Assembly (NCBI RefSeq): GCF_004320535.1
Contig: NZ_SIHY01000001.1
Location: 2,108,001 to 2,172,000, forward strand
From: Arthrobacter sp. S41
Lineage (GTDB): Bacteria > Actinomycetota > Actinomycetes > Actinomycetales > Micrococcaceae
Direction: 5' to 3'
DNA length: 64,000 nt
Shown here: positions 1 through 64,000 of the stretch, in pieces
Layout: each line of letters begins with the position of its first letter
Position numbering within the stretch: position 1 is the first letter of the stretch
Position numbers and translations under genes: made by a program
The notes under the pieces: generated by a model
Told to the model about the DNA's origin: nothing
The model's input: only the letters and a program-made list of their open reading frames with translations
The model's database searches: none

Positions 1-161
1 CCGGCGAGTTCCTCAAACTACAAACACCTGCCGGTCAGATCACTACCTGGCAGCGCCAGATCGACGGCACATTGGTTGTGGGCACCACCCGCACCGCTCG
101 AGTATTAGCCGAATCTACGCTCAGTTTTGACCCCATCAGCACAGAACATGGTGAACCAACC
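1..161 (+). other. Open reading frame entering from the left edge, unidentified
   Basis: One forward frame is open from the window edge and runs without a stop into the frame that carries the N-terminus of the tctC remnant. The other two forward frames stop near 109 and 131. The translation is hydrophilic and looks protein-like, but I recognise no domain. It may be the tail of an upstream gene that has lost its stop codon, or an N-terminal extension of the tctC-like protein. The window edge prevents a decision. Confidence 0.3.
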
Positions 162-1333
162 GTGACTCATCTTGAACTTCCCGACGCCTCAGAAGATCAG
201 CTTCTGCCCGACCCAGAACCTCATCGTCGCCGCACCGTCTTCGCATCGGTGACAGCCTTCGCGGTGCTCGGTCTGGGAGCTACCCTCGTGGGTGGAGGAT
301 TACTGAACCCACCAGCCACCACGGCCGACGGTGACTATTCAGGGAAACCATTGAGATGGTCATTCCACTGGCCGAAGGTGGAGGCACCGATACCTGGGCC
401 CGATTTGTCGGCCAAGAACTAGCTCAAGACATTCCCGGGCAGCCCGGATTCGCGCCAGTCAACGAGGCCGGCGGTGAAGGCATTACCGGGAGTAACCGCT
501 TCGCCTCCTCCGCCTCGGATGACGGGACCGAGCTACTGGTCAGCACCGCCACTACGGTGGTCCCTTGGGTCTTGGACCGAAACGTGGTGAAGTACTCGTT
601 CGAGGATCTTACACCGGTTCTGGTCAACGGCACCGGCGGGGTGATCTACGCTCGCACGGCCGCTGGTGTGACGTCCCCCAAGGACCTGACCGACCGGCAG
701 AAGCCATTGGTCTTTGGCGGCATTTCAGCTACCGGCCTTGATCTCACTACGCTGGTTGCCTTCGATCTCTTGCAAGCAGACATCTCGGCAACCTTCGGCT
801 TCGAAGGACGCGGACCAGTCAACTTAGCCCTACAACGTGGAGAAGTAGATATCGACTACACCACCACCTCCTCGTATCAGTCCGCCGTTGAGCCGAGCGA
901 AAAGGACGGGTCAGCTACCGTACTGATGTCCTTTGGCCAGCTCGATGAGAATGGGAAAGTTATCCGTGATCCCAACTTCACGGACACGCCCACAGTGACC
1001 GAGGTGTATCAGCAACTGCATGGAAAAGCACCTGAAGGGCCTAAATTTGAGGCCTACAAAACTCTGCTCGGCTTGACCTACACCTACCAAAAGGGACTCT
1101 GGGCACCCAAGGATGCACCCGCAGAAGCAGTGACGTTGCTGCGCGACTCCGCCCATGAGCTTTCAGACGATAAAGAATTCAACAAAAAGGCCGCCGAGGT
1201 ACTCGGTGGTTACCCGATCGTCGCTGATCAAGACCTATCCGAACGCGTTAAAAACGTTTACACCGTGACCGATGAGACCAAGAGCTATGTCACTACCTTG
1301 CTCAAGGACTCCTACGGCATCGAATTAGATTAA
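162..1333 (+). pseudogene. tctC: Frameshifted substrate-binding protein of a tripartite tricarboxylate transporter (TctC/Bug family)
   Basis: The product would be the extracytoplasmic solute-binding protein of a TctABC carboxylate importer. A GTG at 162 opens an acidic, proline-rich N-terminus, an RRR motif and one hydrophobic anchor. The frame then breaks at about 348-350. After GGG AAA CC the expected family text IEMVIP is found one base out of frame, continuing as AEGGGTDTWAR and then through a complete Bug-family domain to 1333. This is explained by loss of one base. The reading frame after the lesion has an ATG at 356, but it lacks the signal segment, so the product would not be exported. 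The next gene, tctA, is also damaged, which favours real decay over a sequencing slip. The start at 162 is tentative. Confidence 0.75.
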
Positions 1334-1345
1334 GAAGGCACGACA

Positions 1346-3435
1346 ATGTTGGATTCCGCATTGGCCGCTTTGGCCTCGCGGGCCGATCCGAGCATGCTAT
1401 TGATGCTGCTCATCGGCGTTATCTCAGGGTTGGTTATGGGCCTGATCCCAGGCTTGGGCGGCACCGCCGCCGTAGCCATCCTGCTACCGGTCACCTTTGG
1501 CATGGAACCTGCGTCCGCGCTGGCCCTGCTCATCGGTGCCTTAGCCGTAGTACATACCTCGGACACGGTATCGGCAGTATTACTTGGTGCCCCGGGCTCA
1601 GCTTCTGCCTCGGTCACCATGCTTGACGGGTACGCGATGGCGCGCAAAGGCCAAGCCAAACGAGCCCTGAGCTGTTTATGCTGACCGTTCTCGGCGTGGC
1701 GCTGGCCGCGGTGCTCTCTCGAGGCAACGTGATCAAAGGATTAACCGCTGGGCTAGCTGGCATGTTGGTGGGCATGATTGGCACCGCGCCGAGCACCGCT
1801 GAAGAACGCTTCACTTTTGGTTCACTCTTCCTCGGCGACGGACTGTCCCTAGTAGCAGTGGCGCTGGGTATTTTTGGCCTGGCAGAAATTGCTTCGCGGG
1901 CCAGCCAGCGCCGTGGTGACAAGCAGTCGGTAGAGGTTACCGGTGGGTGGGGCTCGGGCATCCGAGAATGGCTCACCCACTGGTCTCAGGTGCTTCGTGG
2001 TGGGCTGATCGGCATTTGGGCCGGAGTTCTACCTGGTGTGGGCGCAACCGCTGGAATTTGGTTGGCTTACGGTCAAGCTGTGGCAACCGCCAAGGACAAG
2101 CGCCAGTTCGGTAAAGGTGACCCGCGAGGCATCGTGGGTCCGGAAAGCGCCAACAACTCGCTGGAGGCCGGCGACTTGATCCCCACCTTCCTCTTCGGCA
2201 TTCCTGGCGGTGTTCCCTCGGCCATGCTCTTGGGCATGCTGTTGACCTACGGCATCCAGCCTGGTCCAAGTATTATCAACGAACACCTTGACCTGCTGTA
2301 CATGATCATTTGGGCTTTTGCCATTGCCTCGGTACTTGGTGCGCTCTTCTGCTTTATGACGGTACGTCCGTTGTCCTCACTGACCAAGGTTCCCTTCTCT
2401 ATCTTGGCGGCCGGTCTTGTCGTGATCATGCTGTTGGGCTCATTCCAGGACGGTGGACAGCTCGGAGACCTGTGGGTCATGTTGCTGCTCGGCGTTGCTG
2501 GCTGGGTTTTGAAGTCCACCGGTTTCCCACGCGCACCATTTTTAATCGGCTTTGTGCTGGCCATCCCGATGGAACGCTACTACTTCCTTACCGACAGCCT
2601 GTACGAGGGCTTCGACTGGATGCTGCGCCCCGGCGCCATGGTGTTCATCGCGATTCTGGTTCTGCCGATCCTCTGGAATATCTTCAAGTGGTTCCGTGCC
2701 CGTCGCAAGCTCAGCGCTGATGATGAGCTGAAGTCTGACAGCGCTCCTGATGCTGAGGCTCCGCTGAAGAATTCCATCTGGTCGCTGTGCGCTGCCGCAG
2801 TTCTACTGGTTGTATTTGCCGGTTCACTGGTGCTCTCCTCCAGTTACTCGCCGGATGCCAAGCTGGTTCCGCAGTTGGTCGGTTGGGTCGGAGTCATCAT
2901 GTCCCTGGTTGTGTTGATGACCGAGCTGCGCACCCGCAAGGCGGCGGCAAACACTTCGCAGCAGGTACCCATTGATGCCACCGCGTTCTTGAACGAACAG
3001 GCGGCCGTCACCCCTGACGGTGCCACCACTGTCCGCGGCGGATCAGCTGCTTCAGGTAAGCATGCTGCACTGACTAACGAAGCAGTAGTGGGTTCAGCTC
3101 GAACTACGGATGCTTTGGTTCCAAGCCTGCCCGGTGTTGCCATGCCCGGCGGCGGAGGTTCGTGGGGTCCGAAGTGGACCGCCGATGCATCCTTCGCACT
3201 AAGGACCTTCGCATGGATGGCTGGTTTCCTGATCCTGACAGCACTGTTGGGTTACCTCGCTGCCATCTCCATCTTCCTTCCGACCTTCTTGTTGATCGTG
3301 GCTCGCGCCAAGCTCAAAACCACCATCATCTACACAATTGTCTTCTTTGTGCTGATGCTGGCTCTACCTTCTCTGTTGCCCATCGATCTTCCACAGGGCC
3401 TGCTGGCCTCGTGGCTCTGTTCCGCTTTTACCTAG
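1346..3435 (+). pseudogene. tctA: Tripartite tricarboxylate transporter membrane protein, TctA-TctB fusion, with internal deletion
   Basis: TctA is the large permease of a secondary carboxylate importer. Codons from 1346 encode the TctA start, with GLIPGLGGTAAVAILLPVT and a TM-rich segment, down to ARKGQAKRAL at about 1668. There the frame runs into a stop at 1684. The rest of TctA resumes out of frame as PELFMLTVLG from 1666 and continues to 3435. Compared with the family pattern, about 40 residues (roughly 120 bp plus a frame change) are missing between these parts. The junction lies in GCCCTGAG, where CCTG fits both sides, suggesting a microhomology deletion. After about residue 340 of the second part there is a linker and a four-helix TctB-like domain, so the intact gene encoded a TctA-TctB fusion. 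Confidence 0.78.
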
Positions 3436-3444
3436 GAGAACTCC

Positions 3445-3822
3445 ATGGCAATTCTCGCTTGCTTTAGCAATACGCCCGCAGAAAAAGCTGCAATACGCCG
3501 GGCACTGGCCGAAGCCCATAAGGCTCAGGACTCATTGTTGATCGCGAATCTCGATAGGGAACCGATCTCTGAGGCGAACCTTGGCATTGATATGAATGCG
3601 TTGTTGGACTTCGGGGTGCCTTTGCAGGTCCTGCCGCAGTCCGACACCGTCCATGATCCCGCCGACTTTGTGCTTCAGTCTGAACAAGATCATCAAGTCT
3701 CGCTCATTGTTCTGGGCTTACGTAAACGCTCCAGGGTGGGAAAGTTGTTGATGGGAAGCGTCGCTCAGCGCATCCTCATCGAGGCTGACTGCCCGGTGCT
3801 GGCAGTGAAGGCTCAGGATTAG
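3445..3822 (+). CDS. Universal stress protein, UspA family
   Basis: This 125-residue cytoplasmic protein has the single-domain UspA length. Its C-terminal half carries IVLGLRKRSRVGKLLMGS followed by ILIEADCPVLAVK, the usual GxRxRxxxGxxxxGS nucleotide-binding loop and closing strand of ATP-binding Usp proteins. The ATG at 3445 is preceded by AGGAG with a 6-nt spacer. It lies 9 nt after the broken tctA gene, and UspA proteins commonly end Tct operons in actinobacteria, so it was probably the last gene of that operon. It appears intact. Its exact role is unknown; it may sense the energy state of the transport process. Confidence 0.88.
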   Translation: MAILACFSNTPAEKAAIRRALAEAHKAQDSLLIANLDREPISEANLGIDMNALLDFGVPLQVLPQSDTVHDPADFVLQSEQDHQVSLIVLGLRKRSRVGKLLMGSVAQRILIEADCPVLAVKAQD

Positions 3823-3858
3823 GCTAGGCGTCTAGCAAAATAATTACGGTCCCATTCA

Positions 3859-3905
3859 AGGTTCCGCGTCCTTTTGATTTGATCAACAAGACGCGGAACC
3901 TTTTT
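3859..3905 (+). terminator. Rho-independent terminator after the Tct-UspA operon
   Basis: A 12-bp perfect stem (AGGTTCCGCGTC with GACGCGGAACCT) is followed by a run of T. It sits 37 nt after the UspA stop and ends the transcript before the MarR promoter. Confidence 0.9.
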
Positions 3906-3956
3906 GGTCTTCAGCTTCTGGGTGATCGATGAGATAAGACTTCTTCAACAAACTTG

Positions 3957-3971
3957 TACAAATTAATTGTA
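3957..3971. promoter_or_regulatory. Inverted repeat, probable MarR operator overlapping the marR promoter
   Basis: TACAA-ATTAA-TTGTA is a 15-bp dyad with perfect 5-bp arms, typical in size and AT content of MarR-family operators. A -10-like TATTCT (3970-3975) overlaps its right edge and lies 6 nt before the ATG of the marR gene. Binding here would block transcription of marR and of the co-transcribed MFS gene. This is inferred from symmetry and position only. Confidence 0.6.
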
Positions 3972-3981
3972 TTCTGAGGCT

Positions 3982-4416
3982 ATGGAAATTTCTTCGGAGG
4001 AATCTGACTTACCTCAAGCGCTCTTCGACGCGCTGTTCCCGCTGCTCGGATTGGTCCATGCAGCCCGCACCCTCTCTCCGGGGAAAATTGGCATCCTCAG
4101 AACCCTCGCGGCAGACGAACATGTCAGCGCGACTCGGCTAAGTCAGGTGATCGGAGTCAGCCAACAAGCCATCTCACTGTCCACTAAAGAGTTGGAATCC
4201 TTAGGGCTGATCGAACGACACAAAGCTGACGTAGACCGCCGCAAGCTCTGGTTCCGCCTGACCAAAGCGGGCCAGCAAAAACTAGATTCTGAAATTCAAC
4301 AAGGTCGCGAAGCACTCAAGAAAGCTATTGGAAACGAACTAAACCACAAGGAGCTCAAACTTATCCACGACGCTATTCCTGCACTGACAAAAATCAAGAC
4401 GGCGGCAGCCCGATGA
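3982..4416 (+). CDS. MarR-family transcriptional regulator
   Basis: This is a winged-helix repressor of about 144 residues. The DNA-binding part reads ATRLSQVIGVSQQAISLSTKELESLGLIER followed in order by a DRRKLWFRLT wing, a standard MarR arrangement. The stop overlaps the ATG of the following MFS exporter gene by 4 bp, so the two are translated together. I prefer the ATG at 3982 over an in-frame TTG at 3967. The -10-like TATTCT ends 6 nt upstream of 3982 and no well-spaced ribosome site exists, which suggests a leaderless start. It probably represses itself and the exporter gene and is released by a toxic ligand. Confidence 0.88.
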   Translation: MEISSEESDLPQALFDALFPLLGLVHAARTLSPGKIGILRTLAADEHVSATRLSQVIGVSQQAISLSTKELESLGLIERHKADVDRRKLWFRLTKAGQQKLDSEIQQGREALKKAIGNELNHKELKLIHDAIPALTKIKTAAAR

Positions 4417-5858
4417 GCGATACAAAATTAGCAACTGAACGTACGACCCTGCTGCCCACACTCGTCTTCGCAGCCCTAGCTACGGCCATTGTTTCTTCAC
4501 TCGGCATGTTGTTAGTACCTTCCATCGCCAGCCAATTCGACGTGGATGTGGCGACAGCCCAATGGATGCTCACCGTCAATCTCTTGGCAGGTGCTGTAGC
4601 AACTCCCATTCTTGGTCGGCTTAGCGACGGTCCGCATAAAAAGCGTCTGCTCCTAGTTTCTTTGAGCATCATGTTCCTCGGATCAGTCTTGGCCGCCGCG
4701 GCACCAAACTTCGGATTGTTCTTGGCCGGCCGGGCCTTGCAGGGCCTGTCTTATGGCATCGTGCCCATCACGATCTCCATTGCCCGTCGCTATGTTGAGA
4801 AAAAGAAAGTTCAGCCAACCATCTCCACCCTGTCGGTGACGGTCTCCTCGGGTATTGGCGTTGGCTACCCATTGACCGGTATCATCGCAGGGCTCTTTGA
4901 TTACAGTTTCGCCTTTTGGTTTGGCGCCATCTTTGTTTTGGCCACCATCATCGTGGTGTGGAAAGTAGTTCCTTCCGGTCCTGATACGCACGCCGAGTCT
5001 CGACCCTTCGACTACCTCGGCACTGCCTTGCTGACCTTCGGTTTAGGCTCGCTGCTCTTGGCCATCTCAGAAGGACCTAAATGGGGGTGGTCGTCGTTGC
5101 CTACCCTGACATTGATTATTTTTGCCGTGGTCATCTTGACCGTTTGGGTTCTCGTCGAGAACAAACTCGCCTTCCCGCTGATCAACCTGCGCACGCTCAA
5201 GCAGGGAGAAGTACTCCTGGCCAATATCTCCGCCATCGCTCTCGGAGCAGCACTGTATATCGGTATGTCGGTCTCTTCGCTGGTTGCTCAGGCCGAAACC
5301 TCCACTGGATACGGGCTGAGCTTGCCAGTGTTCTGGGCCGGATTTGTCATCTTCCCACTCTCGGTTGGTAGCTTCACTGCCAACAGAATTGTCCGAGTTT
5401 TGGCTAAGAAAATTGGCATTCAAGTGATGCTGCCCGTCGGTGCCATCATCATGTCCTTAGCCGGCACCCTGTTGTGGCTACTGCATTCCCAGCTCTGGGA
5501 AATCTTGTTGAGCATGCTGGTCTTCGGTCTTGGCATGGGAGCCAGTTATGCCGCGATGCCAGCGCTGATTGCCAGAAGCGTGGCGGTCCAGGAACTGGGT
5601 AGCTCGGTCAGCTTTAACCAGGTCTTGCGAACTGTCGGCTCCTCATTTGGCACCGCGATTTCTGCGGCCATCATCGCCACCCATCCCGGGTTGCATGGCG
5701 AGGCCAGCTCGACCAGTATCAATATGACCTTCTTGATCGGTGCAGTGCTGTGCATAACCCTCGGTATAGCGCTGTTGATCAATTCGGCGCTCCGTTCCTC
5801 ACCAGCAACCGCATCGGTACCGACCCGCATCAATTCCTCGGGAGCAAACAAGAAGTGA
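4413..5858 (+). CDS. MFS multidrug-type efflux transporter (DHA2-like)
   Basis: The 481-residue product has about 14 hydrophobic segments. Motif A appears after TM2 as LGRLSDGPHKKRLL, and a motif-C-like glycine-rich stretch (SGIGVGYPLTGIIAG) follows in TM5, both marks of drug:proton antiporters of the major facilitator superfamily. It begins with an ATGA overlap with marR, so the pair forms a classic regulated-efflux module. The substrate cannot be read from the sequence. The gene is intact, and its stop codon lies inside the left arm of the terminator hairpin. Confidence 0.87.
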   Translation: MSDTKLATERTTLLPTLVFAALATAIVSSLGMLLVPSIASQFDVDVATAQWMLTVNLLAGAVATPILGRLSDGPHKKRLLLVSLSIMFLGSVLAAAAPNFGLFLAGRALQGLSYGIVPITISIARRYVEKKKVQPTISTLSVTVSSGIGVGYPLTGIIAGLFDYSFAFWFGAIFVLATIIVVWKVVPSGPDTHAESRPFDYLGTALLTFGLGSLLLAISEGPKWGWSSLPTLTLIIFAVVILTVWVLVENKLAFPLINLRTLKQGEVLLANISAIALGAALYIGMSVSSLVAQAETSTGYGLSLPVFWAGFVIFPLSVGSFTANRIVRVLAKKIGIQVMLPVGAIIMSLAGTLLWLLHSQLWEILLSMLVFGLGMGASYAAMPALIARSVAVQELGSSVSFNQVLRTVGSSFGTAISAAIIATHPGLHGEASSTSINMTFLIGAVLCITLGIALLINSALRSSPATASVPTRINSSGANKK

Positions 5859-5892
5859 CGCCGGAAGATCCGTAGATCCTTCGGCGTCACTT
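5853..5892. terminator. Bidirectional terminator between MFS gene and monooxygenase gene
   Basis: An AAGTGACGCCG...CGGCGTCACTT stem with an inner AGATC/GATC pairing separates two convergent genes. The MFS stop TGA is part of the stem. Confidence 0.8.
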
Positions 5893-5910
5893 ATTGTTCC
5901 TGCGCTCAGG

Positions 5911-6207
5911 CTAGAGCTCGACGACCTCAAACTCCATCAGGTCAGCACCGTGAGCTACCGACTTCTTGCCTTCGCTGCCAGCATGGGCTGCGCCCGAACG
6001 CTCATCTCGCCAGTTTTCAAAATCCTCACGTGTGGCCCACTGGGTGTACACAAAGTAGCGGTCTTCGCCGGCTACTGGGCGCAACAGCTTAAAACCTTCA
6101 AAGCCAAGTGAGTAATCCACGGACTGTTTGCGTGCCGCAAAGCGCTTTTCCAGTTCTTCACCGGAACCTTCGGGAACCGACAGGGCATTGATGACAACAA
6201 TCGACAT
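5911..6207 (-). CDS. Antibiotic biosynthesis monooxygenase (ABM) domain protein
   Basis: This is a small cytoplasmic protein of 98 residues with the ABM ferredoxin-like fold pattern: an IVVINALSVPEGSGEELEKRFAAR first strand and helix, then GFEGFKLLRP and YFVYTQWATREDFENWR, and a final FEVVEL strand. Such proteins act as small cofactor-free monooxygenases or heme-degrading enzymes (IsdG/MhuD/HmoA type). ATG 6207 is preferred because AAAGG lies 7 nt upstream; an in-frame TTG at 6213 has no spacer for a ribosome site. Heme degradation is possible, given two iron importers in the window, but this is not shown by residues I can identify. Confidence 0.8.
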   Translation of the reverse strand: MSIVVINALSVPEGSGEELEKRFAARKQSVDYSLGFEGFKLLRPVAGEDRYFVYTQWATREDFENWRDERSGAAHAGSEGKKSVAHGADLMEFEVVEL

Positions 6208-6327
6208 GTTCAACCTTTCTTAGCGGTGCTTCACCGAAACAGAAGCTTCTCAAAGCCACCCTACGCCGGAAGTTTCCCCGGTGGCAGTTCGTGGCGCAGT
6301 GCAACGCCCTTGACGCGTATTGACTTT

Positions 6328-6858
6328 CTAATCAGCGAATTCTTCTGGCCAGCAGATCTCAAAACGTTCCAAAATCAGTTCACCGCCGGGCTTCAGGGTA
6401 TCCGCCGGTGACCACTCGCGACCGATTGACTTCTGAGTTCGTCGCCAGAATTTCTCGTGTTCTTTTTGCCAATAGCCAAGGCTCAGATCACCTTCGCCCT
6501 CGGCCGCTGCGAACTGCTCATCGACCTCGTCGAAGCTGGAACGCTCCACACTGATCACTCGAAGAATGGCTTTGGGTTCACCCTGACCATCACAGATGAT
6601 GCAGTGATCATCTACTTGCGGAATGCGTTCGTCGTAGTACGCGTATTCACTGGCCAATGACGACGTAGCGCGCTTGGTGCCATGCATAATGGCGTTCAAC
6701 AGTTCATCGGCCAGCGCTGGGTGATCTCCGAAAGATTCTGCGACATGGTGCGGTGCCGCTTCAGGATTGATGCCCCGATGTGCCAGATGTTCAGCCCACA
6801 TGGCTTCGGCAGCCGTTGTGTTTACCGGTGGAAGTTCTGGCACAGGATTCTCATTCAT
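6328..6858 (-). CDS. ASCH domain protein (YhfF-like)
   Basis: The 176-residue protein has an ASCH-fold pattern: GTKRATSSL near residue 61, then DDHCIICDGQGEPKAILRVISVE, a FDEVDEQFAAAEGEGD loop and a C-terminal WxxxHxxFW-type segment. ASCH proteins resemble PUA domains and are thought to bind RNA or modified nucleosides. Some act as N4-acetylcytidine amidohydrolases. The start ATG has a weak AGGAT upstream. It is monocistronic between unrelated genes. The function is otherwise unknown. Confidence 0.82.
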   Translation of the reverse strand: MNENPVPELPPVNTTAAEAMWAEHLAHRGINPEAAPHHVAESFGDHPALADELLNAIMHGTKRATSSLASEYAYYDERIPQVDDHCIICDGQGEPKAILRVISVERSSFDEVDEQFAAAEGEGDLSLGYWQKEHEKFWRRTQKSIGREWSPADTLKPGGELILERFEICWPEEFAD

Positions 6859-6936
6859 AGCTTGATCCTACGGCGTGATGGATTTTCTAGTGCGTTCTGG
6901 AATGAAGTGAGGCGACGGTGGGCGACAGGAAATTGG

Positions 6937-7284
6937 TCAGCTACCGTTTTCAAACTTGCTCATGGCAGGTTCCGAATTTCGTAGTCCAACGGGCATTGGC
7001 GGGGCTTCGCGAGTCGCCGCTGGCCGTTCAATCTTTACCGGCAGATCTGCACGGACCGCAGGAGTATCTTCATCCGTTGATAACTTCAGGCAGTGACGTA
7101 AGTGAAGGTAGGTCTTGATTCCAAAGCCGATAAGAATGCTCAGGAGTATTGCACCAAAAACTACCGAAACTAGCAGCACGTCGTTGGGAGTGAAATCACT
7201 GATTTCTTTGGTCAACAACGACGGAGCAGAGTTCGCATCCGTACTCGTTCCTGAAATCGTAAGCAACCGCGTCATCGTCACCAT
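6937..7284 (-). CDS. Hypothetical single-pass membrane protein
   Basis: About 115 residues when started at ATG 7284, which has GGTGGAG 6 nt upstream; the frame stays open further upstream to 7335 without a good ribosome site. It has one strong transmembrane segment (VLLVSVVFGAILLSILIGFG) in the middle and a charged, proline-rich cytoplasmic tail. I recognise no family. Its neighbours (ASCH protein, allantoinase) give no functional hint. Confidence 0.55.
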   Translation of the reverse strand: MVTMTRLLTISGTSTDANSAPSLLTKEISDFTPNDVLLVSVVFGAILLSILIGFGIKTYLHLRHCLKLSTDEDTPAVRADLPVKIERPAATREAPPMPVGLRNSEPAMSKFENGS

Positions 7285-7385
7285 AGAACTCCACCCTATG
7301 GTGCGCACGCAGTGAACTTGGCCATTCTCAGGCAATTGATATGGGTTCGTTACGATACGTTCATGTGATCACGGTTAAATGTCGA

Positions 7386-7432
7386 AAGGCCACTGCCCGT
7401 CAACGATTTTCGTAGAACGGGGCAGTGGCCTT
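7386..7432 (-). terminator. Hairpin downstream of allB
   Basis: AAGGCCACTGCCC pairs with GGGCAGTGGCCTT around an 18-nt loop, starting 14 nt after the allB stop on the minus strand. No long T run follows, but the stem is strong and lies between two minus-strand genes. Confidence 0.6.
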
Positions 7433-7445
7433 GAACGGTAATTAC

Positions 7446-8831
7446 TTAGTTTTCTCTACGGATCAGTTGACCGTGTGGAGTCTGGAAGTCCACGTCGGTG
7501 CCAGCGACGATTGAACGCCTGACTAGCCCTTGCAGTTCCTTGCCCTGGTACGGAGAAATCGGGTTCTTGTGGTGAAGGTTCTGCACATCCACCTCGAAGC
7601 TTTCCTCTGGGGCGAAGACGGCGAAGTCAGCGTCGCGGCCTTCTTCGATCACTGCCTTGTTATTTAGTCCGGCGAGCTTGGAGGGATTCACGCTCATCCA
7701 AGAAATCACCTGCTCCAAGCTGATCCCGCGCTTCTTAGCTTCGGACCAGATCAACGGCAGGCCCAACTGCAACGATGCGACGCCACCCCAGGCCACTCCG
7801 AAGTCACCGTTTTCCACGTCCTTCAGATCAACCGTTGACGGTGAATGATCAGAAACGATGCAGTCGATAATTCCTTCCTGAAGCCCGCGCCACAACAGGT
7901 CGCGGTTAGCGTCTTCGCGAATTGGCGGGCAGCATTTGAAGGCGGTTGCGCCGTCTGGGATGTCTTCAGATAACAGCGTCAGGTAGTGCGGGCACGTTTC
8001 CACCGTGAGCTTCACGCCCTCTGCTTTAGCCTGGCGGATCATGTCCAACGCATCCGAGCTGGAAAGGTGCAGCACGTGTGCGCGCACCCCGGTCTTGCGA
8101 GCACGGTCAATGACCTGCTCAATAGCCGTGTTTTCTGCTGAGCGCGGGCGCGAATCAAGGAAACGCGAATAGGTGGAGCCTGAAGCCTGAGGAGAACTAT
8201 CAATGATTTCTGAATCCTCGGCGTGTACCACCATCAAAGAGTCAAAGGAGGCCAGTTCAGCCATGTCCTCTTCCATCTCATCAACACTCAATGAGGGGAA
8301 TTCATCAACTCCCGAATGCAACAGGAAGCATTTAAAACCGAAGACACCAGCCTCGTGTAGCTCGCGCAAATCCTGTTTGTTGCCCGGCACCGCTCCGCCC
8401 CAGAAACCCACGTTCACAAACGCATTCTTGCTGGCGGCTTCACGCTTGATGTTCAGCGCTTCAAGATTCACGGTGGGAGGAATGGAGTTCAGCGGCATGT
8501 CCACGATGGTGGTTACCCCGCCAGCGGCAGCTGCCTTGGTGGCTGATTCAAAGCCTTCCCATTCGGTGCGACCCGGCTCATTAACATGAACGTGAGTATC
8601 CACGAGCCCGGGTAGAAGCACTTCGTCCTCAGCTACCTCGATGACTCGCTCACCAACAAGCTGAGCTCCGAGTTCTTCAATGGCGACGATCTTGCCGTCA
8701 CGAACACCAACTTCGCGCGGGCCAATTCCCTGCGCAGTTAGTACCTGCGAACCGCGAAGAACCAGATCATAAGCACCGGTTGTTGTGGAGGGTTCGGCGG
8801 AATTGCGGTCAACGGTCTCATTGATGCTCAT
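7446..8831 (-). CDS. allB: Allantoinase (cyclic amidohydrolase)
   Basis: It hydrolyses allantoin to allantoate, the entry step of allantoin use. The 461-residue protein shows the amidohydrolase metal site in order: HVHVNEPG after strand 1, the carboxylated lysine context FKCFLLHSG, HAED, HLSS and the late DHSPS aspartate. The RTEWEGFESAT segment is typical of AllB and separates it from dihydroorotase. The ATG has AGGA at a good distance. It is the last gene of the leftward hyi-glxR-gcl-allB group, so the operon covers ring opening and the later glyoxylate steps. Genes for allantoate amidohydrolase and ureidoglycolate processing are not in the window. Confidence 0.93.
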   Translation of the reverse strand: MSINETVDRNSAEPSTTTGAYDLVLRGSQVLTAQGIGPREVGVRDGKIVAIEELGAQLVGERVIEVAEDEVLLPGLVDTHVHVNEPGRTEWEGFESATKAAAAGGVTTIVDMPLNSIPPTVNLEALNIKREAASKNAFVNVGFWGGAVPGNKQDLRELHEAGVFGFKCFLLHSGVDEFPSLSVDEMEEDMAELASFDSLMVVHAEDSEIIDSSPQASGSTYSRFLDSRPRSAENTAIEQVIDRARKTGVRAHVLHLSSSDALDMIRQAKAEGVKLTVETCPHYLTLLSEDIPDGATAFKCCPPIREDANRDLLWRGLQEGIIDCIVSDHSPSTVDLKDVENGDFGVAWGGVASLQLGLPLIWSEAKKRGISLEQVISWMSVNPSKLAGLNNKAVIEEGRDADFAVFAPEESFEVDVQNLHHKNPISPYQGKELQGLVRRSIVAGTDVDFQTPHGQLIRREN

Positions 8832-8896
8832 ACGTTGTTCCTACTCGTTTTTGGTGGTGTTGTGCTTGGCAGCTCAATGCCAGTTTAGGTGGTAGT

Positions 8897-8940
8897 GGCG
8901 CGGGGCACACCCAGATTGGTGAACCGGTGCCCCGCGCCAA
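8897..8940. repeat. Long perfect-stem palindrome between allB and gcl
   Basis: TGGCGCGGGGCAC is matched by GTGCCCCGCGCCA in the 147-nt gap between gcl and allB. The T-rich run (ATATTTTTTG) is on the right side, so it would act as a terminator only for rightward transcription. For the leftward gcl-allB transcript it is more likely an attenuator or RNA-processing hairpin that lowers allB output. Confidence 0.6.
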
Positions 8941-8978
8941 TATTTTTTGCGGGTTCGCAAGTCAGCGACGACTGCCTT

Positions 8979-10772
8979 TCACGCACCCACGGTGGCTACT
9001 GCACCCAATGGCACCAATGCGGTTGGTGCGTCATCAGGCAACAGAGCCAGGTCTTCAAATTCATTGACGGAATCCAGCGCAGCGCCCATGGAGATGTTGG
9101 TGACCTTCTCCAGTATCACCTCGACCACCACTGGAACCTGATGTTCTTTGGCCAGCGCGTTAGCTTGAGCAAAACCGTCGGCCAGCTGGCTCGGATCCTC
9201 AATACGAACCGCCTTGCAACCTAAGCCTTCAGCTACCTTCACATGGTCAACCCCGTACCCGTTGGTCTCGGGAGAGTTGATGTTATCGAAGCCCAACGAG
9301 ACGTGATAATCCATGTCAAAAGGTCGCTGAGACTGGCGAATCAGGCCAAGGTACGAGTTATTGACGACCACGTGAATATAAGGCAGCTTGAACTGCGCTC
9401 CCACGGCCAACTCTTCGATCATGAACTGGAAATCATAGTCACCGGAAAGGGCTACAACTCGTTGTCCAGGCTTGCCACGTACAACGCCCAGCGCGGCAGG
9501 TCCGGTCCAGCCCAGCGGGCCTGCTTGCCCGGCGTTGATCCACTTGCGTGGACCATAAACGTGCAGCATCTGTGCGCCAGCAATTTGCGAAAGCCCAATG
9601 GTTGAGACGTAGGTGGTGTCTTGGCCGAAGGCTGCATTCATCTCTTGATATACACGCTGCGGCTTGATCGGGATGTTCTCAAAGTTGGTCTTCCGGTGCC
9701 CGGTGGACTTACGTGCGGTGCACTCATCGGCCCAGCTGGAGTAGTCCGGCAGGGTGCCTGCGGCCTTGCGCTCACGCACCACTTCGAGAATGGCTTCGAT
9801 TGCTGCTTTGGCATCAGAGACAACGCCTAGATCCGGAGAAAACACTCGGCCAATCTGCGTCGCTTCGATATCTACGTGGATGAACTTTCGGCCCGCCCGG
9901 TAGGTATCCAGTGCACCGGTATGGCGATTGGCCCAACGGTTGCCCAAGCCCAGCACCATGTCTGATTCCAGGAAGCTGGCGTTGCCGTATTTGGTATGGG
10001 TTTGGATGCCCACCATGCCTGACTGCAAACGATGATCATCCGGGATGATACCCCAGCCCATCAACGTTGGTGAGACCGGGATGTTCAACTCTTCAGCCAG
10101 CGCAATTAATTGCTCGCTGGCGTTGGCGTTGATGATTCCACCACCGGCAATGATGATTGGCTTTTTGCCGCTGAGCAGCAGATCAACAATCTTTTCTGCC
10201 TGTCCGCGGGTGGCCTTGGGCCGCTCAAAGGGCAATGGTTCATAGGCATCAATGTCAAAGTCTATCTCTGCCAGTTGAACGTTAATCGGCAGGTCAATAA
10301 GTGCTGGGCCGGGACGTCCTGAGCGCATGATCTGGAAGGCCTTGGCAAAGGTTCCGGGAACCAAACCTGGCTCCAAAACGATGGAGGCGTACTTAGTTAC
10401 CGGCTTGGCGATGGATACGATATCTACCGATTGGAAATCTTCTTTGTGCAATACGTTGGTCGGAGCTTGCCCGGTAATGCACAGCATTGGAATTGAGTCC
10501 GCAATAGCTGCGTAGAGGCCGGTGATCATGTCGGTGCCAGCCGGACCCGAAGTTCCTAGGCACAAGCCGATCTTGCCGGTGGCCCGTGAGTAACCGTCGG
10601 CGGCATGGGAGGCACCTTCCACGTGGCGGTGCAGGGTGTGGCGAATTCCGCCATGGTCTTTCATGGCTGAGTACAACGGGTTGATGGCTGCCCCGGGAAG
10701 GCCGAAGGCTTCGGTGGCGCCTTCCTTTTCCAGGATCTGAACGATGGCATCTACTGCACGCATCTTTGGCAT
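8979..10772 (-). CDS. gcl: Glyoxylate carboligase (tartronate-semialdehyde synthase)
   Basis: This thiamine-diphosphate enzyme joins two glyoxylates to tartronate semialdehyde and CO2. It has about 597 residues and the three-domain acetolactate-synthase layout. The N-terminal active-site segment reads [13 protein letters not shown], the Gcl-type sequence in which valine stands where other ThDP enzymes carry the catalytic glutamate. The C-terminal ThDP/Mg motif is [16 protein letters not shown]...NNSYLG. ATG 10772 is chosen because AAAGGA lies 10 nt upstream; an in-frame GTG at 10781 is too close to that site. It is followed by allB and preceded by glxR, matching the allantoin-glyoxylate operon of other actinobacteria. 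Confidence 0.95.
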
Positions 10773-10831
10773 GGGTAACACGTCCTTTGAGAAGAAAGAT
10801 TGAACCTACGGCGAGCTGCGCGGCGTTTGAG

Positions 10832-10954
10832 TCACCACAGCATCTGCTCCTTGAGCACCAGATTTTGGTGGCGGGCTGGAACGTAGCCCTCACGGGCCAC
10901 CGGCGGAACTGGCTGCGACTTACCGTGTACCAAAGTCGCGGCTGTCCGAATCAT
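10832..10954 (-). CDS. Possible small protein between glxR and gcl
   Basis: A 40-codon minus-strand frame (starts MIRTAATLVHGK, ends NLVLKEQMLW, stop 10832) lies in the 250-nt gap between two genes of one operon. It ends about 60 nt before gcl. Its composition is protein-like, but the ribosome site is poor and I know no family. It could instead be a remnant or chance frame. Confidence 0.3.
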   Translation of the reverse strand: MIRTAATLVHGKSQPVPPVAREGYVPARHQNLVLKEQMLW

Positions 10955-11024
10955 TCGGTGGCTCGTACCAAGTTCTGAGGAGCTGGCGCTGGCTGCGCTG
11001 CTCGCCGTAGGAAATAAGGAAGGC

Positions 11025-11924
11025 CTAGGCCGGTTGGGGTGCGTCGATCTTTCCGGCCAGGCGCTGTACGCCGTTGTAGAGTGCGCTGTGGTCCAGCGCT
11101 CCATCGCCGCAGGCCACGGTGGAGGTCACCAGTTGGGCCACCAAAGCACCGAGTGGGAGCACCACTCCAGCTTCTCTGGCGGCCGAGGTCACGATGCCCA
11201 TATCTTTGTTGTGGAGGGCAAGACGGAATCCGGGTTCGAATTCGCGGTCCAGGATTTTTTGCGCTTTTTGGTCAAGTACCTTGGAGCCGGCCAGTCCCCC
11301 GCCGAGCACCGTGATCGCTGCGTTGGTGTCCACTCCGTAGGCTTCAAGGAACACCACTGCTTCACTGAGCGCTTGAATATTGGCGGCGACAATCAGTTGG
11401 TTGGCCGCTTTCACGGTCTGCCCGGAGCCAGCTGGTCCCACCAGCACAACGGTCTTTCCTATTGCATCCAGCACTGGGCGGGCGGCTTCAAAGTCCGCTG
11501 ATTCCCCGCCGACCATGATGGACAATGCTGCGTTAATAGCTCCTGCTTCTCCACCAGAGACCGGAGCATCTAGTGGACGAAGCCCTGCTTCGCGGGCAGA
11601 GGTTGCAAGCGAGACTGCCACATCTGGACGGATTGTTGAGTTATCAATCCATAGGGCGCCGGCCTCGGCATTGGCAAAAACTCCGTCTTGGCCAAGGACA
11701 ACGTCTTGGACGTCGGGAGAATCTGGAACCATGGTGATAATTGCATCAGCGTCCGCGACTGCATGGGCGATGGACGTTGCTTTGGTTCCGCCAACGGCTG
11801 CCAGTGCGTCGACTGCCGCGTCGCTGCGGTTATAGCCGGTGACGTTGAAGCCAGCGTGAACAAGATTCTTGGCCATTGGCAGGCCCATGATTCCCAGTCC
11901 AATAAAGGCAATATTCTGTGTCAT
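11025..11924 (-). CDS. glxR: 2-hydroxy-3-oxopropionate reductase (tartronate semialdehyde reductase)
   Basis: It reduces tartronate semialdehyde to D-glycerate with NAD(P)H. The 299-residue protein has the beta-hydroxyacid dehydrogenase signature: FIGLGIMGLPMAKNL at the N-terminus (dinucleotide binding), DAPVSGGEAGA near residue 120 (substrate binding) and a KAANQL lysine near 168 (catalytic). The C-terminal helices carry DQKAQKILDREFEPGF and HNKDMG, the typical GarR/GlxR tail. It follows hyi by 9 nt and is transcribed with gcl, so its substrate is supplied within the same operon. GlxR here is the enzyme, not the corynebacterial cAMP-type regulator of the same name. Confidence 0.93.
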   Translation of the reverse strand: MTQNIAFIGLGIMGLPMAKNLVHAGFNVTGYNRSDAAVDALAAVGGTKATSIAHAVADADAIITMVPDSPDVQDVVLGQDGVFANAEAGALWIDNSTIRPDVAVSLATSAREAGLRPLDAPVSGGEAGAINAALSIMVGGESADFEAARPVLDAIGKTVVLVGPAGSGQTVKAANQLIVAANIQALSEAVVFLEAYGVDTNAAITVLGGGLAGSKVLDQKAQKILDREFEPGFRLALHNKDMGIVTSAAREAGVVLPLGALVAQLVTSTVACGDGALDHSALYNGVQRLAGKIDAPQPA

Positions 11925-11933
11925 GCGGTGCTC

Positions 11934-12752
11934 CTAAAGTGGTGTGGACTCGGAATAGGTCGAAGCTTGGGCGGTGGCCAACCAGTCAAAAGCGGTGCTT
12001 GCATCCTGCTTGTATTCCAGTGCAACTTTTCCGGTGTATCCCAGTTCGCGAGAGCGAGCGATCCATTCAAGCAGTGGTAGCTCTCCGGTGCCCGGGGCGC
12101 CTCGGCCTGGTGCATCAGCGATCTGAATGTGCCCGAAGTCCTTGGCATGTTCTTCAATGACCGCTGCGACATCATCGCCGTTAACGGCTAGGTGGTAGAA
12201 GTCAGCCAAGAGGGCAATATTTGACTGTCCCTGAGCTTGAACCGCCTTGACTACGTTGAGAGCCTGAGCTGCAGTTTTTAGCGGGTAGGTTTCCATGCCG
12301 GAGACCGGTTCAATGAGCACGGTTCCATCAACCTTGGCCACCGCGGCGGTTGCAGCCAGGAGGTTGTTCAAGGCCAGCGCATCTTGAGCTTCTGGGGCAA
12401 CATCTGGCAGTCGGTTTCCATATAGGGCATTAAAGGAAGTGCATCCGGTGGCTTCAGCGATACCAACAACAACGTCGAGGTTGTCCTTGAATTCGGCTTC
12501 TCGTCCCACCCAGGAAACTAGGCCTCGGTCTCCATCTGGCATGTCGCCGGCGAAGAAGTTCAGTCCGTCGAGTTGGACTCCGGCGTCCATCAGTGAGGCG
12601 ACAAATTCATCAACCTGCTGATCCGTGGGCACGGCCTGGGTAAATGGCCACCAGAATTCGACACTTTCGAAGCCCGCCTGACGCGCTGCTGCAGCACGCT
12701 GCAGCAGTGGCAGTTCAGTAAGAAGAATCGAGCAATTCAGAGTGTAAGACAC
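11934..12752 (-). CDS. hyi: Hydroxypyruvate isomerase
   Basis: It interconverts hydroxypyruvate and tartronate semialdehyde. The product is a xylose-isomerase-like TIM barrel of about 272 residues. Family marks include NCSILLTELPLLQRAAAARQAGF at the start, VEFWWPF, LNFFAGDMPDGDRG (a hallmark of Hyi) and a metal-site glutamate in LIEPVSG, with ADFYHL and HIQIADAPGR later. I place the start at GTG 12752, because GGAGGG lies 7 nt upstream; an in-frame ATG at 12773 has no such site. It is the first gene of the leftward operon, and the presumed operators lie just upstream. Confidence 0.93.
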   Translation of the reverse strand: MSYTLNCSILLTELPLLQRAAAARQAGFESVEFWWPFTQAVPTDQQVDEFVASLMDAGVQLDGLNFFAGDMPDGDRGLVSWVGREAEFKDNLDVVVGIAEATGCTSFNALYGNRLPDVAPEAQDALALNNLLAATAAVAKVDGTVLIEPVSGMETYPLKTAAQALNVVKAVQAQGQSNIALLADFYHLAVNGDDVAAVIEEHAKDFGHIQIADAPGRGAPGTGELPLLEWIARSRELGYTGKVALEYKQDASTAFDWLATAQASTYSESTPL

Positions 12753-12779
12753 CGGATTTCCCTCCAAGACCATCTTCCT

Positions 12780-12801
12780 AAATTTCCGCTTTGTGGAATC
12801 T
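12780..12801. promoter_or_regulatory. Candidate operator 1 for the allantoin/glyoxylate locus
   Basis: This dyad has a TTTCC left arm and a GGAAT right arm, centred 28-49 nt upstream of the hyi start. It agrees at 16 of 22 positions with the second site at 13012-13033 in the same gap. Two matching dyads in one divergent promoter region suggest a shared repressor. The binding protein is unknown. Confidence 0.5.
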
Positions 12802-13011
12802 AGGTTTTGCTTTATGAAAACAGTAAGTCTCGACTCGGAGCACTGTCAACCCCTTGAGGAGTAACTTTTACATACTCCTCGATAGCCCGCTGCGGAACGC
12901 TTTTGTCCCCGGGAAGGCAAGTAATGATTGCTTCATACACGAAACATGATCGACAGAAACCGGGTCTAGCCAGCCCATTCCCCTGCGCGGAATGGCGAAA
13001 GCGTTTCTCAA

Positions 13012-13033
13012 ATATTTCCACTGAGTGAAATCA
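13012..13033. promoter_or_regulatory. Candidate operator 2 for the allantoin/glyoxylate locus
   Basis: This dyad reads ATTTCCACTGAGTGAAAT at its centre, about 385 nt upstream of the permease ATG. It shares the pattern ATTTCC-R-CT-nn-GTG-R-AATC with site 1. Confidence 0.5.
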
Positions 13034-13415
13034 GGATTTTCTATTGCGGTAACCAAAACGCAAGCCTACAGTTGGTAACCAGTTGATGTGGCACACATCT
13101 CGGAGTGACTTTTTCTAACTCAGGAGCAGCCATGAGCGTACGTCTCATAGGGAGTCCAGCTGGCAGGACGTGGGGGCAATTGCCCTCCGCGACTTTGCCA
13201 GTAGTAGGCACCCCGTCCGAGTTCTATCGGAACTTCGGACAACCGATCTACCCGTAGCCAAGGCTCTGGTCCAGTATTCGGACCGATGCAATCTCACGCT
13301 ACAAATAGATCAGCATGCCTCGTGCATGCGCGCTGTAGGTGCAGGCAATCCCCCAAAGATTTCTTTCTTTGCATACCCCTGCCCTCCAGCATTCTTCTGA
13401 GAAGAGGACCTCACC

Positions 13416-14945
13416 ATGAGGCAAAACATTTCGGAGCCAGGCTTGGCCGCGCCAGCAGTTGCACTTACACCCAGCCAGGGAATTGATCCTGCCAACCCGC
13501 ACGAGCTCAGCCCCACCTTGTACAACCAAGATTTGGCACCAACCACCCGCAATGGACGATCGTGGAATGCCTACAGCATCTTCACCCTCTGGGCCAACGA
13601 CGTTCACTCTCTAGGCAACTACGCCTTTGCCATCGGACTCTTCGCCTTAGGCATGAGTGCCGGCCAAATTCTTGGCGCACTGGCCATCGGGGCGGCCCTA
13701 CTCTTTGTCCTCCTTAGCCTCTCCGGCTACATGGGTGAAAAGACCGGCGTTCCCTTCCCCGTCATGAGTCGAATCGCCTTTGGCATCAATGGCGCCCAAA
13801 TTCCTGCGCTGATTCGTGGAGCAGTGGCTATCGCCTGGTTTGGCATTCAAACCTACCTGGCCTCGCAGGTACTTTCGGTGATGGTTGTAGCCGTCGCCCC
13901 GGGTGTTGCAAGTCTTGAACCCTCCAGCTTCCTTGGGCTCAACGTGCTCGGGTGGATCTGCTTTGTGGCACTGTGGGCCGTCCAGTTGGTCATTGTCAGC
14001 TATGGCATGGAAATGATCCGCAAGTACGAGGCCTTCGCCGGTCCCGTCATCTTGGTAACCTTCTTGGCACTGGCCATCTGGATGCTCTTCGAATCCGGAT
14101 TTAACATCTCGCTGAGCACCGGCGAAACCAAAACTGGCGGGCAGATGTGGGCCGCGATGTTTGGTGCCGCCGCCCTATGGGTCGCCATCTACGGAACCTT
14201 CGTTCTGAACTTCTGCGACTTCACTCGCGGAGCCTCCTCCAAGAAGGCCATCATCAAGGGCAACTTCTTTGGCATCCCACTGAACATGTTGTTCTTCGGA
14301 GCTATCGTTGTGGTTTTGACCGGCACCCAGTTCTCCATCAATGGCAAGGTCATCACCTCACCCTCTGATGTTGTCGGGGCCATTCCCAACACCTTCTTAT
14401 TGTTGCTAGCTTCCGCCGCCTTGCTGGTGCTCACCATTGCGGTAAACCTCATGGCCAACTTTGTGGCACCCACCTACGCGCTAACCAATCTGTTCCCGAA
14501 AAAACTGAACTTCCGCAGTGCCGCCATGATCTCAGGAGTTATCGGCCTGGTGATCCTGCCGTGGAATATGTACAACTCTCCGGAAATCATCAATTACTTC
14601 CTTGGTGGACTCGGTGCATTGCTTGGCCCACTATTTGGCATCATCATGGCCGACTACTGGCTGATCCGCCGTGCGCGCATCAACGTCATGGATCTGTATC
14701 GGACAAATCCGGAAGGAACCTACTACTTCACCCGCGGGGTGAACTACCGCGCGGTGACCGCCCTAGTGATCAGCTCAGCCATCGCTCTGGTCTTGGCCTT
14801 TGTTCCTGCACTTCACGTCGTTGGATCCTTCGCGTGGTTCCTCGGTTCTGGCGCAGGTGCCCTGGCGTATCTTGCCCTAGCCAAGCGACACAACGATCTT
14901 GTCGACATTGACGGTGAGCCTATCGCCGTGGCTCCAACTCACTAG
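13416..14945 (+). CDS. NCS1-family permease, probably allantoin (or related purine/hydantoin) uptake
   Basis: The 509-residue membrane protein has about 12 helices in NCS1 (nucleobase:cation symporter 1) order. It shows NGRSWNAYSIFTLWANDVHSLGNY before TM1, the TGVPFPVMSR motif, RGAVAIAWFGIQTYL in TM3 and the substrate-site region NFCDFTR. This resembles PucI-type allantoin permeases more than cytosine or uracil carriers. The start has GAGGA 7 nt upstream. It is divergent from the allantoin/glyoxylate operon and followed by a hydantoin-racemase-like gene, so allantoin uptake is the likely role. Substrate identity is inferred from context. Confidence 0.88.
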   Translation: MRQNISEPGLAAPAVALTPSQGIDPANPHELSPTLYNQDLAPTTRNGRSWNAYSIFTLWANDVHSLGNYAFAIGLFALGMSAGQILGALAIGAALLFVLLSLSGYMGEKTGVPFPVMSRIAFGINGAQIPALIRGAVAIAWFGIQTYLASQVLSVMVVAVAPGVASLEPSSFLGLNVLGWICFVALWAVQLVIVSYGMEMIRKYEAFAGPVILVTFLALAIWMLFESGFNISLSTGETKTGGQMWAAMFGAAALWVAIYGTFVLNFCDFTRGASSKKAIIKGNFFGIPLNMLFFGAIVVVLTGTQFSINGKVITSPSDVVGAIPNTFLLLLASAALLVLTIAVNLMANFVAPTYALTNLFPKKLNFRSAAMISGVIGLVILPWNMYNSPEIINYFLGGLGALLGPLFGIIMADYWLIRRARINVMDLYRTNPEGTYYFTRGVNYRAVTALVISSAIALVLAFVPALHVVGSFAWFLGSGAGALAYLALAKRHNDLVDIDGEPIAVAPTH

Positions 14946-14952
14946 GAGCATC

Positions 14953-15690
14953 ATGCGAATCCTCATTTTGAATGTGAACACCACTGCGTCCATGACCAAG
15001 GCCATCGGCGACTCGGCTCGGCAGGTAGCTTCACCGGGCACAGAAATTGTTGAGCTGACTCCGGACTTCGGCGCGGACTCCTGCGAAGGCAACTTTGAAA
15101 GCTACCTTGCTGCCATTGCCGTCATGGACAAAGTGGTTCGATATCCAGAACCTTTTGATGCGGTGATTCAGGCCGGCTATGGCGAACATGGACGCGAAGG
15201 GCTGCAAGAACTCCTTGATGTCCCCGTTGTAGACATCACCGAGGCAGCGGCCTCGACAGCTCAATTCCTGGGCCACAAGTATTCGGTGGTTACCACCTTG
15301 GATCGTGCGGTGCCGCTGATTGAAGACCGGCTGAAGCTCGCTGGTCTCACGGATCGCCTCGCCTCGGTGCGCGCCAGCGGACTGGGTGTTCTTGAACTGG
15401 AATCTGACCCACAGCGCGCGGTAGCTGCGATCGTTGAGCAGTCTCGAATCGCAGTGGAAAAGGACAAGGCTGAAGTAATCTGTCTTGGTTGTGGTGGCAT
15501 GGCCGAGCTGGAGGAACAAGTGCGGCAGGCTACCGGTGTGCCGATTGTTGACGGGGTCCGCGCTGCGGTGACTATCGCGGATTCCTTGGTGCGAATGGGG
15601 CTGAACACCTCGAAGGTTCGCACCTACGCTCCCCCACGTCCCAAGGTCCTGACCGGGTGGCCAATCACTGCCAATTCCCTTACCAAGTGA
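14953..15690 (+). CDS. Asp/Glu/hydantoin racemase family protein, putative allantoin racemase
   Basis: The 245-residue protein matches the hydantoin/allantoin racemase family: ILNVNTTASMT start, NFESYLA, VVDITEAAA and a C-terminal VICLGCGGM. Cys180 of LGCGGM corresponds to the second catalytic cysteine. At the position of the first catalytic cysteine, where family members show an ACFxDPG-type segment, this protein has AGYGEHG (residues 74-80) with no cysteine. A two-base racemase mechanism is therefore doubtful and the enzyme may isomerise or open a ring differently. ATG 14953 is chosen because AGGAG lies 4 nt upstream; the frame is open further back inside the permease gene. It is co-transcribed with the permease. 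Confidence 0.82.
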   Translation: MRILILNVNTTASMTKAIGDSARQVASPGTEIVELTPDFGADSCEGNFESYLAAIAVMDKVVRYPEPFDAVIQAGYGEHGREGLQELLDVPVVDITEAAASTAQFLGHKYSVVTTLDRAVPLIEDRLKLAGLTDRLASVRASGLGVLELESDPQRAVAAIVEQSRIAVEKDKAEVICLGCGGMAELEEQVRQATGVPIVDGVRAAVTIADSLVRMGLNTSKVRTYAPPRPKVLTGWPITANSLTK

Positions 15691-15741
15691 ATGCGCAGGA
15701 GCATCCCAGTTGGTGCACAGACAGCGCGTTTAGAGTTGTAA

Positions 15742-15809
15742 GTACCTCATGAAGGTGCGAGTGATGACATAAGAAAACCCCGATGCTTCGGCATCGGGGT
15801 TTCCTTTTT
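15742..15809 (+). ncRNA. Copy A of a five-member short-RNA-like element
   Basis: The core at 15743-15767 begins TACCTCAT and ends GAGTGATGA; it lacks one T present in the other four copies. A -10-like TAGAGT is at 15731-15736. The core is followed by a 12-bp perfect stem (AAACCCCGATGC, loop TTCG) and a T-rich tail, so the expected RNA is about 68 nt. ACCT and AGGT within the core can form a small first hairpin. The core contains AAGGTG 6 nt before ATG, giving here only ATG ACA TAA. It also ends the permease-racemase transcript. Confidence 0.6.
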
Positions 15810-15820
15810 GCGTCAGCGGA

Positions 15821-16552
15821 TTACTTAGAGTTCACGCTATCCTCAAGCAGCTGCTCAGCTTCCTGATCTGCAGCGTATTTGCGTGATGCCTCTCCAACCA
15901 ACGCCACAGCGATGGCGAGCACACCGGTCACAAGAATTCCCAACCCAATGTGGACCTGCAAGAAGGCGGCACCGGTTGCGGCACCGGCGAGGATCAATAC
16001 AACCGCCAGTAATCGTCGCTGCCAGAACTTTCCACTGCCACCACCTAGTGGCGAATCAGCGGCAAGGCCGGTCAGGGTTGAAGTCACCACGACCGTGGTG
16101 ACGTCCTTAACGCCTAGGTGTCGCGCGGTTGCTGCTTGGAGTCCCATCGCGGCAGCAATAAAGCCAGTGATCAACAGTGCCACAACGTCTGATGTTTGGT
16201 GAAGGTCTAGGAACAAAGCGAGCGAAGTCAGCGCGAGGCACACACCCACCACAGCGATCAACAGTGTAGTTCGTCGGTTCCAGCCAGCTAGTTCCCGCTT
16301 CAAAACGCGACCACCGATCATGGCACCCACAACAAATCCGGCCAGTGCCACAACCGGGCCAACCACGGGAAGATCATCTGCGCCCAAAAGCGCCATGCCC
16401 AGGATTACTACGTTGCCGGTCATGTTGCCGGTGAAGACCCTGTCCAGTCCGAGGTAACCAACGGCGTCAATGATTCCCGTAGTAAAGGTCAGTGCGAGCA
16501 TCAACCAGAGATTGATTCGGTCAGGGCCGTGAGTCTTGAACAGGTGAGTCAT
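15821..16552 (-). CDS. DUF1275 (YoaK) family membrane protein
   Basis: This 243-residue protein has about six or seven transmembrane helices. It shows the DUF1275 signature GIIDAVGYLGLDRVFTGNMTGN in the first helices and the MGLQAATARHLGVKDVTTVVVTSTLTGL segment later. The family has no established biochemical role. The ribosome site (GAAAG) is weak. It is convergent with the racemase gene and shares the copy A hairpin as a border. A perfect inverted repeat lies about 95 nt upstream of its start. Confidence 0.85.
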   Translation of the reverse strand: MTHLFKTHGPDRINLWLMLALTFTTGIIDAVGYLGLDRVFTGNMTGNVVILGMALLGADDLPVVGPVVALAGFVVGAMIGGRVLKRELAGWNRRTTLLIAVVGVCLALTSLALFLDLHQTSDVVALLITGFIAAAMGLQAATARHLGVKDVTTVVVTSTLTGLAADSPLGGGSGKFWQRRLLAVVLILAGAATGAAFLQVHIGLGILVTGVLAIAVALVGEASRKYAADQEAEQLLEDSVNSK

Positions 16553-16646
16553 TCTAATTTTCTTTCGCTACTTCCGGACAGGTTTGGGGAGGCGAGGTTC
16601 GCGCCGTCCTTGGCTGCCTTCGCAAAAGTGCAGCTCAGTCACCACC

Positions 16647-16677
16647 GCATGCAAACTCGAAACTCCTGTTTGCATGC
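16647..16677. promoter_or_regulatory. Perfect inverted repeat upstream of the DUF1275 gene
   Basis: GCATGCAAAC and GTTTGCATGC are separated by 11 nt. This is either a repressor site or a leader hairpin for the leftward DUF1275 transcript. It lies in the 386-nt gap 16553-16938, which otherwise holds only the terminator at 16846-16905; I see no gene there. Confidence 0.55.
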
Positions 16678-16845
16678 TAATCGTCGGGCTGCACGCGAGA
16701 CTATTTCGATGACGGGGTACTAAAGACCAGCTAACGTAACAAATCGCGCAGCTGGGTAACGCTGCGAATTCTGCCCGCAAACATGCGTCATATCGTTGCT
16801 ATCTTCGTTCCTCTCTTCGTGGTTTGCGCTGTGAATACCCAACTT

Positions 16846-16905
16846 AAACACCAACGGTCGCCGTAGCTCCTGAGAATTCAGGAGTTACGACGACCGTAGG
16901 TGTTT
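16846..16905 (-). terminator. Long-stem terminator after the NAD(P)-binding protein gene
   Basis: AAACACC, ACGGTCG and CTCCTGA on the left pair with TCAGGAG, CGACCGT and GGTGTTT on the right, giving a stem of more than 20 bp with small mismatches. It lies about 35 nt past the stop at 16939 on the minus strand. Confidence 0.75.
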
Positions 16906-16938
16906 TGCCCTCTAGGGATCGCTTAGTGCATCAGCTGA

Positions 16939-17625
16939 TTAGCTAATGACCTCGGCAATCGGGGTTGATCCGTCGTAGAAGTTCACGGTCTGGCGAACTG
17001 CTGCGTTGGTATCAACTACGTGCGTGATGACCTCTGCGACGTTGTCGCGTGATGCCTTACCGGTCTCTGAGCTGGCCGGAGCACCGTCAATGTTTCCGGA
17101 CTCATCAGCGATGACCAGCTTCTTAGTGGCTGGTTCAAGGGTCAGCGCGCCTGGACCAAGAATGGTGTATTCCAAGTCAGTGTCTCGAAGTACGGCATCC
17201 GCATCGTGCTTTGCCTTGGCGTAGGTGTAGAAGGAGTTCTCTGGATCGAGGTTGTCCACATCTACTAATGCGCGGGAGTAGGAAACCATCACGAAGCGGC
17301 TGACACCTGCTTGTTTTGCAGCTTCCATCGAACGAACCGCAGCATCAAAGTCCACGGCGACGGTGCGTTCTGGGCTACCGCCGCCGGCGCCGGCCGAGAA
17401 GACAATTGCGTGTGCGCCGGTGAAGGCTTCGGTCAGCTGTTCAACATCAGCGTTTTCGATATCAAGCACCACTGGGTTGGCACCGGTCGCGGAGATCTCT
17501 TCAGAATGCGCAGGGTTACGGATCAGTGAGTCTACGGCGAAACCGCGCTCGACCAGTTTTGGTGCGGCGAGCAAAGCTACCTTGCCATGGCCACCAATAA
17601 GGACTACTCGACGTTCTTCAGACAT
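16939..17625 (-). CDS. NAD(P)-binding atypical short-chain dehydrogenase (NmrA/YwnB-like)
   Basis: The 228-residue Rossmann protein begins VVLIGGHGKVALLAAPKL, a GxxGxxx dinucleotide motif. It continues with VVLDIENADV (acid after strand 3), IVFSAGAGG, RFVMVSYSRA and YAKAKHDADAVLRDTDLEYTILGPGAL. The YxxxK is present as YAKAK. Family members include sugar-epimerase-like and redox-sensing proteins without a fixed substrate. AAGGAG lies 6 nt before the ATG. The gene is monocistronic and appears intact. Confidence 0.85.
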   Translation of the reverse strand: MSEERRVVLIGGHGKVALLAAPKLVERGFAVDSLIRNPAHSEEISATGANPVVLDIENADVEQLTEAFTGAHAIVFSAGAGGGSPERTVAVDFDAAVRSMEAAKQAGVSRFVMVSYSRALVDVDNLDPENSFYTYAKAKHDADAVLRDTDLEYTILGPGALTLEPATKKLVIADESGNIDGAPASSETGKASRDNVAEVITHVVDTNAAVRQTVNFYDGSTPIAEVIS

Positions 17626-17810
17626 GTACTACTCCTTCTGATCGTTGATCTCATCGTCTTATTCTGCACAACGACGATGAGTTGTGAACTATTCCCAAGA
17701 GACCACTAAACAGACCCAATCTGATAGTCCGCTCAATGCCTGTTTTATTCAATGCTCACCGAGCGTAGCCTCGATGCAGAAAACAAAACCTCAACCTTGG
17801 ACGAACGCTC

Positions 17811-18020
17811 ATGAAGCAGAAAACCCTAAACCTGGAACTGACCAATGATCAATTCGCCGATCTCACCAACGCTTTAGAAGACCACCGGGATTACTTCAAA
17901 AAGCGTGCCGATGAAGCCATGCTCGGAATGAGCCTAGATACCGGCTACTGGAAATCTCGTGCAGAACAAGTTCAAGAAATCCTAGGGCTTGTTATGCACA
18001 GCGCACGACAAGATCATTAG
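17811..18020 (+). CDS. Small conserved-looking hypothetical protein
   Basis: The 69-residue soluble, helical protein is rich in charged residues (LELTNDQFADLTNALEDHRDYF near the start) and ends VMHSARQDH. GGACGA is 7 nt upstream of the ATG. Its stop TAG overlaps the stop of the convergent acetyltransferase gene by 3 bp. I do not recognise a family. Confidence 0.6.
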   Translation: MKQKTLNLELTNDQFADLTNALEDHRDYFKKRADEAMLGMSLDTGYWKSRAEQVQEILGLVMHSARQDH

Positions 18021-18610
18021 CCTCGGTGAGCCGACCATTCGTCAGCAAGCAGCGCGTAGGCATAACTGTCCATCCAAGCCCCGCTGCGATGCAGGCTGTT
18101 AGCTTTTTCAGAAGCTTCACGGCGCATGCCTACCCGTTCCATGAGTTTCACCGAGGGTTTGTTGGCTGCGAAGCATTCCGCAACAACTCTGCGTAGCCCC
18201 AAATCTTCGAAGCAGATTTCCATGACCTTGAGCACCGCCTCGCTGGCATAACCTTGGCCAGCGAACTGGGGATCAAAGCTCCAGCCGAGTTCGGCTTCCA
18301 CGGATTTAGTCTGTTCCACAATTTCTCGTTGGCCCCAAGCATCCTTGATGTAAACCATCACGGTTCCAATGAGGCGCAGTTGGCCATCCGGTGTCTGCAG
18401 CTCTACTGCGACATCGAGATCGATCTTCCCCGATTCCAGAAATTGCTCTCGGTAAGTCTCAAAGTCGTGAGGTCCGGCAGTGATCCACTGGGTTACTTCT
18501 GGCAACTTGCGGTAGCTCCAAGTAGCTTCCAGATCTTGTTCGGTCAGTCGTCGTAAGCGTAGTCTCTCGGTGCGCACGGGCCACTGGATCTGCTCAAGGC
18601 TAGGAGTCAT
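18017..18610 (-). CDS. GNAT N-acetyltransferase, RimJ/RimL type
   Basis: The 197-residue protein starts with TERLRLRRLTEQDLEATWSYR, a RimJ/RimL-like entry. It then has GTVMVYIKDAWGQ, GWSFDPQFAGQGYASEAVLKVMEICFEDLGLRRVVAECFAANKPSVKLMERVGMRRE, the acetyl-CoA binding (Q/R-x-x-G-x-A type) region and the C-terminal GNAT helix. The acceptor is unknown; such enzymes modify protein N-termini or small amines. It is monocistronic. Confidence 0.87.
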   Translation of the reverse strand: MTPSLEQIQWPVRTERLRLRRLTEQDLEATWSYRKLPEVTQWITAGPHDFETYREQFLESGKIDLDVAVELQTPDGQLRLIGTVMVYIKDAWGQREIVEQTKSVEAELGWSFDPQFAGQGYASEAVLKVMEICFEDLGLRRVVAECFAANKPSVKLMERVGMRREASEKANSLHRSGAWMDSYAYALLADEWSAHRG

Positions 18611-18803
18611 GAAGCTATCTTATCCAGTGAAGCCAATTCATGTTTCGTGAAATAGCGAACTGCTACAGCATGTATTTATCTCGTCTTTCGCAATGAATAC
18701 CCGAACTAAGCAAGTACTTAACGTTGTTTACTGTGTTTCACGTGCAACATTCGAAGTGGAAGGGTACCGATGGCCTGAATCCGACTTGGCTTAATATAGT
18801 CAG

Positions 18804-18822
18804 ATAAGGCTAAGCTAATTAT
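18804..18822. promoter_or_regulatory. DtxR/IdeR-type iron box
   Basis: ATAAGGCTAAGCTAATTAT resembles the actinobacterial DtxR consensus TTAGGTTAGGCTAACCTAA, with the conserved AGG and GCTAA blocks. It lies 51 nt upstream of the siderophore-binding protein start, so Fe2+-DtxR would repress the importer when iron is plentiful. Confidence 0.65.
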
Positions 18823-18872
18823 CAGATCATCCACTCGCGCAACCAATGAAGGTTGTCATAAGAAAGGACGCT

Positions 18873-19859
18873 ATGGCCTCCATCAAGCTCCGCGCCGCTG
18901 CTCTTCTCAGCATCGCTACCCTGTCCCTCACCGCTTGCGGCTCTTCCACTGATAGCGCCGCAGAAGCTAACGCGGATGATGCCAAGAAAGTTTCCTTCAC
19001 CGACAACGACGGCGAAAAGAACGTCTCCGTACCAGCCACGTCCATCGTCGCAACCGACAACCGAACCTTCGAAACCCTGGATAGCTGGGGCATCAAACTC
19101 TCCGCAGCAGCCGTCACCCTGATGCCTGACAGCATTTCCTACACCAAGGACAAGGACATTCTTGATCTGGGTAGCCACAAGGAACCAAATCTTGAATCAG
19201 TCGTCACCGTAGACCCGGACCTGATCATCAACGGTCAGCGCTACGCCCAGTATGCAGATAAGTTCAAGGAGTTGGCCCCCGAGGCCACGATCGTTTCGCT
19301 AGACCCTCGCGATGGCGAGCCACTGGATGCTGAACTAGAACGCCAGGTCACCACACTGGGCGAGATTTTCGCCAAGCAGGACGAGGCCAAAAAGCTTGTT
19401 GACCAGTTCGAAGCAGCCCAAAAGCGCGTCGAGGCTGCCTACAACACCGATGACACCGTCATGGGCCTGGTCGCTTCGGGGGGCGAGCTTGGCTACTCAG
19501 CGCCGAAGACCGGACGCACCGTTGGCCCAATGTTTGATTTCCTCGGCCTGACCCCAGCGCTGGAACTTGAAGACTCCTCCACCGACCACGAAGGTGACGA
19601 CGTCTCGGTTGAGGCCATCGCCAAGTCCAACCCAGACTGGATCATCGTCATGGACCGCGACGCCGCCGTTGCATCCGACGGCCCTGACTACCAGCCAGCC
19701 AAGAAGCTGCTGGAAGAATCCGAGGCACTGCAGAACGTGACTGCAGCCAAGGAAGGCCAGGTTCTGGTGATGCCAGCTGACACCTACACCAACGAGGGCA
19801 TCCAGACCTATACCGAATTCCTCAACGAATTCGCTGATGCTCTCGAAGCCGCCAAGTAA
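18873..19859 (+). CDS. Iron-siderophore ABC importer, substrate-binding lipoprotein
   Basis: This is a 328-residue exported lipoprotein of the FepB/YclQ periplasmic-binding class. The signal peptide ends in the lipobox LTAC (cysteine about residue 20). The mature part has the two-lobe siderophore-binding pattern, with NLESVVTVDPDLIINGQRYA and NPDWIIVMDRDAAV. ATG 18873 is preferred over ATG 18846 because AAAGGA lies 5 nt upstream. It is followed by two permeases and an ATPase in the order of the Bacillus YclQNOP petrobactin system. A strong terminator at 19882-19916 separates it from the permeases. Confidence 0.9.
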   Translation: MASIKLRAAALLSIATLSLTACGSSTDSAAEANADDAKKVSFTDNDGEKNVSVPATSIVATDNRTFETLDSWGIKLSAAAVTLMPDSISYTKDKDILDLGSHKEPNLESVVTVDPDLIINGQRYAQYADKFKELAPEATIVSLDPRDGEPLDAELERQVTTLGEIFAKQDEAKKLVDQFEAAQKRVEAAYNTDDTVMGLVASGGELGYSAPKTGRTVGPMFDFLGLTPALELEDSSTDHEGDDVSVEAIAKSNPDWIIVMDRDAAVASDGPDYQPAKKLLEESEALQNVTAAKEGQVLVMPADTYTNEGIQTYTEFLNEFADALEAAK

Positions 19860-19881
19860 CATCCAGACACGTCTCAGCACC

Positions 19882-19916
19882 TTAGTGGCGAAGCCAGAAT
19901 TCGGCTTCGCCACTAA
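19882..19916 (+). terminator. Terminator inside the siderophore importer operon
   Basis: TTAGTGGCGAAGCC pairs perfectly with GGCTTCGCCACTAA, and GTTTTT follows after AGCT. It lies in the 93-nt gap between the binding-protein gene and the first permease. Partial read-through would give more binding protein than permease. Confidence 0.85.
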
Positions 19917-19952
19917 AGCTGTTTTTCCACCACACTTCTTCACGGCGGCCAC

Positions 19953-20933
19953 ATGACAAGCACAATCACCTCGGGGCGAACCCCACCAAGGGTCTTCACC
20001 GGCAAACTAACACTGGGCATCCTCGGTGTTTTACTGCTCCTAGCCTTCTCGCTCTTTACCGGCGTGTACGACATTTTTGGCCAAGACGACGGCGCACAGA
20101 TGTTCGCCATCACACGCATCCCGCGCACCATCGCCTTAGTTTTGGCTGGAGCCGCGATGGCCATGAGCGGCTTGGTCATGCAGCTACTGACCCAAAACCG
20201 GTTTGTTGAACCCACCACCACGGGCACCACCGAATGGGCCGGCCTTGGATTACTCACCATGCTGGTGCTGTTTCCGACCGCAAGCCTGCTGGCAAAAATG
20301 GGTGTGGCTATCGCCTTCGCTTTCGCCGGAACGATGATCTTTTTCCTCTTCCTCCAACGCGTCTCACTCAAGGCTTCGTTGACAGTGCCAATTGTGGGCA
20401 TCATGCTCGGCTCGGTGGTCGGCGCGTTCTCGACATTCTTGGCGCTGAGCACCGACAAATTGCAGTCTTTGGGCATCTGGCTGGCCGGTTCGTTCACCTC
20501 GGTGATCCGCGGCCAATACGAAGTGCTGTGGATCGTCGCCCTGGTGGCCGTCGCGATCTACATCGTGGCCGACCGCTTCACCGTTGCAGGCCTAGGCGAA
20601 GAGATCGCAACCAACGTGGGCTTGAACTACCGCCACGTGATGCTCCTCGGTACCGCACTGATCGCAGTTGCAACTGGCGTGGTCACCGTAGTGATTGGCA
20701 ACCTGCCGTTCTTGGGACTGATCGTGCCAAACATTATCTCCATGGTGCGCGGCGATGACCTGCGCAGCAATTTGCCATGGGTCTGCCTGCTGGGCATCGC
20801 GATCACCACCGTGTGTGACCTCATCGGCCGCACCATCATCATGCCCTTCGAAGTTCCGGTGTCCCTGATCCTCGGGGTACTCGGTGCGATCGTATTCATC
20901 TTCCTTCTGTTGAGGCAGCGCAAAGTTGGCTAA
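19953..20933 (+). CDS. Iron-siderophore ABC importer, permease 1 (FecCD family)
   Basis: The 326-residue permease has nine or ten helices. FecCD marks include RIPRTIALVLAGAAMAMSGLVMQLLTQN near residue 50 and the cytoplasmic coupling loop ATNVGLNYRHVMLLG. It ends with GNLPFLGLIVPNIISMVRG. It corresponds to YclN. The ribosome site before ATG 19953 is weak (GGCGG). The next gene starts 8 nt before its stop, indicating coupled translation. Confidence 0.9.
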   Translation: MTSTITSGRTPPRVFTGKLTLGILGVLLLLAFSLFTGVYDIFGQDDGAQMFAITRIPRTIALVLAGAAMAMSGLVMQLLTQNRFVEPTTTGTTEWAGLGLLTMLVLFPTASLLAKMGVAIAFAFAGTMIFFLFLQRVSLKASLTVPIVGIMLGSVVGAFSTFLALSTDKLQSLGIWLAGSFTSVIRGQYEVLWIVALVAVAIYIVADRFTVAGLGEEIATNVGLNYRHVMLLGTALIAVATGVVTVVIGNLPFLGLIVPNIISMVRGDDLRSNLPWVCLLGIAITTVCDLIGRTIIMPFEVPVSLILGVLGAIVFIFLLLRQRKVG

Positions 20934-21972
20934 TCTCATTTCTTCCCCTGCACGTGCTGCTCATCATACTGGCCGCTCATCGGGCCCACTACCGACCGTC
21001 AAGGTGCGCAAACGCTACTGGCTGACCCTGTGGATCCTTGCAACGCTGGCAGTATTTTTTGCCGTTGGACTCTTGGCTTGGGATAACCCGATGCCACTGG
21101 GATCCATCGGGTTCTGGGTGATCGCGAAGCTTCGTGCCAGCAACATCTTGACCATGGTGATCGTGGCGCTGTGCCAGTCCATTGCCACCGTCGCTTTTCA
21201 AACGGTGACCAACAACCGCATCATCACCCCGTCCATCATGGGTTTTGAAGCCTTATACCGTGTGGTGCAAACCGGGGCGGTCTTTGTCTTGGGTGCCGCT
21301 GGGGTTACCGTCTTGACCGGGGTCAGCCAGTTCGTGGTGCAGGTCGCCATCATGGTTGGGCTCTCCGTAGCGTTGTACGGCTGGCTACTCTCGGGCAAAC
21401 TCGGCAATATTCAGATCATGCTGCTCGTAGGCATCATCATCGGCACCGGCTTAGGTTCCATTTCTACCTTCATGCAGCGCCTGCTGACACCGAGCGAATT
21501 TGATGTACTCACCGCCCGCCTCTTTGGCTCCATGGCCAACGCGGATATGAGCTATATGCCGGTGGCCATCCCGCTGGTCATTATCGCCGGCGGTTACTTG
21601 GTGCTGGCTTCCAAGAAGATGAACATCCTGGCCCTAGGCAAAGAAACCACGATCAATCTAGGGATCAATCATCGCCACGAGGTGATGAAAACATTGTTCT
21701 TTGTTTCCATCTTGATGGCTGTGACCACCGCGTTGGTGGGACCTTTGACCTTCCTTGGCTTCCTCGTGGCAACGCTGGCTTATCAATTAGCTGACACCTA
21801 CGACCACCGCTACATCTACCCCCTGTCATTCCTCATCGCCTTTGTGGTTTTGGCCGGCGCCTACTTCATCATGAAAAACCTGTTCTACGCCCAAGGCGTG
21901 GTGGGCATCATCATCGAAGCCGTTGGCGGCATTACCTTCTTGATCTTCATCCTGCGAAAGGGACGGCTGTGA
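20926..21972 (+). CDS. Iron-siderophore ABC importer, permease 2 (FecCD family)
   Basis: The 348-residue second permease corresponds to YclO. It has RASNILTMVIVALCQSIATVAFQT, NNRIITPSIMGFEALYR and the loop GINHRHEVMKTLFF. The most likely start is TTG 20926, which overlaps the upstream gene and has GAGG 9 nt before it. The N-terminal 25 residues are polar, so a later start is possible. The stop overlaps the GTG start of the ATPase gene. Confidence 0.88.
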   Translation: MANLISSPARAAHHTGRSSGPLPTVKVRKRYWLTLWILATLAVFFAVGLLAWDNPMPLGSIGFWVIAKLRASNILTMVIVALCQSIATVAFQTVTNNRIITPSIMGFEALYRVVQTGAVFVLGAAGVTVLTGVSQFVVQVAIMVGLSVALYGWLLSGKLGNIQIMLLVGIIIGTGLGSISTFMQRLLTPSEFDVLTARLFGSMANADMSYMPVAIPLVIIAGGYLVLASKKMNILALGKETTINLGINHRHEVMKTLFFVSILMAVTTALVGPLTFLGFLVATLAYQLADTYDHRYIYPLSFLIAFVVLAGAYFIMKNLFYAQGVVGIIIEAVGGITFLIFILRKGRL

Positions 21973-22724
21973 TTACCCTCAAAGACGTCAGCAAAAAGTA
22001 CAGCTCCACCGTAGCCATCGGCCCCGTGACGCTCAAGATTCCCACCGGAGGCCTGACTGCACTGGTGGGTCCCAACGGTGCAGGCAAGTCCACCATGCTC
22101 ACCATGGTCGGACGCCTGCTGGGTATCGATGAAGGAACTATCGAGGTTTCGGGCTACGACGTCACTAAAACCAATTCAAAGGATCTGGCCAAGATCGTGT
22201 CGATCCTGCGCCAAGAAAATCACTTTGTCACTCGACTGACTGTTCGACAGTTGGTGGGCTTCGGACGATTCCCACATTCCAAGGGCCGGCTGAATCAGGT
22301 GGACGAAGAAATCATTTCGCGGTCCATCGACTTCCTGGACCTTGGTGAGTTGGAAGGGCGCTACCTTGATGAGCTCTCCGGCGGCCAGCGTCAGCGCGCC
22401 TACGTTGCCATGGTTCTGGCACAGGACACCGATACTGTTTTGCTTGATGAACCACTGAATAACTTGGACATGAAGCATTCGGTAGTCATGATGCAGCACC
22501 TCAAACGTGCTGCGGCAGAACTGAACCGCACCATTGTTATCGTGCTGCACGACATCAACTTCGCCGGGCACTACGCCGACTACATTTGCGCCATGAAACA
22601 CGGCGAGGTCGTAGAGTTCGGCACCCCGGAGCAGATCATGCAAGATGAAATCCTCACCGAAGTTTTTGAAACCCCGGTGAACGTGATCCCCGGCCCCAAC
22701 GGACCGCTGGCTGTCTACTACTAA
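21969..22724 (+). CDS. Iron-siderophore ABC importer, ATP-binding protein
   Basis: The 251-residue ATPase energises uptake. It has Walker A GPNGAGKST near residue 37, the signature LSGGQRQRAYVAMVLAQDT and Walker B VLLDEPLNNLD, then the switch histidine in IVLHDINFAGHYAD. It starts at GTG 21969 in a GTGA overlap with the permease stop. The length equals that of YclP-type ATPases. The operon ends at the terminator that follows. Confidence 0.93.
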   Translation: MITLKDVSKKYSSTVAIGPVTLKIPTGGLTALVGPNGAGKSTMLTMVGRLLGIDEGTIEVSGYDVTKTNSKDLAKIVSILRQENHFVTRLTVRQLVGFGRFPHSKGRLNQVDEEIISRSIDFLDLGELEGRYLDELSGGQRQRAYVAMVLAQDTDTVLLDEPLNNLDMKHSVVMMQHLKRAAAELNRTIVIVLHDINFAGHYADYICAMKHGEVVEFGTPEQIMQDEILTEVFETPVNVIPGPNGPLAVYY

Positions 22725-22750
22725 GTCAGAGACACCTGCACTAGACCCAC

Positions 22751-22787
22751 CGTCGCTGGCGCCACGAAATTCGTGGCGCCAGCGACG
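22751..22787 (+). terminator. Terminator of the siderophore importer operon
   Basis: CGTCGCTGGCGCCACG and CGTGGCGCCAGCGACG form a perfect 16-bp stem with an AAATT loop, followed by TCTTTAA. Confidence 0.9.
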
Positions 22788-23176
22788 TCTTTAATAGCGC
22801 TTTGCGCACTTCAATATCAAGCGATCGCTGCGGGTACTGAGCCCAGAGGGCTTCGCCTCAACGCCGTGTTAAATTCTTTTCACAGATTTCACGACCAACC
22901 CGTAAGCAACACTTCAATCATTTTCATTTTTGGTTCAATCGCTTAAATCTTCGGACTCAACAAGGTTATTCACCTCAACCATCGACTCGGAATCCTCGGA
23001 ATCCCTACCCCACATAAGCACAATTCAAGCAAATTAAGCATTGCTACATCCCCTTGAACCTTATGTACGTGGACTTCAAATGTGATCCAGATTATGTTCG
23101 TTCAGTAGCCGGATGACGCTTATTCCGGACCGAGTGACCGGGAGCAAAGCGGGCACAACGAGACGTAGGAATGACG
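22788..23176. other. Intergenic region upstream of prpF-like gene
   Basis: No gene or clear repeat is visible over about 390 nt. The DNA is more AT-rich than its surroundings and probably carries the promoter of the prpF-matC pair. A TATGTT at about 23093-23098 could be a -10 box. Confidence 0.4.
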
Positions 23177-24292
23177 ATGAACATACAAGCCGAATGGATG
23201 CGCGGAGGGACCAGCAAGTGCTGGGTCTTCGAATCCGATCATGCGGAGCAGACAGGGATCAGCCTTGATCTTTTGCTCCCAAAGATCTTCGGAAGCCCAG
23301 ATTCACGACAGATCGACGGTGTCGGCGGAGCCACCTCCACCACCAGCAAAGCCATCATCCTTAGCCCTTCTACCGATGCAGACGTTGATGTTGAATACAC
23401 CTTCGCTCAGGTCGGTATCGAAGAGGCCACCGTGGACTGGGGCAGCAACTGCGGGAACTGCTCTGCAGTTGTTGGACTTTATGCCATTGAGCAGGGATGG
23501 GTCACCCCCGAAGGCGACGTCACCCGGGTTATCACCCGCAATACCAACACCGGACAGATCATCATTCAGCGGGTAGACACCCCCAACGGCGCCCTGCCAA
23601 TCGTGCCCCAAGCTCAGATGCCGGGTGTCGCTACTCCCGGCTACAAAGTCGGCCTAGGATTCCGTGATCCAGCAGGCAAGACCACCGGCACCCTGCTACC
23701 TACCGGCAATCCGACCGACACCTTAGATATTGAAGGCCAGAGCTGGAGGGTTTCCATGGTGGACGCCGGAGCACCAGTAGTGGTTGTCCGTGCCGAAGAT
23801 TTGAGCCTAGATATCAATGACTACGAATCGTGGATGAGCGCCGTTGAACTACAGCTTCCCATCCTTGATAAGGTACGTCGCGAAGCTGCGGTACGCATGG
23901 GGCTGGCCACAACACCCGAGCAGGCCGCTCGTGCCATTCCAAAGCTAGCCATCGCCGCAGCCCCACAGGTAGAATCCGGCAGTGATATCAACGTCATGAT
24001 GCTCTCCATGGGAAAGCCGCATCCCGCCTTAGCTATCACCGGAAGTATTGCACTGACCATCGGTGCCCGCACACCCGGCACGGTTTTGCACAGTATTACC
24101 GGGGATCCAACCGGCGCCACACTGAGGCTGCGAACTCCCGCGGGAATCATCGAAACCTGGAGTGAAGAGCGAGAAGGCTCATTGCTCGTCGGAGCAGATC
24201 GTACCGCCCGCTCTATCGCCAGTAGCACTATCCACCTCCCCGAGTCCCTCGGCAGCGTTGCCGGGACCGACCTAGCAAGCGCCAGTCGCTAA
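23177..24292 (+). CDS. PrpF-family isomerase (aconitate/4-oxalomesaconate-type)
   Basis: The 371-residue protein begins AEWMRGGTSKCWVF, the PrpF hallmark (MRGGTSKG in most members). It has QIDGVGGATSTTSKAIIL and WGSNCGNCSAVVGLYAIEQGW, with the paired active-site cysteine region. PrpF-like enzymes move double bonds in unsaturated tricarboxylates such as 2-methylaconitate, aconitate or 4-oxalomesaconate. ATG 23177 is preferred over ATG 23171 because AGGA lies 6 nt upstream. It precedes a MatC-like carrier by 11 nt and is likely co-transcribed, so the substrate is probably an imported unsaturated di- or tricarboxylate. No 2-methylcitrate genes are nearby. Confidence 0.87.
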   Translation: MNIQAEWMRGGTSKCWVFESDHAEQTGISLDLLLPKIFGSPDSRQIDGVGGATSTTSKAIILSPSTDADVDVEYTFAQVGIEEATVDWGSNCGNCSAVVGLYAIEQGWVTPEGDVTRVITRNTNTGQIIIQRVDTPNGALPIVPQAQMPGVATPGYKVGLGFRDPAGKTTGTLLPTGNPTDTLDIEGQSWRVSMVDAGAPVVVVRAEDLSLDINDYESWMSAVELQLPILDKVRREAAVRMGLATTPEQAARAIPKLAIAAAPQVESGSDINVMMLSMGKPHPALAITGSIALTIGARTPGTVLHSITGDPTGATLRLRTPAGIIETWSEEREGSLLVGADRTARSIASSTIHLPESLGSVAGTDLASASR

Positions 24293-24303
24293 GGAGAGAG
24301 ACC

Positions 24304-25764
24304 ATGACTAAAACTGAGCTCGACGTTGCGCCAGTGACTGATCGCAATCACGTTGATTTCCACACCGTTGACCCGCGCCGCCAAAAGCGTCGCACCCGTC
24401 GTAATATCCTGATTGTTGCCGCCGTAGCCGCCGTGGTTGTACTCATTGCACTCCTGGTTGGCCCTTCAATGGCTAACTCCGCGGCACCGGCCGACCCACA
24501 GAGCAGCCTAACTTTAGAACAGATCGTCCCACTGGTCGTCCTGGTGCTGATGTTCATCATCGCCACCAAGTGGCCGGTGAATATCGGTGTGATGGGTCTG
24601 GTTGCTTCCTTTGGCATCGGCTACTTCATGCTCGGCATGGATGACAAAGAAATCTTGGCGGATTTCCCAGCCAGCATTGTGCTGACCATTATCGGCGTCA
24701 CCTACTTCTTCTCCATGGCTCAGCACAACGGGACCATTGATGTCATCGTGCAAAATTGTGTGCGCCTGGTCCGTGGCAAAACCATGCTGCTTCCATGGGT
24801 ATTCTTCTTGGTTGCCGCCGCGCTAACTTCGTTGGGAACCTTCTCCCCGGCAGCCGTGGCGCTGCTGGCCCCAGCTGCGATTGGCTTCGCCTACGAATCG
24901 CGCATCCACCCGCTGCTCATGGGCGCCTTCATTATCAACGGTGCGCACGCAGGCGGATTCTCGCCACTGTCGGTTTCCGGTGTTCTGGTCCACGACATCG
25001 CCATGGAAAATGGTTTCCCGGTCTCTGCCAACGCACTATTTGTCGCCAGCTTTGCCATCAACCTGATTCTTTCGATTCTCACCGTGATCGTCTTCGCTGC
25101 GCTGGGTAAGTTGCGTTCCGGTGAAGGTGTGGCACATACGGATGTTGAAGAGTCACGCAGCACCCGTCCGCACGGACAGCAGATCTACACGCTGGTACTC
25201 ATTGCTGTGATGCTCTTCTGCGCTTTGGTTTTGCGTCTACCGATCGGCTTTGTCGCACTGAGTGCAGGTCTGCTCTTGGCCTTGCTGAACATCAAGGATC
25301 AGCACAAGTTTGTCGCCGGGATTTCCTGGTCCACCGTTCTTTTGGTGGCCGGCATGATCACCTACGTTTCGCTGCTGACGCACATCGGTGTGATTGATAC
25401 CTTGGCCCATATGGCTTTGGCTTTGGGTGCACCAATCCTCATCGCCTTGGTGCTGTGCTACGTCATCGGTATTGGTTCAGCCTTTGCCTCATCCACCGCA
25501 CTGCTGGCCGCTTTCATCCCGCTGGCTGGACCACTGTTGTCGGTGAGCTCGTTGAGTGTTTCGGGCACCGTGGCTGCCATCGCCATCTCGGCCACCGTGG
25601 TTGATATTTCCCCGTTCTCCACCGCTGGCGCACTGGTAGTGGCCAACGTGAAGGAACAAGACCGTCAGCGCACCTACAAGCAGTTGATGATGTACGCAGG
25701 TGCTGTTGTCCTTATCGCTCCGGCATTGGCTTGGGGCCTGCTGGTACCAACCGGCATCATGTAG
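24304..25764 (+). CDS. SLC13/MatC-like dicarboxylate carrier
   Basis: The 486-residue membrane protein has an unusual charged N-terminus of about 35 residues, one helix, then a MatC_N-type domain: PVNIGVMGLVASFGIGYFM, FPASIVLTIIGVTYFFSMAQHNGTIDVIV, GTFSPAAVALLAPAAIGFA and NGAHAGGFSPLSVSG. The C-terminal half repeats the carrier fold, with DISPFSTAGALVVAN. MatC proteins move malonate or related dicarboxylates. AGGAGAG is 6 nt upstream of the ATG. The pairing with PrpF suggests an aconitate-like substrate. Confidence 0.85.
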   Translation: MTKTELDVAPVTDRNHVDFHTVDPRRQKRRTRRNILIVAAVAAVVVLIALLVGPSMANSAAPADPQSSLTLEQIVPLVVLVLMFIIATKWPVNIGVMGLVASFGIGYFMLGMDDKEILADFPASIVLTIIGVTYFFSMAQHNGTIDVIVQNCVRLVRGKTMLLPWVFFLVAAALTSLGTFSPAAVALLAPAAIGFAYESRIHPLLMGAFIINGAHAGGFSPLSVSGVLVHDIAMENGFPVSANALFVASFAINLILSILTVIVFAALGKLRSGEGVAHTDVEESRSTRPHGQQIYTLVLIAVMLFCALVLRLPIGFVALSAGLLLALLNIKDQHKFVAGISWSTVLLVAGMITYVSLLTHIGVIDTLAHMALALGAPILIALVLCYVIGIGSAFASSTALLAAFIPLAGPLLSVSSLSVSGTVAAIAISATVVDISPFSTAGALVVANVKEQDRQRTYKQLMMYAGAVVLIAPALAWGLLVPTGIM

Positions 25765-25783
25765 AACTACGCTTCAAGCATTA

Positions 25784-25830
25784 AATGGCAGTGGGCGCCG
25801 ATCCAAAAAGGATCGGCGCCCACTGCCATT
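25784..25830. terminator. Bidirectional terminator
   Basis: A perfect 21-bp stem (left arm AATGGCAGTGGGCGCCGATC plus C) with an AAAAA loop separates the convergent matC-like gene and the GlsB gene; a T run follows on the right. Confidence 0.92.
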
Positions 25831-25840
25831 ACTTTTTAGC

Positions 25841-26101
25841 TTAGCGGCGCTTGCCAGTGATGAAGCCCCAAACGATCAATACGATCAGGGAACCACCGAT
25901 AGCTAGCAGCCAAGTCGAAAGTGACCAGAACTTGTCTACTCCGACGCCGAAAATTGCCGAGCCGATCCAACCGCCGAGCAGTGCACCGACTACACCAAGG
26001 ACCAACGTAGCGATCCAGCCGCCACCCTGGTTTCCTGGCTTGATGGCCTTTGCGATGGCGCCGGCAATGAGTCCAAGGATGATCCAACCAATAATGCCCA
26101 T
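25841..26101 (-). CDS. GlsB/YeaQ/YmgE family stress-response membrane protein
   Basis: The 86-residue protein has three hydrophobic helices and the family sequence IGWIILGLIAGAIAKAIKPG, GGWIATLVLGVVGALLGGWIG and IVWGFITGKR. The family was long called transglycosylase-associated, without catalytic evidence. GGAG is 9 nt upstream of the ATG. It lies about 78 nt after the AmaP-like gene and is probably the tail of the Asp23 envelope-stress operon. Confidence 0.92.
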   Translation of the reverse strand: MGIIGWIILGLIAGAIAKAIKPGNQGGGWIATLVLGVVGALLGGWIGSAIFGVGVDKFWSLSTWLLAIGGSLIVLIVWGFITGKRR

Positions 26102-26178
26102 TTTTTGTTACTCCCCATGTGTTTTTGGCACGACAAACGTGCCGCTAGTGATTTACTACTTATTACCCGGAGGCCGGC

Positions 26179-26763
26179 TCAGATGAGCACGGCTTTATCC
26201 GAATCCTGTTTTTCTGGTTTCTGGAAACTGAAGGAAACGTGCTTGTGTGCAAAGGGCACACCCAGCACCATTTCAAGGTCAGGGATGACCCGGCCGTTAA
26301 CCAGCTCTATTCCTCGATTCGCCGGTGCATCGGCGCGCAAGGTGAATCGCGCATAGAGTACGGGCTGCGTGGCGCTGCCACCGATTTGAACATTCGCATC
26401 CACAATTTCTGGTTGCGTTTGAGCGGCGGATTCCGCAGCCCTAGCTATTACCGACGTTTCGATCTCGCTGACTCCCTCGTTGCGCGATTCATATCTGAAT
26501 TCGTGTGCCGCCGGACGGCGTGGAATGGCGGTGATAATCACGGCCAGTGAAAGCACAATGCCCACGATCCCTACAGCCAATCCCAGTGGCAGTAAGTACT
26601 GCTGGTCTATCGGCAAACTGTCACCAATCTGCGCTTGACCAAGATCCTTGATCTCGGGAAAACCAAGCAATGCTGCAGCCAGGCCCAAGCCACCAAGGAC
26701 CAGCAAGGCCAGTCCGAGGATCGCCAGGATGATTCGCTGGCGCACTACATGTGTTGTCCACAT
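26179..26763 (-). CDS. Alkaline shock response membrane anchor protein (AmaP-like)
   Basis: The 194-residue protein has two N-terminal helices (LAILGLALLVLGGLGLAAALLG and GLAVGIVGIVLSLAVIITAI) followed by a soluble domain of about 110 residues. This is the layout of AmaP, which tethers Asp23 to the membrane. The ATG follows the upstream stop by 2 nt, with GAGGG as its ribosome site. It belongs to the leftward asp23 operon. Assignment rests on architecture and context. Confidence 0.75.
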   Translation of the reverse strand: MWTTHVVRQRIILAILGLALLVLGGLGLAAALLGFPEIKDLGQAQIGDSLPIDQQYLLPLGLAVGIVGIVLSLAVIITAIPRRPAAHEFRYESRNEGVSEIETSVIARAAESAAQTQPEIVDANVQIGGSATQPVLYARFTLRADAPANRGIELVNGRVIPDLEMVLGVPFAHKHVSFSFQKPEKQDSDKAVLI

Positions 26764-26765
26764 TC

Positions 26766-27317
26766 TTAGTTCCCTCCTCGCTGCTGGACCGAGACTTTAA
26801 CCTTGGGCGCCTGTTGCAACGGCAGGCCATCAATCACACTTTGCGCCCGAGTTTGCACGTTCTGCCGAACGCGTTCCACCGAGTGCGCCGGAGTCTGAAC
26901 ACTGACGTGCACCCAGGCCGGCGTGGTCTTTACGCTGGCCCGAGTCACCGAGTCGGTTCGTTCAACCGCGGAGCCCACCAAGGTGGAGATGCCCCGGCAC
27001 GACATTGCTTGTTCCGATTCCGCTCCAGGATCATCGGTGTCCAACAGGATGCTTTGGCGGCGTCCCGGGATCAGCGCGCAAAGCAGCAGCACAAGGCCGA
27101 GCACCGCAAGAACTGCCATGACGCTAACTGCCAGGCTGTCATTGAGGCGCATACCGCTGAGCGTATTCAGAACCTGTTCAGCAGGGCCGGTCCATTGGCC
27201 ACTAACCAATCGCAGGATGCAGGAAAGCGCGAGGAGAATGCTCACGGCCAACAAGGTGATGAACGTGATCATCAAGGCCAGCGTGCGAGCACTGCGCACG
27301 TGCCAGAATCTTCTCAT
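26766..27317 (-). CDS. DUF6286-like membrane protein of the Asp23 operon
   Basis: The 183-residue protein has two transmembrane helices near residues 12-36 and 62-84, then a soluble C-terminal domain with alternating strand and helix character (ASVKTTPAWVHVSVQTPAHS). The start is ATG 27317, with AGGAG 6 nt upstream, in an ATGA overlap with the preceding asp23-like gene. It is likely a second membrane partner of the Asp23 proteins. No enzymatic motif is seen. Confidence 0.7.
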   Translation of the reverse strand: MRRFWHVRSARTLALMITFITLLAVSILLALSCILRLVSGQWTGPAEQVLNTLSGMRLNDSLAVSVMAVLAVLGLVLLLCALIPGRRQSILLDTDDPGAESEQAMSCRGISTLVGSAVERTDSVTRASVKTTPAWVHVSVQTPAHSVERVRQNVQTRAQSVIDGLPLQQAPKVKVSVQQRGGN

Positions 27318-27694
27318 CGCAGTCTCCTGTTCCCTGTGTTTTGATCCGGTGAAGACATCCAACTCACCCGAATGTCGGTCTGGACGTTTTCGACGCCCAG
27401 ATACTTATAAAGATCCTCGGCGATCATGTCCCGCACGTCTTCGCAGGCTTGTTGGACATTGCTCGGATAGCTCAGCCCTAGGTCCAACTCGATGATGACC
27501 GCACTTCCGAGCACCTCAGCTTTGGCCTTGGGACGGCTGTCAAAATCTTTGTACTTGCCCAGCCCCAAGATCCCTCCGGCGGCCGAACCAACCACAGGCA
27601 CCTTGTAGGCGGCCTGAGCGGCGATTTTTGAATAGACGGCCGTATTCACCGTGGTGTTGCCACGGTTTGAGGACAGCTCTGTCATTTGATTCAC
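27314..27694 (-). CDS. Asp23/Gls24 family envelope stress protein (second copy)
   Basis: This 126-residue protein has the Asp23 domain pattern VYSKIAAQAAYKVPVVGSAAGG, then AEVLGSAVIIELDLGLSYPSNVQQACEDVRDMIAEDLYKYLG and VQTDIRVSWM. Gls24/Asp23 proteins form abundant envelope-associated filaments in Gram-positive bacteria. The start may be GTG 27694, in a GTGA overlap with the DUF2273 stop, or ATG 27685 with GGTG 6 nt upstream. Confidence 0.85.
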   Translation of the reverse strand: MNQMTELSSNRGNTTVNTAVYSKIAAQAAYKVPVVGSAAGGILGLGKYKDFDSRPKAKAEVLGSAVIIELDLGLSYPSNVQQACEDVRDMIAEDLYKYLGVENVQTDIRVSWMSSPDQNTGNRRLR

Positions 27695-27867
27695 CGCCGA
27701 CGTTTGTTGAACACTTGGCTAAGATCAACCCTGTCCTGCAAGAGCCATCCGACCGCGGCACCGATGATGGCGAAGAATGCCACCACTACAAACTGGGTAA
27801 ACGAACCGAAGGCAATCAGCAGCCCGGCGAGGGCTCCAATGATCAAACCCCACTTGACGTGTAACAT
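27691..27867 (-). CDS. DUF2273 small membrane protein
   Basis: A 58-residue frame in the gap between the two asp23-like genes encodes two hydrophobic helices: GLIIGALAGLLIAF and VVVAFFAIIGAAVGWLL, with a basic end NKRRR. AAGGAG lies 6 nt before ATG 27867, an excellent ribosome site. DUF2273 proteins are regular members of Asp23 operons. It is easily missed because of its length. Its stop overlaps the next start. Confidence 0.85.
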   Translation of the reverse strand: MLHVKWGLIIGALAGLLIAFGSFTQFVVVAFFAIIGAAVGWLLQDRVDLSQVFNKRRR

Positions 27868-27891
27868 GTTCTGCTCCTTAAGTGCGGACTG

Positions 27892-28404
27892 TTATTTCAG
27901 GCCGTCGCGGGGCTCGGTGTCGTCGTCATCGTCTTCTGGAAGATGTACGTCGGTGACCTCGACGTTCACCTCGATAACTTCCAGGCCGGTGGCGCGCTCA
28001 ACCTGAGCGATGATGTTTGAGCGGATCTCGTTGGAGACCTCAACGATTGAGAAGCCGTAGGAAACCACGATCGATACGTCGATGGCGGTCTGCTGCTCAC
28101 CCTTTTCAACGCTCACTCCACCAGCGGAGTTGGCCTGTGCACCAGGGATGCGTTCGGCCAGTGAGTTGAAGGTTCGACGTGCTGCATTGCCCATGGCGTA
28201 AACGCCGGAAACCTCGCGGGTGGCGATGCTGGCGATCTTCTGAACAACACGATCTTCAATGGTCGTCTTGCCCAGTTCAGTGTGTAGTGGACCGCGCAGT
28301 TCTTCATTGTTCTGCGCTTCATTTGCGGCGTTGGCCTTTGCTTGACGCTCCAGCTCTTCGCCGGTTGGCTTGATGATCGGGCTTTGTGAATCGCGTTGCA
28401 CCAT
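27892..28404 (-). CDS. Asp23/Gls24 family envelope stress protein (first copy)
   Basis: The 170-residue protein has a polar N-terminus, an Asp23 domain (TTIEDRVVQKIASIATREVSGVYAMGN, TAIDVSIVVSYGFSIVEVSNEIRSNIIAQVERATGLEVIEVNVEVTDVHL) and an acidic tail with five aspartates. ATG 28404 has GGAG 7 nt upstream and is preferred to ATG 28422. It is the first gene of the leftward envelope-stress operon and is divergent from the ECF sigma gene, which may control it. Confidence 0.9.
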   Translation of the reverse strand: MVQRDSQSPIIKPTGEELERQAKANAANEAQNNEELRGPLHTELGKTTIEDRVVQKIASIATREVSGVYAMGNAARRTFNSLAERIPGAQANSAGGVSVEKGEQQTAIDVSIVVSYGFSIVEVSNEIRSNIIAQVERATGLEVIEVNVEVTDVHLPEDDDDDTEPRDGLK

Positions 28405-28519
28405 GATGGTCTCCTCATTCATTGAACGGATATTTTGTGCCTTACACTCGTACAGACGAGAGCTATACAGAAATCCTCACACGTTTTGCACGTGACTTAG
28501 ATCACATTAGGAGGAGTAT

Positions 28520-29062
28520 TTGGACCCGACCCGACTGGCTCTTCTTGTTGGTCGCTCCATGGAAGGCGATCCTGAGGCTTTCGGCGAGCTGGTCACAGGC
28601 GTGACTCCCGGGCTACGTCAGTACTGCAAGACTTTTTTTAGCAGTTGGCATGACGCCGAAGACGCAGCACAGGATGCATGGATCCGCGCCTGGCAGTCTT
28701 TGGACTCACTTCGCGAACGCGCTGCATTCAAAACGTGGCTCTATCGTTTGCCTCGAAATATCTGCCTGGATCGAATCCGCCAACGGGCGAACGATCAACA
28801 ACCTGTAGATGGCGAAGCACTAGAGCGAACCCCGGTTCCCGAACGCGAATTACCTGAAAATATTGCCGTACAACGTGGGGAAATCGCCGATGCGTGGGAG
28901 ATTATTAATTCGTTGCCCTCAGCACTACGCCAGACCTTCGTCTTGGTGGCGCTCCAAGAAATGAGTTACAAAGAAGCCGCGCTAGTAACCAACGTTTCAG
29001 AATCAACTGTGCGAGGGCGACTTGCACGGGCACGCAATGCAATCAGCGAGGCGGTGTCATGA
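28520..29062 (+). CDS. ECF-type RNA polymerase sigma factor
   Basis: The 180-residue sigma-70 family protein has region 2 (DPEAFGELVTGVTPGLRQYCKTFF, DAEDAAQDAWIRAWQSL) and region 4 (LPSALRQTFVLVALQEMSYKEAALVTNVSESTVRGRLARAR) with a short linker. It starts at TTG 28520, preceded by the strong site AGGAGGAG. It overlaps the anti-sigma gene in ATGA. Divergence from the asp23 operon suggests it directs transcription of that operon during envelope stress. Confidence 0.93.
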   Translation: MDPTRLALLVGRSMEGDPEAFGELVTGVTPGLRQYCKTFFSSWHDAEDAAQDAWIRAWQSLDSLRERAAFKTWLYRLPRNICLDRIRQRANDQQPVDGEALERTPVPERELPENIAVQRGEIADAWEIINSLPSALRQTFVLVALQEMSYKEAALVTNVSESTVRGRLARARNAISEAVS

Positions 29063-29634
29063 CTACCCTTCCCTGCGGACGATCCACCCAAGACGTCCTA
29101 CTGAACCTCGATGAGCCAGCCGATCTGCACGAGTTGCAGTGCCGCTGGTGCCATGCCGAGCGCCAGCGACTCAAAGATCAAAATGGGCTTATCACCCAGC
29201 TACTACAAAGCTCAATGCCCGAGCACCAGTCCGAGGCCTTTTCTCAAGGCATCTTGGGCAAGATTGCAGGCTTTGTGCCACGTCAACGCGTGTGGGATGT
29301 GCAGGATTCTGCGACAGGCCAGCCCCAACGAATGTCTTCATTGGATCTGGTCAAAGCCATCAGGTCGGTGTTTTCCAGCTCGTCCACGGCGCAGTTAAAT
29401 TACACGGAATTTAAGGCCACCGATACCGCGATCCCGCACCTCGCGTGGAAGGCGCAATGCCATGTGAGCATGGCCGAGGACAGCTCGGTTCAGGTGATCG
29501 AACAGCAGGTACTGGACTACGTTTCTCAAGCGATCAGTCCGCTGATTTCTTGGAATGAATTAGTCGTTGATCTGGTGATCGAGGACCTTCACGGTCACGC
29601 CATCGAATCCATCACACTGCGCGGAGAAAACTAG
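29059..29634 (+). CDS. Zinc-binding anti-sigma factor with Asp23-like C-terminal domain
   Basis: The 191-residue soluble protein has the zinc-associated anti-sigma motif H24-x3-C28-x2-C31 (LHELQCRWCHAER), with another cysteine at position 6. It has no membrane helix. The C-terminal half (about residues 100-191) resembles an Asp23-type domain: HLAWKAQCHVSMAEDSSVQVIEQQVLDYVSQ and LVVDLVIEDL. It is co-translated with the sigma factor. A plausible model is that the C-terminal domain senses the state of the Asp23 layer. The Asp23 similarity is my reading and is less certain than the zinc motif. Confidence 0.75.
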   Translation: MTTLPCGRSTQDVLLNLDEPADLHELQCRWCHAERQRLKDQNGLITQLLQSSMPEHQSEAFSQGILGKIAGFVPRQRVWDVQDSATGQPQRMSSLDLVKAIRSVFSSSSTAQLNYTEFKATDTAIPHLAWKAQCHVSMAEDSSVQVIEQQVLDYVSQAISPLISWNELVVDLVIEDLHGHAIESITLRGEN

Positions 29635-29669
29635 TCCGCGTACTAGCAGTTGTGTTGTTCGGTTTTCGG

Positions 29670-29694
29670 GTGGGGTCATTAACAATGACCTCAC
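29670..29694. terminator. Hairpin between convergent anti-sigma and permease genes
   Basis: GTGGGGTCATT pairs with AATGACCTCAC around AAC, with one G-T wobble. It separates convergent transcripts; no long T run is present. Confidence 0.6.
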
Positions 29695-29695
29695 T

Positions 29696-30691
29696 CTAAA
29701 GACGGGTGGTTTGGCGGTTCAGCAGGTAGATCAAATACACGCCACCAAACACGACGGTCACCACACCAACGGGCAGCTGTACCGGAGCAAAAAGACGCTG
29801 TGCCAGAAGATCACTGCTGGCTAGCAGTAACGCGCCGACAAGGGCGGTGGGTAGTAATTGCATTCCGTTAGCTCCGGCTAAACGCCGAGCAATCTGCGGG
29901 GCCACCAATGCCACAAAGGCAATGGGTCCTGCCAACGAGGTGACTGCGGCGACCAGAAGGACTGCCAGCACCACCAAGAATAATTTGGTGCGCTCCACCC
30001 GCATGCCAAGCGCCCGACACAGGTCATCACCCAATTGCAGCATCTGTAACCGCGATGAACTGGCCAGCAAAGCTATTGAAACGAGCACCAGTAGGATGCT
30101 TGTGGGAATCACCGATTGCCACGTCAGCCCGTTCAGGCTTCCTGCACCCCAGACCGCGGCGGCCATGGCCACATCAAGTTCGGCCCGCAGCACCATGAAG
30201 TGATTAAACGAGGCCAGCACCGAGGAAATACCGATGCCCACGAGGATGAGACGAAAGCCAGCGGTTCCATTGCGCCAAGCCAGCGCATAGACCAGCACCG
30301 CAGTGAGCAAACCGCCCAGCAACGCTCCAATGCTGGTGGCCACAAAGCCACCACCAAGCACGGTTAATGCCACCAGCGCACCGGTGTAGGCACCGGTGGA
30401 AAAGCCGATAATGTCCGGGGATCCCAAGGGGTTTCTGGTCAGCGACTGGAAGACCGCACCAGAAAGTGCCAGCGCCGCGCCAAAGAGTAAAGCTGCCATG
30501 GCTCGTGGCATCCGCCATTGCCAGATCACCATGTTTTCAATGCCTTCTCCGCCGCCGAAGAGCACCCGAAGAACTTTCCAGGGGCTCATCTGATACTCAC
30601 CTCCGGAGATGGCAAGGACGGTGACCAGCAGGCAGAGCACCACCACGATCGGCAGCGCACTAGGTGCGCGTAATTTGGAACGCAGACTCAT
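29696..30691 (-). CDS. Iron-siderophore ABC permease (FepG-like, FecCD family)
   Basis: The 331-residue inner-membrane permease has the FecCD pattern: WRMPRAMAALLFGAALALSGAVFQSLTRNPLGSPDIIGFSTGA near residues 60-100, the coupling loop LGDDLCRALGMRVERTKLF and VAPQIARRLAG. It overlaps the stop of the upstream permease by 4 bp (ATGA). No ATPase gene is adjacent, so it must use one encoded elsewhere. Confidence 0.92.
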   Translation of the reverse strand: MSLRSKLRAPSALPIVVVLCLLVTVLAISGGEYQMSPWKVLRVLFGGGEGIENMVIWQWRMPRAMAALLFGAALALSGAVFQSLTRNPLGSPDIIGFSTGAYTGALVALTVLGGGFVATSIGALLGGLLTAVLVYALAWRNGTAGFRLILVGIGISSVLASFNHFMVLRAELDVAMAAAVWGAGSLNGLTWQSVIPTSILLVLVSIALLASSSRLQMLQLGDDLCRALGMRVERTKLFLVVLAVLLVAAVTSLAGPIAFVALVAPQIARRLAGANGMQLLPTALVGALLLASSDLLAQRLFAPVQLPVGVVTVVFGGVYLIYLLNRQTTRL

Positions 30692-31695
30692 AGTGCCACC
30701 GCCTTTCGTCCGCGGGCGATCATGATCAGCAATGGTGCACCAAGGAAGGCTGCGACCACACCGGCTTGCAACTCACCGGGCAGCACAACACGTCCCAGCA
30801 TGTCAGCGCACAGCAAAAGCATCGGCGCTAACAACGCAGTGAAAGCGATAATCCACCCGGTATTTGCCCCGGCCAAGCGACGGGCAGCGTGCGGAGCCAT
30901 CAAGCCAATAAATCCGATGGCGCCAACCGCTGCGGTTGAGGCACCGGCCAGAACGGTAATTGCCAGCAAAACCAACACGCGAGTGCGTCCAACATTGGTC
31001 CCTAAAGACCGCGCGCTGTCTTCACCCAGAGCCAAGGAATCAAGGGAGCGAGCACTGCTGCCCGCCAGCACTAGTCCCACGACAAGGCAACCAGCCAAGG
31101 TGAGAATAATCGAAGGGTCCCTGCCCTGCAGCGAGCCGATAGTCCACGCTCGCAGCTGATCAAAAGCTTGAGGCTTGACCAAGGATAGGGCCGTTCCGAC
31201 ACCGGTGAGCACCGCCCCGATAGCTACGCCGGAGAGTACCAGCCGGACCGGATCGCTGGACCCAGGCCGAGGCATTCCCACCACATAAACTACGGCCGTG
31301 GTCAGCAGTGCTCCAATAAAGGCAAAAAATACATATCCGCTGAAGCTTTGGATTCCCAAGAATCCGACGGAAATCACGATGGCCAGCGATGCCCCTGCGT
31401 TCACGCCCAGAATTCCGGGTTCGGCCAAAGGATTTCGTGTCAGACTTTGCGCCAGGACGCCAGAGACCCCGAGGCCCAATCCGGCCAACAAGGCCAGAAC
31501 CGCGCGCGGTAATCGCGACTCAACCACAATGCTTCGTTCCACTGTGGGTTCGGAATCAAGCAGAGCGTGAATGACGCTTCCCAAAGGCAACGAACGAGAT
31601 CCAATGGCCAACGACGCCACAACCAAGAGCAGCAATATCGCCGCGAGCGCACAGAGTAGGGCCACTTGTCGACTCATGCTGTTGGTGCTGGGCAC
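30688..31695 (-). CDS. Iron-siderophore ABC permease (FepD-like, FecCD family)
   Basis: The 335-residue permease shows ESRLPRAVLALLAGLGLGVSGVLAQSLTRNPLAEPGILGVNAGA and LGEDSARSLGTNVGRTRVLVLLA, both typical FecCD segments. The start is either GTG 31695 or ATG 31677; neither has a strong ribosome site. It is divergent from the siderophore-binding protein gene, and one iron box in the gap could serve both directions. Confidence 0.9.
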   Translation of the reverse strand: MPSTNSMSRQVALLCALAAILLLLVVASLAIGSRSLPLGSVIHALLDSEPTVERSIVVESRLPRAVLALLAGLGLGVSGVLAQSLTRNPLAEPGILGVNAGASLAIVISVGFLGIQSFSGYVFFAFIGALLTTAVVYVVGMPRPGSSDPVRLVLSGVAIGAVLTGVGTALSLVKPQAFDQLRAWTIGSLQGRDPSIILTLAGCLVVGLVLAGSSARSLDSLALGEDSARSLGTNVGRTRVLVLLAITVLAGASTAAVGAIGFIGLMAPHAARRLAGANTGWIIAFTALLAPMLLLCADMLGRVVLPGELQAGVVAAFLGAPLLIMIARGRKAVAL

Positions 31696-31806
31696 AGGTT
31701 TGGTGGGCCTGGTGAGATTAGCGCTAATGACCGGCGCCCTTCGTCAGATGTACTGCAGGGAACGAGATTACTTTACCGTGCGCAAGCAAAGTTTAGCGTC
31801 ATAACC

Positions 31807-31825
31807 TTTGGGTAGGCTTAGTAAA
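31807..31825. promoter_or_regulatory. DtxR/IdeR-type iron box with overlapping promoter
   Basis: TTTGGGTAGGCTTAGTAAA agrees at 13 of 19 positions with the DtxR consensus. It overlaps a -35-like TTGGGT (31808-31813). A -10-like TATATT (31832-31837) follows after 18 nt. Repression by Fe2+-DtxR would block the promoter directly. Confidence 0.65.
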
Positions 31826-31843
31826 ATAAGGTATATTTGTGAT

Positions 31844-32875
31844 GTGAATTTATCGAAGATGGGCACCGCATGGCGCCGCACCCTAATCTCAGCCACCGCC
31901 GTAGCGCTGGTTGGCCTGACCGCCGGCTGTGGCGCGTCCACCACTACCGACACCAACTCGGGCAATAAAGATGTTGCGATTGGCGGCGCACATTTCACCA
32001 CCGCGGATGAGGAGACTGCAAAGTTCGGCTCCGACGCCGAAGCTGGCCAGTTCCCTCGCACCATCACCCACGCCAACGGCACCACCACCTTGGACTCAAA
32101 GCCAAAGCGCGTTGTGGTTCTTGATACTGGTGAACTCGATGAGGTGATCTCCCTGGGCATCACCCCGGTAGGCATTCCGTCCACCGAAGGTTCCAGCCCA
32201 ATCCCGAGCTACCTTGCCGACAAGGTTAAGGACGCCAAGACCGTTGGCACCATCCAGGAACTCAACCTCGAGTCCATCGCAGCATTAAAGCCAGACCTGA
32301 TTCTAGGTTCGCAGCTGCGCGCGGATAAGCTCTACGCTCAGCTCAACGAGATCGCACCAACCGTCTTCTCCATTCGTCCAGGTTTTCCTTGGAAGGAAAA
32401 CTTCCTGCTAGCCGGTGAGGCACTGGGCGAAGAGACCCAGGCTGTGGACGTACTGAACAAGTATCAGGACAAGGCTTCCGCCCTAGGCAACGACGTCAAG
32501 GGCGACCCAGAGATTTCCTTGCTGCGCTTCATGCCAGAAAAGATTCGTCTCTACGCCAACAAGTCACTGATTGGTGTGATCCTCAAGGATGCTGGCCTGA
32601 AGCGTCCAGGGAACCAAAGCATCGAAGACCTAGCGGCTGAAATTTCCGCTGAAAATCTCACCGAGGCAGACTCGGACTGGATCTTCTACACTTCCTACGG
32701 AACCCCTGAAGCCACCGGTGAAAAGGCCGCGATTGAAGGTCCACTGTGGAAGAAGCTCAAGGCTGTTCAAAACGATCAAGCGGTGCGCGTGAATGACGAC
32801 GTTTGGTTCCTAGGCCTAGGCCCAACTGGCGCATCCCAGGTCCTTGATGATCTGCGCACCAACTTGGTGAAGTAA
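31844..32875 (+). CDS. Iron-siderophore substrate-binding lipoprotein (FecB/FepB family)
   Basis: The product is about 343 residues, with a signal peptide holding WRR before the hydrophobic core and a lipobox ending LTAGC. The mature domain carries KRVVVLDTGELDEVISLGI, LNLESIAALKPDLILGSQLRADKLY and a typical two-lobe fold. GTG 31844 lies 6-7 nt after a TATATT box, so it may be translated leaderless; ATG 31859 is an alternative start. It is divergent from the FepD/FepG-like permeases and completes that importer except for the ATPase. Confidence 0.88.
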   Translation: MNLSKMGTAWRRTLISATAVALVGLTAGCGASTTTDTNSGNKDVAIGGAHFTTADEETAKFGSDAEAGQFPRTITHANGTTTLDSKPKRVVVLDTGELDEVISLGITPVGIPSTEGSSPIPSYLADKVKDAKTVGTIQELNLESIAALKPDLILGSQLRADKLYAQLNEIAPTVFSIRPGFPWKENFLLAGEALGEETQAVDVLNKYQDKASALGNDVKGDPEISLLRFMPEKIRLYANKSLIGVILKDAGLKRPGNQSIEDLAAEISAENLTEADSDWIFYTSYGTPEATGEKAAIEGPLWKKLKAVQNDQAVRVNDDVWFLGLGPTGASQVLDDLRTNLVK

Positions 32876-32957
32876 CTATTCCTCACCCCGTCTCAACGCA
32901 CTGCAACCGCGAAGCTTGTGCTCAGCCCGAGCATAGAAAGCTTGGGTAACGTAGTAA

Positions 32958-33027
32958 CTACCTCATTGAAGGTGCGAGTGATGATCGTTGAAATCCCCGT
33001 CGGCTTAGCCGACGGGGATTTCACTTT
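32958..33027 (+). ncRNA. Copy B of the five-member short-RNA-like element
   Basis: The 26-nt core is at 32959-32984, with a -10-like TAACGT at 32947-32952, exactly 12 nt upstream as in the other copies. It is followed by a perfect 15-bp stem (GAAATCCCCGTCGGC, loop TTA) and ACTTT. The frame from ATG 32981 would give a short peptide whose sequence is only the hairpin read as codons. It lies 83 nt after the siderophore-binding protein gene. Confidence 0.6.
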
Positions 33028-33062
33028 AACTTCTTGTCCTGAGATCTAAGCCGACATCTAAC

Positions 33063-33827
33063 TCAGCTTTCCAGCCAACTCACTTCGCCGGTCTGCAGAT
33101 CATAAACGGCGCTAACCACGCGGGTCCGCTTCTCTTGCACTGCCTTGCGAATAATGACCGAGCGTCCCACCAGCTGCTGCGCAACGGCTATCGCATTAGC
33201 TTTGACCACCTTGTTCACTGCATCAGCATCTGATCCTGAAACTTTTTCCTTGCGGGCCACTGGCGCAATTTGCTCCGCGAAGTCATCCATCTCTCCGGGC
33301 AGTTCAGGGTTATCGGCATTCTTTTCCATGGCTTGAAGAGTTCCGGTCACCGCGCCACAGGCCGTATGTCCGAGAATCACCAACAGGGGAACCGAGTAAG
33401 GTTCGGAGACGGCAAACTCCATGCTGCCCACCAAGGTGTCATCAAGGACTGCGCCTGCGGTTCTGGTGACAAAGAGGTCACCGATTCCTTGATCAAAAAG
33501 CAGCTCCGGGGTAACGCGCGAGTCGACGCACCCGTGGATCAGGGCGAAAGGGCTTTGATGCTCGGCCTGCTCGTCGCGCCGTTCTTCATCTTGGTTGGGG
33601 TGCTGAAGCTCGTTCGAAAGATAGCGCTGATTGCCTTCCTTCAGCGCTTTGAGTACCTCGTCCGGTGTCTTGGGTGTTTCAGCATGAGCGACAGGAGCGG
33701 TTTCGGTAGCCTCTGGTGTCGAGCAGGCGTTCAGAGAGGCCAGTGCGATCAGTCCGGTGGCGCCAGATAAGAGCTTTCGCCGGCTAGTTACATGGGCAGT
33801 GACGACGGTGTCAGTGGGTTGTGGCAT
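33063..33827 (-). CDS. Exported beta-carbonic anhydrase, probable Tat lipoprotein
   Basis: The 254-residue protein has a beta-class zinc site: Cys100, Asp102 and Arg104 in HGCVDSR, then His154 and Cys157 in GHTACGA. The N-terminus has a twin-arginine motif TSRRKLL (15-20), a hydrophobic core and lipobox LNAC (Cys35). It therefore appears to be exported folded and anchored outside the cell, an unusual location for a beta-carbonic anhydrase. It would speed CO2/bicarbonate exchange at the surface. It stands alone and is convergent with copy B of the short element. Confidence 0.9.
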   Translation of the reverse strand: MPQPTDTVVTAHVTSRRKLLSGATGLIALASLNACSTPEATETAPVAHAETPKTPDEVLKALKEGNQRYLSNELQHPNQDEERRDEQAEHQSPFALIHGCVDSRVTPELLFDQGIGDLFVTRTAGAVLDDTLVGSMEFAVSEPYSVPLLVILGHTACGAVTGTLQAMEKNADNPELPGEMDDFAEQIAPVARKEKVSGSDADAVNKVVKANAIAVAQQLVGRSVIIRKAVQEKRTRVVSAVYDLQTGEVSWLES

Positions 33828-34030
33828 AGTGCTTTCCGGTCGTATTTCGTGGGCACCTGAATGTCATTAACTCAGATTTCAATGTAAATACCATCATGAA
33901 GCCTACCGTTATGCATTTGATTCATAAACGATTTTCCAAATATTTCGCGCTTGTCAGAACCTCGCCAGAATCGGCCTCTTGAGCTAAAAGTGATTGACAC
34001 CACACCGGTTCTCGGATTGGATAGACACTG

Positions 34031-34042
34031 TCAATCGATTGA
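34031..34042. promoter_or_regulatory. Palindromic operator candidate upstream of tetR
   Basis: TCAATCGATTGA is a perfect 12-bp palindrome 23 nt before the tetR start. The nearby arms GATTGACA (from 33992) and TGTCAATC (34029-34036) form a wider dyad. The position suits autoregulation by the TetR protein. Confidence 0.55.
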
Positions 34043-34064
34043 TTGGGAACACAAGGTGGTGTCC

Positions 34065-34700
34065 ATGGAATTGGGTCAAATCCAGCAGGCTGCAGTCTCC
34101 TGTTTTGCGCAGCGCGGATTCGCCGCGACCGGTATCCGAGAACTCGGAACTGCCTTGAATCTGAACTCTGCCACCCTCTATCACTATGTCGGGGGCAAAG
34201 AAGAACTCCTCGTTGGCATCATCAACAATTGTCTGACCTCCATGATCAAAGGAGCCGGGCAGGCCATCGCCGACAGCACCGATCCAGTACGTCAGTTGGC
34301 CCTGCTTGTTGCCTTCCACGTAGGCTTCACCGCCACTAATCCAAAAACCTCCCGCGTCGCAGAACACGAAATGCGCGCCCTGTCCGCCGAGCACGCCGAA
34401 GACATGCAGGCGCTCCGCGATGACTACGAGCAGCTCTTTGCATCCATCCTGGCCACCGGCACAACTCAAGGCCTGTTCAACACCGTGGACCTGGGCATCG
34501 CCCGACTAGCCATGATGGAAATGGGCACCGGAGCATCCCACTGGTATCGCCGCGATGGACGGCTGTCATTGCCCGAAGTGCAACTAAATTTTGTCTCCCT
34601 CGCCATGCGAATGCTCGCCGTCACCGACGAATTCCCGTTGGCCATCAAAGAACTCCCTGCCCCGCTGGTTATTGCCAGCGAACCCGAGCCCAAGGACTGA
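34065..34700 (+). CDS. TetR-family regulator of the acyl-CoA carboxylase cluster
   Basis: The 211-residue protein has an N-terminal TetR helix-turn-helix: AVSCFAQRGFAATGIRELGTALNLNSATLYHYVGGKEELL. The C-terminal ligand domain is helical. ATG 34065 is preferred because AGGTGG lies 5 nt upstream, although the frame is open to 33951. It is 3 nt before accD1, so it is the first gene of the operon. In Mycobacterium a TetR gene (Rv2506) flanks the same accD1-accA1 group and responds to branched-chain acyl compounds; the same role is inferred here. Confidence 0.88.
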   Translation: MELGQIQQAAVSCFAQRGFAATGIRELGTALNLNSATLYHYVGGKEELLVGIINNCLTSMIKGAGQAIADSTDPVRQLALLVAFHVGFTATNPKTSRVAEHEMRALSAEHAEDMQALRDDYEQLFASILATGTTQGLFNTVDLGIARLAMMEMGTGASHWYRRDGRLSLPEVQLNFVSLAMRMLAVTDEFPLAIKELPAPLVIASEPEPKD

Positions 34701-34703
34701 AAA

Positions 34704-36308
34704 GTGAAGACGCTTCGTTCCCAACCGGATCCCGCAGCATTTGCGAGCCATACTCAAACCAACGCCACCCTGCTGGCGGACCTGCATCAACGCCTCGAAC
34801 GCGCTGGGCGCGGTGGCTCGCAAAAGTCTCGGGAACGCCATGTAGCACGCGGTAAGCTACTGCCCCGCGAGCGTGTGGACCAACTACTCGATGACGGTTC
34901 ACCGTTTTTGGAAATTGCTCCACTGGCCGCCGAAGGCATGTATGGCGGCGCCTGCCCCGGCGCCGGAATGATCGCAGGTATCGGTTTGGTCCACGGCCGA
35001 CACGTGCTGATCATTGCCAATGACGCCACCGTCAAGGGTGGCACCTACTTCCCGATGACGGTGAAAAAGCACCTGCGCGCACAAGAGATCGCATTAGAAA
35101 ACCGACTGCCTTGCATCTACTTGGTGGATTCCGGCGGCGCATTTTTGCCGATGCAAGATGAGGTCTTCCCGGACCGCGATCACTTCGGCCGGATTTTTTA
35201 CAACCAAGCGCAGCTTTCAGCAAAGAAGGTCCCACAGCTGGCCGCGGTCCTCGGATCCTGCACCGCCGGCGGCGCCTACGTTCCGGCGATGAGCGACGAG
35301 ACGGTCATCGTACGCAACCAAGGCACCATCTTCCTTGGCGGTCCACCACTGGTGAAGGCTGCCATCGGTGAGATTGTCACCGCAGAGGAATTAGGTGGCG
35401 GAGACCTGCACGCCAAAACCTCCGGGGTGGTGGATCATCTGGCCGAAAACGATGAGCATGCGCTGATGATCATCCGCGACATCGTTTCCACCCTGCCGCT
35501 CAACCCCACCCCGGCATGGAACATTGCCGAGCAGGTAACGGAACCGCTCTATCCAGGCACCGAACTATCCGGCGTTGTTCCGGTAGACGTCAACGCACCC
35601 TATGACGTGCACGAAGTCATCGCCCGAATTGTGGACGGCAGTAAATTCCATGAGTTCAAAGCCGACTACGGCACCACCCTGGTCACCGGATTTGCGCATA
35701 TCCACGGCCACCAAGTCGGGATCATTGCGAACAACGGGGTACTCTTCTCCGAGTCGGCCATGAAGGGTGCCCACTTCATCGAGCTCTGCGACCAGCGTGG
35801 TATCCCGCTGATCTTCCTGCAGAATCTCGCCGGGTTTATGGTGGGCAGCGACTATGAGGCGGACGGCATCGCCAAGCATGGAGCCAAGATGGTCACCGCG
35901 GTAGCAACCGCCCGGGTCCCCAAGTTGACCGTTATCATCGGCGGATCCTTTGGCGCAGGCAACTATTCAATGTGTGGACGGGCCTACTCCCCACGCTTCT
36001 TGTGGATGTGGCCCAATGCGCGCATCTCGGTGATGGGCGGCAACCAAGCCTCCTCGGTACTGGCCACGGTTAAGCGTGACGGGATCGAAGCCGGTGGTGG
36101 CTCCTGGAGCAGCGACGAAGAAGAGGACTTCAAAGCCCCCATCCGCGAGCAATACGAAACTCAAGGAAACCCGTACTATTCCACCGCGCGTTTATGGGAT
36201 GACGGAGTCATTGACCCAGCCGATACCCGCCGGGTGCTTGGCCTTGCCTTAGATGTTTGCGCCCGAACCGAATTACCAGAGACCAGCTTCGGTCTCTTCA
36301 GGATGTAG
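34704..36308 (+). CDS. accD1: Acyl-CoA carboxylase carboxyltransferase subunit (methylcrotonyl-CoA type)
   Basis: The 534-residue beta subunit moves CO2 from carboxybiotin to an acyl-CoA. It has [23 protein letters not shown] at the N-terminus, the double crotonase fold, [16 protein letters not shown] near residue 175 and a second oxyanion region [20 protein letters not shown] near 412. These features match MccB/LiuB and mycobacterial AccD1 better than propionyl-CoA carboxylase. It is followed by the biotin-carrying subunit gene, and the context points to leucine breakdown (3-methylcrotonyl-CoA). Confidence 0.92.
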
Positions 36309-36323
36309 GCCCAGGAGATCACC

Positions 36324-38285
36324 ATGAACAGCAAACTTTTTGATACGGTCCTGGTCGCCAACCGCGGAGAAATCGCGGTGCGCATTATTCGCACCCTGCG
36401 AGCGCTGGGCATCCGTTCCGTTGCGGTCTACTCCGACGCTGATGCTCAAGCATTACACGTTACCCAAGCCGATACCGCGGTCCGTCTTGGCGGTGCTCCC
36501 GCCAATGAGAGCTACCTAAACATCAACGCGGTCATTGATGCCTGCAAGACCAGCGGGGCCCAAGCGGTGCACCCAGGTTATGGTTTCCTTTCCGAGAATG
36601 TGGAATTCGCCCGCGCCTTAGAAGCTGCCGGGATCACCTTCATTGGTCCACCGGTGGACTCCATCAATCTCATGGGTGACAAGATCCGTTCCAAAAACCA
36701 CGTGCAGTCCCATCAGGTTCCGGTGGTTCCGGGCATTGCAGAACCGGGCTTGAGCGATGAACAGCTCCTGGCGGCGGCCTCCGATGTAGGTTTCCCGCTC
36801 TTGATCAAGCCTTCGGCCGGCGGCGGTGGCAAGGGTATGTTCGCTGTGGAATCCGTAGATCAGCTCCCCGAAGCTCTATCCAGCGCTCGGCGCACCGCGC
36901 TGAACGCCTTTGGCGATGACACCTTGTTCTTGGAACGCTTGGTGCGCAATCCCCGGCATATCGAGGTACAGATTCTGGCTGATTCGCACGGCAACACCGT
37001 GCACCTCGGCGAGCGCGAATGCTCGCTACAGCGCAGACATCAGAAGGTCATCGAGGAAGCGCCTGCCCCGCTGTTCGAAAATCTGGAGCACGGCGCACAA
37101 ATCCGTGAACGCATCGGAGCATCCGCCGTAGCTGCCGCGCAGTCGGTCGGATACGTGGGCGCTGGAACCGTGGAGTTCTTGGTCAGCGACGAAAATCCGG
37201 ACGAGTTCTTCTTCATGGAAATGAATACCCGTTTGCAGGTGGAGCATCCGGTCACCGAAGAAGTGGTGCGGGTTAACGGAGAAAAACTGGATCTGGTGGA
37301 TTGGCAGGTGCGCATCGCAGCCGGTCAAACACTGAACTTCACTCAGGAACAGGTATTGCTCGTTGGCCACGCAATCGAGGCACGCCTGTACGCAGAAGAC
37401 CCATCGGCCGGTTTCCTGCCCTCGGTCGGAACCGTGCTGAAGGTTCGAGAACCGGTCAACGTGCGTGTAGATAGTTCCCTGCGCGAAGGGCTAGAAATCA
37501 GTGCCCACTATGATCCGATGCTGGCCAAGTTGATCGCTTGGGGTCAGGATCGAACCGAGGCGTTGACCAAGCTGGACCGCGCTCTGGCGGACACCGTTGT
37601 ACTGGGCGTACTGACCAACAACGAATATTTGCGCCTGCTGTTGGCCGATGAACAGGTGGCCGCCGGACAGTTGGATACTAATCTCATTGCGCGCAAGATG
37701 GATCAGTTCACCTTCCGCACTATCGGTCCCAGCGAATTGGCGCTGGCTGCTCAGCTGGAATATCAGCAAGTACCTACACTGCGCACCCCGTGGGGCGTCC
37801 GCGATGGCTGGCGGGCCGGGGTGCACCGCCCGATCATCATGCACTTCGAAGTTGGTGATACTCACGTCCAAACGTCACTGCCGGTTGGAGCCGAGCCCAC
37901 AAGCATCGAACATGCTTTTGCCCCCGATGGCACCCTGTGGCTCAGCGATCAGGGATGGAGCTCTGCCTTTCGCAAACTGTCACGTGAAGAAGTACTCGAA
38001 CGCCAGTTGGCCAGCCTGGCCAAAGAATCGGGCACCTACTCCCCCGATGTACAGACTCCAATGCCGGGCACCGTCATCTCTGTGCAAGTCAGCGACGGTC
38101 AACAGGTAAGCGCTGGCCAGGTGCTGGCCATTGTGGAAGCGATGAAGATGGAGCACCAGCTGCTGGCTCCGGTTGACGGAATTGTTCACATCTCGGCGCT
38201 ACAGGCAGGAGATCTGGTCAAGGCCAAACAGGTGATCGCCACCGTGGAACCAATCCTAGAAACTGAACAGGAGCACCGAGCATGA
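36324..38285 (+). CDS. accA1: Acyl-CoA carboxylase biotin carboxylase/carrier subunit (methylcrotonyl-CoA type)
   Basis: The 653-residue alpha subunit has a biotin carboxylase domain (residues 5-450; VANRGEIAVRIIRTLRALG, the ATP-grasp loop GGGGKGM and EMNTRLQVEHPVTE). A linker region follows, then a C-terminal biotinyl domain with the lysine in EAMKMEH near residue 616. AGGAG is 6 nt upstream of the ATG. It ends in an ATGA overlap with the MaoC gene. With AccD1 it forms a biotin-dependent carboxylase, most likely for 3-methylcrotonyl-CoA. Confidence 0.94.
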   Translation: MNSKLFDTVLVANRGEIAVRIIRTLRALGIRSVAVYSDADAQALHVTQADTAVRLGGAPANESYLNINAVIDACKTSGAQAVHPGYGFLSENVEFARALEAAGITFIGPPVDSINLMGDKIRSKNHVQSHQVPVVPGIAEPGLSDEQLLAAASDVGFPLLIKPSAGGGGKGMFAVESVDQLPEALSSARRTALNAFGDDTLFLERLVRNPRHIEVQILADSHGNTVHLGERECSLQRRHQKVIEEAPAPLFENLEHGAQIRERIGASAVAAAQSVGYVGAGTVEFLVSDENPDEFFFMEMNTRLQVEHPVTEEVVRVNGEKLDLVDWQVRIAAGQTLNFTQEQVLLVGHAIEARLYAEDPSAGFLPSVGTVLKVREPVNVRVDSSLREGLEISAHYDPMLAKLIAWGQDRTEALTKLDRALADTVVLGVLTNNEYLRLLLADEQVAAGQLDTNLIARKMDQFTFRTIGPSELALAAQLEYQQVPTLRTPWGVRDGWRAGVHRPIIMHFEVGDTHVQTSLPVGAEPTSIEHAFAPDGTLWLSDQGWSSAFRKLSREEVLERQLASLAKESGTYSPDVQTPMPGTVISVQVSDGQQVSAGQVLAIVEAMKMEHQLLAPVDGIVHISALQAGDLVKAKQVIATVEPILETEQEHRA

Positions 38286-38788
38286 GCCAGCAACGATTTG
38301 AACAGCGCGGCCTGTATTTTGATGAACTGGTGCTGGGAGCCAGCTACGTTCACAAGCCCGGTCGCACCCTGAGCGAGGCGGATAACATCGCCTTCACCAC
38401 CATGACCATGAACAATCAGGGCTTACATCTGGATGCCGCGTGGGCCGCCACCCAACCATTCGGCAGGCCGCTGATTAATTCACTGTTGACGCTGAGCACC
38501 ATGATTGGTCAATCGGTGGCGCAGCTGACCGAAGGCACCATCATTGGCCAGCTGGGCATCAACGACGTGCGCTTCCCTCACCCGATGTTCCACGGCGATA
38601 CCCTGTACACCGAAACCGAGATCACCGAATTGCGCCCCTCCAAATCTCGACCCGGCCAAGGCTTAGCCTCGATGACGCATACCGGACGCAACCAGCACGG
38701 CGAGATTGTCGCCACCGCCACCCGCACCTGTTTGATGTGGACCCAACAGGCGCACCAAGAATCGTTGAAGGCAGAGTCCGATGACTAG
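38282..38788 (+). CDS. MaoC-family (R)-hydratase/dehydratase
   Basis: The 168-residue hot-dog protein has the MaoC pattern YFDELVLGASYVHKPGRTLSEADNIAFTTMTMNNQGLHLDAAWA, where aspartate and histidine of the hydratase motif lie in the QGLHLD segment, and DVRFPHPMFHGDTLYTETEI. It corresponds to the MaoC gene next to accA1-accD1 in mycobacteria (Rv2499c type). It probably hydrates an unsaturated branched acyl-CoA. Overlaps on both sides show tight coupling. Confidence 0.88.
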   Translation: MSQQRFEQRGLYFDELVLGASYVHKPGRTLSEADNIAFTTMTMNNQGLHLDAAWAATQPFGRPLINSLLTLSTMIGQSVAQLTEGTIIGQLGINDVRFPHPMFHGDTLYTETEITELRPSKSRPGQGLASMTHTGRNQHGEIVATATRTCLMWTQQAHQESLKAESDD

Positions 38789-39596
38789 TTTCCAGATGGG
38801 TCCGGCTATTCTCTTCTACCCTGCGGACCGGCCGGAGCGTTTTACCAAGGCCGCGGATCGGGCCGATGCGGTAATCATTGATTTAGAAGATGCTGTGGCC
38901 CATGAAAATAAGGACGCAGCCCGCACTGCACTGGTGGAAAGCAGCCTAGATCCGGCGCGCACCATTGTGCGAGTGAACCCCGTAGACACCGAACACTTCG
39001 CCCGCGACCTTGAAGCGGTACGGCGTACCAACTACACCACGCTCATGTTGCCCAAGGCGCAGTCGGCCGCGGAACCTGCCCAGCTAGCTGGCTACGACGT
39101 GGTGGCGCTGTGTGAAACCGCGGCCGGCATCGCCAACGTGGCGCAGATTGCGGCAGCCTCGAATGTGGTGGCCTTGATGTGGGGTGCCGAAGATCTGATT
39201 GCCTCGCTGGGCGGGACCTCATCGCGCCATAACGATGGCAGCTACCGCCAGGTCGCCAGCTTTGCCCGTTCCCAGGTGCTTATCCATGCGGTAGCCAACG
39301 GAAAGGCTGCCATCGACTCGGTGTATCTGAACATCCCAGACGCCGAAGGATTGTTCCTCGAATCTCAGGATGCCAAGGCCTCTGGCTTCGCGGCCAAAGC
39401 CTCCATCCATCCCAACCAGATGCAGATTATCCGTCAGGCCTACGCGCCAACGGCAGCCGAAGTGGCCTTGGCCGAACGCATCCTCGCCGAGGCCAAAACC
39501 CATCCGGGCGTTTTCTCTTTGGACGGGAAAATGGTGGATGAACCCTTGCTGCGTCAGGCTCGGGCTACCCTCGCCAGCGCCGCGAAGCTGGGCTAA
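38781..39596 (+). CDS. citE: CitE-like lyase (HpcH/HpaI aldolase superfamily)
   Basis: The 271-residue TIM-barrel protein has LFYPADRPERFTKAADRADAVIIDLEDAVAHENKD at the N-terminus, VRVNPVDTEHFARDL, ALCETAAGIANVAQIA and MWGAEDLIASLGG, all typical of CitE-like enzymes with Mg-binding Glu and Asp. Stand-alone CitE proteins without CitD/CitF act on beta-hydroxyacyl-CoA thioesters rather than on citrate. It overlaps the MaoC gene by 8 nt and ends the carboxylase operon. The stop overlaps the convergent ABC cassette gene by 4 bp. Confidence 0.9.
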   Translation: MTSFQMGPAILFYPADRPERFTKAADRADAVIIDLEDAVAHENKDAARTALVESSLDPARTIVRVNPVDTEHFARDLEAVRRTNYTTLMLPKAQSAAEPAQLAGYDVVALCETAAGIANVAQIAAASNVVALMWGAEDLIASLGGTSSRHNDGSYRQVASFARSQVLIHAVANGKAAIDSVYLNIPDAEGLFLESQDAKASGFAAKASIHPNQMQIIRQAYAPTAAEVALAERILAEAKTHPGVFSLDGKMVDEPLLRQARATLASAAKLG

Positions 39597-40210
39597 CTGC
39601 TTGACCGGGCAGTTGTGCCAGCTAACGGCCTTCGTCGAAGAACATATAACAATGTCAGCAAACAGCCCGAACCAATAGTTGCCAGTCCCCACGGATCACT
39701 GAGGTTTCTACCCAAGATCCAAGCCCATCCGCGGACCTCGCCTATCGAATTTCGCGCAAAGGCTGAAGCAATCAGCAAATAGACGACTGGAACAAGCCCA
39801 GCAAATCGGTTGATACCGAGGGCTCTTGCACTCGACCAAAGTACCAAGAGCCCAAGCACGTCCCTGACCATCAGCCAAGCAGCAGCATTGTCATGCACCA
39901 CGATGCCAGTGAGATGAGAAACGGCGCAGACCAGCGCAACCAATCCCGCGGCCATCAGCATTGAATGAGCCACCACGTTTCGCACTGAGGCTTCTGTCCA
40001 ATACAGTTCAGCGGATTGAAGCATTGCTCCCGTCAATACCACCAGAATCACGCTGGGGACAACGGGCGCTGGCATCGTCGAAGGGCCAATAAGCGAACTC
40101 AAGAATGGAATTGGTAGGTTGATATTTCCTGCCATTGTTCCCAGAATGCTCGCGATAGCGGCGCCAATCATTGCCACCCGATAGTGTCGAGCCTTCATTG
40201 CCCACTTCAC
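39593..40210 (-). CDS. Membrane protein of an unknown ABC exporter cassette
   Basis: The roughly 205-residue protein has about six transmembrane helices and no recognised motif apart from general ABC-2 permease character. GTG 40210 is likely because it overlaps the upstream stop as GTGA; ATG 40198 is an alternative. It is the third gene of the leftward cassette. Its base composition is lower in GC than the carboxylase operon it abuts. Confidence 0.6.
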   Translation of the reverse strand: MKWAMKARHYRVAMIGAAIASILGTMAGNINLPIPFLSSLIGPSTMPAPVVPSVILVVLTGAMLQSAELYWTEASVRNVVAHSMLMAAGLVALVCAVSHLTGIVVHDNAAAWLMVRDVLGLLVLWSSARALGINRFAGLVPVVYLLIASAFARNSIGEVRGWAWILGRNLSDPWGLATIGSGCLLTLLYVLRRRPLAGTTARSSS

Positions 40211-41553
40211 CGGACACCCGCGCTGACCGCATCCGGAAGTCGGCATGTACTTAGTCGGTCATAGGCTACCGTTACCCACTGAGTCTGTGACTTTTCGTCT
40301 AACTTGCGCAGTTTGCTCCACTGCCCAAAAAAATCCGTCTCGTCCGGGATCGAGACCGATTCCAGCATGCTCGTATCCGGCAAGCCTGCCCGTTCGTCCG
40401 GTGCAAGTACTTCCTGAGCCGCAGTTTGAACTGACCAAGCCTTCAGTACTTCGGCCCATCCGTAAACATCAGCGGAGGTTTCTTGAGGACACTCAATGTA
40501 GGTAAGAGCATCCGCGTAAGTGCTGGCTGCCGATTCAACTGCACGGGTGCGCGATTGGCCTGGTGCGGCCATGACATTTGCAACGCCCTCGTCTGAGAGG
40601 ACCGGCACTTGTGCTGTGCTAGTTGAATAGACCTTGGTTATTTTTCGCATCCCATGGTGTTCTAAGGCCTCGAAAGTATCGGCATACACCGGACGAGTAT
40701 CTCCACGTGCCAGCTGTGTTGGGAACAGGCAGACTTCTGGAACGGTTGCGGAGCATTCAGCTTCTGATAGTGGGCGAGCTTTCACCGGGGTCGCCGCCAC
40801 CTGACGCGCAATGAACAAGCCCAGCGAAGCCGCCAGGACGAGCACCAGCAGACCTGCGGTGACACGCAACCAGGCGGCCTTTCCACGGGGCAGGATCTTC
40901 CTACCGCTGACGCCCATGGCCAGGAGCACAAATCCGAAGAAGCCTAGGACCGAGAACACCATCAAAGAATAGACAGCAGCGACATCCAAGGTTTCGACCG
41001 GGGAGCAGCAACCTTCCAAAGCGAGCCCCGCCAAATATCTCACTGGTACAAAGTCAAAGCTCCAGGCGAATCCAAGCCAAATATAGGAGACCACCAACGC
41101 CAGAGGAACTGCAAAGCGCGCTCGTAGCCATGTGCCGAGGAACATCCCTATTCCCGCATGGAAGAACAAAGCACTGAACAGACCGACGGCGATGAGAACT
41201 GGGAATCTGTTGGGTGAAGAACCAGCTTTGCCCAGCAATAGGAGAATTCCGACAAGTTGGATGAGAGCGCCGGCTACAAGACTGGGCCAGAGCCGCGCAA
41301 AGGCCACTATTATTTTGCCCCGTACCGCGATCTCGGTGACTCCCCGACTGGAACTATCACGCCCTACTTCGAGAGCGGCTGAGACGCTGACCAATGACGC
41401 AGCAAATATGAGCAGTAGCGCATAGGCCGCCACGGCTGATTGAGCATCGGCCAAGACCCGCTCCGCTGACACATACTGATGCACATACAATGCCGCCAAG
41501 ATCATGCCGGGGGCCAACAGCCACCACGCTGGTCGACGAGTTATAGGAAGCAT
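40207..41553 (-). CDS. ABC-2-like membrane protein with extracytoplasmic domain
   Basis: The 448-residue protein has six helices in its first 240 residues, where VGRDSSSRGVTEIAVRGKIIVAFARLWPSLVAG resembles the cytoplasmic loop of ABC-2 permeases. One more helix near 230-250 is followed by an external domain of about 190 residues with cysteines (SEAECSATVPEVCLF, YIECPQET). The stop is 40207. It follows the ATPase gene by 2 nt. The substrate is unknown; this layout suits peptide or lipid export or self-protection. Confidence 0.65.
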   Translation of the reverse strand: MLPITRRPAWWLLAPGMILAALYVHQYVSAERVLADAQSAVAAYALLLIFAASLVSVSAALEVGRDSSSRGVTEIAVRGKIIVAFARLWPSLVAGALIQLVGILLLLGKAGSSPNRFPVLIAVGLFSALFFHAGIGMFLGTWLRARFAVPLALVVSYIWLGFAWSFDFVPVRYLAGLALEGCCSPVETLDVAAVYSLMVFSVLGFFGFVLLAMGVSGRKILPRGKAAWLRVTAGLLVLVLAASLGLFIARQVAATPVKARPLSEAECSATVPEVCLFPTQLARGDTRPVYADTFEALEHHGMRKITKVYSTSTAQVPVLSDEGVANVMAAPGQSRTRAVESAASTYADALTYIECPQETSADVYGWAEVLKAWSVQTAAQEVLAPDERAGLPDTSMLESVSIPDETDFFGQWSKLRKLDEKSQTQWVTVAYDRLSTCRLPDAVSAGVR

Positions 41554-41555
41554 CC

Positions 41556-42311
41556 TCAGATCTCGCCTTCAACTAATGCCGCATAGGCCAGCCGTACTCG
41601 ATCACGAGAATCCGTAACACTCGCTGGAGCCACTGCCATGAACTCGTTGACCGATCCGTTGAACCGTACGCGCCCACCAACAAGCACAACTACATGATCA
41701 AAAGATCCGTCGATGTCCTCGGTCTGATGCGTGGAAACCACGGTTATGTTCTCATCATTCAAGGAGGCCAAGATCTGACGGAACCGATCCCGCTGGCTAG
41801 GGTCGAGTCCTGCGGTAGGCTCGTCCAAGAGAACTACGCCCGCCTGGTGAACTAGTGCGCCAGCTAGACCTAGTCGTCGTTGCTGTCCGCCTGATAGTTC
41901 AGTAGCTTTCTTTTCAGAAAGAGTCTCTAGCCCGACGGCTAAAAGCGCTTGCGGCGCCGCTTCTTTGACAGCCTTCCTAGACATCCCTTTCAGCCAGCCA
42001 GAGTACCTGACGTGTTCCAAAACAGTGAGTCCGGCGACGGGCGAAAAGTCTTGCGGTAACCATGCCACAAGCCGTCGGAATTTTCCCAAGTGGCGAGCGC
42101 TGATTCGTTCCCCGCTGGCCTCGATAATCTCGATACTTCCGGCGGAGGGCGTCACTACGCTTGCCATAAGGGACATCATTGTAGACTTCCCGGCGCCATT
42201 GGGGCCCAAGAGTGCTGTTTTTCCAGAGTGGAACTCAAGATTCAGATCTTGAAAAATTTTCGCCTTGGACGAGTATGCGTAACTAGCTGCACAGATCTTA
42301 ATGCTCTTCAT
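41556..42311 (-). CDS. ABC transporter ATP-binding protein of the unknown cassette
   Basis: The 251-residue ATPase has Walker A GPNGAGKST near residue 37, the Q-loop WLPQDFSP, the signature LSGGQQRRLGLAGALVHQ, Walker B VVLLDEPTAGLDPSQ and the switch VVSTHQTEDID. It resembles CcmA/NatA-like ATPases of ABC-2 exporters. It is the first gene of the three-gene leftward cassette and is preceded by an AT-rich gap. Confidence 0.9.
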   Translation of the reverse strand: MKSIKICAASYAYSSKAKIFQDLNLEFHSGKTALLGPNGAGKSTMMSLMASVVTPSAGSIEIIEASGERISARHLGKFRRLVAWLPQDFSPVAGLTVLEHVRYSGWLKGMSRKAVKEAAPQALLAVGLETLSEKKATELSGGQQRRLGLAGALVHQAGVVLLDEPTAGLDPSQRDRFRQILASLNDENITVVSTHQTEDIDGSFDHVVVLVGGRVRFNGSVNEFMAVAPASVTDSRDRVRLAYAALVEGEI

Positions 42312-42700
42312 CAGGCAGGGCAGTCCTTACTCCGGCTAGGGCGCTTGCCCGTAGCTTGTGGCTCAACAAAAGTAGACTCCTGCAAAATGGGCGACTGACG
42401 ATCGTTGTACCTCTTAAATGATATTTAGTTTATTATCACTAGATGGGTCAAAAGATAGATTGACCTCACATAATGAAACAGACGTAAGTATTTTTCTGAT
42501 GTAGAACTTAATGTCAATTTCAGAACGTTGACGACAAGGGAATGCGACAGTTCGCACTGTCATCCGCGCCCCTCGGTTGACTGCACAGTGCCCCAGCAAG
42601 TGACTACCCAACAGGAAACGCGGCGCGTGGGCTGTTGTTGCGCAAGGCAAGATTAGTCACGAACAAGGCCACAGGTGCGTGCCAGTGTGATGCTTTGTTT
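42312..42700. other. AT-rich intergenic region upstream of the ABC cassette
   Basis: No gene is visible. The stretch around 42411-42520 falls to about 30-35 percent GC. It carries an inverted repeat GGTCAA/TTGACC (42446-42465) and another, GACAGT/ACTGTC (42546-42561). The promoter of the leftward cassette must be here. Confidence 0.5.
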
Positions 42701-44020
42701 ATGAACGATCAGCCCGACTCCGCAATAACTCCGCCTTCCGCCCGGCGTCCCCGAGTACACCGGGCTTGGCTGGTAGCCATCGTCACCACTTTGGCGTTGG
42801 TTGTGGCAGCGGCTTTTCGGTCCACCGCCGGCGCATTTTTTGAACCTCTTGAAGCAGAGTTCGGCTGGCAGCGTTCCCAACTGTCCACGGCAGTAACCAT
42901 CAACCTGGTGGTTTACAGCTTGGCCGCACCTTTTGCTGCCACCTTGCTGGAACGCTATTCGATGCGCAAGGTGGCGATGGCAGCTTTGGCCTTGGTGGCT
43001 ACCGGCGCCGGACTGTCCGTTTTTATCAACCACTACTGGCAGTTGTGGTTGCTTTGGGGCGTGCTTGTCGGATTGGGAACCGGCGCCATGGCCTTGGTCT
43101 TCGGTTCAGTAGTCGCCAACCGCTAGTTCAGCAAGCGACGAGGTCTGGTGATGGGGCTGTTCTCTGGCGCCAACGCTGCTGGCCAGCTGATCTTTTTACT
43201 TTCCATCGTTGCCATCATTGAAAACGGCTCCTGGCGGATTGCGGCCCTCGTGGTCACCGCCTTTGCCCTACTGATCATTCCGCTTTTACGTTGGCCTTTT
43301 GCCAACTCCCCAGCCGAGGTCGGGGTACTGCCCTACGGCGCGACCGCACCTGCAGTTCCCGCTGCGAAGCCCGAAGGATCCATGGCTGCGGCGACCTTAC
43401 GGGTGCTCTTCAGCTCTGCTCGATACCCGGCATTCTGGGTGCTGGCGATGACCTTCTGGATCTGTGGCTGGTCGACTAACGGCCTGGTTCAGACGCACTT
43501 CATTCCTGCTGCGCACGATCACGGAATGCCTGCCACCACGGCATCAGGATTGTTGGCACTCATCGGTGCCTTCGACATTCTCGGAACAGCATTTTCGGGC
43601 TGGCTCACCGACCGCATACGCCCATGGCTGCTGTTAGCTGTGTACTACCTGCTGCGCGGAATGTCGCTACTGTTCTTGCACACCCTGATGGGCCCCACAG
43701 TTCAGCCGATGATGTGGATCTTCATCGTCTTGTATGGCCTGGACTGGGTAGCCACGGTTCCGCCTACGGTGGCCTTGTGCCGGCAGTACTTTGGCCCGGT
43801 TAAAGCAACTGTCGTTTTTGGTTGGGTGTTCGCTTTCAATATGGTCGGCGCAGGTGCCGGATCCCTGACTGCAGGCCTATCCCGAGAGACCACCGGAAGT
43901 TATCTGGCCGCGTGGATTACCGCTGCAGTGTTGTGTTTTGCAGCTGCTGCCAGCTTGCTGTTGATGCCCCGCATGCGTCAGGCGGTCGAGTCGCCAGTGA
44001 TTGAACCCGTCCCGTCATAG
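42701..44020 (+). pseudogene. MFS transporter interrupted by an in-frame amber codon
   Basis: Translation in one frame from ATG 42701 to 44020 gives a complete 12-helix major facilitator protein. The only fault is TAG at 43124-43126, in the motif NR-stop-FSKRRGLVMGLFSGA. Relatives commonly read NRWF at this loop, so a TGG to TAG change is likely. The left part holds about four helices and the right part (ATG 43148 or GTG 43145, with GAGG upstream) about eight. Neither half alone should transport. The substrate is unknown; the fold resembles oxalate/formate-antiporter-like carriers. No frameshift is needed. Confidence 0.85.
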
Positions 44021-44109
44021 ACGTGCCCTGGCTGTAAATGCTCATCTACCCGGTGCATCGGGAGCGATAGAAACACCCGCACTCGCGCAGGGCTGCATTC
44101 CTCGGTGTT

Positions 44110-45303
44110 TTAGAAAGGTGCAGCCGTACGCACGAGCTGCACTCCGAGGTCAACGGCTCCCCTCATCACGACTTCATTTCCCAGAGTAGAAGCAGTCAGT
44201 TGGACACAAGTCAGCGCCGGTTCCTGAGCTAGCTCGCGCTGGGCAATGGAAACTACTGGCCCCACGATTTCTGCCATCGCACCGGAAAGCACCACACGCT
44301 CCAACCCGACAAAGCCGGAAATAACAGCGCTGATCCGAGCCAATCGGGCACCGAGGGATTCCAGGATTTCCTGTGCCAGCTGGTCTTCGTTCGCGGCTGC
44401 CTGAAATACGTCTTCTGCACGCAAGGACTCTGCGTCCAAAGACGCCAAGCTACTACTGACGCCGGCGGCCAACGCTGATTTTGCTTGCTCCCTAGCCAAA
44501 TATCCCAAACCGTGAGCATCACCGACCCCGGCAACTTGCGAAAGGAACCGCATTTCACCGGCCAACCCCTTAACTCCACGGAGCAGGTGGTTGTCGACCA
44601 CAACCCCAGCACCGATGCGCTCACCAATCATCAATGAGGCAAAAGAACCTTCAGTGCCATGTGCCAGTTCGGCAATCGCCGCTAGGTTCGCGTCGTTCTC
44701 AACCCTCAAGAGGTGCGTATATTTGCCGAGCGCGGATTTCCAATCAGGGTTCATATTTGCCCAAAAACCATTGTCGTCATCCGGCGACGTGCCGAAGGCA
44801 TCAACTGGCGCGGGGACCCCGATCACCATCGCGGCAAGCTTGTCTACGTTGAATTCAGCTAACACGCCTGCGAGTAGCTTCTCGGTAACGTCAGCTCGAT
44901 GCTGTCCCGAAGACAGTGGATCCACTTTTGCCTCAGCGCGAGTTTGCAGATTTCCTCGCACATCACTGAGAGTGAGGCTGATGCGGTGTTGGCCTGCATC
45001 GATTCCAGCAATCAGGCGATGAGTTCGGTTCAATTCATAACGTAGCGCCGGTCGGCCTTTGGAATAAGCTCCAACAGCCCGAGTGTCTTGGGCCTCGATA
45101 AGCCAACCAGATTCAACCAGGTCTTTTGCTTGGTTGAGCACTGTCGCACGAGTTAAACCGGTGAGCGAGATGAGCTCACTGGCGGTCACTGCTTCACAGT
45201 CCCAAGCAGCATCCAGAACGCGTTGGGTGTTGCGACGACGCATCGCAGTAACGCCTTCTAGGGACTCGGCGCTCGGTGCATCAATATTTCTCGGTGAACT
45301 CAC
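44110..45303 (-). CDS. ROK-family transcriptional repressor
   Basis: The product is about 397 residues: an N-terminal winged helix-turn-helix (MRRRNTQRVLDAAWDCEAVTASELISLTGLTRATVLNQAKDLVESGWL) and a ROK sugar-kinase-like domain with IAGIDAGQHRISLTLSD and LMIGERIGAGVVVD. The zinc-site cysteines of active ROK kinases are not evident, as in several regulators. GTG 45303 sits about 7 nt after a -10-like TATACT (minus strand, 45315-45310), so a leaderless start is likely. It is divergent from the alpha-glucoside operon and presumably represses it until a sugar binds. Confidence 0.88.
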   Translation of the reverse strand: MSSPRNIDAPSAESLEGVTAMRRRNTQRVLDAAWDCEAVTASELISLTGLTRATVLNQAKDLVESGWLIEAQDTRAVGAYSKGRPALRYELNRTHRLIAGIDAGQHRISLTLSDVRGNLQTRAEAKVDPLSSGQHRADVTEKLLAGVLAEFNVDKLAAMVIGVPAPVDAFGTSPDDDNGFWANMNPDWKSALGKYTHLLRVENDANLAAIAELAHGTEGSFASLMIGERIGAGVVVDNHLLRGVKGLAGEMRFLSQVAGVGDAHGLGYLAREQAKSALAAGVSSSLASLDAESLRAEDVFQAAANEDQLAQEILESLGARLARISAVISGFVGLERVVLSGAMAEIVGPVVSIAQRELAQEPALTCVQLTASTLGNEVVMRGAVDLGVQLVRTAAPF

Positions 45304-45321
45304 ATTCAAAGTATAGACGTG

Positions 45322-45359
45322 ACTTTATTTAGATGCTAAATTTACTGAGAAAATAAAGT
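45322..45359. promoter_or_regulatory. Operator region for the ROK repressor
   Basis: ACTTTATTT (45322-45330) and AAATAAAGT (45351-45359) are perfect inverted 9-bp arms, and TTTAG-ATG-CTAAA (45328-45340) is a second dyad inside. The AT-rich TTATTT/AAATAA pattern resembles NagC/Mlc sites bound by ROK regulators. It lies between the divergent promoters. Confidence 0.65.
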
Positions 45360-45389
45360 GACCCACTTCACTTCCCACTGGAGAAACCT

Positions 45390-46664
45390 ATGAATCTTGG
45401 ATCAAGTGCCTTGTCACGGCCGTTGCGACGACGGTCGTTCATTGCATCGGTAATGGCAACCGGAGCCATGGCCCTGGCCGGTTGCAGCCCCAGCGACCCC
45501 CGAGCCACAATTCGGTTCAACCAGTCCAAGCCGGAAGTGATCCCCTACTTTCGTGATCTGTTGGGGCAGTTCAATGCTTCCCAGAAAACTACTACCGCAA
45601 CCCACGAGGTAACTGCAGGACTCTCTGCAGCATTCGCTCGCAACGATCCACCGGATTTGGGTTGCCTCAACTACAACTTTGAGATGGCAAGATTCCAAGA
45701 AAGTGGAGCCCTCTCAGATCTCTCTGATTTGCCCCAGCAAAAGACGAATGCGCCATTCATCAAAGAGCTCCTGGCGCTCTATCCCGACTATCCCGGACGG
45801 ACATCGGTCTTGCCCTACTCAATGATGGGCGCCGCCGTTCTATACAACAAAGACATTTTTGAGAAACATGATCTCGCCATCCCAACTCGCTATTCAGAAC
45901 TATTAGAACTCTGCGGTGAGCTGACCGACCTAGGCGTTACGCCCATCTACTCCACGTTCAAAGACGCTTGGACCGCTTCTCAGGGATTAGCCGACTATTC
46001 CTTGGGCGGGGCTGTCGACATTAACCAGCACTTTGCTGCACTACGAGAAATCGGTTCGGATTTCACCCCTAATGCTGCCGTCACCTTTTCGAAGTCATTC
46101 ACCGAGCCGCTACTGAAGATGCAAGAACTGGCCAAGTTCTCCAACAAAGACGCAGCCAATCGTGGCTACGGAGATGGCAACCTTGCATTTGCCAATGGCA
46201 AAGCAGCCATGTACCTGCAGGGGCCTTGGGCTCTGCCTGAAATCGCCAAAACCAATCCTGATGCCAATATCGGCGCCTTCCCTCTACCGATGACAGAAGA
46301 CCCCAACGACCTAAAAGTCAGGGTCAATCTCGACCTAGCGCTGTGGATCCCGGAACAGTCCGACCACAAAGCCGAAGCACGTGAACTCCTCGCGTTCCTC
46401 TGCCAACCCAAAATCCAAGATGCCTATAACGAATCAGCTCTCGGTTTTGGCGTACGTACCGATTCACCGCCGACCAAAGACCCTCGCCTGAAGCAGATGC
46501 AGCCGTACATCGATTCCGGCCGTCTCTATCAAGGAGTATCAACGGCGATTCCGCGAACTATTCCCTTCGAAAACTACATGCAGGGCCTGGTGACCGGCGG
46601 CAGCGTAGAGCAGACCCTTGCAACCCTCGACGCGGACTGGGCCCGACTGGCCCAACGCAGTTAG
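45390..46664 (+). CDS. Sugar ABC importer, substrate-binding lipoprotein (family 1)
   Basis: The 424-residue protein has an RRRSFIASVMATGAMALAGC leader: a twin-arginine-like motif and a lipobox ALAGC. The mature part is a MalE-type binding protein: PDLGCLNYNFEMARFQESGALSDLSDL, SVLPYSMMGAAVLYNKDIFEKH and FANGKAAMYLQGPWALPEI. GGAG is 8 nt upstream of the ATG. It is the first gene of the alpha-glucoside operon. Confidence 0.92.
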   Translation: MNLGSSALSRPLRRRSFIASVMATGAMALAGCSPSDPRATIRFNQSKPEVIPYFRDLLGQFNASQKTTTATHEVTAGLSAAFARNDPPDLGCLNYNFEMARFQESGALSDLSDLPQQKTNAPFIKELLALYPDYPGRTSVLPYSMMGAAVLYNKDIFEKHDLAIPTRYSELLELCGELTDLGVTPIYSTFKDAWTASQGLADYSLGGAVDINQHFAALREIGSDFTPNAAVTFSKSFTEPLLKMQELAKFSNKDAANRGYGDGNLAFANGKAAMYLQGPWALPEIAKTNPDANIGAFPLPMTEDPNDLKVRVNLDLALWIPEQSDHKAEARELLAFLCQPKIQDAYNESALGFGVRTDSPPTKDPRLKQMQPYIDSGRLYQGVSTAIPRTIPFENYMQGLVTGGSVEQTLATLDADWARLAQRS

Positions 46665-46682
46665 CCAGCTCAGGAGAACACC

Positions 46683-47609
46683 ATGGCACTAACTACCCCC
46701 ACTAAACCCAGCAACGACGCTAAGGTTGTGGCTCCCACCCGACCGGTGAAACGGCGTCAATTCGAAGCCACCTACTTAGGCTTCCTCGTTCCAGCATTGA
46801 TCTGCTTCACCATCGCCATCACCCTGCCAGCAGCGATGGGCATTTACTTCAGCTTCACCGACTCGGTGGGATTTGGCGACTACAACCTCGTCGGACTGGC
46901 AAATTACGCCGCCTTGTTCACTGATCCAGCCATTATCGGCTCCTACAGCTTCACAATCGGGTTCGCTCTCGTCACCGTCATACTCACCAATGCGTTGGCC
47001 TTCTTCCTGGCAGTCGGGCTCACCGCACAAATTCGTGCCCGAGTCGCTCTGCGGACAATCTTTGTCATGCCCATGGTCATTTCCGGCATCGTCATTGCCT
47101 ATGTTTTCAACTTCTTGTTTTCCAATACCTTGCCCGCCGTAGGTGAATACCTTGGCATTGGCTTCCTTAAGGAGTCGTTGCTGTCTAACCCGGACCTCGC
47201 CTGGCTATCCATCGTCATCGTTACTGCCTGGCAGGCCGTGCCATCGGCGATGCTCATCTACATAGCAGGTCTAATGGCTATCCCCTATGACTTGTACGAA
47301 GCCTCGTCTTTGGATGGTGCCAGTTCTTTCGGACAGCTCAAGAATGTCACCCTTCCACTGATGACCGGATACATCGGTATCAACATCATTATCGGATTCA
47401 AGAATTTCTTGGGAGCCTACGACATTATTGTCGGCCTGACCAACGGTGGTCCCGGAGTGAAAACTAGGTCGATTGCCATGACAATTTTCACCGGTTTTGA
47501 ACGTGGAGACTACGCCTACCAGATGGCCAATGCGACCGTCTTCTTCATCATTTCGCTGATTATCGCGCTGTTCCAACTGCGCCTGACCAACAAGGGACAA
47601 GCAAAATGA
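46683..47609 (+). CDS. Sugar ABC importer, permease 1 (MalF-like)
   Basis: The 308-residue permease has six helices and the EAA loop YEASSLDGASSFGQLKNVTLPLM for contact with the ATPase. It also has a MalF-like NTLPAVGEYLGIG loop. AGGAG lies 7 nt upstream. Its stop overlaps the next permease start (ATGA). No ATPase is encoded here, which suggests use of a shared MsiK-type ATPase. Confidence 0.92.
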   Translation: MALTTPTKPSNDAKVVAPTRPVKRRQFEATYLGFLVPALICFTIAITLPAAMGIYFSFTDSVGFGDYNLVGLANYAALFTDPAIIGSYSFTIGFALVTVILTNALAFFLAVGLTAQIRARVALRTIFVMPMVISGIVIAYVFNFLFSNTLPAVGEYLGIGFLKESLLSNPDLAWLSIVIVTAWQAVPSAMLIYIAGLMAIPYDLYEASSLDGASSFGQLKNVTLPLMTGYIGINIIIGFKNFLGAYDIIVGLTNGGPGVKTRSIAMTIFTGFERGDYAYQMANATVFFIISLIIALFQLRLTNKGQAK

Positions 47610-48481
47610 GCCTCACCTTGCAGCAACGACTCAACAAACGCTCGCGCACACGTATCGGACGAGAACGCATCAATTGGTGGGCCACCAGCATCTTGGGCAT
47701 CTGTGCACTGGCCGTCGTGGTTCCACTGTTCGTCACCATCTCAATGGCGTTCAAATCCGCCAAGCAAGCCGTTGACGGGAAAGCATTCTCGCTGCCAAAG
47801 CCTTTCTCAGTTGAAGGGTTCACCGCAGCGTGGGACTTAGTAAACTTCCCGCGGGCCTTCACTATCTCGCTGGTGATTACCCTCGTAGCAGTGCTTGGTG
47901 CAGTACTTGTGGCGTCCATGGCCTCGTATGCAATCCACCGGAACTGGAATAGGCGCTTCTATCGCTTCAGCTTCTACTACCTATTGGGAGCAATGTTTCT
48001 GCCGTTCCCGGTCTTGGCCCTATCGCAGGTCAAGCTCACCGGCATCTTCGGTCTAGATAACCCGGCAGGTGTTGCGATTCTGCATGTCATGTTCGGGCTG
48101 TCCTTCAACGTCTTGCTATTTACGTCTTTCTTGCGTGGACTTCCGGGCGAGCTGGAAGAAAGTGCACGCATCGATGGAGCCAGCAACTGGACTACTTACT
48201 GGAGGATCATCTTCCCTCTCCTGGCGCCAATGAGCGCCACGGTGGCTATCTTTGCGTTTCTCAGTTCGTGGAACGACTTCATGATGCCTTCGCTGATCAT
48301 CTCCCAACAGGCAGATCAGACCCTTCCCGTGGTTCAACAACTTTTCCAAACGCAGTTCTCGAACAACTACCACGTGTCCTTTGCCTCGTACCTGATGGCC
48401 ATGGCCCCCAGCGTGGTGGCCTATCTCTTCACCCAACGTTGGGTGATGTCGGGATTGACCCAAGGCGCCGTCAAATCCTAA
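47606..48481 (+). CDS. Sugar ABC importer, permease 2 (MalG-like)
   Basis: The 291-residue permease has six helices and the EAA loop EESARIDGASNWTTYWRIIFPLLAP. SSWNDFMMPSLIIS near the C-terminal helices is typical of MalG-type permeases. It is coupled to permease 1 and followed by the glucosidase gene after 61 nt. Confidence 0.92.
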   Translation: MSLTLQQRLNKRSRTRIGRERINWWATSILGICALAVVVPLFVTISMAFKSAKQAVDGKAFSLPKPFSVEGFTAAWDLVNFPRAFTISLVITLVAVLGAVLVASMASYAIHRNWNRRFYRFSFYYLLGAMFLPFPVLALSQVKLTGIFGLDNPAGVAILHVMFGLSFNVLLFTSFLRGLPGELEESARIDGASNWTTYWRIIFPLLAPMSATVAIFAFLSSWNDFMMPSLIISQQADQTLPVVQQLFQTQFSNNYHVSFASYLMAMAPSVVAYLFTQRWVMSGLTQGAVKS

Positions 48482-48542
48482 ACAGCACTAACCGCTACAC
48501 CCAGCCATTCCTAGGCTGCAAACACCATTGAAAGGAAGCATC

Positions 48543-50204
48543 ATGACACTGCAAGACACCACCCCCAACACCAGCATTTCCAAGGACGCTACTTGGTGGC
48601 GCCAAGCTGCCGTGTATCAGATCTATCCGCGCAGTTTCGCGGATTCCAACGCCGACGGACTAGGTGACCTGAAAGGAATCACTTCGCGGGTCAACTATCT
48701 CAAGACCCTGGGCATCGATGCCGTATGGCTTTCGCCGTTCTACCCATCGGCTCTCGCCGATGGCGGGTACGACGTGGACGACTACCGCAACGTGGACCCA
48801 CGACTAGGCACCTTGGAAGACTTTGACCAGATGACGCAACAGCTTCATCATGCAGGCATTAAGGTCATCGTTGATATCGTGCCCAACCATTCATCGAATC
48901 TCCACGAATGGTTCCAAGCAGCTCTTGCTTCACCCAAGGGCTCAGCCGAGCGCGATCGTTATATCTTCCGTGATGGAGCAGGACCGAATGGCGAATTGCC
49001 TCCAGCCGATTGGGAATCCATCTTCGGTGGCCCAGCTTGGGAGCCAGTTGGAGATGGCCAGTGGTATCTACACCTCTTTGCCAAGGAACAACCCGACTTC
49101 AACTGGGCCAACAACGAGGTTCGAGAGGACTTCCTCAAGACCCTGCGTTTCTGGTCCGATCGTGGCGTGGACGGTTTCCGCGTTGATGTGGCCCACGCAC
49201 TGACCAAAGACGTAGCGTTGTCAGATCTGCCCAGTAAAGCGGAGCTTGATGCCCACCCGTGGGACGGCACCCACCCCATCTGGGATCGCGATGAAGTCCA
49301 CGAAATCTATGCTCAATGGCGCCAGGTATTCAACGAGTACGACCCTCCCCGGATTGCCGTGGCAGAGGCCTGGACCAACTCCGATCGTCGTCCTGCCTAC
49401 GCACGTTCAACCGGGCTTGGCCAAGCTTTCAATTTCGATCTGTTGCAGGCAGACTTTGACGCAGCGGCCTTCAAGAAGATCATTTCTTTCAATCTCGACC
49501 AAGCGAATATCGCTGGCTCTTCGACCACGTGGGTGTACTCCAATCATGACGTCGTGCGCCATGCCACCCGCTATGGACTACCTCTTGCCGGTGATCCAGA
49601 CTCGGCGAAGAAGTGGTTGCTACACGGGGCCGATCCTTCGGTAATGGATGCGGAGCTAGGACTTCGCCGCGCGCGTGCTGCAACACTGCTGGAGTTGGCT
49701 CTTCCCGGTTGCGCGTACTTGTATCAGGGTGAAGAACTGGGTTTGCCAGAGGTCACCGAGATCTCTGACGAACAGCGTCAGGACCCTGCCTTCTTTAAGA
49801 ACAAGGGCGTAGAGGTAGGACGAGACGGTTGCCGCGTGCCAATCCCTTGGGAAGCCGAGGGCCCATCCTTCGGGTTTGGCGAAGTTCAGCCCCATCTGCC
49901 GCAGCCGGAGTCCTTCGGCTCACTAAGCGTCGCGGCACAGAATGGCAATCAGGGATCGACTCTGGAGCTCTACCGCGAGGCGCTGCGCCTACGTAGGGAA
50001 CTACAAAGCGATGAGTCCCTCCAGTGGCTAGATGCAAGCGAAGGTGTGCTCAGTTTTGTCCGACCAAATGGCTGGATCAGCGTCACGAACTTCAGCGCTC
50101 AGCCGCAGACGCTTCCCGAAGGCACCCTTCTGCTTTCCAGTGCACCATTAGATGAAGCTGGCCGGTTGCCGGCAGCAACAACAGCTTGGTTACGTGCCAA
50201 ATAG
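48543..50204 (+). CDS. Alpha-glucosidase / oligo-1,6-glucosidase (GH13)
   Basis: The 553-residue GH13 enzyme cleaves alpha-glucosidic bonds in imported oligosaccharides. Conserved regions are present in order: DIVPNHSS (region I), DGFRVDVAHAL with the nucleophile Asp (region II), VAEAW with the acid/base Glu (region III) and SNHDVVR with the transition-state Asp (region IV). It lacks a signal peptide and is therefore cytoplasmic. ATG 48543 is chosen over TTG 48528 because AAAGGA lies 6 nt before it. The operon imports an alpha-glucoside (maltose-, isomaltose- or trehalulose-like) for intracellular hydrolysis. Confidence 0.93.
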   Translation: MTLQDTTPNTSISKDATWWRQAAVYQIYPRSFADSNADGLGDLKGITSRVNYLKTLGIDAVWLSPFYPSALADGGYDVDDYRNVDPRLGTLEDFDQMTQQLHHAGIKVIVDIVPNHSSNLHEWFQAALASPKGSAERDRYIFRDGAGPNGELPPADWESIFGGPAWEPVGDGQWYLHLFAKEQPDFNWANNEVREDFLKTLRFWSDRGVDGFRVDVAHALTKDVALSDLPSKAELDAHPWDGTHPIWDRDEVHEIYAQWRQVFNEYDPPRIAVAEAWTNSDRRPAYARSTGLGQAFNFDLLQADFDAAAFKKIISFNLDQANIAGSSTTWVYSNHDVVRHATRYGLPLAGDPDSAKKWLLHGADPSVMDAELGLRRARAATLLELALPGCAYLYQGEELGLPEVTEISDEQRQDPAFFKNKGVEVGRDGCRVPIPWEAEGPSFGFGEVQPHLPQPESFGSLSVAAQNGNQGSTLELYREALRLRRELQSDESLQWLDASEGVLSFVRPNGWISVTNFSAQPQTLPEGTLLLSSAPLDEAGRLPAATTAWLRAK

Positions 50205-50219
50205 TACCCGTTAAAAAAG

Positions 50220-50259
50220 CAGTTCGGCACCGCAGAAATGTCTCTGCGGTGCCGAACTG
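50220..50259. terminator. Bidirectional terminator after the alpha-glucosidase gene
   Basis: CAGTTCGGCACCGCAGA pairs perfectly with TCTGCGGTGCCGAACTG around AATGTC. AAAAAA on the left and TTTG on the right serve the two convergent genes. Confidence 0.92.
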
Positions 50260-50274
50260 TTTGTATGAGAACCC

Positions 50275-50712
50275 TTAGGCTACAACAACGTCCTTAGCAG
50301 GAATGTGCAGCTTCTTGTTGCCGTAGTGAACAGCGAAGAACCAGGCAGCACCGGTCACGATGTGAATAACGGTCAAGGTCACGGCGGTTGCTACATCCGC
50401 AGCGGTCATGATCGCGGAAATGCTCGATACAACTGCAATGACCAAGCCGACCCACTGGGCAACCTTGATGATGCCCTTCTTAGCACGACCGATCAAGAAC
50501 ACGATGAATCCAAAGGCCAGCAGTGGGATCCAGGTTGCCTGCAGGATGTTATCAAAACCGATAACCTTCTCAGGGTTAGAGCCAACCTTCATCGAAGCGC
50601 CCGAAGCGATACCGATGAAGAAGATGATGACATTGAGGTAGCCTGCGCCCAGTGCGGCGATGACGACCTGAATGAAGTTAAAAGGGCTATTTGGTTGTCC
50701 CTGAGCAGTCAT
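50275..50712 (-). CDS. DUF6069-like four-helix membrane protein
   Basis: The 145-residue protein has four hydrophobic helices, at about residues 15-40, 60-80, 85-107 and 110-130, with short loops. It shows the pattern ATWIPLLAFGFIVFLIGR, KVAQWVGLVIAVVSSISAI and TVIHIVTGAAWFFAVHYGNKKL. ATG 50712 has GAGGA 6 nt upstream and is preferred to 50724. No functional motif is recognised. Confidence 0.7.
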   Translation of the reverse strand: MTAQGQPNSPFNFIQVVIAALGAGYLNVIIFFIGIASGASMKVGSNPEKVIGFDNILQATWIPLLAFGFIVFLIGRAKKGIIKVAQWVGLVIAVVSSISAIMTAADVATAVTLTVIHIVTGAAWFFAVHYGNKKLHIPAKDVVVA

Positions 50713-51117
50713 GGTGTTCCTCAAAATCGTTGAAAGTCCTCAACAAGTCTAATTTCGCACCCCCGTGCCTTGGCTCTCATTGGTGCGTGAGATCCACGAC
50801 AGTTAGGGAAGCTATCTTTCTGAGCGAGCACCCGATGCGCCCAAGCCCTGCTCTCAGTGACAACTCCCAGTACATCTTGGTCAAACCGGCGTAAACTGAA
50901 ATTGGAGTTTACTTCCACTTTTTTCCTCGTTAGAGGTTTCCTCCTTCCGGCATCAAGCTCTTGTGCTGTCCTTCAATTTCTGGGACGGCGTTCAGATTAA
51001 CGCAGCAGTGTTGAACCGGATATCACTCTTTAGCCACCGTGACGTGGCATCCACATCAATTCACAAAGCCTGCGATACTCGCAGCAATAAGGGCTACGCA
51101 GTAACGGAGAATCCGTC
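50713..51117. other. Intergenic region with a small inverted repeat
   Basis: No gene is visible across about 400 nt. An inverted repeat GTAAACT/AGTTTAC (50891-50912) is followed by a T-rich tract (CTTTTTT). It could be an operator or a weak terminator for rightward RNA. The promoter of the zinc-ribbon gene should lie near 51060. Confidence 0.4.
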
Positions 51118-51438
51118 ATGGATAAGCCAATCAGCTGCCCACGGTGTTATCGAAACACGTTGGTAGAAACCGAAACCCGTCGATACATCGATGAGCAACG
51201 TCAATTAAAAAGCTGGGACAACGAAGGTGGCCACGACGCTGGCCAGCGTCATGATTCCCAGATGACAATGCGTGAAGTGGCTTGGACCTGCACCTCGTGC
51301 GGATGGAAAAAGGTCGCCTACAGCACTCAAGAACCAGTTCTTGGGCCAGAACGACGCATCGAAAAGTTCTCACAGAGCACGCAACGGCTCCAGACAACAG
51401 CAGCGCAAACCACCCACAGCTCGGGCAACCACTCCTAA
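51118..51438 (+). CDS. Small zinc-ribbon protein of unknown function
   Basis: The 106-residue protein has two CxxC pairs: CPRC at residues 7-10 and CTSC near 57-60 (MREVAWTCTSCGWKK). These form a zinc ribbon around a charged insert rich in Arg and Asp. The C-terminal 35 residues are low complexity and polar. GGAG lies 6 nt upstream of the ATG. Role unknown. Confidence 0.65.
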   Translation: MDKPISCPRCYRNTLVETETRRYIDEQRQLKSWDNEGGHDAGQRHDSQMTMREVAWTCTSCGWKKVAYSTQEPVLGPERRIEKFSQSTQRLQTTAAQTTHSSGNHS

Positions 51439-51467
51439 ATAGAGCCCGGCCGTGACGCACAAAATAC

Positions 51468-51504
51468 TGCAGGCCCGGCATCGGCAAAGAATGCTGGGCC
51501 TGCA
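51468..51504. terminator. Terminator between zinc-ribbon and monooxygenase genes
   Basis: TGCAGGCCC-g-GCAT pairs with ATGC-t-GGGCCTGCA around a 9-nt loop, followed by GATTTTT. Convergent genes share it. Confidence 0.88.
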
Positions 51505-51517
51505 AGATTTTTGACGG

Positions 51518-52747
51518 TTACTTCGAGGCGCCGATGGCCCACACACGTGGCAATTCAGTGCCGTTGACCGCAAGGTCACCGATCAGACGCGCCTTGAACA
51601 CCCACGGGTTGTGGTTACCTGCGGTGCGCGCATTGCGCCAGTGCCGATCCAGGTTCTTCGAAACGCTGGTGGCCGAAGCGGCCAACGCATCAAAGGCATG
51701 GGTGATGGCGTTGAGCACCAGCGGGGTGAGCACCACCTGAGCCTGGGCGCTGGCGACTTCGGCAGCATCATTGGCTGCTTCATCTTCTTCCACCGAAATC
51801 TGCCCCGACTGCAAAGCCAACGCAGTTTCATAGGCAGACTCAAGAGCCTGCGAAACACGTTCCACCGTTCCCGCCGCGGCAAATGCCACTGCCGAAACCT
51901 CGCCGATGACCTGCAACAATTGCGGATCCTCGGCTGCCACATTGGCTGCCGCATGGCTGAAGGTGCGCTTGCGCGCCTTTAACTCTGCTGCAAAATCGCG
52001 TTCCGCTGCCTTTGCCGAACCAGCCAGCACCGCCAGCAACACCTGCTGATAAAAAGCAGTCTGGTACTTAAAGCGGGTATCAAAGTCGATCAGATCTTCT
52101 TCGGCGACAATCGCATCGGTAAACGTCGACGTTCCGGTACCGGTGGTGCGCTGACCAAAACCATCCCAGTCATCGGCCAGTTCCACGCCAGGCTGGTGGC
52201 GGTTGACCGCGGCGATCACGCGCTTGCCGGTATCGGTGCGCTCTGCGTAGGTATCCAGCCAGTCGGCAAAGATGGAACCGGTGGAGTAGTACTTGGTGCC
52301 GTTGATCCGGAACCCGCCCTCGCCATCCGGGGTGACCTTGGTGATCACGTCGCCGACCTTCACCGTTCCGACCTCGGTCCAGGAGTTGCCCACCAGCTCA
52401 CCATCAACAAAACGAGCCAGCCACTTATCCCGGCCCGCACCAGGAGCAGAGATCAGCCGATCCTCCACAAACGCGAAGTGCGCCCGCAACGCTTGGGCGA
52501 TGTTGGAATCAGCGGCAGCCAAATCCACAAAGAGTTCGAAGAGCTCGGGTAGGGTGGCACCTGCTCCGCCATGCGATTCTGGAATACGAACCGCACCAAA
52601 ACCGGCGGCGGCAAGGTCGGCCACCTGCTGATAGGGCAGCTCACCGGTTCGGTCGCGTTCGGCGGCGCCGGCCGCAATCTGCTCAAAAATCGGGGCGAAA
52701 CGGGCTTTGAGTGTCGCGCGAGAATTGCCTGTAGCAAGTGCAGTCAT
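51518..52747 (-). CDS. DszC/SfnB-like flavin monooxygenase (acyl-CoA dehydrogenase fold), gene 2
   Basis: The 409-residue protein has the acyl-CoA dehydrogenase-like fold of sulfur-compound monooxygenases. It shows ADLAAAGFGAVRIPESHGGAGATLPELFELFVDLAAADSNIAQALRAHFAFVE, GTKYYSTGSIFADWLDTYAE and DDWDGFGQRTTGTGTSTF, with the C-terminal helix bundle ending ARTAGNHNPWVFKAR. DszC and SfnB use reduced FMN to oxidise sulfur in thiophenes or sulfones. It lies 26 nt after a paralogue in the same operon. A separate flavin reductase is not nearby. Confidence 0.85.
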   Translation of the reverse strand: MTALATGNSRATLKARFAPIFEQIAAGAAERDRTGELPYQQVADLAAAGFGAVRIPESHGGAGATLPELFELFVDLAAADSNIAQALRAHFAFVEDRLISAPGAGRDKWLARFVDGELVGNSWTEVGTVKVGDVITKVTPDGEGGFRINGTKYYSTGSIFADWLDTYAERTDTGKRVIAAVNRHQPGVELADDWDGFGQRTTGTGTSTFTDAIVAEEDLIDFDTRFKYQTAFYQQVLLAVLAGSAKAAERDFAAELKARKRTFSHAAANVAAEDPQLLQVIGEVSAVAFAAAGTVERVSQALESAYETALALQSGQISVEEDEAANDAAEVASAQAQVVLTPLVLNAITHAFDALAASATSVSKNLDRHWRNARTAGNHNPWVFKARLIGDLAVNGTELPRVWAIGASK

Positions 52748-52773
52748 CGTTGGATCCTATCCGTGATTGTGGT

Positions 52774-54000
52774 TTAGGTGTAAAGCGAAAGTGGCTGGGA
52801 TTCTCCGCGCAGGAAGTAGGCACCAACCTCGATCTTTTTGTAGTCCACCGGGTCATGCAACGAGTGGGTGCGCACATTGCGCCAGAACAAATCCAAGCCC
52901 ACCGAGCTCGCGGCCGACGAGGATCCGGTGACCTCAAAGATGCGGTTGGCAACCTCAATAGCGGTTTCGGTGGACACCACCTTGGCCTCTGCAATCTCTA
53001 CGGCGAGCGCCGCGCGTTCGGTCTGGGTCACCTCGCCTGCCTTGGAAACTAGGGCATCAAATTTGCGCCCTAATTTTTCGGTCAACGCCGCCACCGCTGC
53101 GGTGCGCGCCTTAAGCTCTCCGATGGTGCGCTGGAAAATCGGATCTTGAGAGTAGGTTTCTGCCTGGGAGAACAGCCAAGCGTTTTTGCGTCCCAAGATG
53201 ATCCGCTTGCCACGAGCCAGTGCGCCCTCGGCAATGCCTAAGTAGAAGTTCACAAAGGCTAGCTGGATTCCCGGAGTCAGTAGCGTGGACACCGGCTCTG
53301 CGGTGACCGGACCGAGGATATCTGAGGCCTGCACCTGTACATTGTGGAACTTCAGCGAGTTTGAGGCGCTCAGTCGTTGACCTAGGTAATCCCAGTCATC
53401 AACAATTTCCAGACCTTCGCGGTCGCGCGGAATCACAAAGGCCAGCACCTCACCGGCGCGTTCACCTTCGGTGATTTCAGCATTCACAACGATGACTTCA
53501 CCAACACCGGAACCAGTGGAGAAACGCTTGCCACCGTTCAGGGTGAAGCCATCACCTTGGGGAACCAGCGTCAAGGTGGGATCAATCGGGTTGACCGAGT
53601 CGCCCCAGAGCCAGCCGCCCTCAACCGTGCGCTGCCACCACTGGCCTTGAGTTTCTGGGGCCGCGTAGAACGCAATGCCCGACTGGTTGATGTAGTGGTA
53701 GGCCAGCAACTGCCCGACCGAACCATCGGCAGCAGCAATAATGCGTACCGCTTCGAAGCCTGTTTCCCAGTGTCCTCCTGCTCCGCCAAACTCGGCAGGA
53801 ACCAGCAGATCCAATAGACCGGCTTCACGCAGCAACTTCACCTCAGCGAATGGTTGCTCGTTTTTGCGGTCACGTTCCAGTGCATCAACAGCCAGCTGGT
53901 CCGCCACGTTCTGGGCGACTTCGCGCCAGCGATCAAGCTCGGCGTCATCGGCGGTTCCGATGTAAGGGACGCGTGGTAGTTGCGTACTTAGTACAGTCAT
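52774..54000 (-). CDS. DszC/SfnB-like flavin monooxygenase (acyl-CoA dehydrogenase fold), gene 1
   Basis: The 408-residue paralogue of the next gene shows LLREAGLLDLLVPAEFGGAGGHWETGFEAVRIIAAADGSVGQLLAYHYIN, GKRFSTGSGVGEVIVVNAEI and DDWDYLGQRLSASNSLKF. ATG 54000 is selected because AGGGAG is 6 nt upstream, although the frame is open to 54165. Tandem genes of this class often serve use of organic sulfur. The leader just upstream is probably structured and may control both genes. Confidence 0.85.
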   Translation of the reverse strand: MTVLSTQLPRVPYIGTADDAELDRWREVAQNVADQLAVDALERDRKNEQPFAEVKLLREAGLLDLLVPAEFGGAGGHWETGFEAVRIIAAADGSVGQLLAYHYINQSGIAFYAAPETQGQWWQRTVEGGWLWGDSVNPIDPTLTLVPQGDGFTLNGGKRFSTGSGVGEVIVVNAEITEGERAGEVLAFVIPRDREGLEIVDDWDYLGQRLSASNSLKFHNVQVQASDILGPVTAEPVSTLLTPGIQLAFVNFYLGIAEGALARGKRIILGRKNAWLFSQAETYSQDPIFQRTIGELKARTAAVAALTEKLGRKFDALVSKAGEVTQTERAALAVEIAEAKVVSTETAIEVANRIFEVTGSSSAASSVGLDLFWRNVRTHSLHDPVDYKKIEVGAYFLRGESQPLSLYT

Positions 54001-54165
54001 CTTCGTTCTCCCTACTTGCTGCGGCGTCACGGAACCAGGTCTGTCAGCCGCTCTGGATGGTTTGTCCCTCCAGTGAAACATCGACGAACCGACGACGATA
54101 GAGCCCGCGTCACCTGCCGGAATATCGTCATGAAACGTCATGGCCCGGGCCCCCATCAGACCCAA
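54001..54165 (-). promoter_or_regulatory. Probable structured 5' leader of the DszC/SfnB-like operon
   Basis: On the minus strand the leader contains CTGGA-(GGGACAAACCA)-TCCAG (54071-54051), then GCGGC...GCCGC (54049-54019), then AGCAAG and the ribosome site. The GAGGGAC...GGC..AGCAAG arrangement recalls riboswitch cores of the S-box type, but I cannot match it to a named class. A sulfur-related ligand would fit the genes. Confidence 0.4.
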
Positions 54166-54313
54166 AAACCGTCGCCGTATTTCGGCCTATGACCTCGTGT
54201 GAATCGGCGAGTATTTGAATATCCGTGGTGAAAGTTTGGTGATGTCTTGGGTTTTGAGAAATATGACAACCGTATAGACTGAATACAAGCACACCGAGAG
54301 GCAGAGAAATTCC

Positions 54314-54679
54314 ATGGATTCATTCAGCACGCTGAGTTTGATGTTCGGTCTAGCTATCCTCGCGCTCACTGCGAGCATCTTGGCACCACGATCCGCCGAT
54401 GGGCGACTCAAGCGAAATACCATGGTGGGCATCAGAACCCGCCATACCCTCTCCAGCGATGAAGCGTGGTTAGCTGCTCACCATCACGCGGCACCGATGC
54501 TTCGCGTAACGGCCTGGACCGGATGGATCCTCTTGGTCATTGCGGCTGTTTTTAGCCTGCTGAAGATTTTCCCCGCCGCTTTTGTCGTCGCTACTGCCGG
54601 CTTTATTGCATGCCTGGCACTTCTGCTCGTCGCGGGCTTCCGGGCCAACAACGTCGCCAAGCAGTACCCAACCGCCTAG
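54314..54679 (+). CDS. SdpI/YhfL-type membrane protein
   Basis: The 121-residue protein has three helices and an SdpI-like signature, VGIRTRHTLSSDEAWLAAHHHAAP, between helix 1 and helix 2. SdpI in Bacillus gives immunity to the toxin SdpC, but the wider family is of unknown role and commonly lacks the toxin. No SdpC or SdpAB gene is near. The ribosome site (GAGGCAGAG) is acceptable. Confidence 0.85.
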   Translation: MDSFSTLSLMFGLAILALTASILAPRSADGRLKRNTMVGIRTRHTLSSDEAWLAAHHHAAPMLRVTAWTGWILLVIAAVFSLLKIFPAAFVVATAGFIACLALLLVAGFRANNVAKQYPTA

Positions 54680-54690
54680 AAGTTAAAAAC

Positions 54691-54734
54691 CGCACCGCGC
54701 CTTCAACACCAAAGGGCAATGAAGGCGCGGTGCG
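54691..54734. terminator. Bidirectional terminator
   Basis: CGCACCGCGCCTTCA pairs perfectly with TGAAGGCGCGGTGCG around a 14-nt loop, between the convergent SdpI-like gene and gntP. Confidence 0.8.
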
Positions 54735-54770
54735 TACGAAGCACTCGACAGGACCTTAGAGCAGCACGTC

Positions 54771-56132
54771 TTAAAGCAGCACAGCCCCAAGGATCCATAC
54801 CGTCACAAAGGCGGCGGTACCCTGAATCGCCGTAGCAATACTGAGGGTCTTGTACGCGGTAATCACCGGAATCCGGCTGAGCTGCGAAACCACCCAGAAG
54901 TACGAGTCGTTGGCATGCGAAACTACCATCGCACCAGCGCCTACGGCCAGAACGCTAAGCACCATGCCCAGCTGGGAATCCAGACCCAAAGATCCGAGCA
55001 TCGGCGCGACCAGCGCGGAAGTGGTCACCATGGAAACCGTGGACGATCCCTGCGCCGACTTCAGCGCCGCCGCAATCAGGAACGGCACCGCCAAGCCCAG
55101 ACCAAGACCACTGAGAGAATCCGAAAGAATCGTGGTCAGTTTTGACGCGGCCAGCACAGCACCCAATGCTGCACCAGCACCTGTAATCAACAAGATGGGC
55201 GCAGCGGTGCGCACCGACTCATGCATCTGCTCATTGAAGTCTGCGAGCTTATTGTCCCCACGCAACAACAAGGTGGCCGAAAGCAGACCGAAGATCAACG
55301 CGATCACCGGGGTTCCAATAAATGACAGAAGCTCAACAAGCGTTCCCGCACCCAAGGGTTGCGAAGGTAATTTGGCGATCGACGCCGCACAGATCAGGAT
55401 CAACGGCACCAGGATCGGCAAGAAGGCCAAAGCCGGGTGCGGCAGCTTGCCGAAGCTAGCGCGCAACTGTTCGTAGTCCAGATCAGCCAGGTCGTTTTCG
55501 TCTTCGGAAGGCAGAGGAGTCCAGGTGGACTTGTTAAACCGGCTGGCATAGGCCAGCCCGGCTAGAGCAGAAATTGCTGCCACTGGCAGACCTACCGCGA
55601 TGATCAATCCGAGGTTATCGGCGATGCCGATACTTTCGGCCGCAGCCAGTGGTCCCGGAGTTGGCGGAACCATGGTGTGCGTCGCGTAAAGACCGGTCAT
55701 CAGCGCCACCGACGTAGCCAGCGCGGAGACGCCGGTGCGCAAGGTGATGGCCTTGCGCAGCGAGTTGAGCACCACGTAGCCCGAGTCGCAGAAGACCGGA
55801 ATCGAGACGATATAGCCGATGATCGTCAGCGTCAGATTAGGGAATTTTGTTCCCAACACCTTGATTAGTGCATCCGCCATGGAGATGGCTGCGCCGGATC
55901 GTTCCAGGATGATGCCGATCATCGTGCCAAAAAGAATCACCAGGCCGATGTTGCCCATGGTGCTACCAAAAGCGGTGGTGACCGTACTGGCTACTTCAGC
56001 CAAGGGGATCGTGTAGGCAAAGGCGGCAAGAATCGCGGCGCCAATCAGGGCAAGGAAAGGGCTGACTTTCCATCGTGCGGTCACCAGCACAATGGCGACC
56101 ACAAGAATCAACAGAACAATAAGTTCGTACAC
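54771..56132 (-). CDS. gntP: GntP-family gluconate/glycerate:H+ symporter
   Basis: The 453-residue permease has about 12 helices and the GntP pattern: FGSTMGNIGLVILFGTMIGIILERSGAA, PVFCDSGYVVLN, ATHTMVPPTPGPLAAA and SHANDSYFWVVSQ. It starts at GTG 56132, with AAAGGAG 11 nt upstream. The CdaR-type regulator and glycerate kinase genes lie 0.6-4 kb to the right, so glycerate or a related sugar acid is its likely cargo rather than gluconate. Confidence 0.9.
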   Translation of the reverse strand: MYELIVLLILVVAIVLVTARWKVSPFLALIGAAILAAFAYTIPLAEVASTVTTAFGSTMGNIGLVILFGTMIGIILERSGAAISMADALIKVLGTKFPNLTLTIIGYIVSIPVFCDSGYVVLNSLRKAITLRTGVSALATSVALMTGLYATHTMVPPTPGPLAAAESIGIADNLGLIIAVGLPVAAISALAGLAYASRFNKSTWTPLPSEDENDLADLDYEQLRASFGKLPHPALAFLPILVPLILICAASIAKLPSQPLGAGTLVELLSFIGTPVIALIFGLLSATLLLRGDNKLADFNEQMHESVRTAAPILLITGAGAALGAVLAASKLTTILSDSLSGLGLGLAVPFLIAAALKSAQGSSTVSMVTTSALVAPMLGSLGLDSQLGMVLSVLAVGAGAMVVSHANDSYFWVVSQLSRIPVITAYKTLSIATAIQGTAAFVTVWILGAVLL

Positions 56133-56447
56133 GGCAGGTTGGCTCCTTTGCCAAAATTGATAGTTCGTTGCTCACCAACGCGGCTCAAGCTTTGGTTACG
56201 CGATCACACGCAGTCGAAAACATTCGGTGCGACCGTGCTTAAAGAGCAACCATTGTGCCAATACTAGGAACCAGACAAAAAATAACCTATGGGCATGTGC
56301 CCAGAATTCATAGGGATCAAGGGGTGAAATGTGTGCGCGAGATCCAAAGATCAGCTTCTCGCTGGGCGCCAACTCGTGCATCTAGTCATTTATCGAGTTG
56401 TCCCGCAAACTTGGTTCTAATAAACGCTTTTAGTTTCAGGAGACGTC
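56133..56447. other. Intergenic region upstream of gntP
   Basis: No gene is visible. It holds the palindrome-like GGGCATGTGCCC (56291-56302) flanked by CTATG and CATAG. A CdaR binding site and the gntP promoter would be expected here, but I cannot define either. Confidence 0.35.
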
Positions 56448-56708
56448 ATGGCGATCAGCGCAAGTGAAGCTCGTAAGACCCTATTCTCCTTAATCGAGCG
56501 GGTTAATGCTGATCAAGAAGCTATCGAGATCGTCTCCCGTAAGGGCAACGCGGTGCTCATGCCCGCTGACGAATACGCGGTATGGCAAGAATCCGCGTAT
56601 CTTTTTCACTCCCCGGCAAACGCTCGCCGACTACTCGATTCCTATGAGCGAGTTCGCAACGGAGTACGGACCGAGCATGAACTGGACCGTTCTGACCTTG
56701 AGGACTAA
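56448..56708 (+). CDS. Orphan Phd/YefM-type antitoxin
   Basis: The 86-residue protein has the YefM/Phd N-terminus: ISASEARKTLFSLIERVNADQEAIEIVSRKGNAVLMPADEYAVWQESAYLF. It also has an acidic C-terminal tail that would wrap a toxin. GGAG is 6 nt upstream of the ATG. YefM genes are normally followed by a YoeB toxin gene, but the 60 nt before the convergent cdaR stop hold no such gene. It may be an orphan or act with a toxin elsewhere. Confidence 0.85.
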   Translation: MAISASEARKTLFSLIERVNADQEAIEIVSRKGNAVLMPADEYAVWQESAYLFHSPANARRLLDSYERVRNGVRTEHELDRSDLED

Positions 56709-56769
56709 CGCGCCTCATACGAGTCAGGCCCGCTACCACTACTAAGGCGCTTGCCTGCAAGAACTCCGG

Positions 56770-57828
56770 CTAGAAGATTCGCAGTTCATCCAGCGCGATC
56801 CGCGCATACACAGCATGCTGCAAACGCAGCGACTCGGCGGCCTGCCGAATCTCAACACCCGTCACCTGGCCGATCCGTTCCAACCTTTGCACCAGCGTAT
56901 TGCGGTGAATATGCAAGGATTCTGCTGCCTCTGACATAGAAGATGCTGCGACGACCACCAGCAGGGTTTTGGCCTGCTCTTGGTTCAGCACCTGCGCTTT
57001 GAGGGCCAGATACTTCAGGCTCCGTGCGGGCGCGCGCGCCACAGCTACGGCGATATCCTGATTCCAGATTGCCTGATGTCCGTGTTGCGGCAGTAGCGCC
57101 GGACGAGCCACCAAAGTACGCAACACTTCGGCCTGCGCCAATAGTTCCCCTGCGTCCGAAGCCTCCGGCCCGACAAGATAGCGATCATTAGCTTTCGGGG
57201 CGTCGACTGCCTCACCACCGGCTTTCCGAAGTCGCCAGTGAGCGCCAAATAGCCCCACCCATGCGGTGCGTATCCCGTCGAGCGCAGGCTGCTCCAACTC
57301 AGGATCCTGTTCGCTGCGCGGTATCCACAGTTCAAGTTGCCATGGTGCGCGCAGCCCGTGTGTTTCTAGGGTTCGCTCGATTACTTCAGCGGCCACGTGT
57401 CCGGCGAGTAGAGCCGAAATAATGTCCCTGGCTTCGGCAGCCTTCCGAGCACTGTGCGAATGCTCGCGTTCCTGAGCGAAGAGCAACTGCACGGTTAAGG
57501 CAATCAGATCAGCCAGCGGTTCAACCTCATGTGGTGCGCCGGTCACGCCAACCACTCCGCACAACTGATCGTTCAATCGCAGCGGAAGGTTCACTCCCGG
57601 TTGGGTTCCAGCAGATTCATCAGCCTGAGTGACCCGAATGATTTCATTGCGACGGATCACCTGAACGCTGCCCTCGTGCAGCGTCCCAACCCGGGACGCA
57701 TCACTGGAAGCAATGATAATCCCGTGCGCATTCATGATGTTCACATGGCGATTGATAGTTGGGGCAATGGTGTCGACAACCTTTTGCGCTAATGCACTGG
57801 CCAGTCGAGGTTGCTCCTTTTCGCTCAT
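56770..57828 (-). CDS. cdaR: CdaR-family (sugar diacid/glycerate) transcriptional regulator
   Basis: The 352-residue protein has the sugar-diacid recognition domain first (RLASALAQKVVDTIAPTINRHVNIMNAHGIIIASSDASRVGTLHEGS, GVVGVTGAP) and a PucR-type C-terminal helix-turn-helix: AAESLHIHRNTLVQRLERIGQVTG. CdaR proteins activate garPLRK and gudPD in enterics and, in Gram-positives, glycerate or gluconate uptake genes. Here it lies between gntP and glycerate kinase, so it likely activates both in response to glycerate. Confidence 0.9.
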   Translation of the reverse strand: MSEKEQPRLASALAQKVVDTIAPTINRHVNIMNAHGIIIASSDASRVGTLHEGSVQVIRRNEIIRVTQADESAGTQPGVNLPLRLNDQLCGVVGVTGAPHEVEPLADLIALTVQLLFAQEREHSHSARKAAEARDIISALLAGHVAAEVIERTLETHGLRAPWQLELWIPRSEQDPELEQPALDGIRTAWVGLFGAHWRLRKAGGEAVDAPKANDRYLVGPEASDAGELLAQAEVLRTLVARPALLPQHGHQAIWNQDIAVAVARAPARSLKYLALKAQVLNQEQAKTLLVVVAASSMSEAAESLHIHRNTLVQRLERIGQVTGVEIRQAAESLRLQHAVYARIALDELRIF

Positions 57829-57984
57829 GGAATCATCCTAACCGTCCGCGCTCGCTCAAGGCCCGTGGGACCAATCAGGAGTCAGCCCCAAAACATAGGC
57901 ACGCTTACTGCTATGAATTACTTCACCTTGCTCGTTCACAGTGCTAGTCTCGCCATAGTCAAGTATCGCGACGAAAGGTTCACC

Positions 57985-58170
57985 ATGAGTTCGGCGATCA
58001 GTTACTTAACCGGAGGATTTTTGGTGGCGCTACTGGTGACACTGAATATGACTTGGACTCAATACCTGCACGGCATTAGTGGCCCGATCGCCGTGACGCT
58101 GAGCTTGGTTGGCTTCCTGAGCTGCCTCTACGTTGCCACTCGGGCGACACCCCAGGCGCACCAGAGCTAA
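57985..58170 (+). CDS. Small two-helix membrane protein
   Basis: A 61-residue product with two hydrophobic segments (GGFLVALLVTLNMTW and IAVTLSLVGFLSCLYVAT). ATG 57985 is chosen for AAAGG 7 nt upstream; the frame extends back to 57811 without a good site. No family is recognised. It is followed by an oxidoreductase gene after 17 nt. Confidence 0.55.
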   Translation: MSSAISYLTGGFLVALLVTLNMTWTQYLHGISGPIAVTLSLVGFLSCLYVATRATPQAHQS

Positions 58171-58187
58171 TCAGATATAACCCTGTC

Positions 58188-59030
58188 ATGGCTTCCACCC
58201 AGCACATTGCCGTCACCGGTTCGACCGGTGCGCTCGGCTCACTCGTTGTGCAAAATCTTGCCGACCTAGGCGTTGCACAACGACTCTTGGTCCGCGACCT
58301 TTCCCGCGCACCGCAACTTCCGGAAGCAACAGCCAGCACTTTCGACTATGCCAACCGTGATTTAAGCAAAGATGCACTAGCCGGCATCGAAGTGCTCTTC
58401 ATGGTCTCCGCTCCGGAGAGTGATCACCGGATGGATCTGCACAGCACTTTTATTGATGCGGCCGTAGCCGCCGGGGTGAAGCACATCGTTTATACCTCGT
58501 TTACCGCTGCGGCACCCGACGCGGAATTCACCTTGGCCCGCGAACACTACGCCACCGAAGAGTATCTGCGGGCTTCGGGACTGCGCTTCACCTTCTTGCG
58601 CGATAGCTTCTACCTAGATTTTTTGCCCGCGTTGGTAGGCGAAGATGGGGTGATCCGTGGGCCGGCCGGGACCGGACACTTCGCCCCGGTAGCCCGAGCA
58701 GATGTTGCACGCACCGCGGCAAAAATTCTCGCTTCGGCCTCCGAACATGCCAGCGCCACCTATGAGATGACCGGCCCGCAGTCCTTGAGCATGAGCGATG
58801 TCGCCCGGATTCTGAGCGAAGTGCGTGGCCAAAACATCACCTTCTACGACGAATCCATCAAAGAGGCTTACGCTTCGCGTGCCGAGTATGGAGCACCATC
58901 TTGGCAGCTGGACGCCTGGGTTAGCACCTATACGGCGATCTCCAGCACCACCATGGCCAAGGTCAGCGACCATATCGAAATCATCACCGGCACAGCACCC
59001 ATGTCTTTCGAGGACTATCTGCGCAAGTAG
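58188..59030 (+). CDS. NmrA-type NAD(P)H:quinone oxidoreductase-like protein
   Basis: The 280-residue Rossmann protein has VTGSTGALGSLVVQNLADLG at the N-terminus, LLVRDLSRAPQL, VLFMVSAPES, VYTSFTAAAPDAEFTLAREHYATEEYLRASGLRFTFLRDSFY and FAPVARADVARTAAKIL. This is the pattern of atypical SDRs related to QorB. A TATAAC box (58176-58181) ends 6 nt before the ATG and no ribosome site is seen, so it is probably leaderless. The 3' end overlaps the convergent glycerate kinase gene by 16 bp. Confidence 0.86.
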   Translation: MASTQHIAVTGSTGALGSLVVQNLADLGVAQRLLVRDLSRAPQLPEATASTFDYANRDLSKDALAGIEVLFMVSAPESDHRMDLHSTFIDAAVAAGVKHIVYTSFTAAAPDAEFTLAREHYATEEYLRASGLRFTFLRDSFYLDFLPALVGEDGVIRGPAGTGHFAPVARADVARTAAKILASASEHASATYEMTGPQSLSMSDVARILSEVRGQNITFYDESIKEAYASRAEYGAPSWQLDAWVSTYTAISSTTMAKVSDHIEIITGTAPMSFEDYLRK

Positions 59031-60196
59031 GTCCGTGCGAGACTAAACGCCGTACGCTGAACCAACCCGAGTGTATCGGCCGAAAGTTCTGCCAGACTCG
59101 CTGGCCCCGGCGCGATGGAGTATGCGGCCAGGATGCCGGAGCTTTCCAGTTCATCATCGCTGAGCTGAACGGACCCGGCCACCACGATCACATCGGCATG
59201 TTCGCCGGCTGCTTGAAGCACGCCGGAAACTACCTTGCCGTTCAGGGACTGGCTATCCAGCCTGCCTTCACCGGTGAGCACCAGGTCGGCCGAGCCTAAA
59301 ATTTCATGGGCATTCAGTACCTGTGCGACGAGCTCCCAGCCAGGAGTTAGCTCCACCGTGAAGTAGGAAGCCAAGCAGACCGCCAGCCCGCCGGCCGCAC
59401 CCATGCCTGGATCCTGACGCAAATTTCGCCCGGTGTCCGCTTCAAGGACATCGGCCAAACGCTCGAGGCCTTGATCCAGCACCTGCACGTCGTTTTTGTC
59501 AGCTCCCTTTTGCGGGCCAAAAATCGCAGCCGCGCCCTGTGCACCAAGCAATGGATTGGTCACGTCGCAAGCAATCTGCCAGCGCACTTGGGCGGCTCGT
59601 GGATCAACCCCGGAGGTATCAATCTTCGCCAGCTTGCCCAGCGCACCGCCACCTGCGGGTAATTGCTGACCCTGTTCATCCAGGAATTTGGCACCCAGCG
59701 CACTGAGCAGCCCAGTTCCGCCGTCGGTAGTGGCCGAACCGCCGAGGCACAAGATGATTTGTTGTACCCCAAGTTCAAGTGCGTGAGACACCAGCACACC
59801 TAGCCCATAGGTGCTTGTTTCAAGCGGCTTTCGTTCCACGTCGCTCACCTGTGGCAAGCCGGCGGCTTCGGCAGCTTCCACCACAGCGATCTTCTGATCT
59901 TTGGAAAGCCCAAGTCGCGAGGTGACCGGCCGACCAAGTGCGTCGGTGGTCTCTAGTGTGAGTGCTTCGGTGCCCCAGGTATCGATTAGTGCTTCTAGGG
60001 TTCCTTCGCCACCATCAGCAAAAGGAACAGCGGTGATATCAACCTTGCGCTTCAGGCTCTGCGCTCCCTTGGAAAATCCCTGCGCCAATGCAGCGGCCAC
60101 ATCGCCGGCCCGTGCACTGCCTTTAAAGGAATCGGGAACAATTGCTACCCGCAGGACGTCGTCGGCCACGGGTGCTGAATTCTGCTGAGGGTTCAT
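59015..60196 (-). CDS. glxK: Glycerate kinase
   Basis: The 393-residue enzyme phosphorylates D-glycerate. It shows the GarK/GlxK family start IVPDSFKGSARAGDVAAALAQGF, then VPFADGGEGTLEAL, LPQVSDVERKPLETSTYGLGVLVSHAL, CLGGSATTDGGTGLLSALG and LVLTGEGRLDSQSLNGKVVSGV. It lies in a block with gntP and cdaR. It also completes the gcl-glxR route encoded 47 kb away, since that pathway ends in D-glycerate. The family includes 2- and 3-phosphoglycerate producers, and the product position is not read from the sequence. Confidence 0.93.
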   Translation of the reverse strand: MNPQQNSAPVADDVLRVAIVPDSFKGSARAGDVAAALAQGFSKGAQSLKRKVDITAVPFADGGEGTLEALIDTWGTEALTLETTDALGRPVTSRLGLSKDQKIAVVEAAEAAGLPQVSDVERKPLETSTYGLGVLVSHALELGVQQIILCLGGSATTDGGTGLLSALGAKFLDEQGQQLPAGGGALGKLAKIDTSGVDPRAAQVRWQIACDVTNPLLGAQGAAAIFGPQKGADKNDVQVLDQGLERLADVLEADTGRNLRQDPGMGAAGGLAVCLASYFTVELTPGWELVAQVLNAHEILGSADLVLTGEGRLDSQSLNGKVVSGVLQAAGEHADVIVVAGSVQLSDDELESSGILAAYSIAPGPASLAELSADTLGLVQRTAFSLARTYLRR

Positions 60197-60351
60197 GCTT
60201 CCCAGCTTAGGTAGCTTGCACGCGCGAGACTATGGGCTGGTGACCGTATTTCTAGCCCATCAAACGCATCGGCTATGTGCACGGTGCCCAATCATCGCCA
60301 ATGCGAAGCTGAGCCAAAGGATCGGCACAGAAAGCGTCGTTATTGTAGAGA

Positions 60352-60423
60352 TTACCTCATTGAAGGTGCGAGTGATGATCGTAAAAGTTCCCGTTGGATA
60401 TTGCCCAACGGGAACTTTTCTTT
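60352..60423 (+). ncRNA. Copy C of the five-member short-RNA-like element
   Basis: The core (60353-60378) is identical to copies B, D and E. A -10-like TATTGT is at 60341-60346. The stem AAAAGTTCCCGTTGG (60383-60397) pairs perfectly with CCAACGGGAACTTTT (60405-60419), followed by CTTT. Confidence 0.6.
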
Positions 60424-60453
60424 AAGCTCTTTCCCCCGATACATGGGCACTGC

Positions 60454-60693
60454 GCAGTGCATGCTTATTGCATCCACAGAGTGCACCCCTAGAGTTACAA
60501 GTACCTCATTGAAGGTGCGAGTGATGACGAAGAACTGGCCCTGTCGGTCTTGCGACAGGGCCAATTCTTTGCCCTCTGCCGACAACAAAGCGGCAGCCGA
60601 CAACACCCGAAGACAATGTGCAGTCCATGCTTATTCGACGCACAGAGAGCACCCCTAGAGTAGTAAGTACCTCATTGAAGGTGCGAGTGATGA
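60454..60693 (+). repeat. Direct repeat of 74 nt holding copies D and E
   Basis: Bases 60454-60527 and 60620-60693 align without gaps at an offset of 166. They agree at about 65 of 74 positions, and the last 30 are identical. The unit covers the -35/-10 region and the core but not the hairpins. This indicates a duplication in which promoter and core were kept and the terminators diverged or were replaced. Confidence 0.75.
60501..60570 (+). ncRNA. Copy D of the five-member short-RNA-like element
   Basis: The core is at 60502-60527. TAGAGT at 60490-60495 and TTGCAT at 60468-60473 form a possible -10/-35 pair with a 16-nt spacer. The hairpin arms at 60532-60546 and 60553-60567 contain one mismatch and are followed by TTTG. 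Confidence 0.62.
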
Positions 60694-60745
60694 TCGAGAA
60701 GCCCCAGCTCTCCGGAGTATTCCGGTGGCTGGGGCTTCAAATTTA
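60667..60745 (+). ncRNA. Copy E of the five-member short-RNA-like element
   Basis: The core is at 60668-60693. TAGAGT at 60656-60661 and TTCGAC at 60634-60639 form the possible -10/-35 pair. GAAGCCCCAGC (60698-60708) pairs with GCTGGGGCTTC (60728-60738) around a loop that itself can form CCGG/CCGG, followed by AAATTTAAG. Confidence 0.6.
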
Positions 60746-60828
60746 AGTAGTAGCCTCGCCCGGTGCGGTAACTTAGATAGGTCCCCACACGATTTATGCC
60801 GTGGGACGCCTAAGTGAATGGAGTCCCG

Positions 60829-62319
60829 GTGAGCACCGCGATCGCACAACTGACCCCGCTGCAACGCCAGTCGGTATGGCGCACCCTAAAATCCCCTCGG
60901 TTACTCAAAACCGAACTGCTCGCCGGTCTGGTGGTGTCCTTAGCCCTGATCCCCGAGGTCATCGCATTCACCGTGATCGCCGGGGTCGATCCGCGCGTGG
61001 GCATCTTTGCTTCCTTCACCATGTCCATAGTCATCGCCTTCACCGGCGGACGTCCGGCGATGATTTCTGCCGCCGCCGGAGCGGTGGCACTGGTGGTTGC
61101 CCCGCTGGTTCGCACCTATGGGGTGGAATATCTCTTTGCCACGGTGGTTTTGGCCGGAGTCATCCAGGTGATACTCGCCTTGTTGGGCGTGGCCAAACTG
61201 CTACGTTTTATCCCCCGGCAGGTGATGATCGGCTTTGTTAATGGACTGGCCATCTCCATTTTCTGGGCACAGATGCCCGAGCTACGTAACGTGCCCTGGC
61301 AAGTGTATCCGCTAGTGATTCTCGGGGTAGCCATCGTCTGCTTCTTCCCTAAAATCACCAAGGCGGTGCCAGCTCCCCTGATCGCTATTGTGGTGCTCAC
61401 CGCGATCACCATCTTCGCGAAAATTGTTGTGCCTACCGTGGGAGATAAGGGAGAGCTACCCGATTCGCTGCCACTCTTACATCTTCCTGGGGTGCCGCTG
61501 AACGCCGAAACCTTGAAGATCATCGCCCCCTACGCGATTGCCGTGGCCTTTGTGGGCCTGCTCGAATCCTTACTCACCGCCAAGCTGGTAGATGACATCA
61601 CCGACACCCCGTCAAGCAAAACCCGCGAGTCTTGGGCGCAGGGCACGGCGAACATCATCACCGGATTCTTCGGCGGGATCTGCGGTTGCGCGATGATCGG
61701 CCAGACCATGGTGGGCGTTAAGGTCTCCGGCGGACGCACCCGCATCTCCACCGCCTTTGCCGGCATTTTCATGCTGCTGCTAGCGGTGCTGCTCGGCGAC
61801 ATCGTCGCGCAGATTCCGATGGCCGCGCTGGTTGCGGTGATGATCGTGGTCTCGGCGACCACCTTTGACTGGCACAGCATCAAACCCAGCACGCTGAAGC
61901 TGATGCCCAAGAGCGAAACCTTTGTCATGACCATCACCGTGGTGCTCACCGTGGCCACCCACAATCTGGCTATCGGCGTTGGTGTGGGCATCTTGTCCGC
62001 GATGGTGCTCTTTGCCAACCGGGTGGCCCATATGGTCGCGGTGACCAGGACCGTCACCGACGATCAGGTGTTGTACGAGGTCAACGGTGAACTGTTCTTC
62101 GCTTCCTCCAACGACCTGTACACCCAGTTCCATTACGCCGAAGATCCTGCGCAGATCGTCATTGACCTCAGCTCGTCGCACCTCTGGGATGCTTCGACCA
62201 TCGCGGCGATGGACTCGATCCGCACCAAGTACCAGAACTATGGCAAAACCGTGGAAATTCGTGGGCTTAATGAGGCCAGCCAAAAGATGCAGGACCGCCT
62301 CGGCGGGAAACTAGGCTAG
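60829..62319 (+). CDS. SulP-family inorganic anion transporter with STAS domain
   Basis: The 496-residue product has a membrane domain of about 10-12 helices (LLKTELLAGLVVSLALIPEVIAFTVIAGVDPRVGIFASF near the start, GGRPAMISAAAGAVALV, GFVNGLAISIFWAQMPEL) and a C-terminal STAS domain (VNGELFFASSNDLYTQFHYAEDPAQIVIDLSSSHLWDASTIAAMDSI). GTG 60829 is chosen because GGAG lies 6 nt upstream; the frame opens at 60814. SulP proteins carry sulfate, bicarbonate or dicarboxylates. The cargo here is unknown. Three short-RNA-like elements lie directly upstream. Confidence 0.9.
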   Translation: MSTAIAQLTPLQRQSVWRTLKSPRLLKTELLAGLVVSLALIPEVIAFTVIAGVDPRVGIFASFTMSIVIAFTGGRPAMISAAAGAVALVVAPLVRTYGVEYLFATVVLAGVIQVILALLGVAKLLRFIPRQVMIGFVNGLAISIFWAQMPELRNVPWQVYPLVILGVAIVCFFPKITKAVPAPLIAIVVLTAITIFAKIVVPTVGDKGELPDSLPLLHLPGVPLNAETLKIIAPYAIAVAFVGLLESLLTAKLVDDITDTPSSKTRESWAQGTANIITGFFGGICGCAMIGQTMVGVKVSGGRTRISTAFAGIFMLLLAVLLGDIVAQIPMAALVAVMIVVSATTFDWHSIKPSTLKLMPKSETFVMTITVVLTVATHNLAIGVGVGILSAMVLFANRVAHMVAVTRTVTDDQVLYEVNGELFFASSNDLYTQFHYAEDPAQIVIDLSSSHLWDASTIAAMDSIRTKYQNYGKTVEIRGLNEASQKMQDRLGGKLG

Positions 62320-62775
62320 TTCCAGCCGGTAGTACACGCTGTTCTCATCGAGCTGGTAGTCGCCAAACGGCGGGCACTGGGTGAAGCCAGCGGCCTCGTA
62401 CATGGCCCGGGCGGCTGTGAAGTACTCATGCGTCCCGGTTTCCAGACATAAGAGCGAGAAACCTCGTTGCCCGGGGGTAATGATCAGCTCATCAAGCAAC
62501 CGTCGTCCGATGCCGCGTCCGCGGAATTCCGGGGAAACACGCATGCTTTTCAGCTCCGCCACCTGCCCGCCCAGGTCCTTGAATGCGCCCATGCCGATTA
62601 CCGTGTCGCCGGAGCAGACCTGGAACAGCGTGACGCCTTCCCCGGCCAGCGCACTGGCGTCCATGGCGTGCCGGCTCTCCTGTGGCGCGGTGGGCGCCAT
62701 TTCGGCCAAATGCTCCCGCACCATGAGCTGCATCGATTCGGCGAGCGGATCGGCCTCGATCATCCTGATATCCAT
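62311..62775 (-). CDS. GNAT-family acetyltransferase
   Basis: The 154-residue protein has ELKSMRVSPEFRGRGIGRRLLDELIITPGQRGFSLLCLETGT, the acetyl-CoA binding R-G-x-G-I-G motif, and AARAMYEAAGFTQCPPFGDY near the end. It resembles YsnE/PhnO-type small GNATs. The frame is open to 62937, but ATG 62775 suits the family length. Its end overlaps the SulP stop by 9 bp. From here to the right edge GC is clearly higher. Confidence 0.85.
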   Translation of the reverse strand: MDIRMIEADPLAESMQLMVREHLAEMAPTAPQESRHAMDASALAGEGVTLFQVCSGDTVIGMGAFKDLGGQVAELKSMRVSPEFRGRGIGRRLLDELIITPGQRGFSLLCLETGTHEYFTAARAMYEAAGFTQCPPFGDYQLDENSVYYRLELA

Positions 62776-62822
62776 GGCTCCAGCGTGCCACGGTTTTATT
62801 TCACGCCGATGTCGCCCGGGTT

Positions 62823-63857
62823 TCAGCCTTCGCGCGCGGCCCGATCGCGTTTCGAGGCATACATGTCCCGATCCGCACGCAGGATCATCGTGCTCAGGTT
62901 GTCGTCCTTGCGCGCCTGCGCAACCCCAAAGCTCCATGCCTGCGACGACGAGCCCTGCACGCGAGCCATCAGGAGCTGCGCCTGGGTGCGTGTGGTGCTG
63001 GGGAACAGGATCACGAACTCATCGCCGCCCAGGCGAGCCACCAGGTCGTTTCGGCGCGTGGTCGCCTCAAGATGCGCCACCAGGGCTTTCAGGGCCCGGT
63101 CGCCCGCCTCATGGCCGCCTTCATCATTGATCGCCTTGAACTTGTCCATGTCCAGCAGGGCCGCCGCCAGCGGCCGGCGGGAGCGCTGGAAGGAAGCGAG
63201 CAGGAGCTCCCCGCGCAGCTGCAGCCCCCGTCGATTGACCGCCCCGGTGAGTTCGTCCACTTCGGATTGGTAGTGGAAGCGGGCTTTCACATAGCTGCCG
63301 ATCACGGAGGCGCCGATGGTCAGCAGCAGCAGGCTGAGCACATTGAGCCATCCGCTGTGCAGCGCCATGCCTGACTGCGGCCCGTAGAAGTAGGCCAGGT
63401 ACAGGGTCCCAGCCAGCACCGGGTAGATGGTCCCCCGCACCAGCCTGGGGTCGAAGAGCCAGGCCAGATACAGGGTGATCAACGGGAACTCCTGGAGCCG
63501 GAACGCGATTTGCTCGAAATCCGAGGAGAGTCCCACGAAGTAGCCGAAGGCGACAAGTTCGGTCAGCGCCCCGAGGTAGCCGATCCACAGCGGGAAGCGG
63601 TCCATCTTGATGTAGATCAGCAAGAGCACCAGGATCGCCCCGGCAAAGCGGACATAGCCCAGGTACTCCCTGACCACCGACTCGAAGTCGTAGGTCAAGT
63701 TGATCAGGTAGAAGAGTATGAAGAAGCAGGCGATAAACCCGGTTACCGCTACTTCCGGGCGCTTGATGGCCCGAACCCTGGGCGGCAGCAGCCGGTACCA
63801 CCAGCCGACGGCCGCCCGGGCCCGCCGGTCCTTTTTCCCCTGAAACCGCGTATCCAT
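62823..63857 (-). CDS. Membrane-bound diguanylate cyclase (GGDEF domain)
   Basis: The 344-residue protein has about six transmembrane helices between residues 35 and 190 (VTGFIACFFILFYLINL, FAGAILVLLLIYIKM, VLSLLLLTIGASVIGSYV). A GGDEF domain follows, starting DELTGAVNRRGL. The active-site loop is LVARLGGDEFVILFP, so the GGDEF motif is intact and cyclic di-GMP synthesis is expected. The RxxD inhibitory site is not evident upstream of it. The N-terminal membrane part is a sensor of unknown signal. GC is about 60-70 percent, higher than in the rest of the window. Confidence 0.9.
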   Translation of the reverse strand: MDTRFQGKKDRRARAAVGWWYRLLPPRVRAIKRPEVAVTGFIACFFILFYLINLTYDFESVVREYLGYVRFAGAILVLLLIYIKMDRFPLWIGYLGALTELVAFGYFVGLSSDFEQIAFRLQEFPLITLYLAWLFDPRLVRGTIYPVLAGTLYLAYFYGPQSGMALHSGWLNVLSLLLLTIGASVIGSYVKARFHYQSEVDELTGAVNRRGLQLRGELLLASFQRSRRPLAAALLDMDKFKAINDEGGHEAGDRALKALVAHLEATTRRNDLVARLGGDEFVILFPSTTRTQAQLLMARVQGSSSQAWSFGVAQARKDDNLSTMILRADRDMYASKRDRAAREG

Positions 63858-64000
63858 ATCCAGTCCATTGTAAGATTTCCACTAGCCAACCGCGCAACAC
63901 TGCAACGGCAAAGTCCTTCAATTTCGGCCTGATCGGCGCATCATGAAATTCGTATTCCAGCCACTCATCGACTTGCAGCGCCATGCCCTGACAGGCTTCG
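63858..64000. other. Right edge, no supported gene
   Basis: The last 143 nt hold the upstream region of the GGDEF gene. A minus-strand frame is open across it, but it continues as an out-of-frame shadow of the GGDEF gene, so I do not call it. Confidence 0.4.

Follow-up and report, generated by a model that had tools for sequence, protein, structure and literature searches.

Five predicted small RNA elements in the window

The window, that is, the whole 64,000-nucleotide stretch of Arthrobacter sp. S41 analysed here, contains five short elements on its + strand, with cores at 15743, 32959, 60353, 60502, and 60668 as originally predicted. Each has a direct-repeat array, a TANNNT -10 box that starts 12 nt ahead of the core, the core itself, and a terminator (Table 1). 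The 26-nt core TACCTCATTGAAGGTGCGAGTGATGA is exact in copies 2 to 5, while that of copy 1 has one T fewer. A stem of 12-18 bp with a T-rich tail follows each core, and the sequences of these terminators differ among copies. In all these respects the original prediction is borne out. The predicted RNAs of the window are 70-74 nt long. With up to three mismatches allowed, the core search gives four matches in the window and none in 100 dinucleotide shuffles.

Table 1. Positions of the repeat arrays, -10 boxes, predicted small RNAs, and proposed seed in the window
Feature	Position	Strand	Remarks
Copy 1 direct-repeat array	15683..15720	+	CCAAG, CGCAG, CCCAG, CACAG; 11-bp spacing; proposed PhoP-type activator site
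Copy 1 -10 box	15731..15736	+	TAGAGT
Copy 1 small RNA	15743..15813	+	Core minus one T; 5' end ~15743-15744; terminator stem 15771-15806
Copy 2 direct-repeat array	32899..32936	+	CACTG, CGAAG, CTCAG, CATAG; 11-bp spacing
Copy 2 -10 box	32947..32952	+	TAACGT
Copy 2 small RNA	32959..33032	+	Terminator stem 32987-33025
Copy 3 direct-repeat array	60293..60330	+	CATCG, CGAAG, CAAAG, CACAG
Copy 3 -10 box	60341..60346	+	TATTGT
Copy 3 small RNA	60353..60425	+	Terminator stem 60384-60418
Copy 4 direct-repeat array	60442..60479	+	CATGG, CGCAG, CTTAT, CACAG
Copy 4 -10 box	60490..60495	+	TAGAGT
Copy 4 small RNA	60502..60574	+	Terminator stem 60532-60567
Copy 5 direct-repeat array	60608..60645	+	CGAAG, TGCAG, CTTAT, CACAG
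Copy 5 -10 box	60656..60661	+	TAGAGT
Copy 5 small RNA	60668..60742	+	Terminator stem 60701-60735
Proposed seed GGTGCGAGTGA, copy 5	60680..60690	+	In the other copies starts at 15754, 32971, 60365, 60514

Copies of the RNA adjoin a carbonic anhydrase gene (33066-33827) and a SulP-type permease gene (60814-62316). Copy 5 ends about 70 nt upstream of the co-directional SulP permease gene, which is the position expected of a cis-acting leader or attenuator of the following gene. The gene next to copies 1 and 2 is convergent, however, and in many Arthrobacter-type loci the RNA is flanked by two genes on the opposite strand, one proC-like and the other often ppx/GppA-like. Neighbouring genes also shift between genera while the core remains constant. 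It is very improbable that the elements act in cis, and a riboswitch or attenuator was rejected on the basis of gene orientation.

Anatomy of the RNA

Although the core is conserved as originally predicted, its most constant part is not UACCUC at the 5' end but the right arm of a small hairpin together with the single strand that follows, GGUGCGAGUGA. Among 100 aligned matches of the family model, which was built from copies picked by their right arm, GGTGCGAGTGA is found in all 100 and ACCTC in 82. Similarly, GGTGCGAGTGAT is invariant in 66 aligned copies, these having been selected for a near-exact right arm. One copy found through its promoter (L169) carries GGTGTGAGTGA in place of the constant element.

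The ACCT/AGGT hairpin that had been proposed fits the alignment, with 99.1% of cells paired in the 66 copies and left-arm changes that nearly always keep the pair. There is no double compensatory change among them, so covariation does not prove the hairpin, and the shuffle control was uninformative.

In the window's genus the terminator comes directly after the core, and a script recovers a stem and T-run in 67 of 67 copies. Outside the genus a longer form of the RNA is common, and the script finds a terminator in 107 of 134 copies. The loop also differs: a CCCC run is present in 67 of the 134 copies outside the genus versus none of the 67 inside, and a looser C-rich loop in 75 and 8, respectively, neither copy set being fully non-redundant.

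Several near-identical copies exist within 53 kb of this genome, as might also be seen for a repeated mobile or small-ORF element (a repeat family or leader peptide) with no role as a regulatory RNA. Distances from the GTG in the core to a stop codon are scattered, however, and in 66 of 201 copies the stretch read contains no stop at all. A small protein was rejected, as there is no conserved reading frame. When copy 4 was used as a query, no match was obtained in plasmid or phage collections, and the mobile element was rejected. Flanks beyond the promoter and RNA are unrelated, whereas many genera retain the promoter, the seed, and a terminator. The probability of such an element is close to negligible.

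Copies elsewhere and distribution

The original prediction suggested searching the whole genome and related Micrococcaceae, the latter with a covariance model. A search of the window's own genome for a 23-nt core, allowing up to three mismatches, gives four places, all inside the window, and the family model gives five matches. A sixth, diverged member, TACCTTCTTAAGGTGCGAGTGAC, is located on the same contig near 1634.6 kb (G000:C1, 1634550-1634650; L236, ~1475-1590). It surfaced through a search for the complement of the seed. Each of five other genomes of the genus that were searched has one equivalent of this member (L217, L232, L234, L243, and L258). The terminator loop of this diverged subfamily contains ACCUCCUU, which we take to resemble the 3' end of 16S rRNA.

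The 26-nt core with up to three mismatches is found in 47 of 295 Micrococcaceae genomes, while the reversed core has no match in any of the 295. Exact cores are present in named Glutamicibacter and Arthrobacter records. The covariance model (R1) covers the -10 box, hairpin, and core, and was built from 66 copies chosen because their right arm had no more than one mismatch. R1 matches 259 of the 295 genomes and 31 of 32 genera, with 1-9 matches per positive genome; genus g6 is the only one without a match among the matches listed. Note that R1 searches spanning more than 40 genomes use stricter filters, by which weak matches are lost. In an order-wide search 31 of 396 genomes match R1. All 31 are Micrococcaceae, and the other families of the order have no match among the 396 genomes sampled. 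If the genome list runs by kinship, this corresponds to 31 of 35 genomes inside the family versus 0 of 361 outside.

Some Arthrobacter-type genomes have two tandem copies ~200-260 nt apart (L005, L007, L020, L024, L027, and L060). In most of these pairs the second copy has a diverged 5' arm, and long terminators with C-rich loops are found.

Promoter and proposed regulator

Ahead of the -10 box, a further ~50 bp is conserved in the form of an array of 11-bp repeats, a feature missing from the original prediction. Four CAG repeats are spaced by 11 bp, and the last ends 10 bp before the -10 box. In an alignment anchored on the -10 box (141 non-redundant out of 198 copies; an earlier alignment had 85 out of 139), an exact CAG is found at -48, -37, -26, and -15 in 67, 57, 59, and 43 copies, respectively, but at any other offset scanned in at most 8 of the 141. 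TTGACA-like -35 boxes show no excess among the 141 aligned copies. The repeats of the window's own copies are weaker than the family consensus.

The recognition sequence reported for M. tuberculosis PhoP consists of TCACAGC repeats separated by 4 bp (TCACAGC-N4-TCACAGC), and a similar pattern is reported for E. coli PhoB and Streptomyces PhoP (PMC4832192). The family consensus carries this direct repeat, while single copies are degenerate. The promoter layout is that of a PhoP/PhoB-type activator site, and the array is described here as a candidate site of this type.

A search with the promoter pattern alone gives at least 68 places in 52 of 100 genomes. Thirty loci were examined out of the 68 places listed, and 23 of them have the RNA core downstream. 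Two of the remaining seven (L175 and L176, both genus g14) lie just upstream of a response-regulator gene, seemingly the same one, suggesting autoregulation. Among solved structures, the L175 regulator is closest to M. tuberculosis PhoP (E 1.8e-72, versus 2.9e-43 for MtrA and 5.7e-41 for RegX3). The window's genome encodes at least two PhoP-like regulators (E 2.3e-65 and 6.8e-85 to PhoP).

The same small RNA mechanism could have its repeats read by another OmpR-family regulator, such as MtrA or RegX3, or by several. A search for the Trans_reg_C family gives 12 matches in the genome, 11 of them over the cut-off, and some of these proteins we take, by eye, to be MtrA- or RegX3-like. Related regulators are also reported to use similarly spaced repeats (PMC4832192). 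On the other hand, the repeat unit TTCNCAG of the family fits the PhoP sequence given in the same source (PMC4832192), and the regulator gene behind the promoter pattern in the two g14 genomes is PhoP-like in the one tested. Control by a regulator other than a PhoP relative is rather unlikely, though it deserves some weight.

Candidate targets in the genus

The complement of the seed is UCACUCGCAC. Six genomes of the genus together contain 67 places with its 10-mer TCACTCGCAC, namely 29 R1 copies, 6 members of the diverged subfamily, and 32 non-RNA sites. By an automatic rule, 16 of the 32 are at translation starts, versus 0 of 40 sites for the reversed 10-mer. The rule requires a start codon between -25 and +50 from the site, a ribosome-binding-like sequence, and a coding-like frame; it was drawn up after the test sites had been viewed and before the control sites were read. 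The Fisher test gives 2e-7 on 16 of 33 versus 0 of 40, where the 33 includes the diverged RNA L258. Three further start sites (L227, L250, and L254) were added by eye, the control sites being scored by the rule alone. TCACTCGCAC has no overall excess (32 non-RNA sites versus 40 reversed), and the bias is in position only.

The 16 scored start sites represent 8 gene families, and six of them belong to one MFS gene that has the site in its coding sequence at codons 5-8. Transport proteins account for 7 of ten distinct target genes according to Pfam (ABC_sub_bind, Sugar_tr/MFS, Na_Ala_symp, SBP_bac_8, OpuAC, Peripla_BP_4, and AA_permease). The other three encode a LacI regulator, an Excalibur protein, and a secreted protein without a Pfam match. 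The secreted-protein target was pointed to by a search of the own genome for a 16-nt complement with 3 mismatches, which is too noisy by itself (38 places beyond the 5 window copies versus 23 for the reversed word).

When paired with 15 target regions, the 25-nt core gives predicted duplexes of -22.4 to -30.3 kcal/mol, the chosen seed being included by construction. Left-arm pairing downstream of the seed does not reach significance when all start sites are taken together (p 0.12); for leader sites it reaches p 0.003, a value confounded by ribosome-binding sites. The left arm may pair with a nearby ribosome-binding site.

These results bear on the earlier idea that UACCUC, being complementary to ribosome-binding sites, controls the translation of many mRNAs. 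In its strong form, the RNAs would be mainly anti-Shine-Dalgarno molecules that act through 5' UACCUC and an often C-rich terminator loop, as 6C is reported to do, and GGUGCGAGUGA would be structural or protein-binding. The frequency of ACCTC in the model matches, the CCCC run in half of the copies outside the window's genus, ACCUCCUU in the loop of one subfamily, and the better left-arm pairing at leader-site targets would fit this proposal. However, the left arm changes in a pair-keeping way while the right arm does not change, all 67 copies of the window's genus are without the CCCC run (the looser C-rich loop occurring in the 8 noted above), and both the start-site bias and the conservation of sites belong to the seed complement. 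A predominantly anti-Shine-Dalgarno action is improbable. UACCUC was rejected as the sole seed, since its arm varies in a way that keeps the pairs and its extra pairing is not significant over all start sites; with GGUGCGAGUGA near-constant and matched by sites in mRNAs, the part played by UACCUC is at best secondary.

Conservation of target sites and other genera

Of 18 genomes of the genus, 7 have an ortholog of the secreted protein. In 6 of the 7 ortholog leaders, eight bases of the site, CACTCGCA, are unchanged. In these six, conservation is 22% over the 40 nt upstream, 21% over the 19 nt from the site to the ATG, and 31% over the first 12 codons. The site is broken in the seventh ortholog, and the paralog L215 has no site. 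The leaders (L188 and L208-L213) are arranged in the order of putative 5' hairpin, conserved CACTCGCA, and ribosome-binding site.

Ten genomes of ten other genera contain 90 TCACTCGCAC places, of which 14 already-known RNA copies were set aside and 76 examined. Thirty-seven of the 76 are RNA copies, and start sites make up 7 of the remaining 39. The genes concerned encode a sugar-type solute-binding protein, CstA, subtilase (in two genera), PaaA/PaaC, COX15/CtaA, and one protein without a match. Six g10 (Arthrobacter-type) genomes have 19 places, including 8 RNA copies, and 1 start site among the other 11. Start sites are few in these genera, so the generality of the targets is weaker outside the genus. 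In the subtilase genes of two genera (L353 and L367), TCACTCGCAC corresponds to codons for HSHR just past the start.

Proposed mechanism

Trans-acting small RNAs are characterized by a promoter and terminator of their own, independent of neighbouring genes, and by a conserved seed with complementary sites at the starts of targets. The elements have the former as judged from sequence, and the latter in the genus, more weakly outside. Conservation, the promoter, the lack of a reading frame or an Rfam match, shifting neighbours, and the start sites all support the original view of a small RNA family whose members share a functional 5' end and whose terminators are interchangeable. What computation shows is the family itself, its promoter layout, a seed that stays constant, and target sites that are biased in position and conserved; from the sequences we infer transcription, the identity of the regulator, and repression rather than activation.

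The elements are thus best read, with good though not full confidence, as sibling trans-acting small RNAs that occur throughout the Micrococcaceae, are controlled by a PhoP-type regulator, pair close to the ribosome-binding sites of genes for uptake, and probably repress these genes. The tandem 11-bp repeats would stand in for the -35 element and be bound by a response regulator of the OmpR/PhoB family, most likely one related to PhoP of mycobacteria, which would activate the TANNNT promoter. The RNA made would be ~70 nt long (longer in Arthrobacter-type genera) and start at or beside ACCUC. Its 5' end would form a hairpin of 4-5 bp, whose right arm and following single strand would serve as the seed GGUGCGAGUGA. 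The pairing partner of the seed would be UCACUCGCAC(C), placed near the ribosome-binding site or within the opening codons of mRNAs that encode ABC solute-binding proteins, permeases, and secreted proteins. Translation would most likely be blocked, because the sites are located 20-40 nt ahead of the start or within the first codons. The terminator would need only to end and protect the RNA, which would explain why its sequence drifts.

To our knowledge, few Actinobacteria beyond mycobacteria and Streptomyces have a small RNA for which a seed, a regulator, and a target set have been proposed. The Micrococcaceae family brings these three proposals together and is present in 31 of the 32 genera sampled. 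Two questions can thereby be put to a direct test: how actinobacterial small RNAs find their targets without Hfq, and what PhoP-like systems control beyond mycobacteria. The family also offers a natural series, since its seed stays fixed while most other parts vary.

Comparison with known systems

The original prediction assigned the elements to no named family, and comparison with the 4227 families of Rfam 15 agrees, with no match in the window above the gathering score. Across 14 loci, the one match above the gathering score is an unrelated TPP riboswitch. At E up to 1, four loci give two matches far under the cut-off; one, EcpR1 (29.4 of 60 bits, E 0.62), overlaps the L027 copy. The GcvB family has no gathering-score match in the window or the 14 loci, and the 6C model has no match in the window or the loci scanned. 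The TPP riboswitch (L036, 2096-2203, - strand) is located beside RNA copies and near a gene that looks thiC-like by eye. Among the open-licence PMC papers listed, neither a prior description nor the exact 14-nt string GGTGCGAGTGATGA was found.

6C is an actinobacterial RNA with two C-containing stem-loops, reported to bind several mRNAs through its C-rich loops without a chaperone (PMC8628891). The same source describes searches for Hfq, ProQ, and CsrA in M. tuberculosis as unsuccessful (PMC8628891). Unlike 6C / B11, the family described here has GGUGCGAGUGA as its main proposed seed, and the CCCC loop does not occur in the genus copies. The terminator loop in many other genera resembles 6C, in principle only.

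Sibling small RNAs with several near-identical copies and one shared seed are represented by Qrr, LhrC, and csRNA. NgncR_162/163 are also siblings (PMC13104608). The Micrococcaceae RNAs resemble all of these in their near-identical copies and shared seed but differ in taxa and promoters, and there is no known sequence relation.

Mcr7 of Mycobacterium tuberculosis is a PhoP-dependent small RNA of ~350 nt, proposed to cover the start of tatC mRNA and predicted to be confined to the M. tuberculosis complex (PMC4038636). The likeness is in the type of regulator proposed; here, in contrast, there are many short copies, a family-wide distribution, and many proposed targets.

In GcvB of enterobacteria, a single seed is aimed at the translation-start regions of many transport genes. 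Its reported regulon comprises more than 50 genes that serve the uptake and biosynthesis of amino acids (PMC11878033). The Micrococcaceae RNA shares this type of target, with one seed at the starts of transport genes, but it is multicopy, ~70 nt long in this genus, actinobacterial, placed under another activator, and without an Rfam match. It belongs to neither the GcvB nor the Mcr7 family. The chances are about even that it is an undescribed multicopy family, spread through the Micrococcaceae, that is functionally equivalent to GcvB, in which one PhoP-type system would use up to nine siblings to shut uptake and secretion genes through one constant seed and without a known chaperone, with freely changing terminators and, in many genera, a second, C-rich pairing loop.
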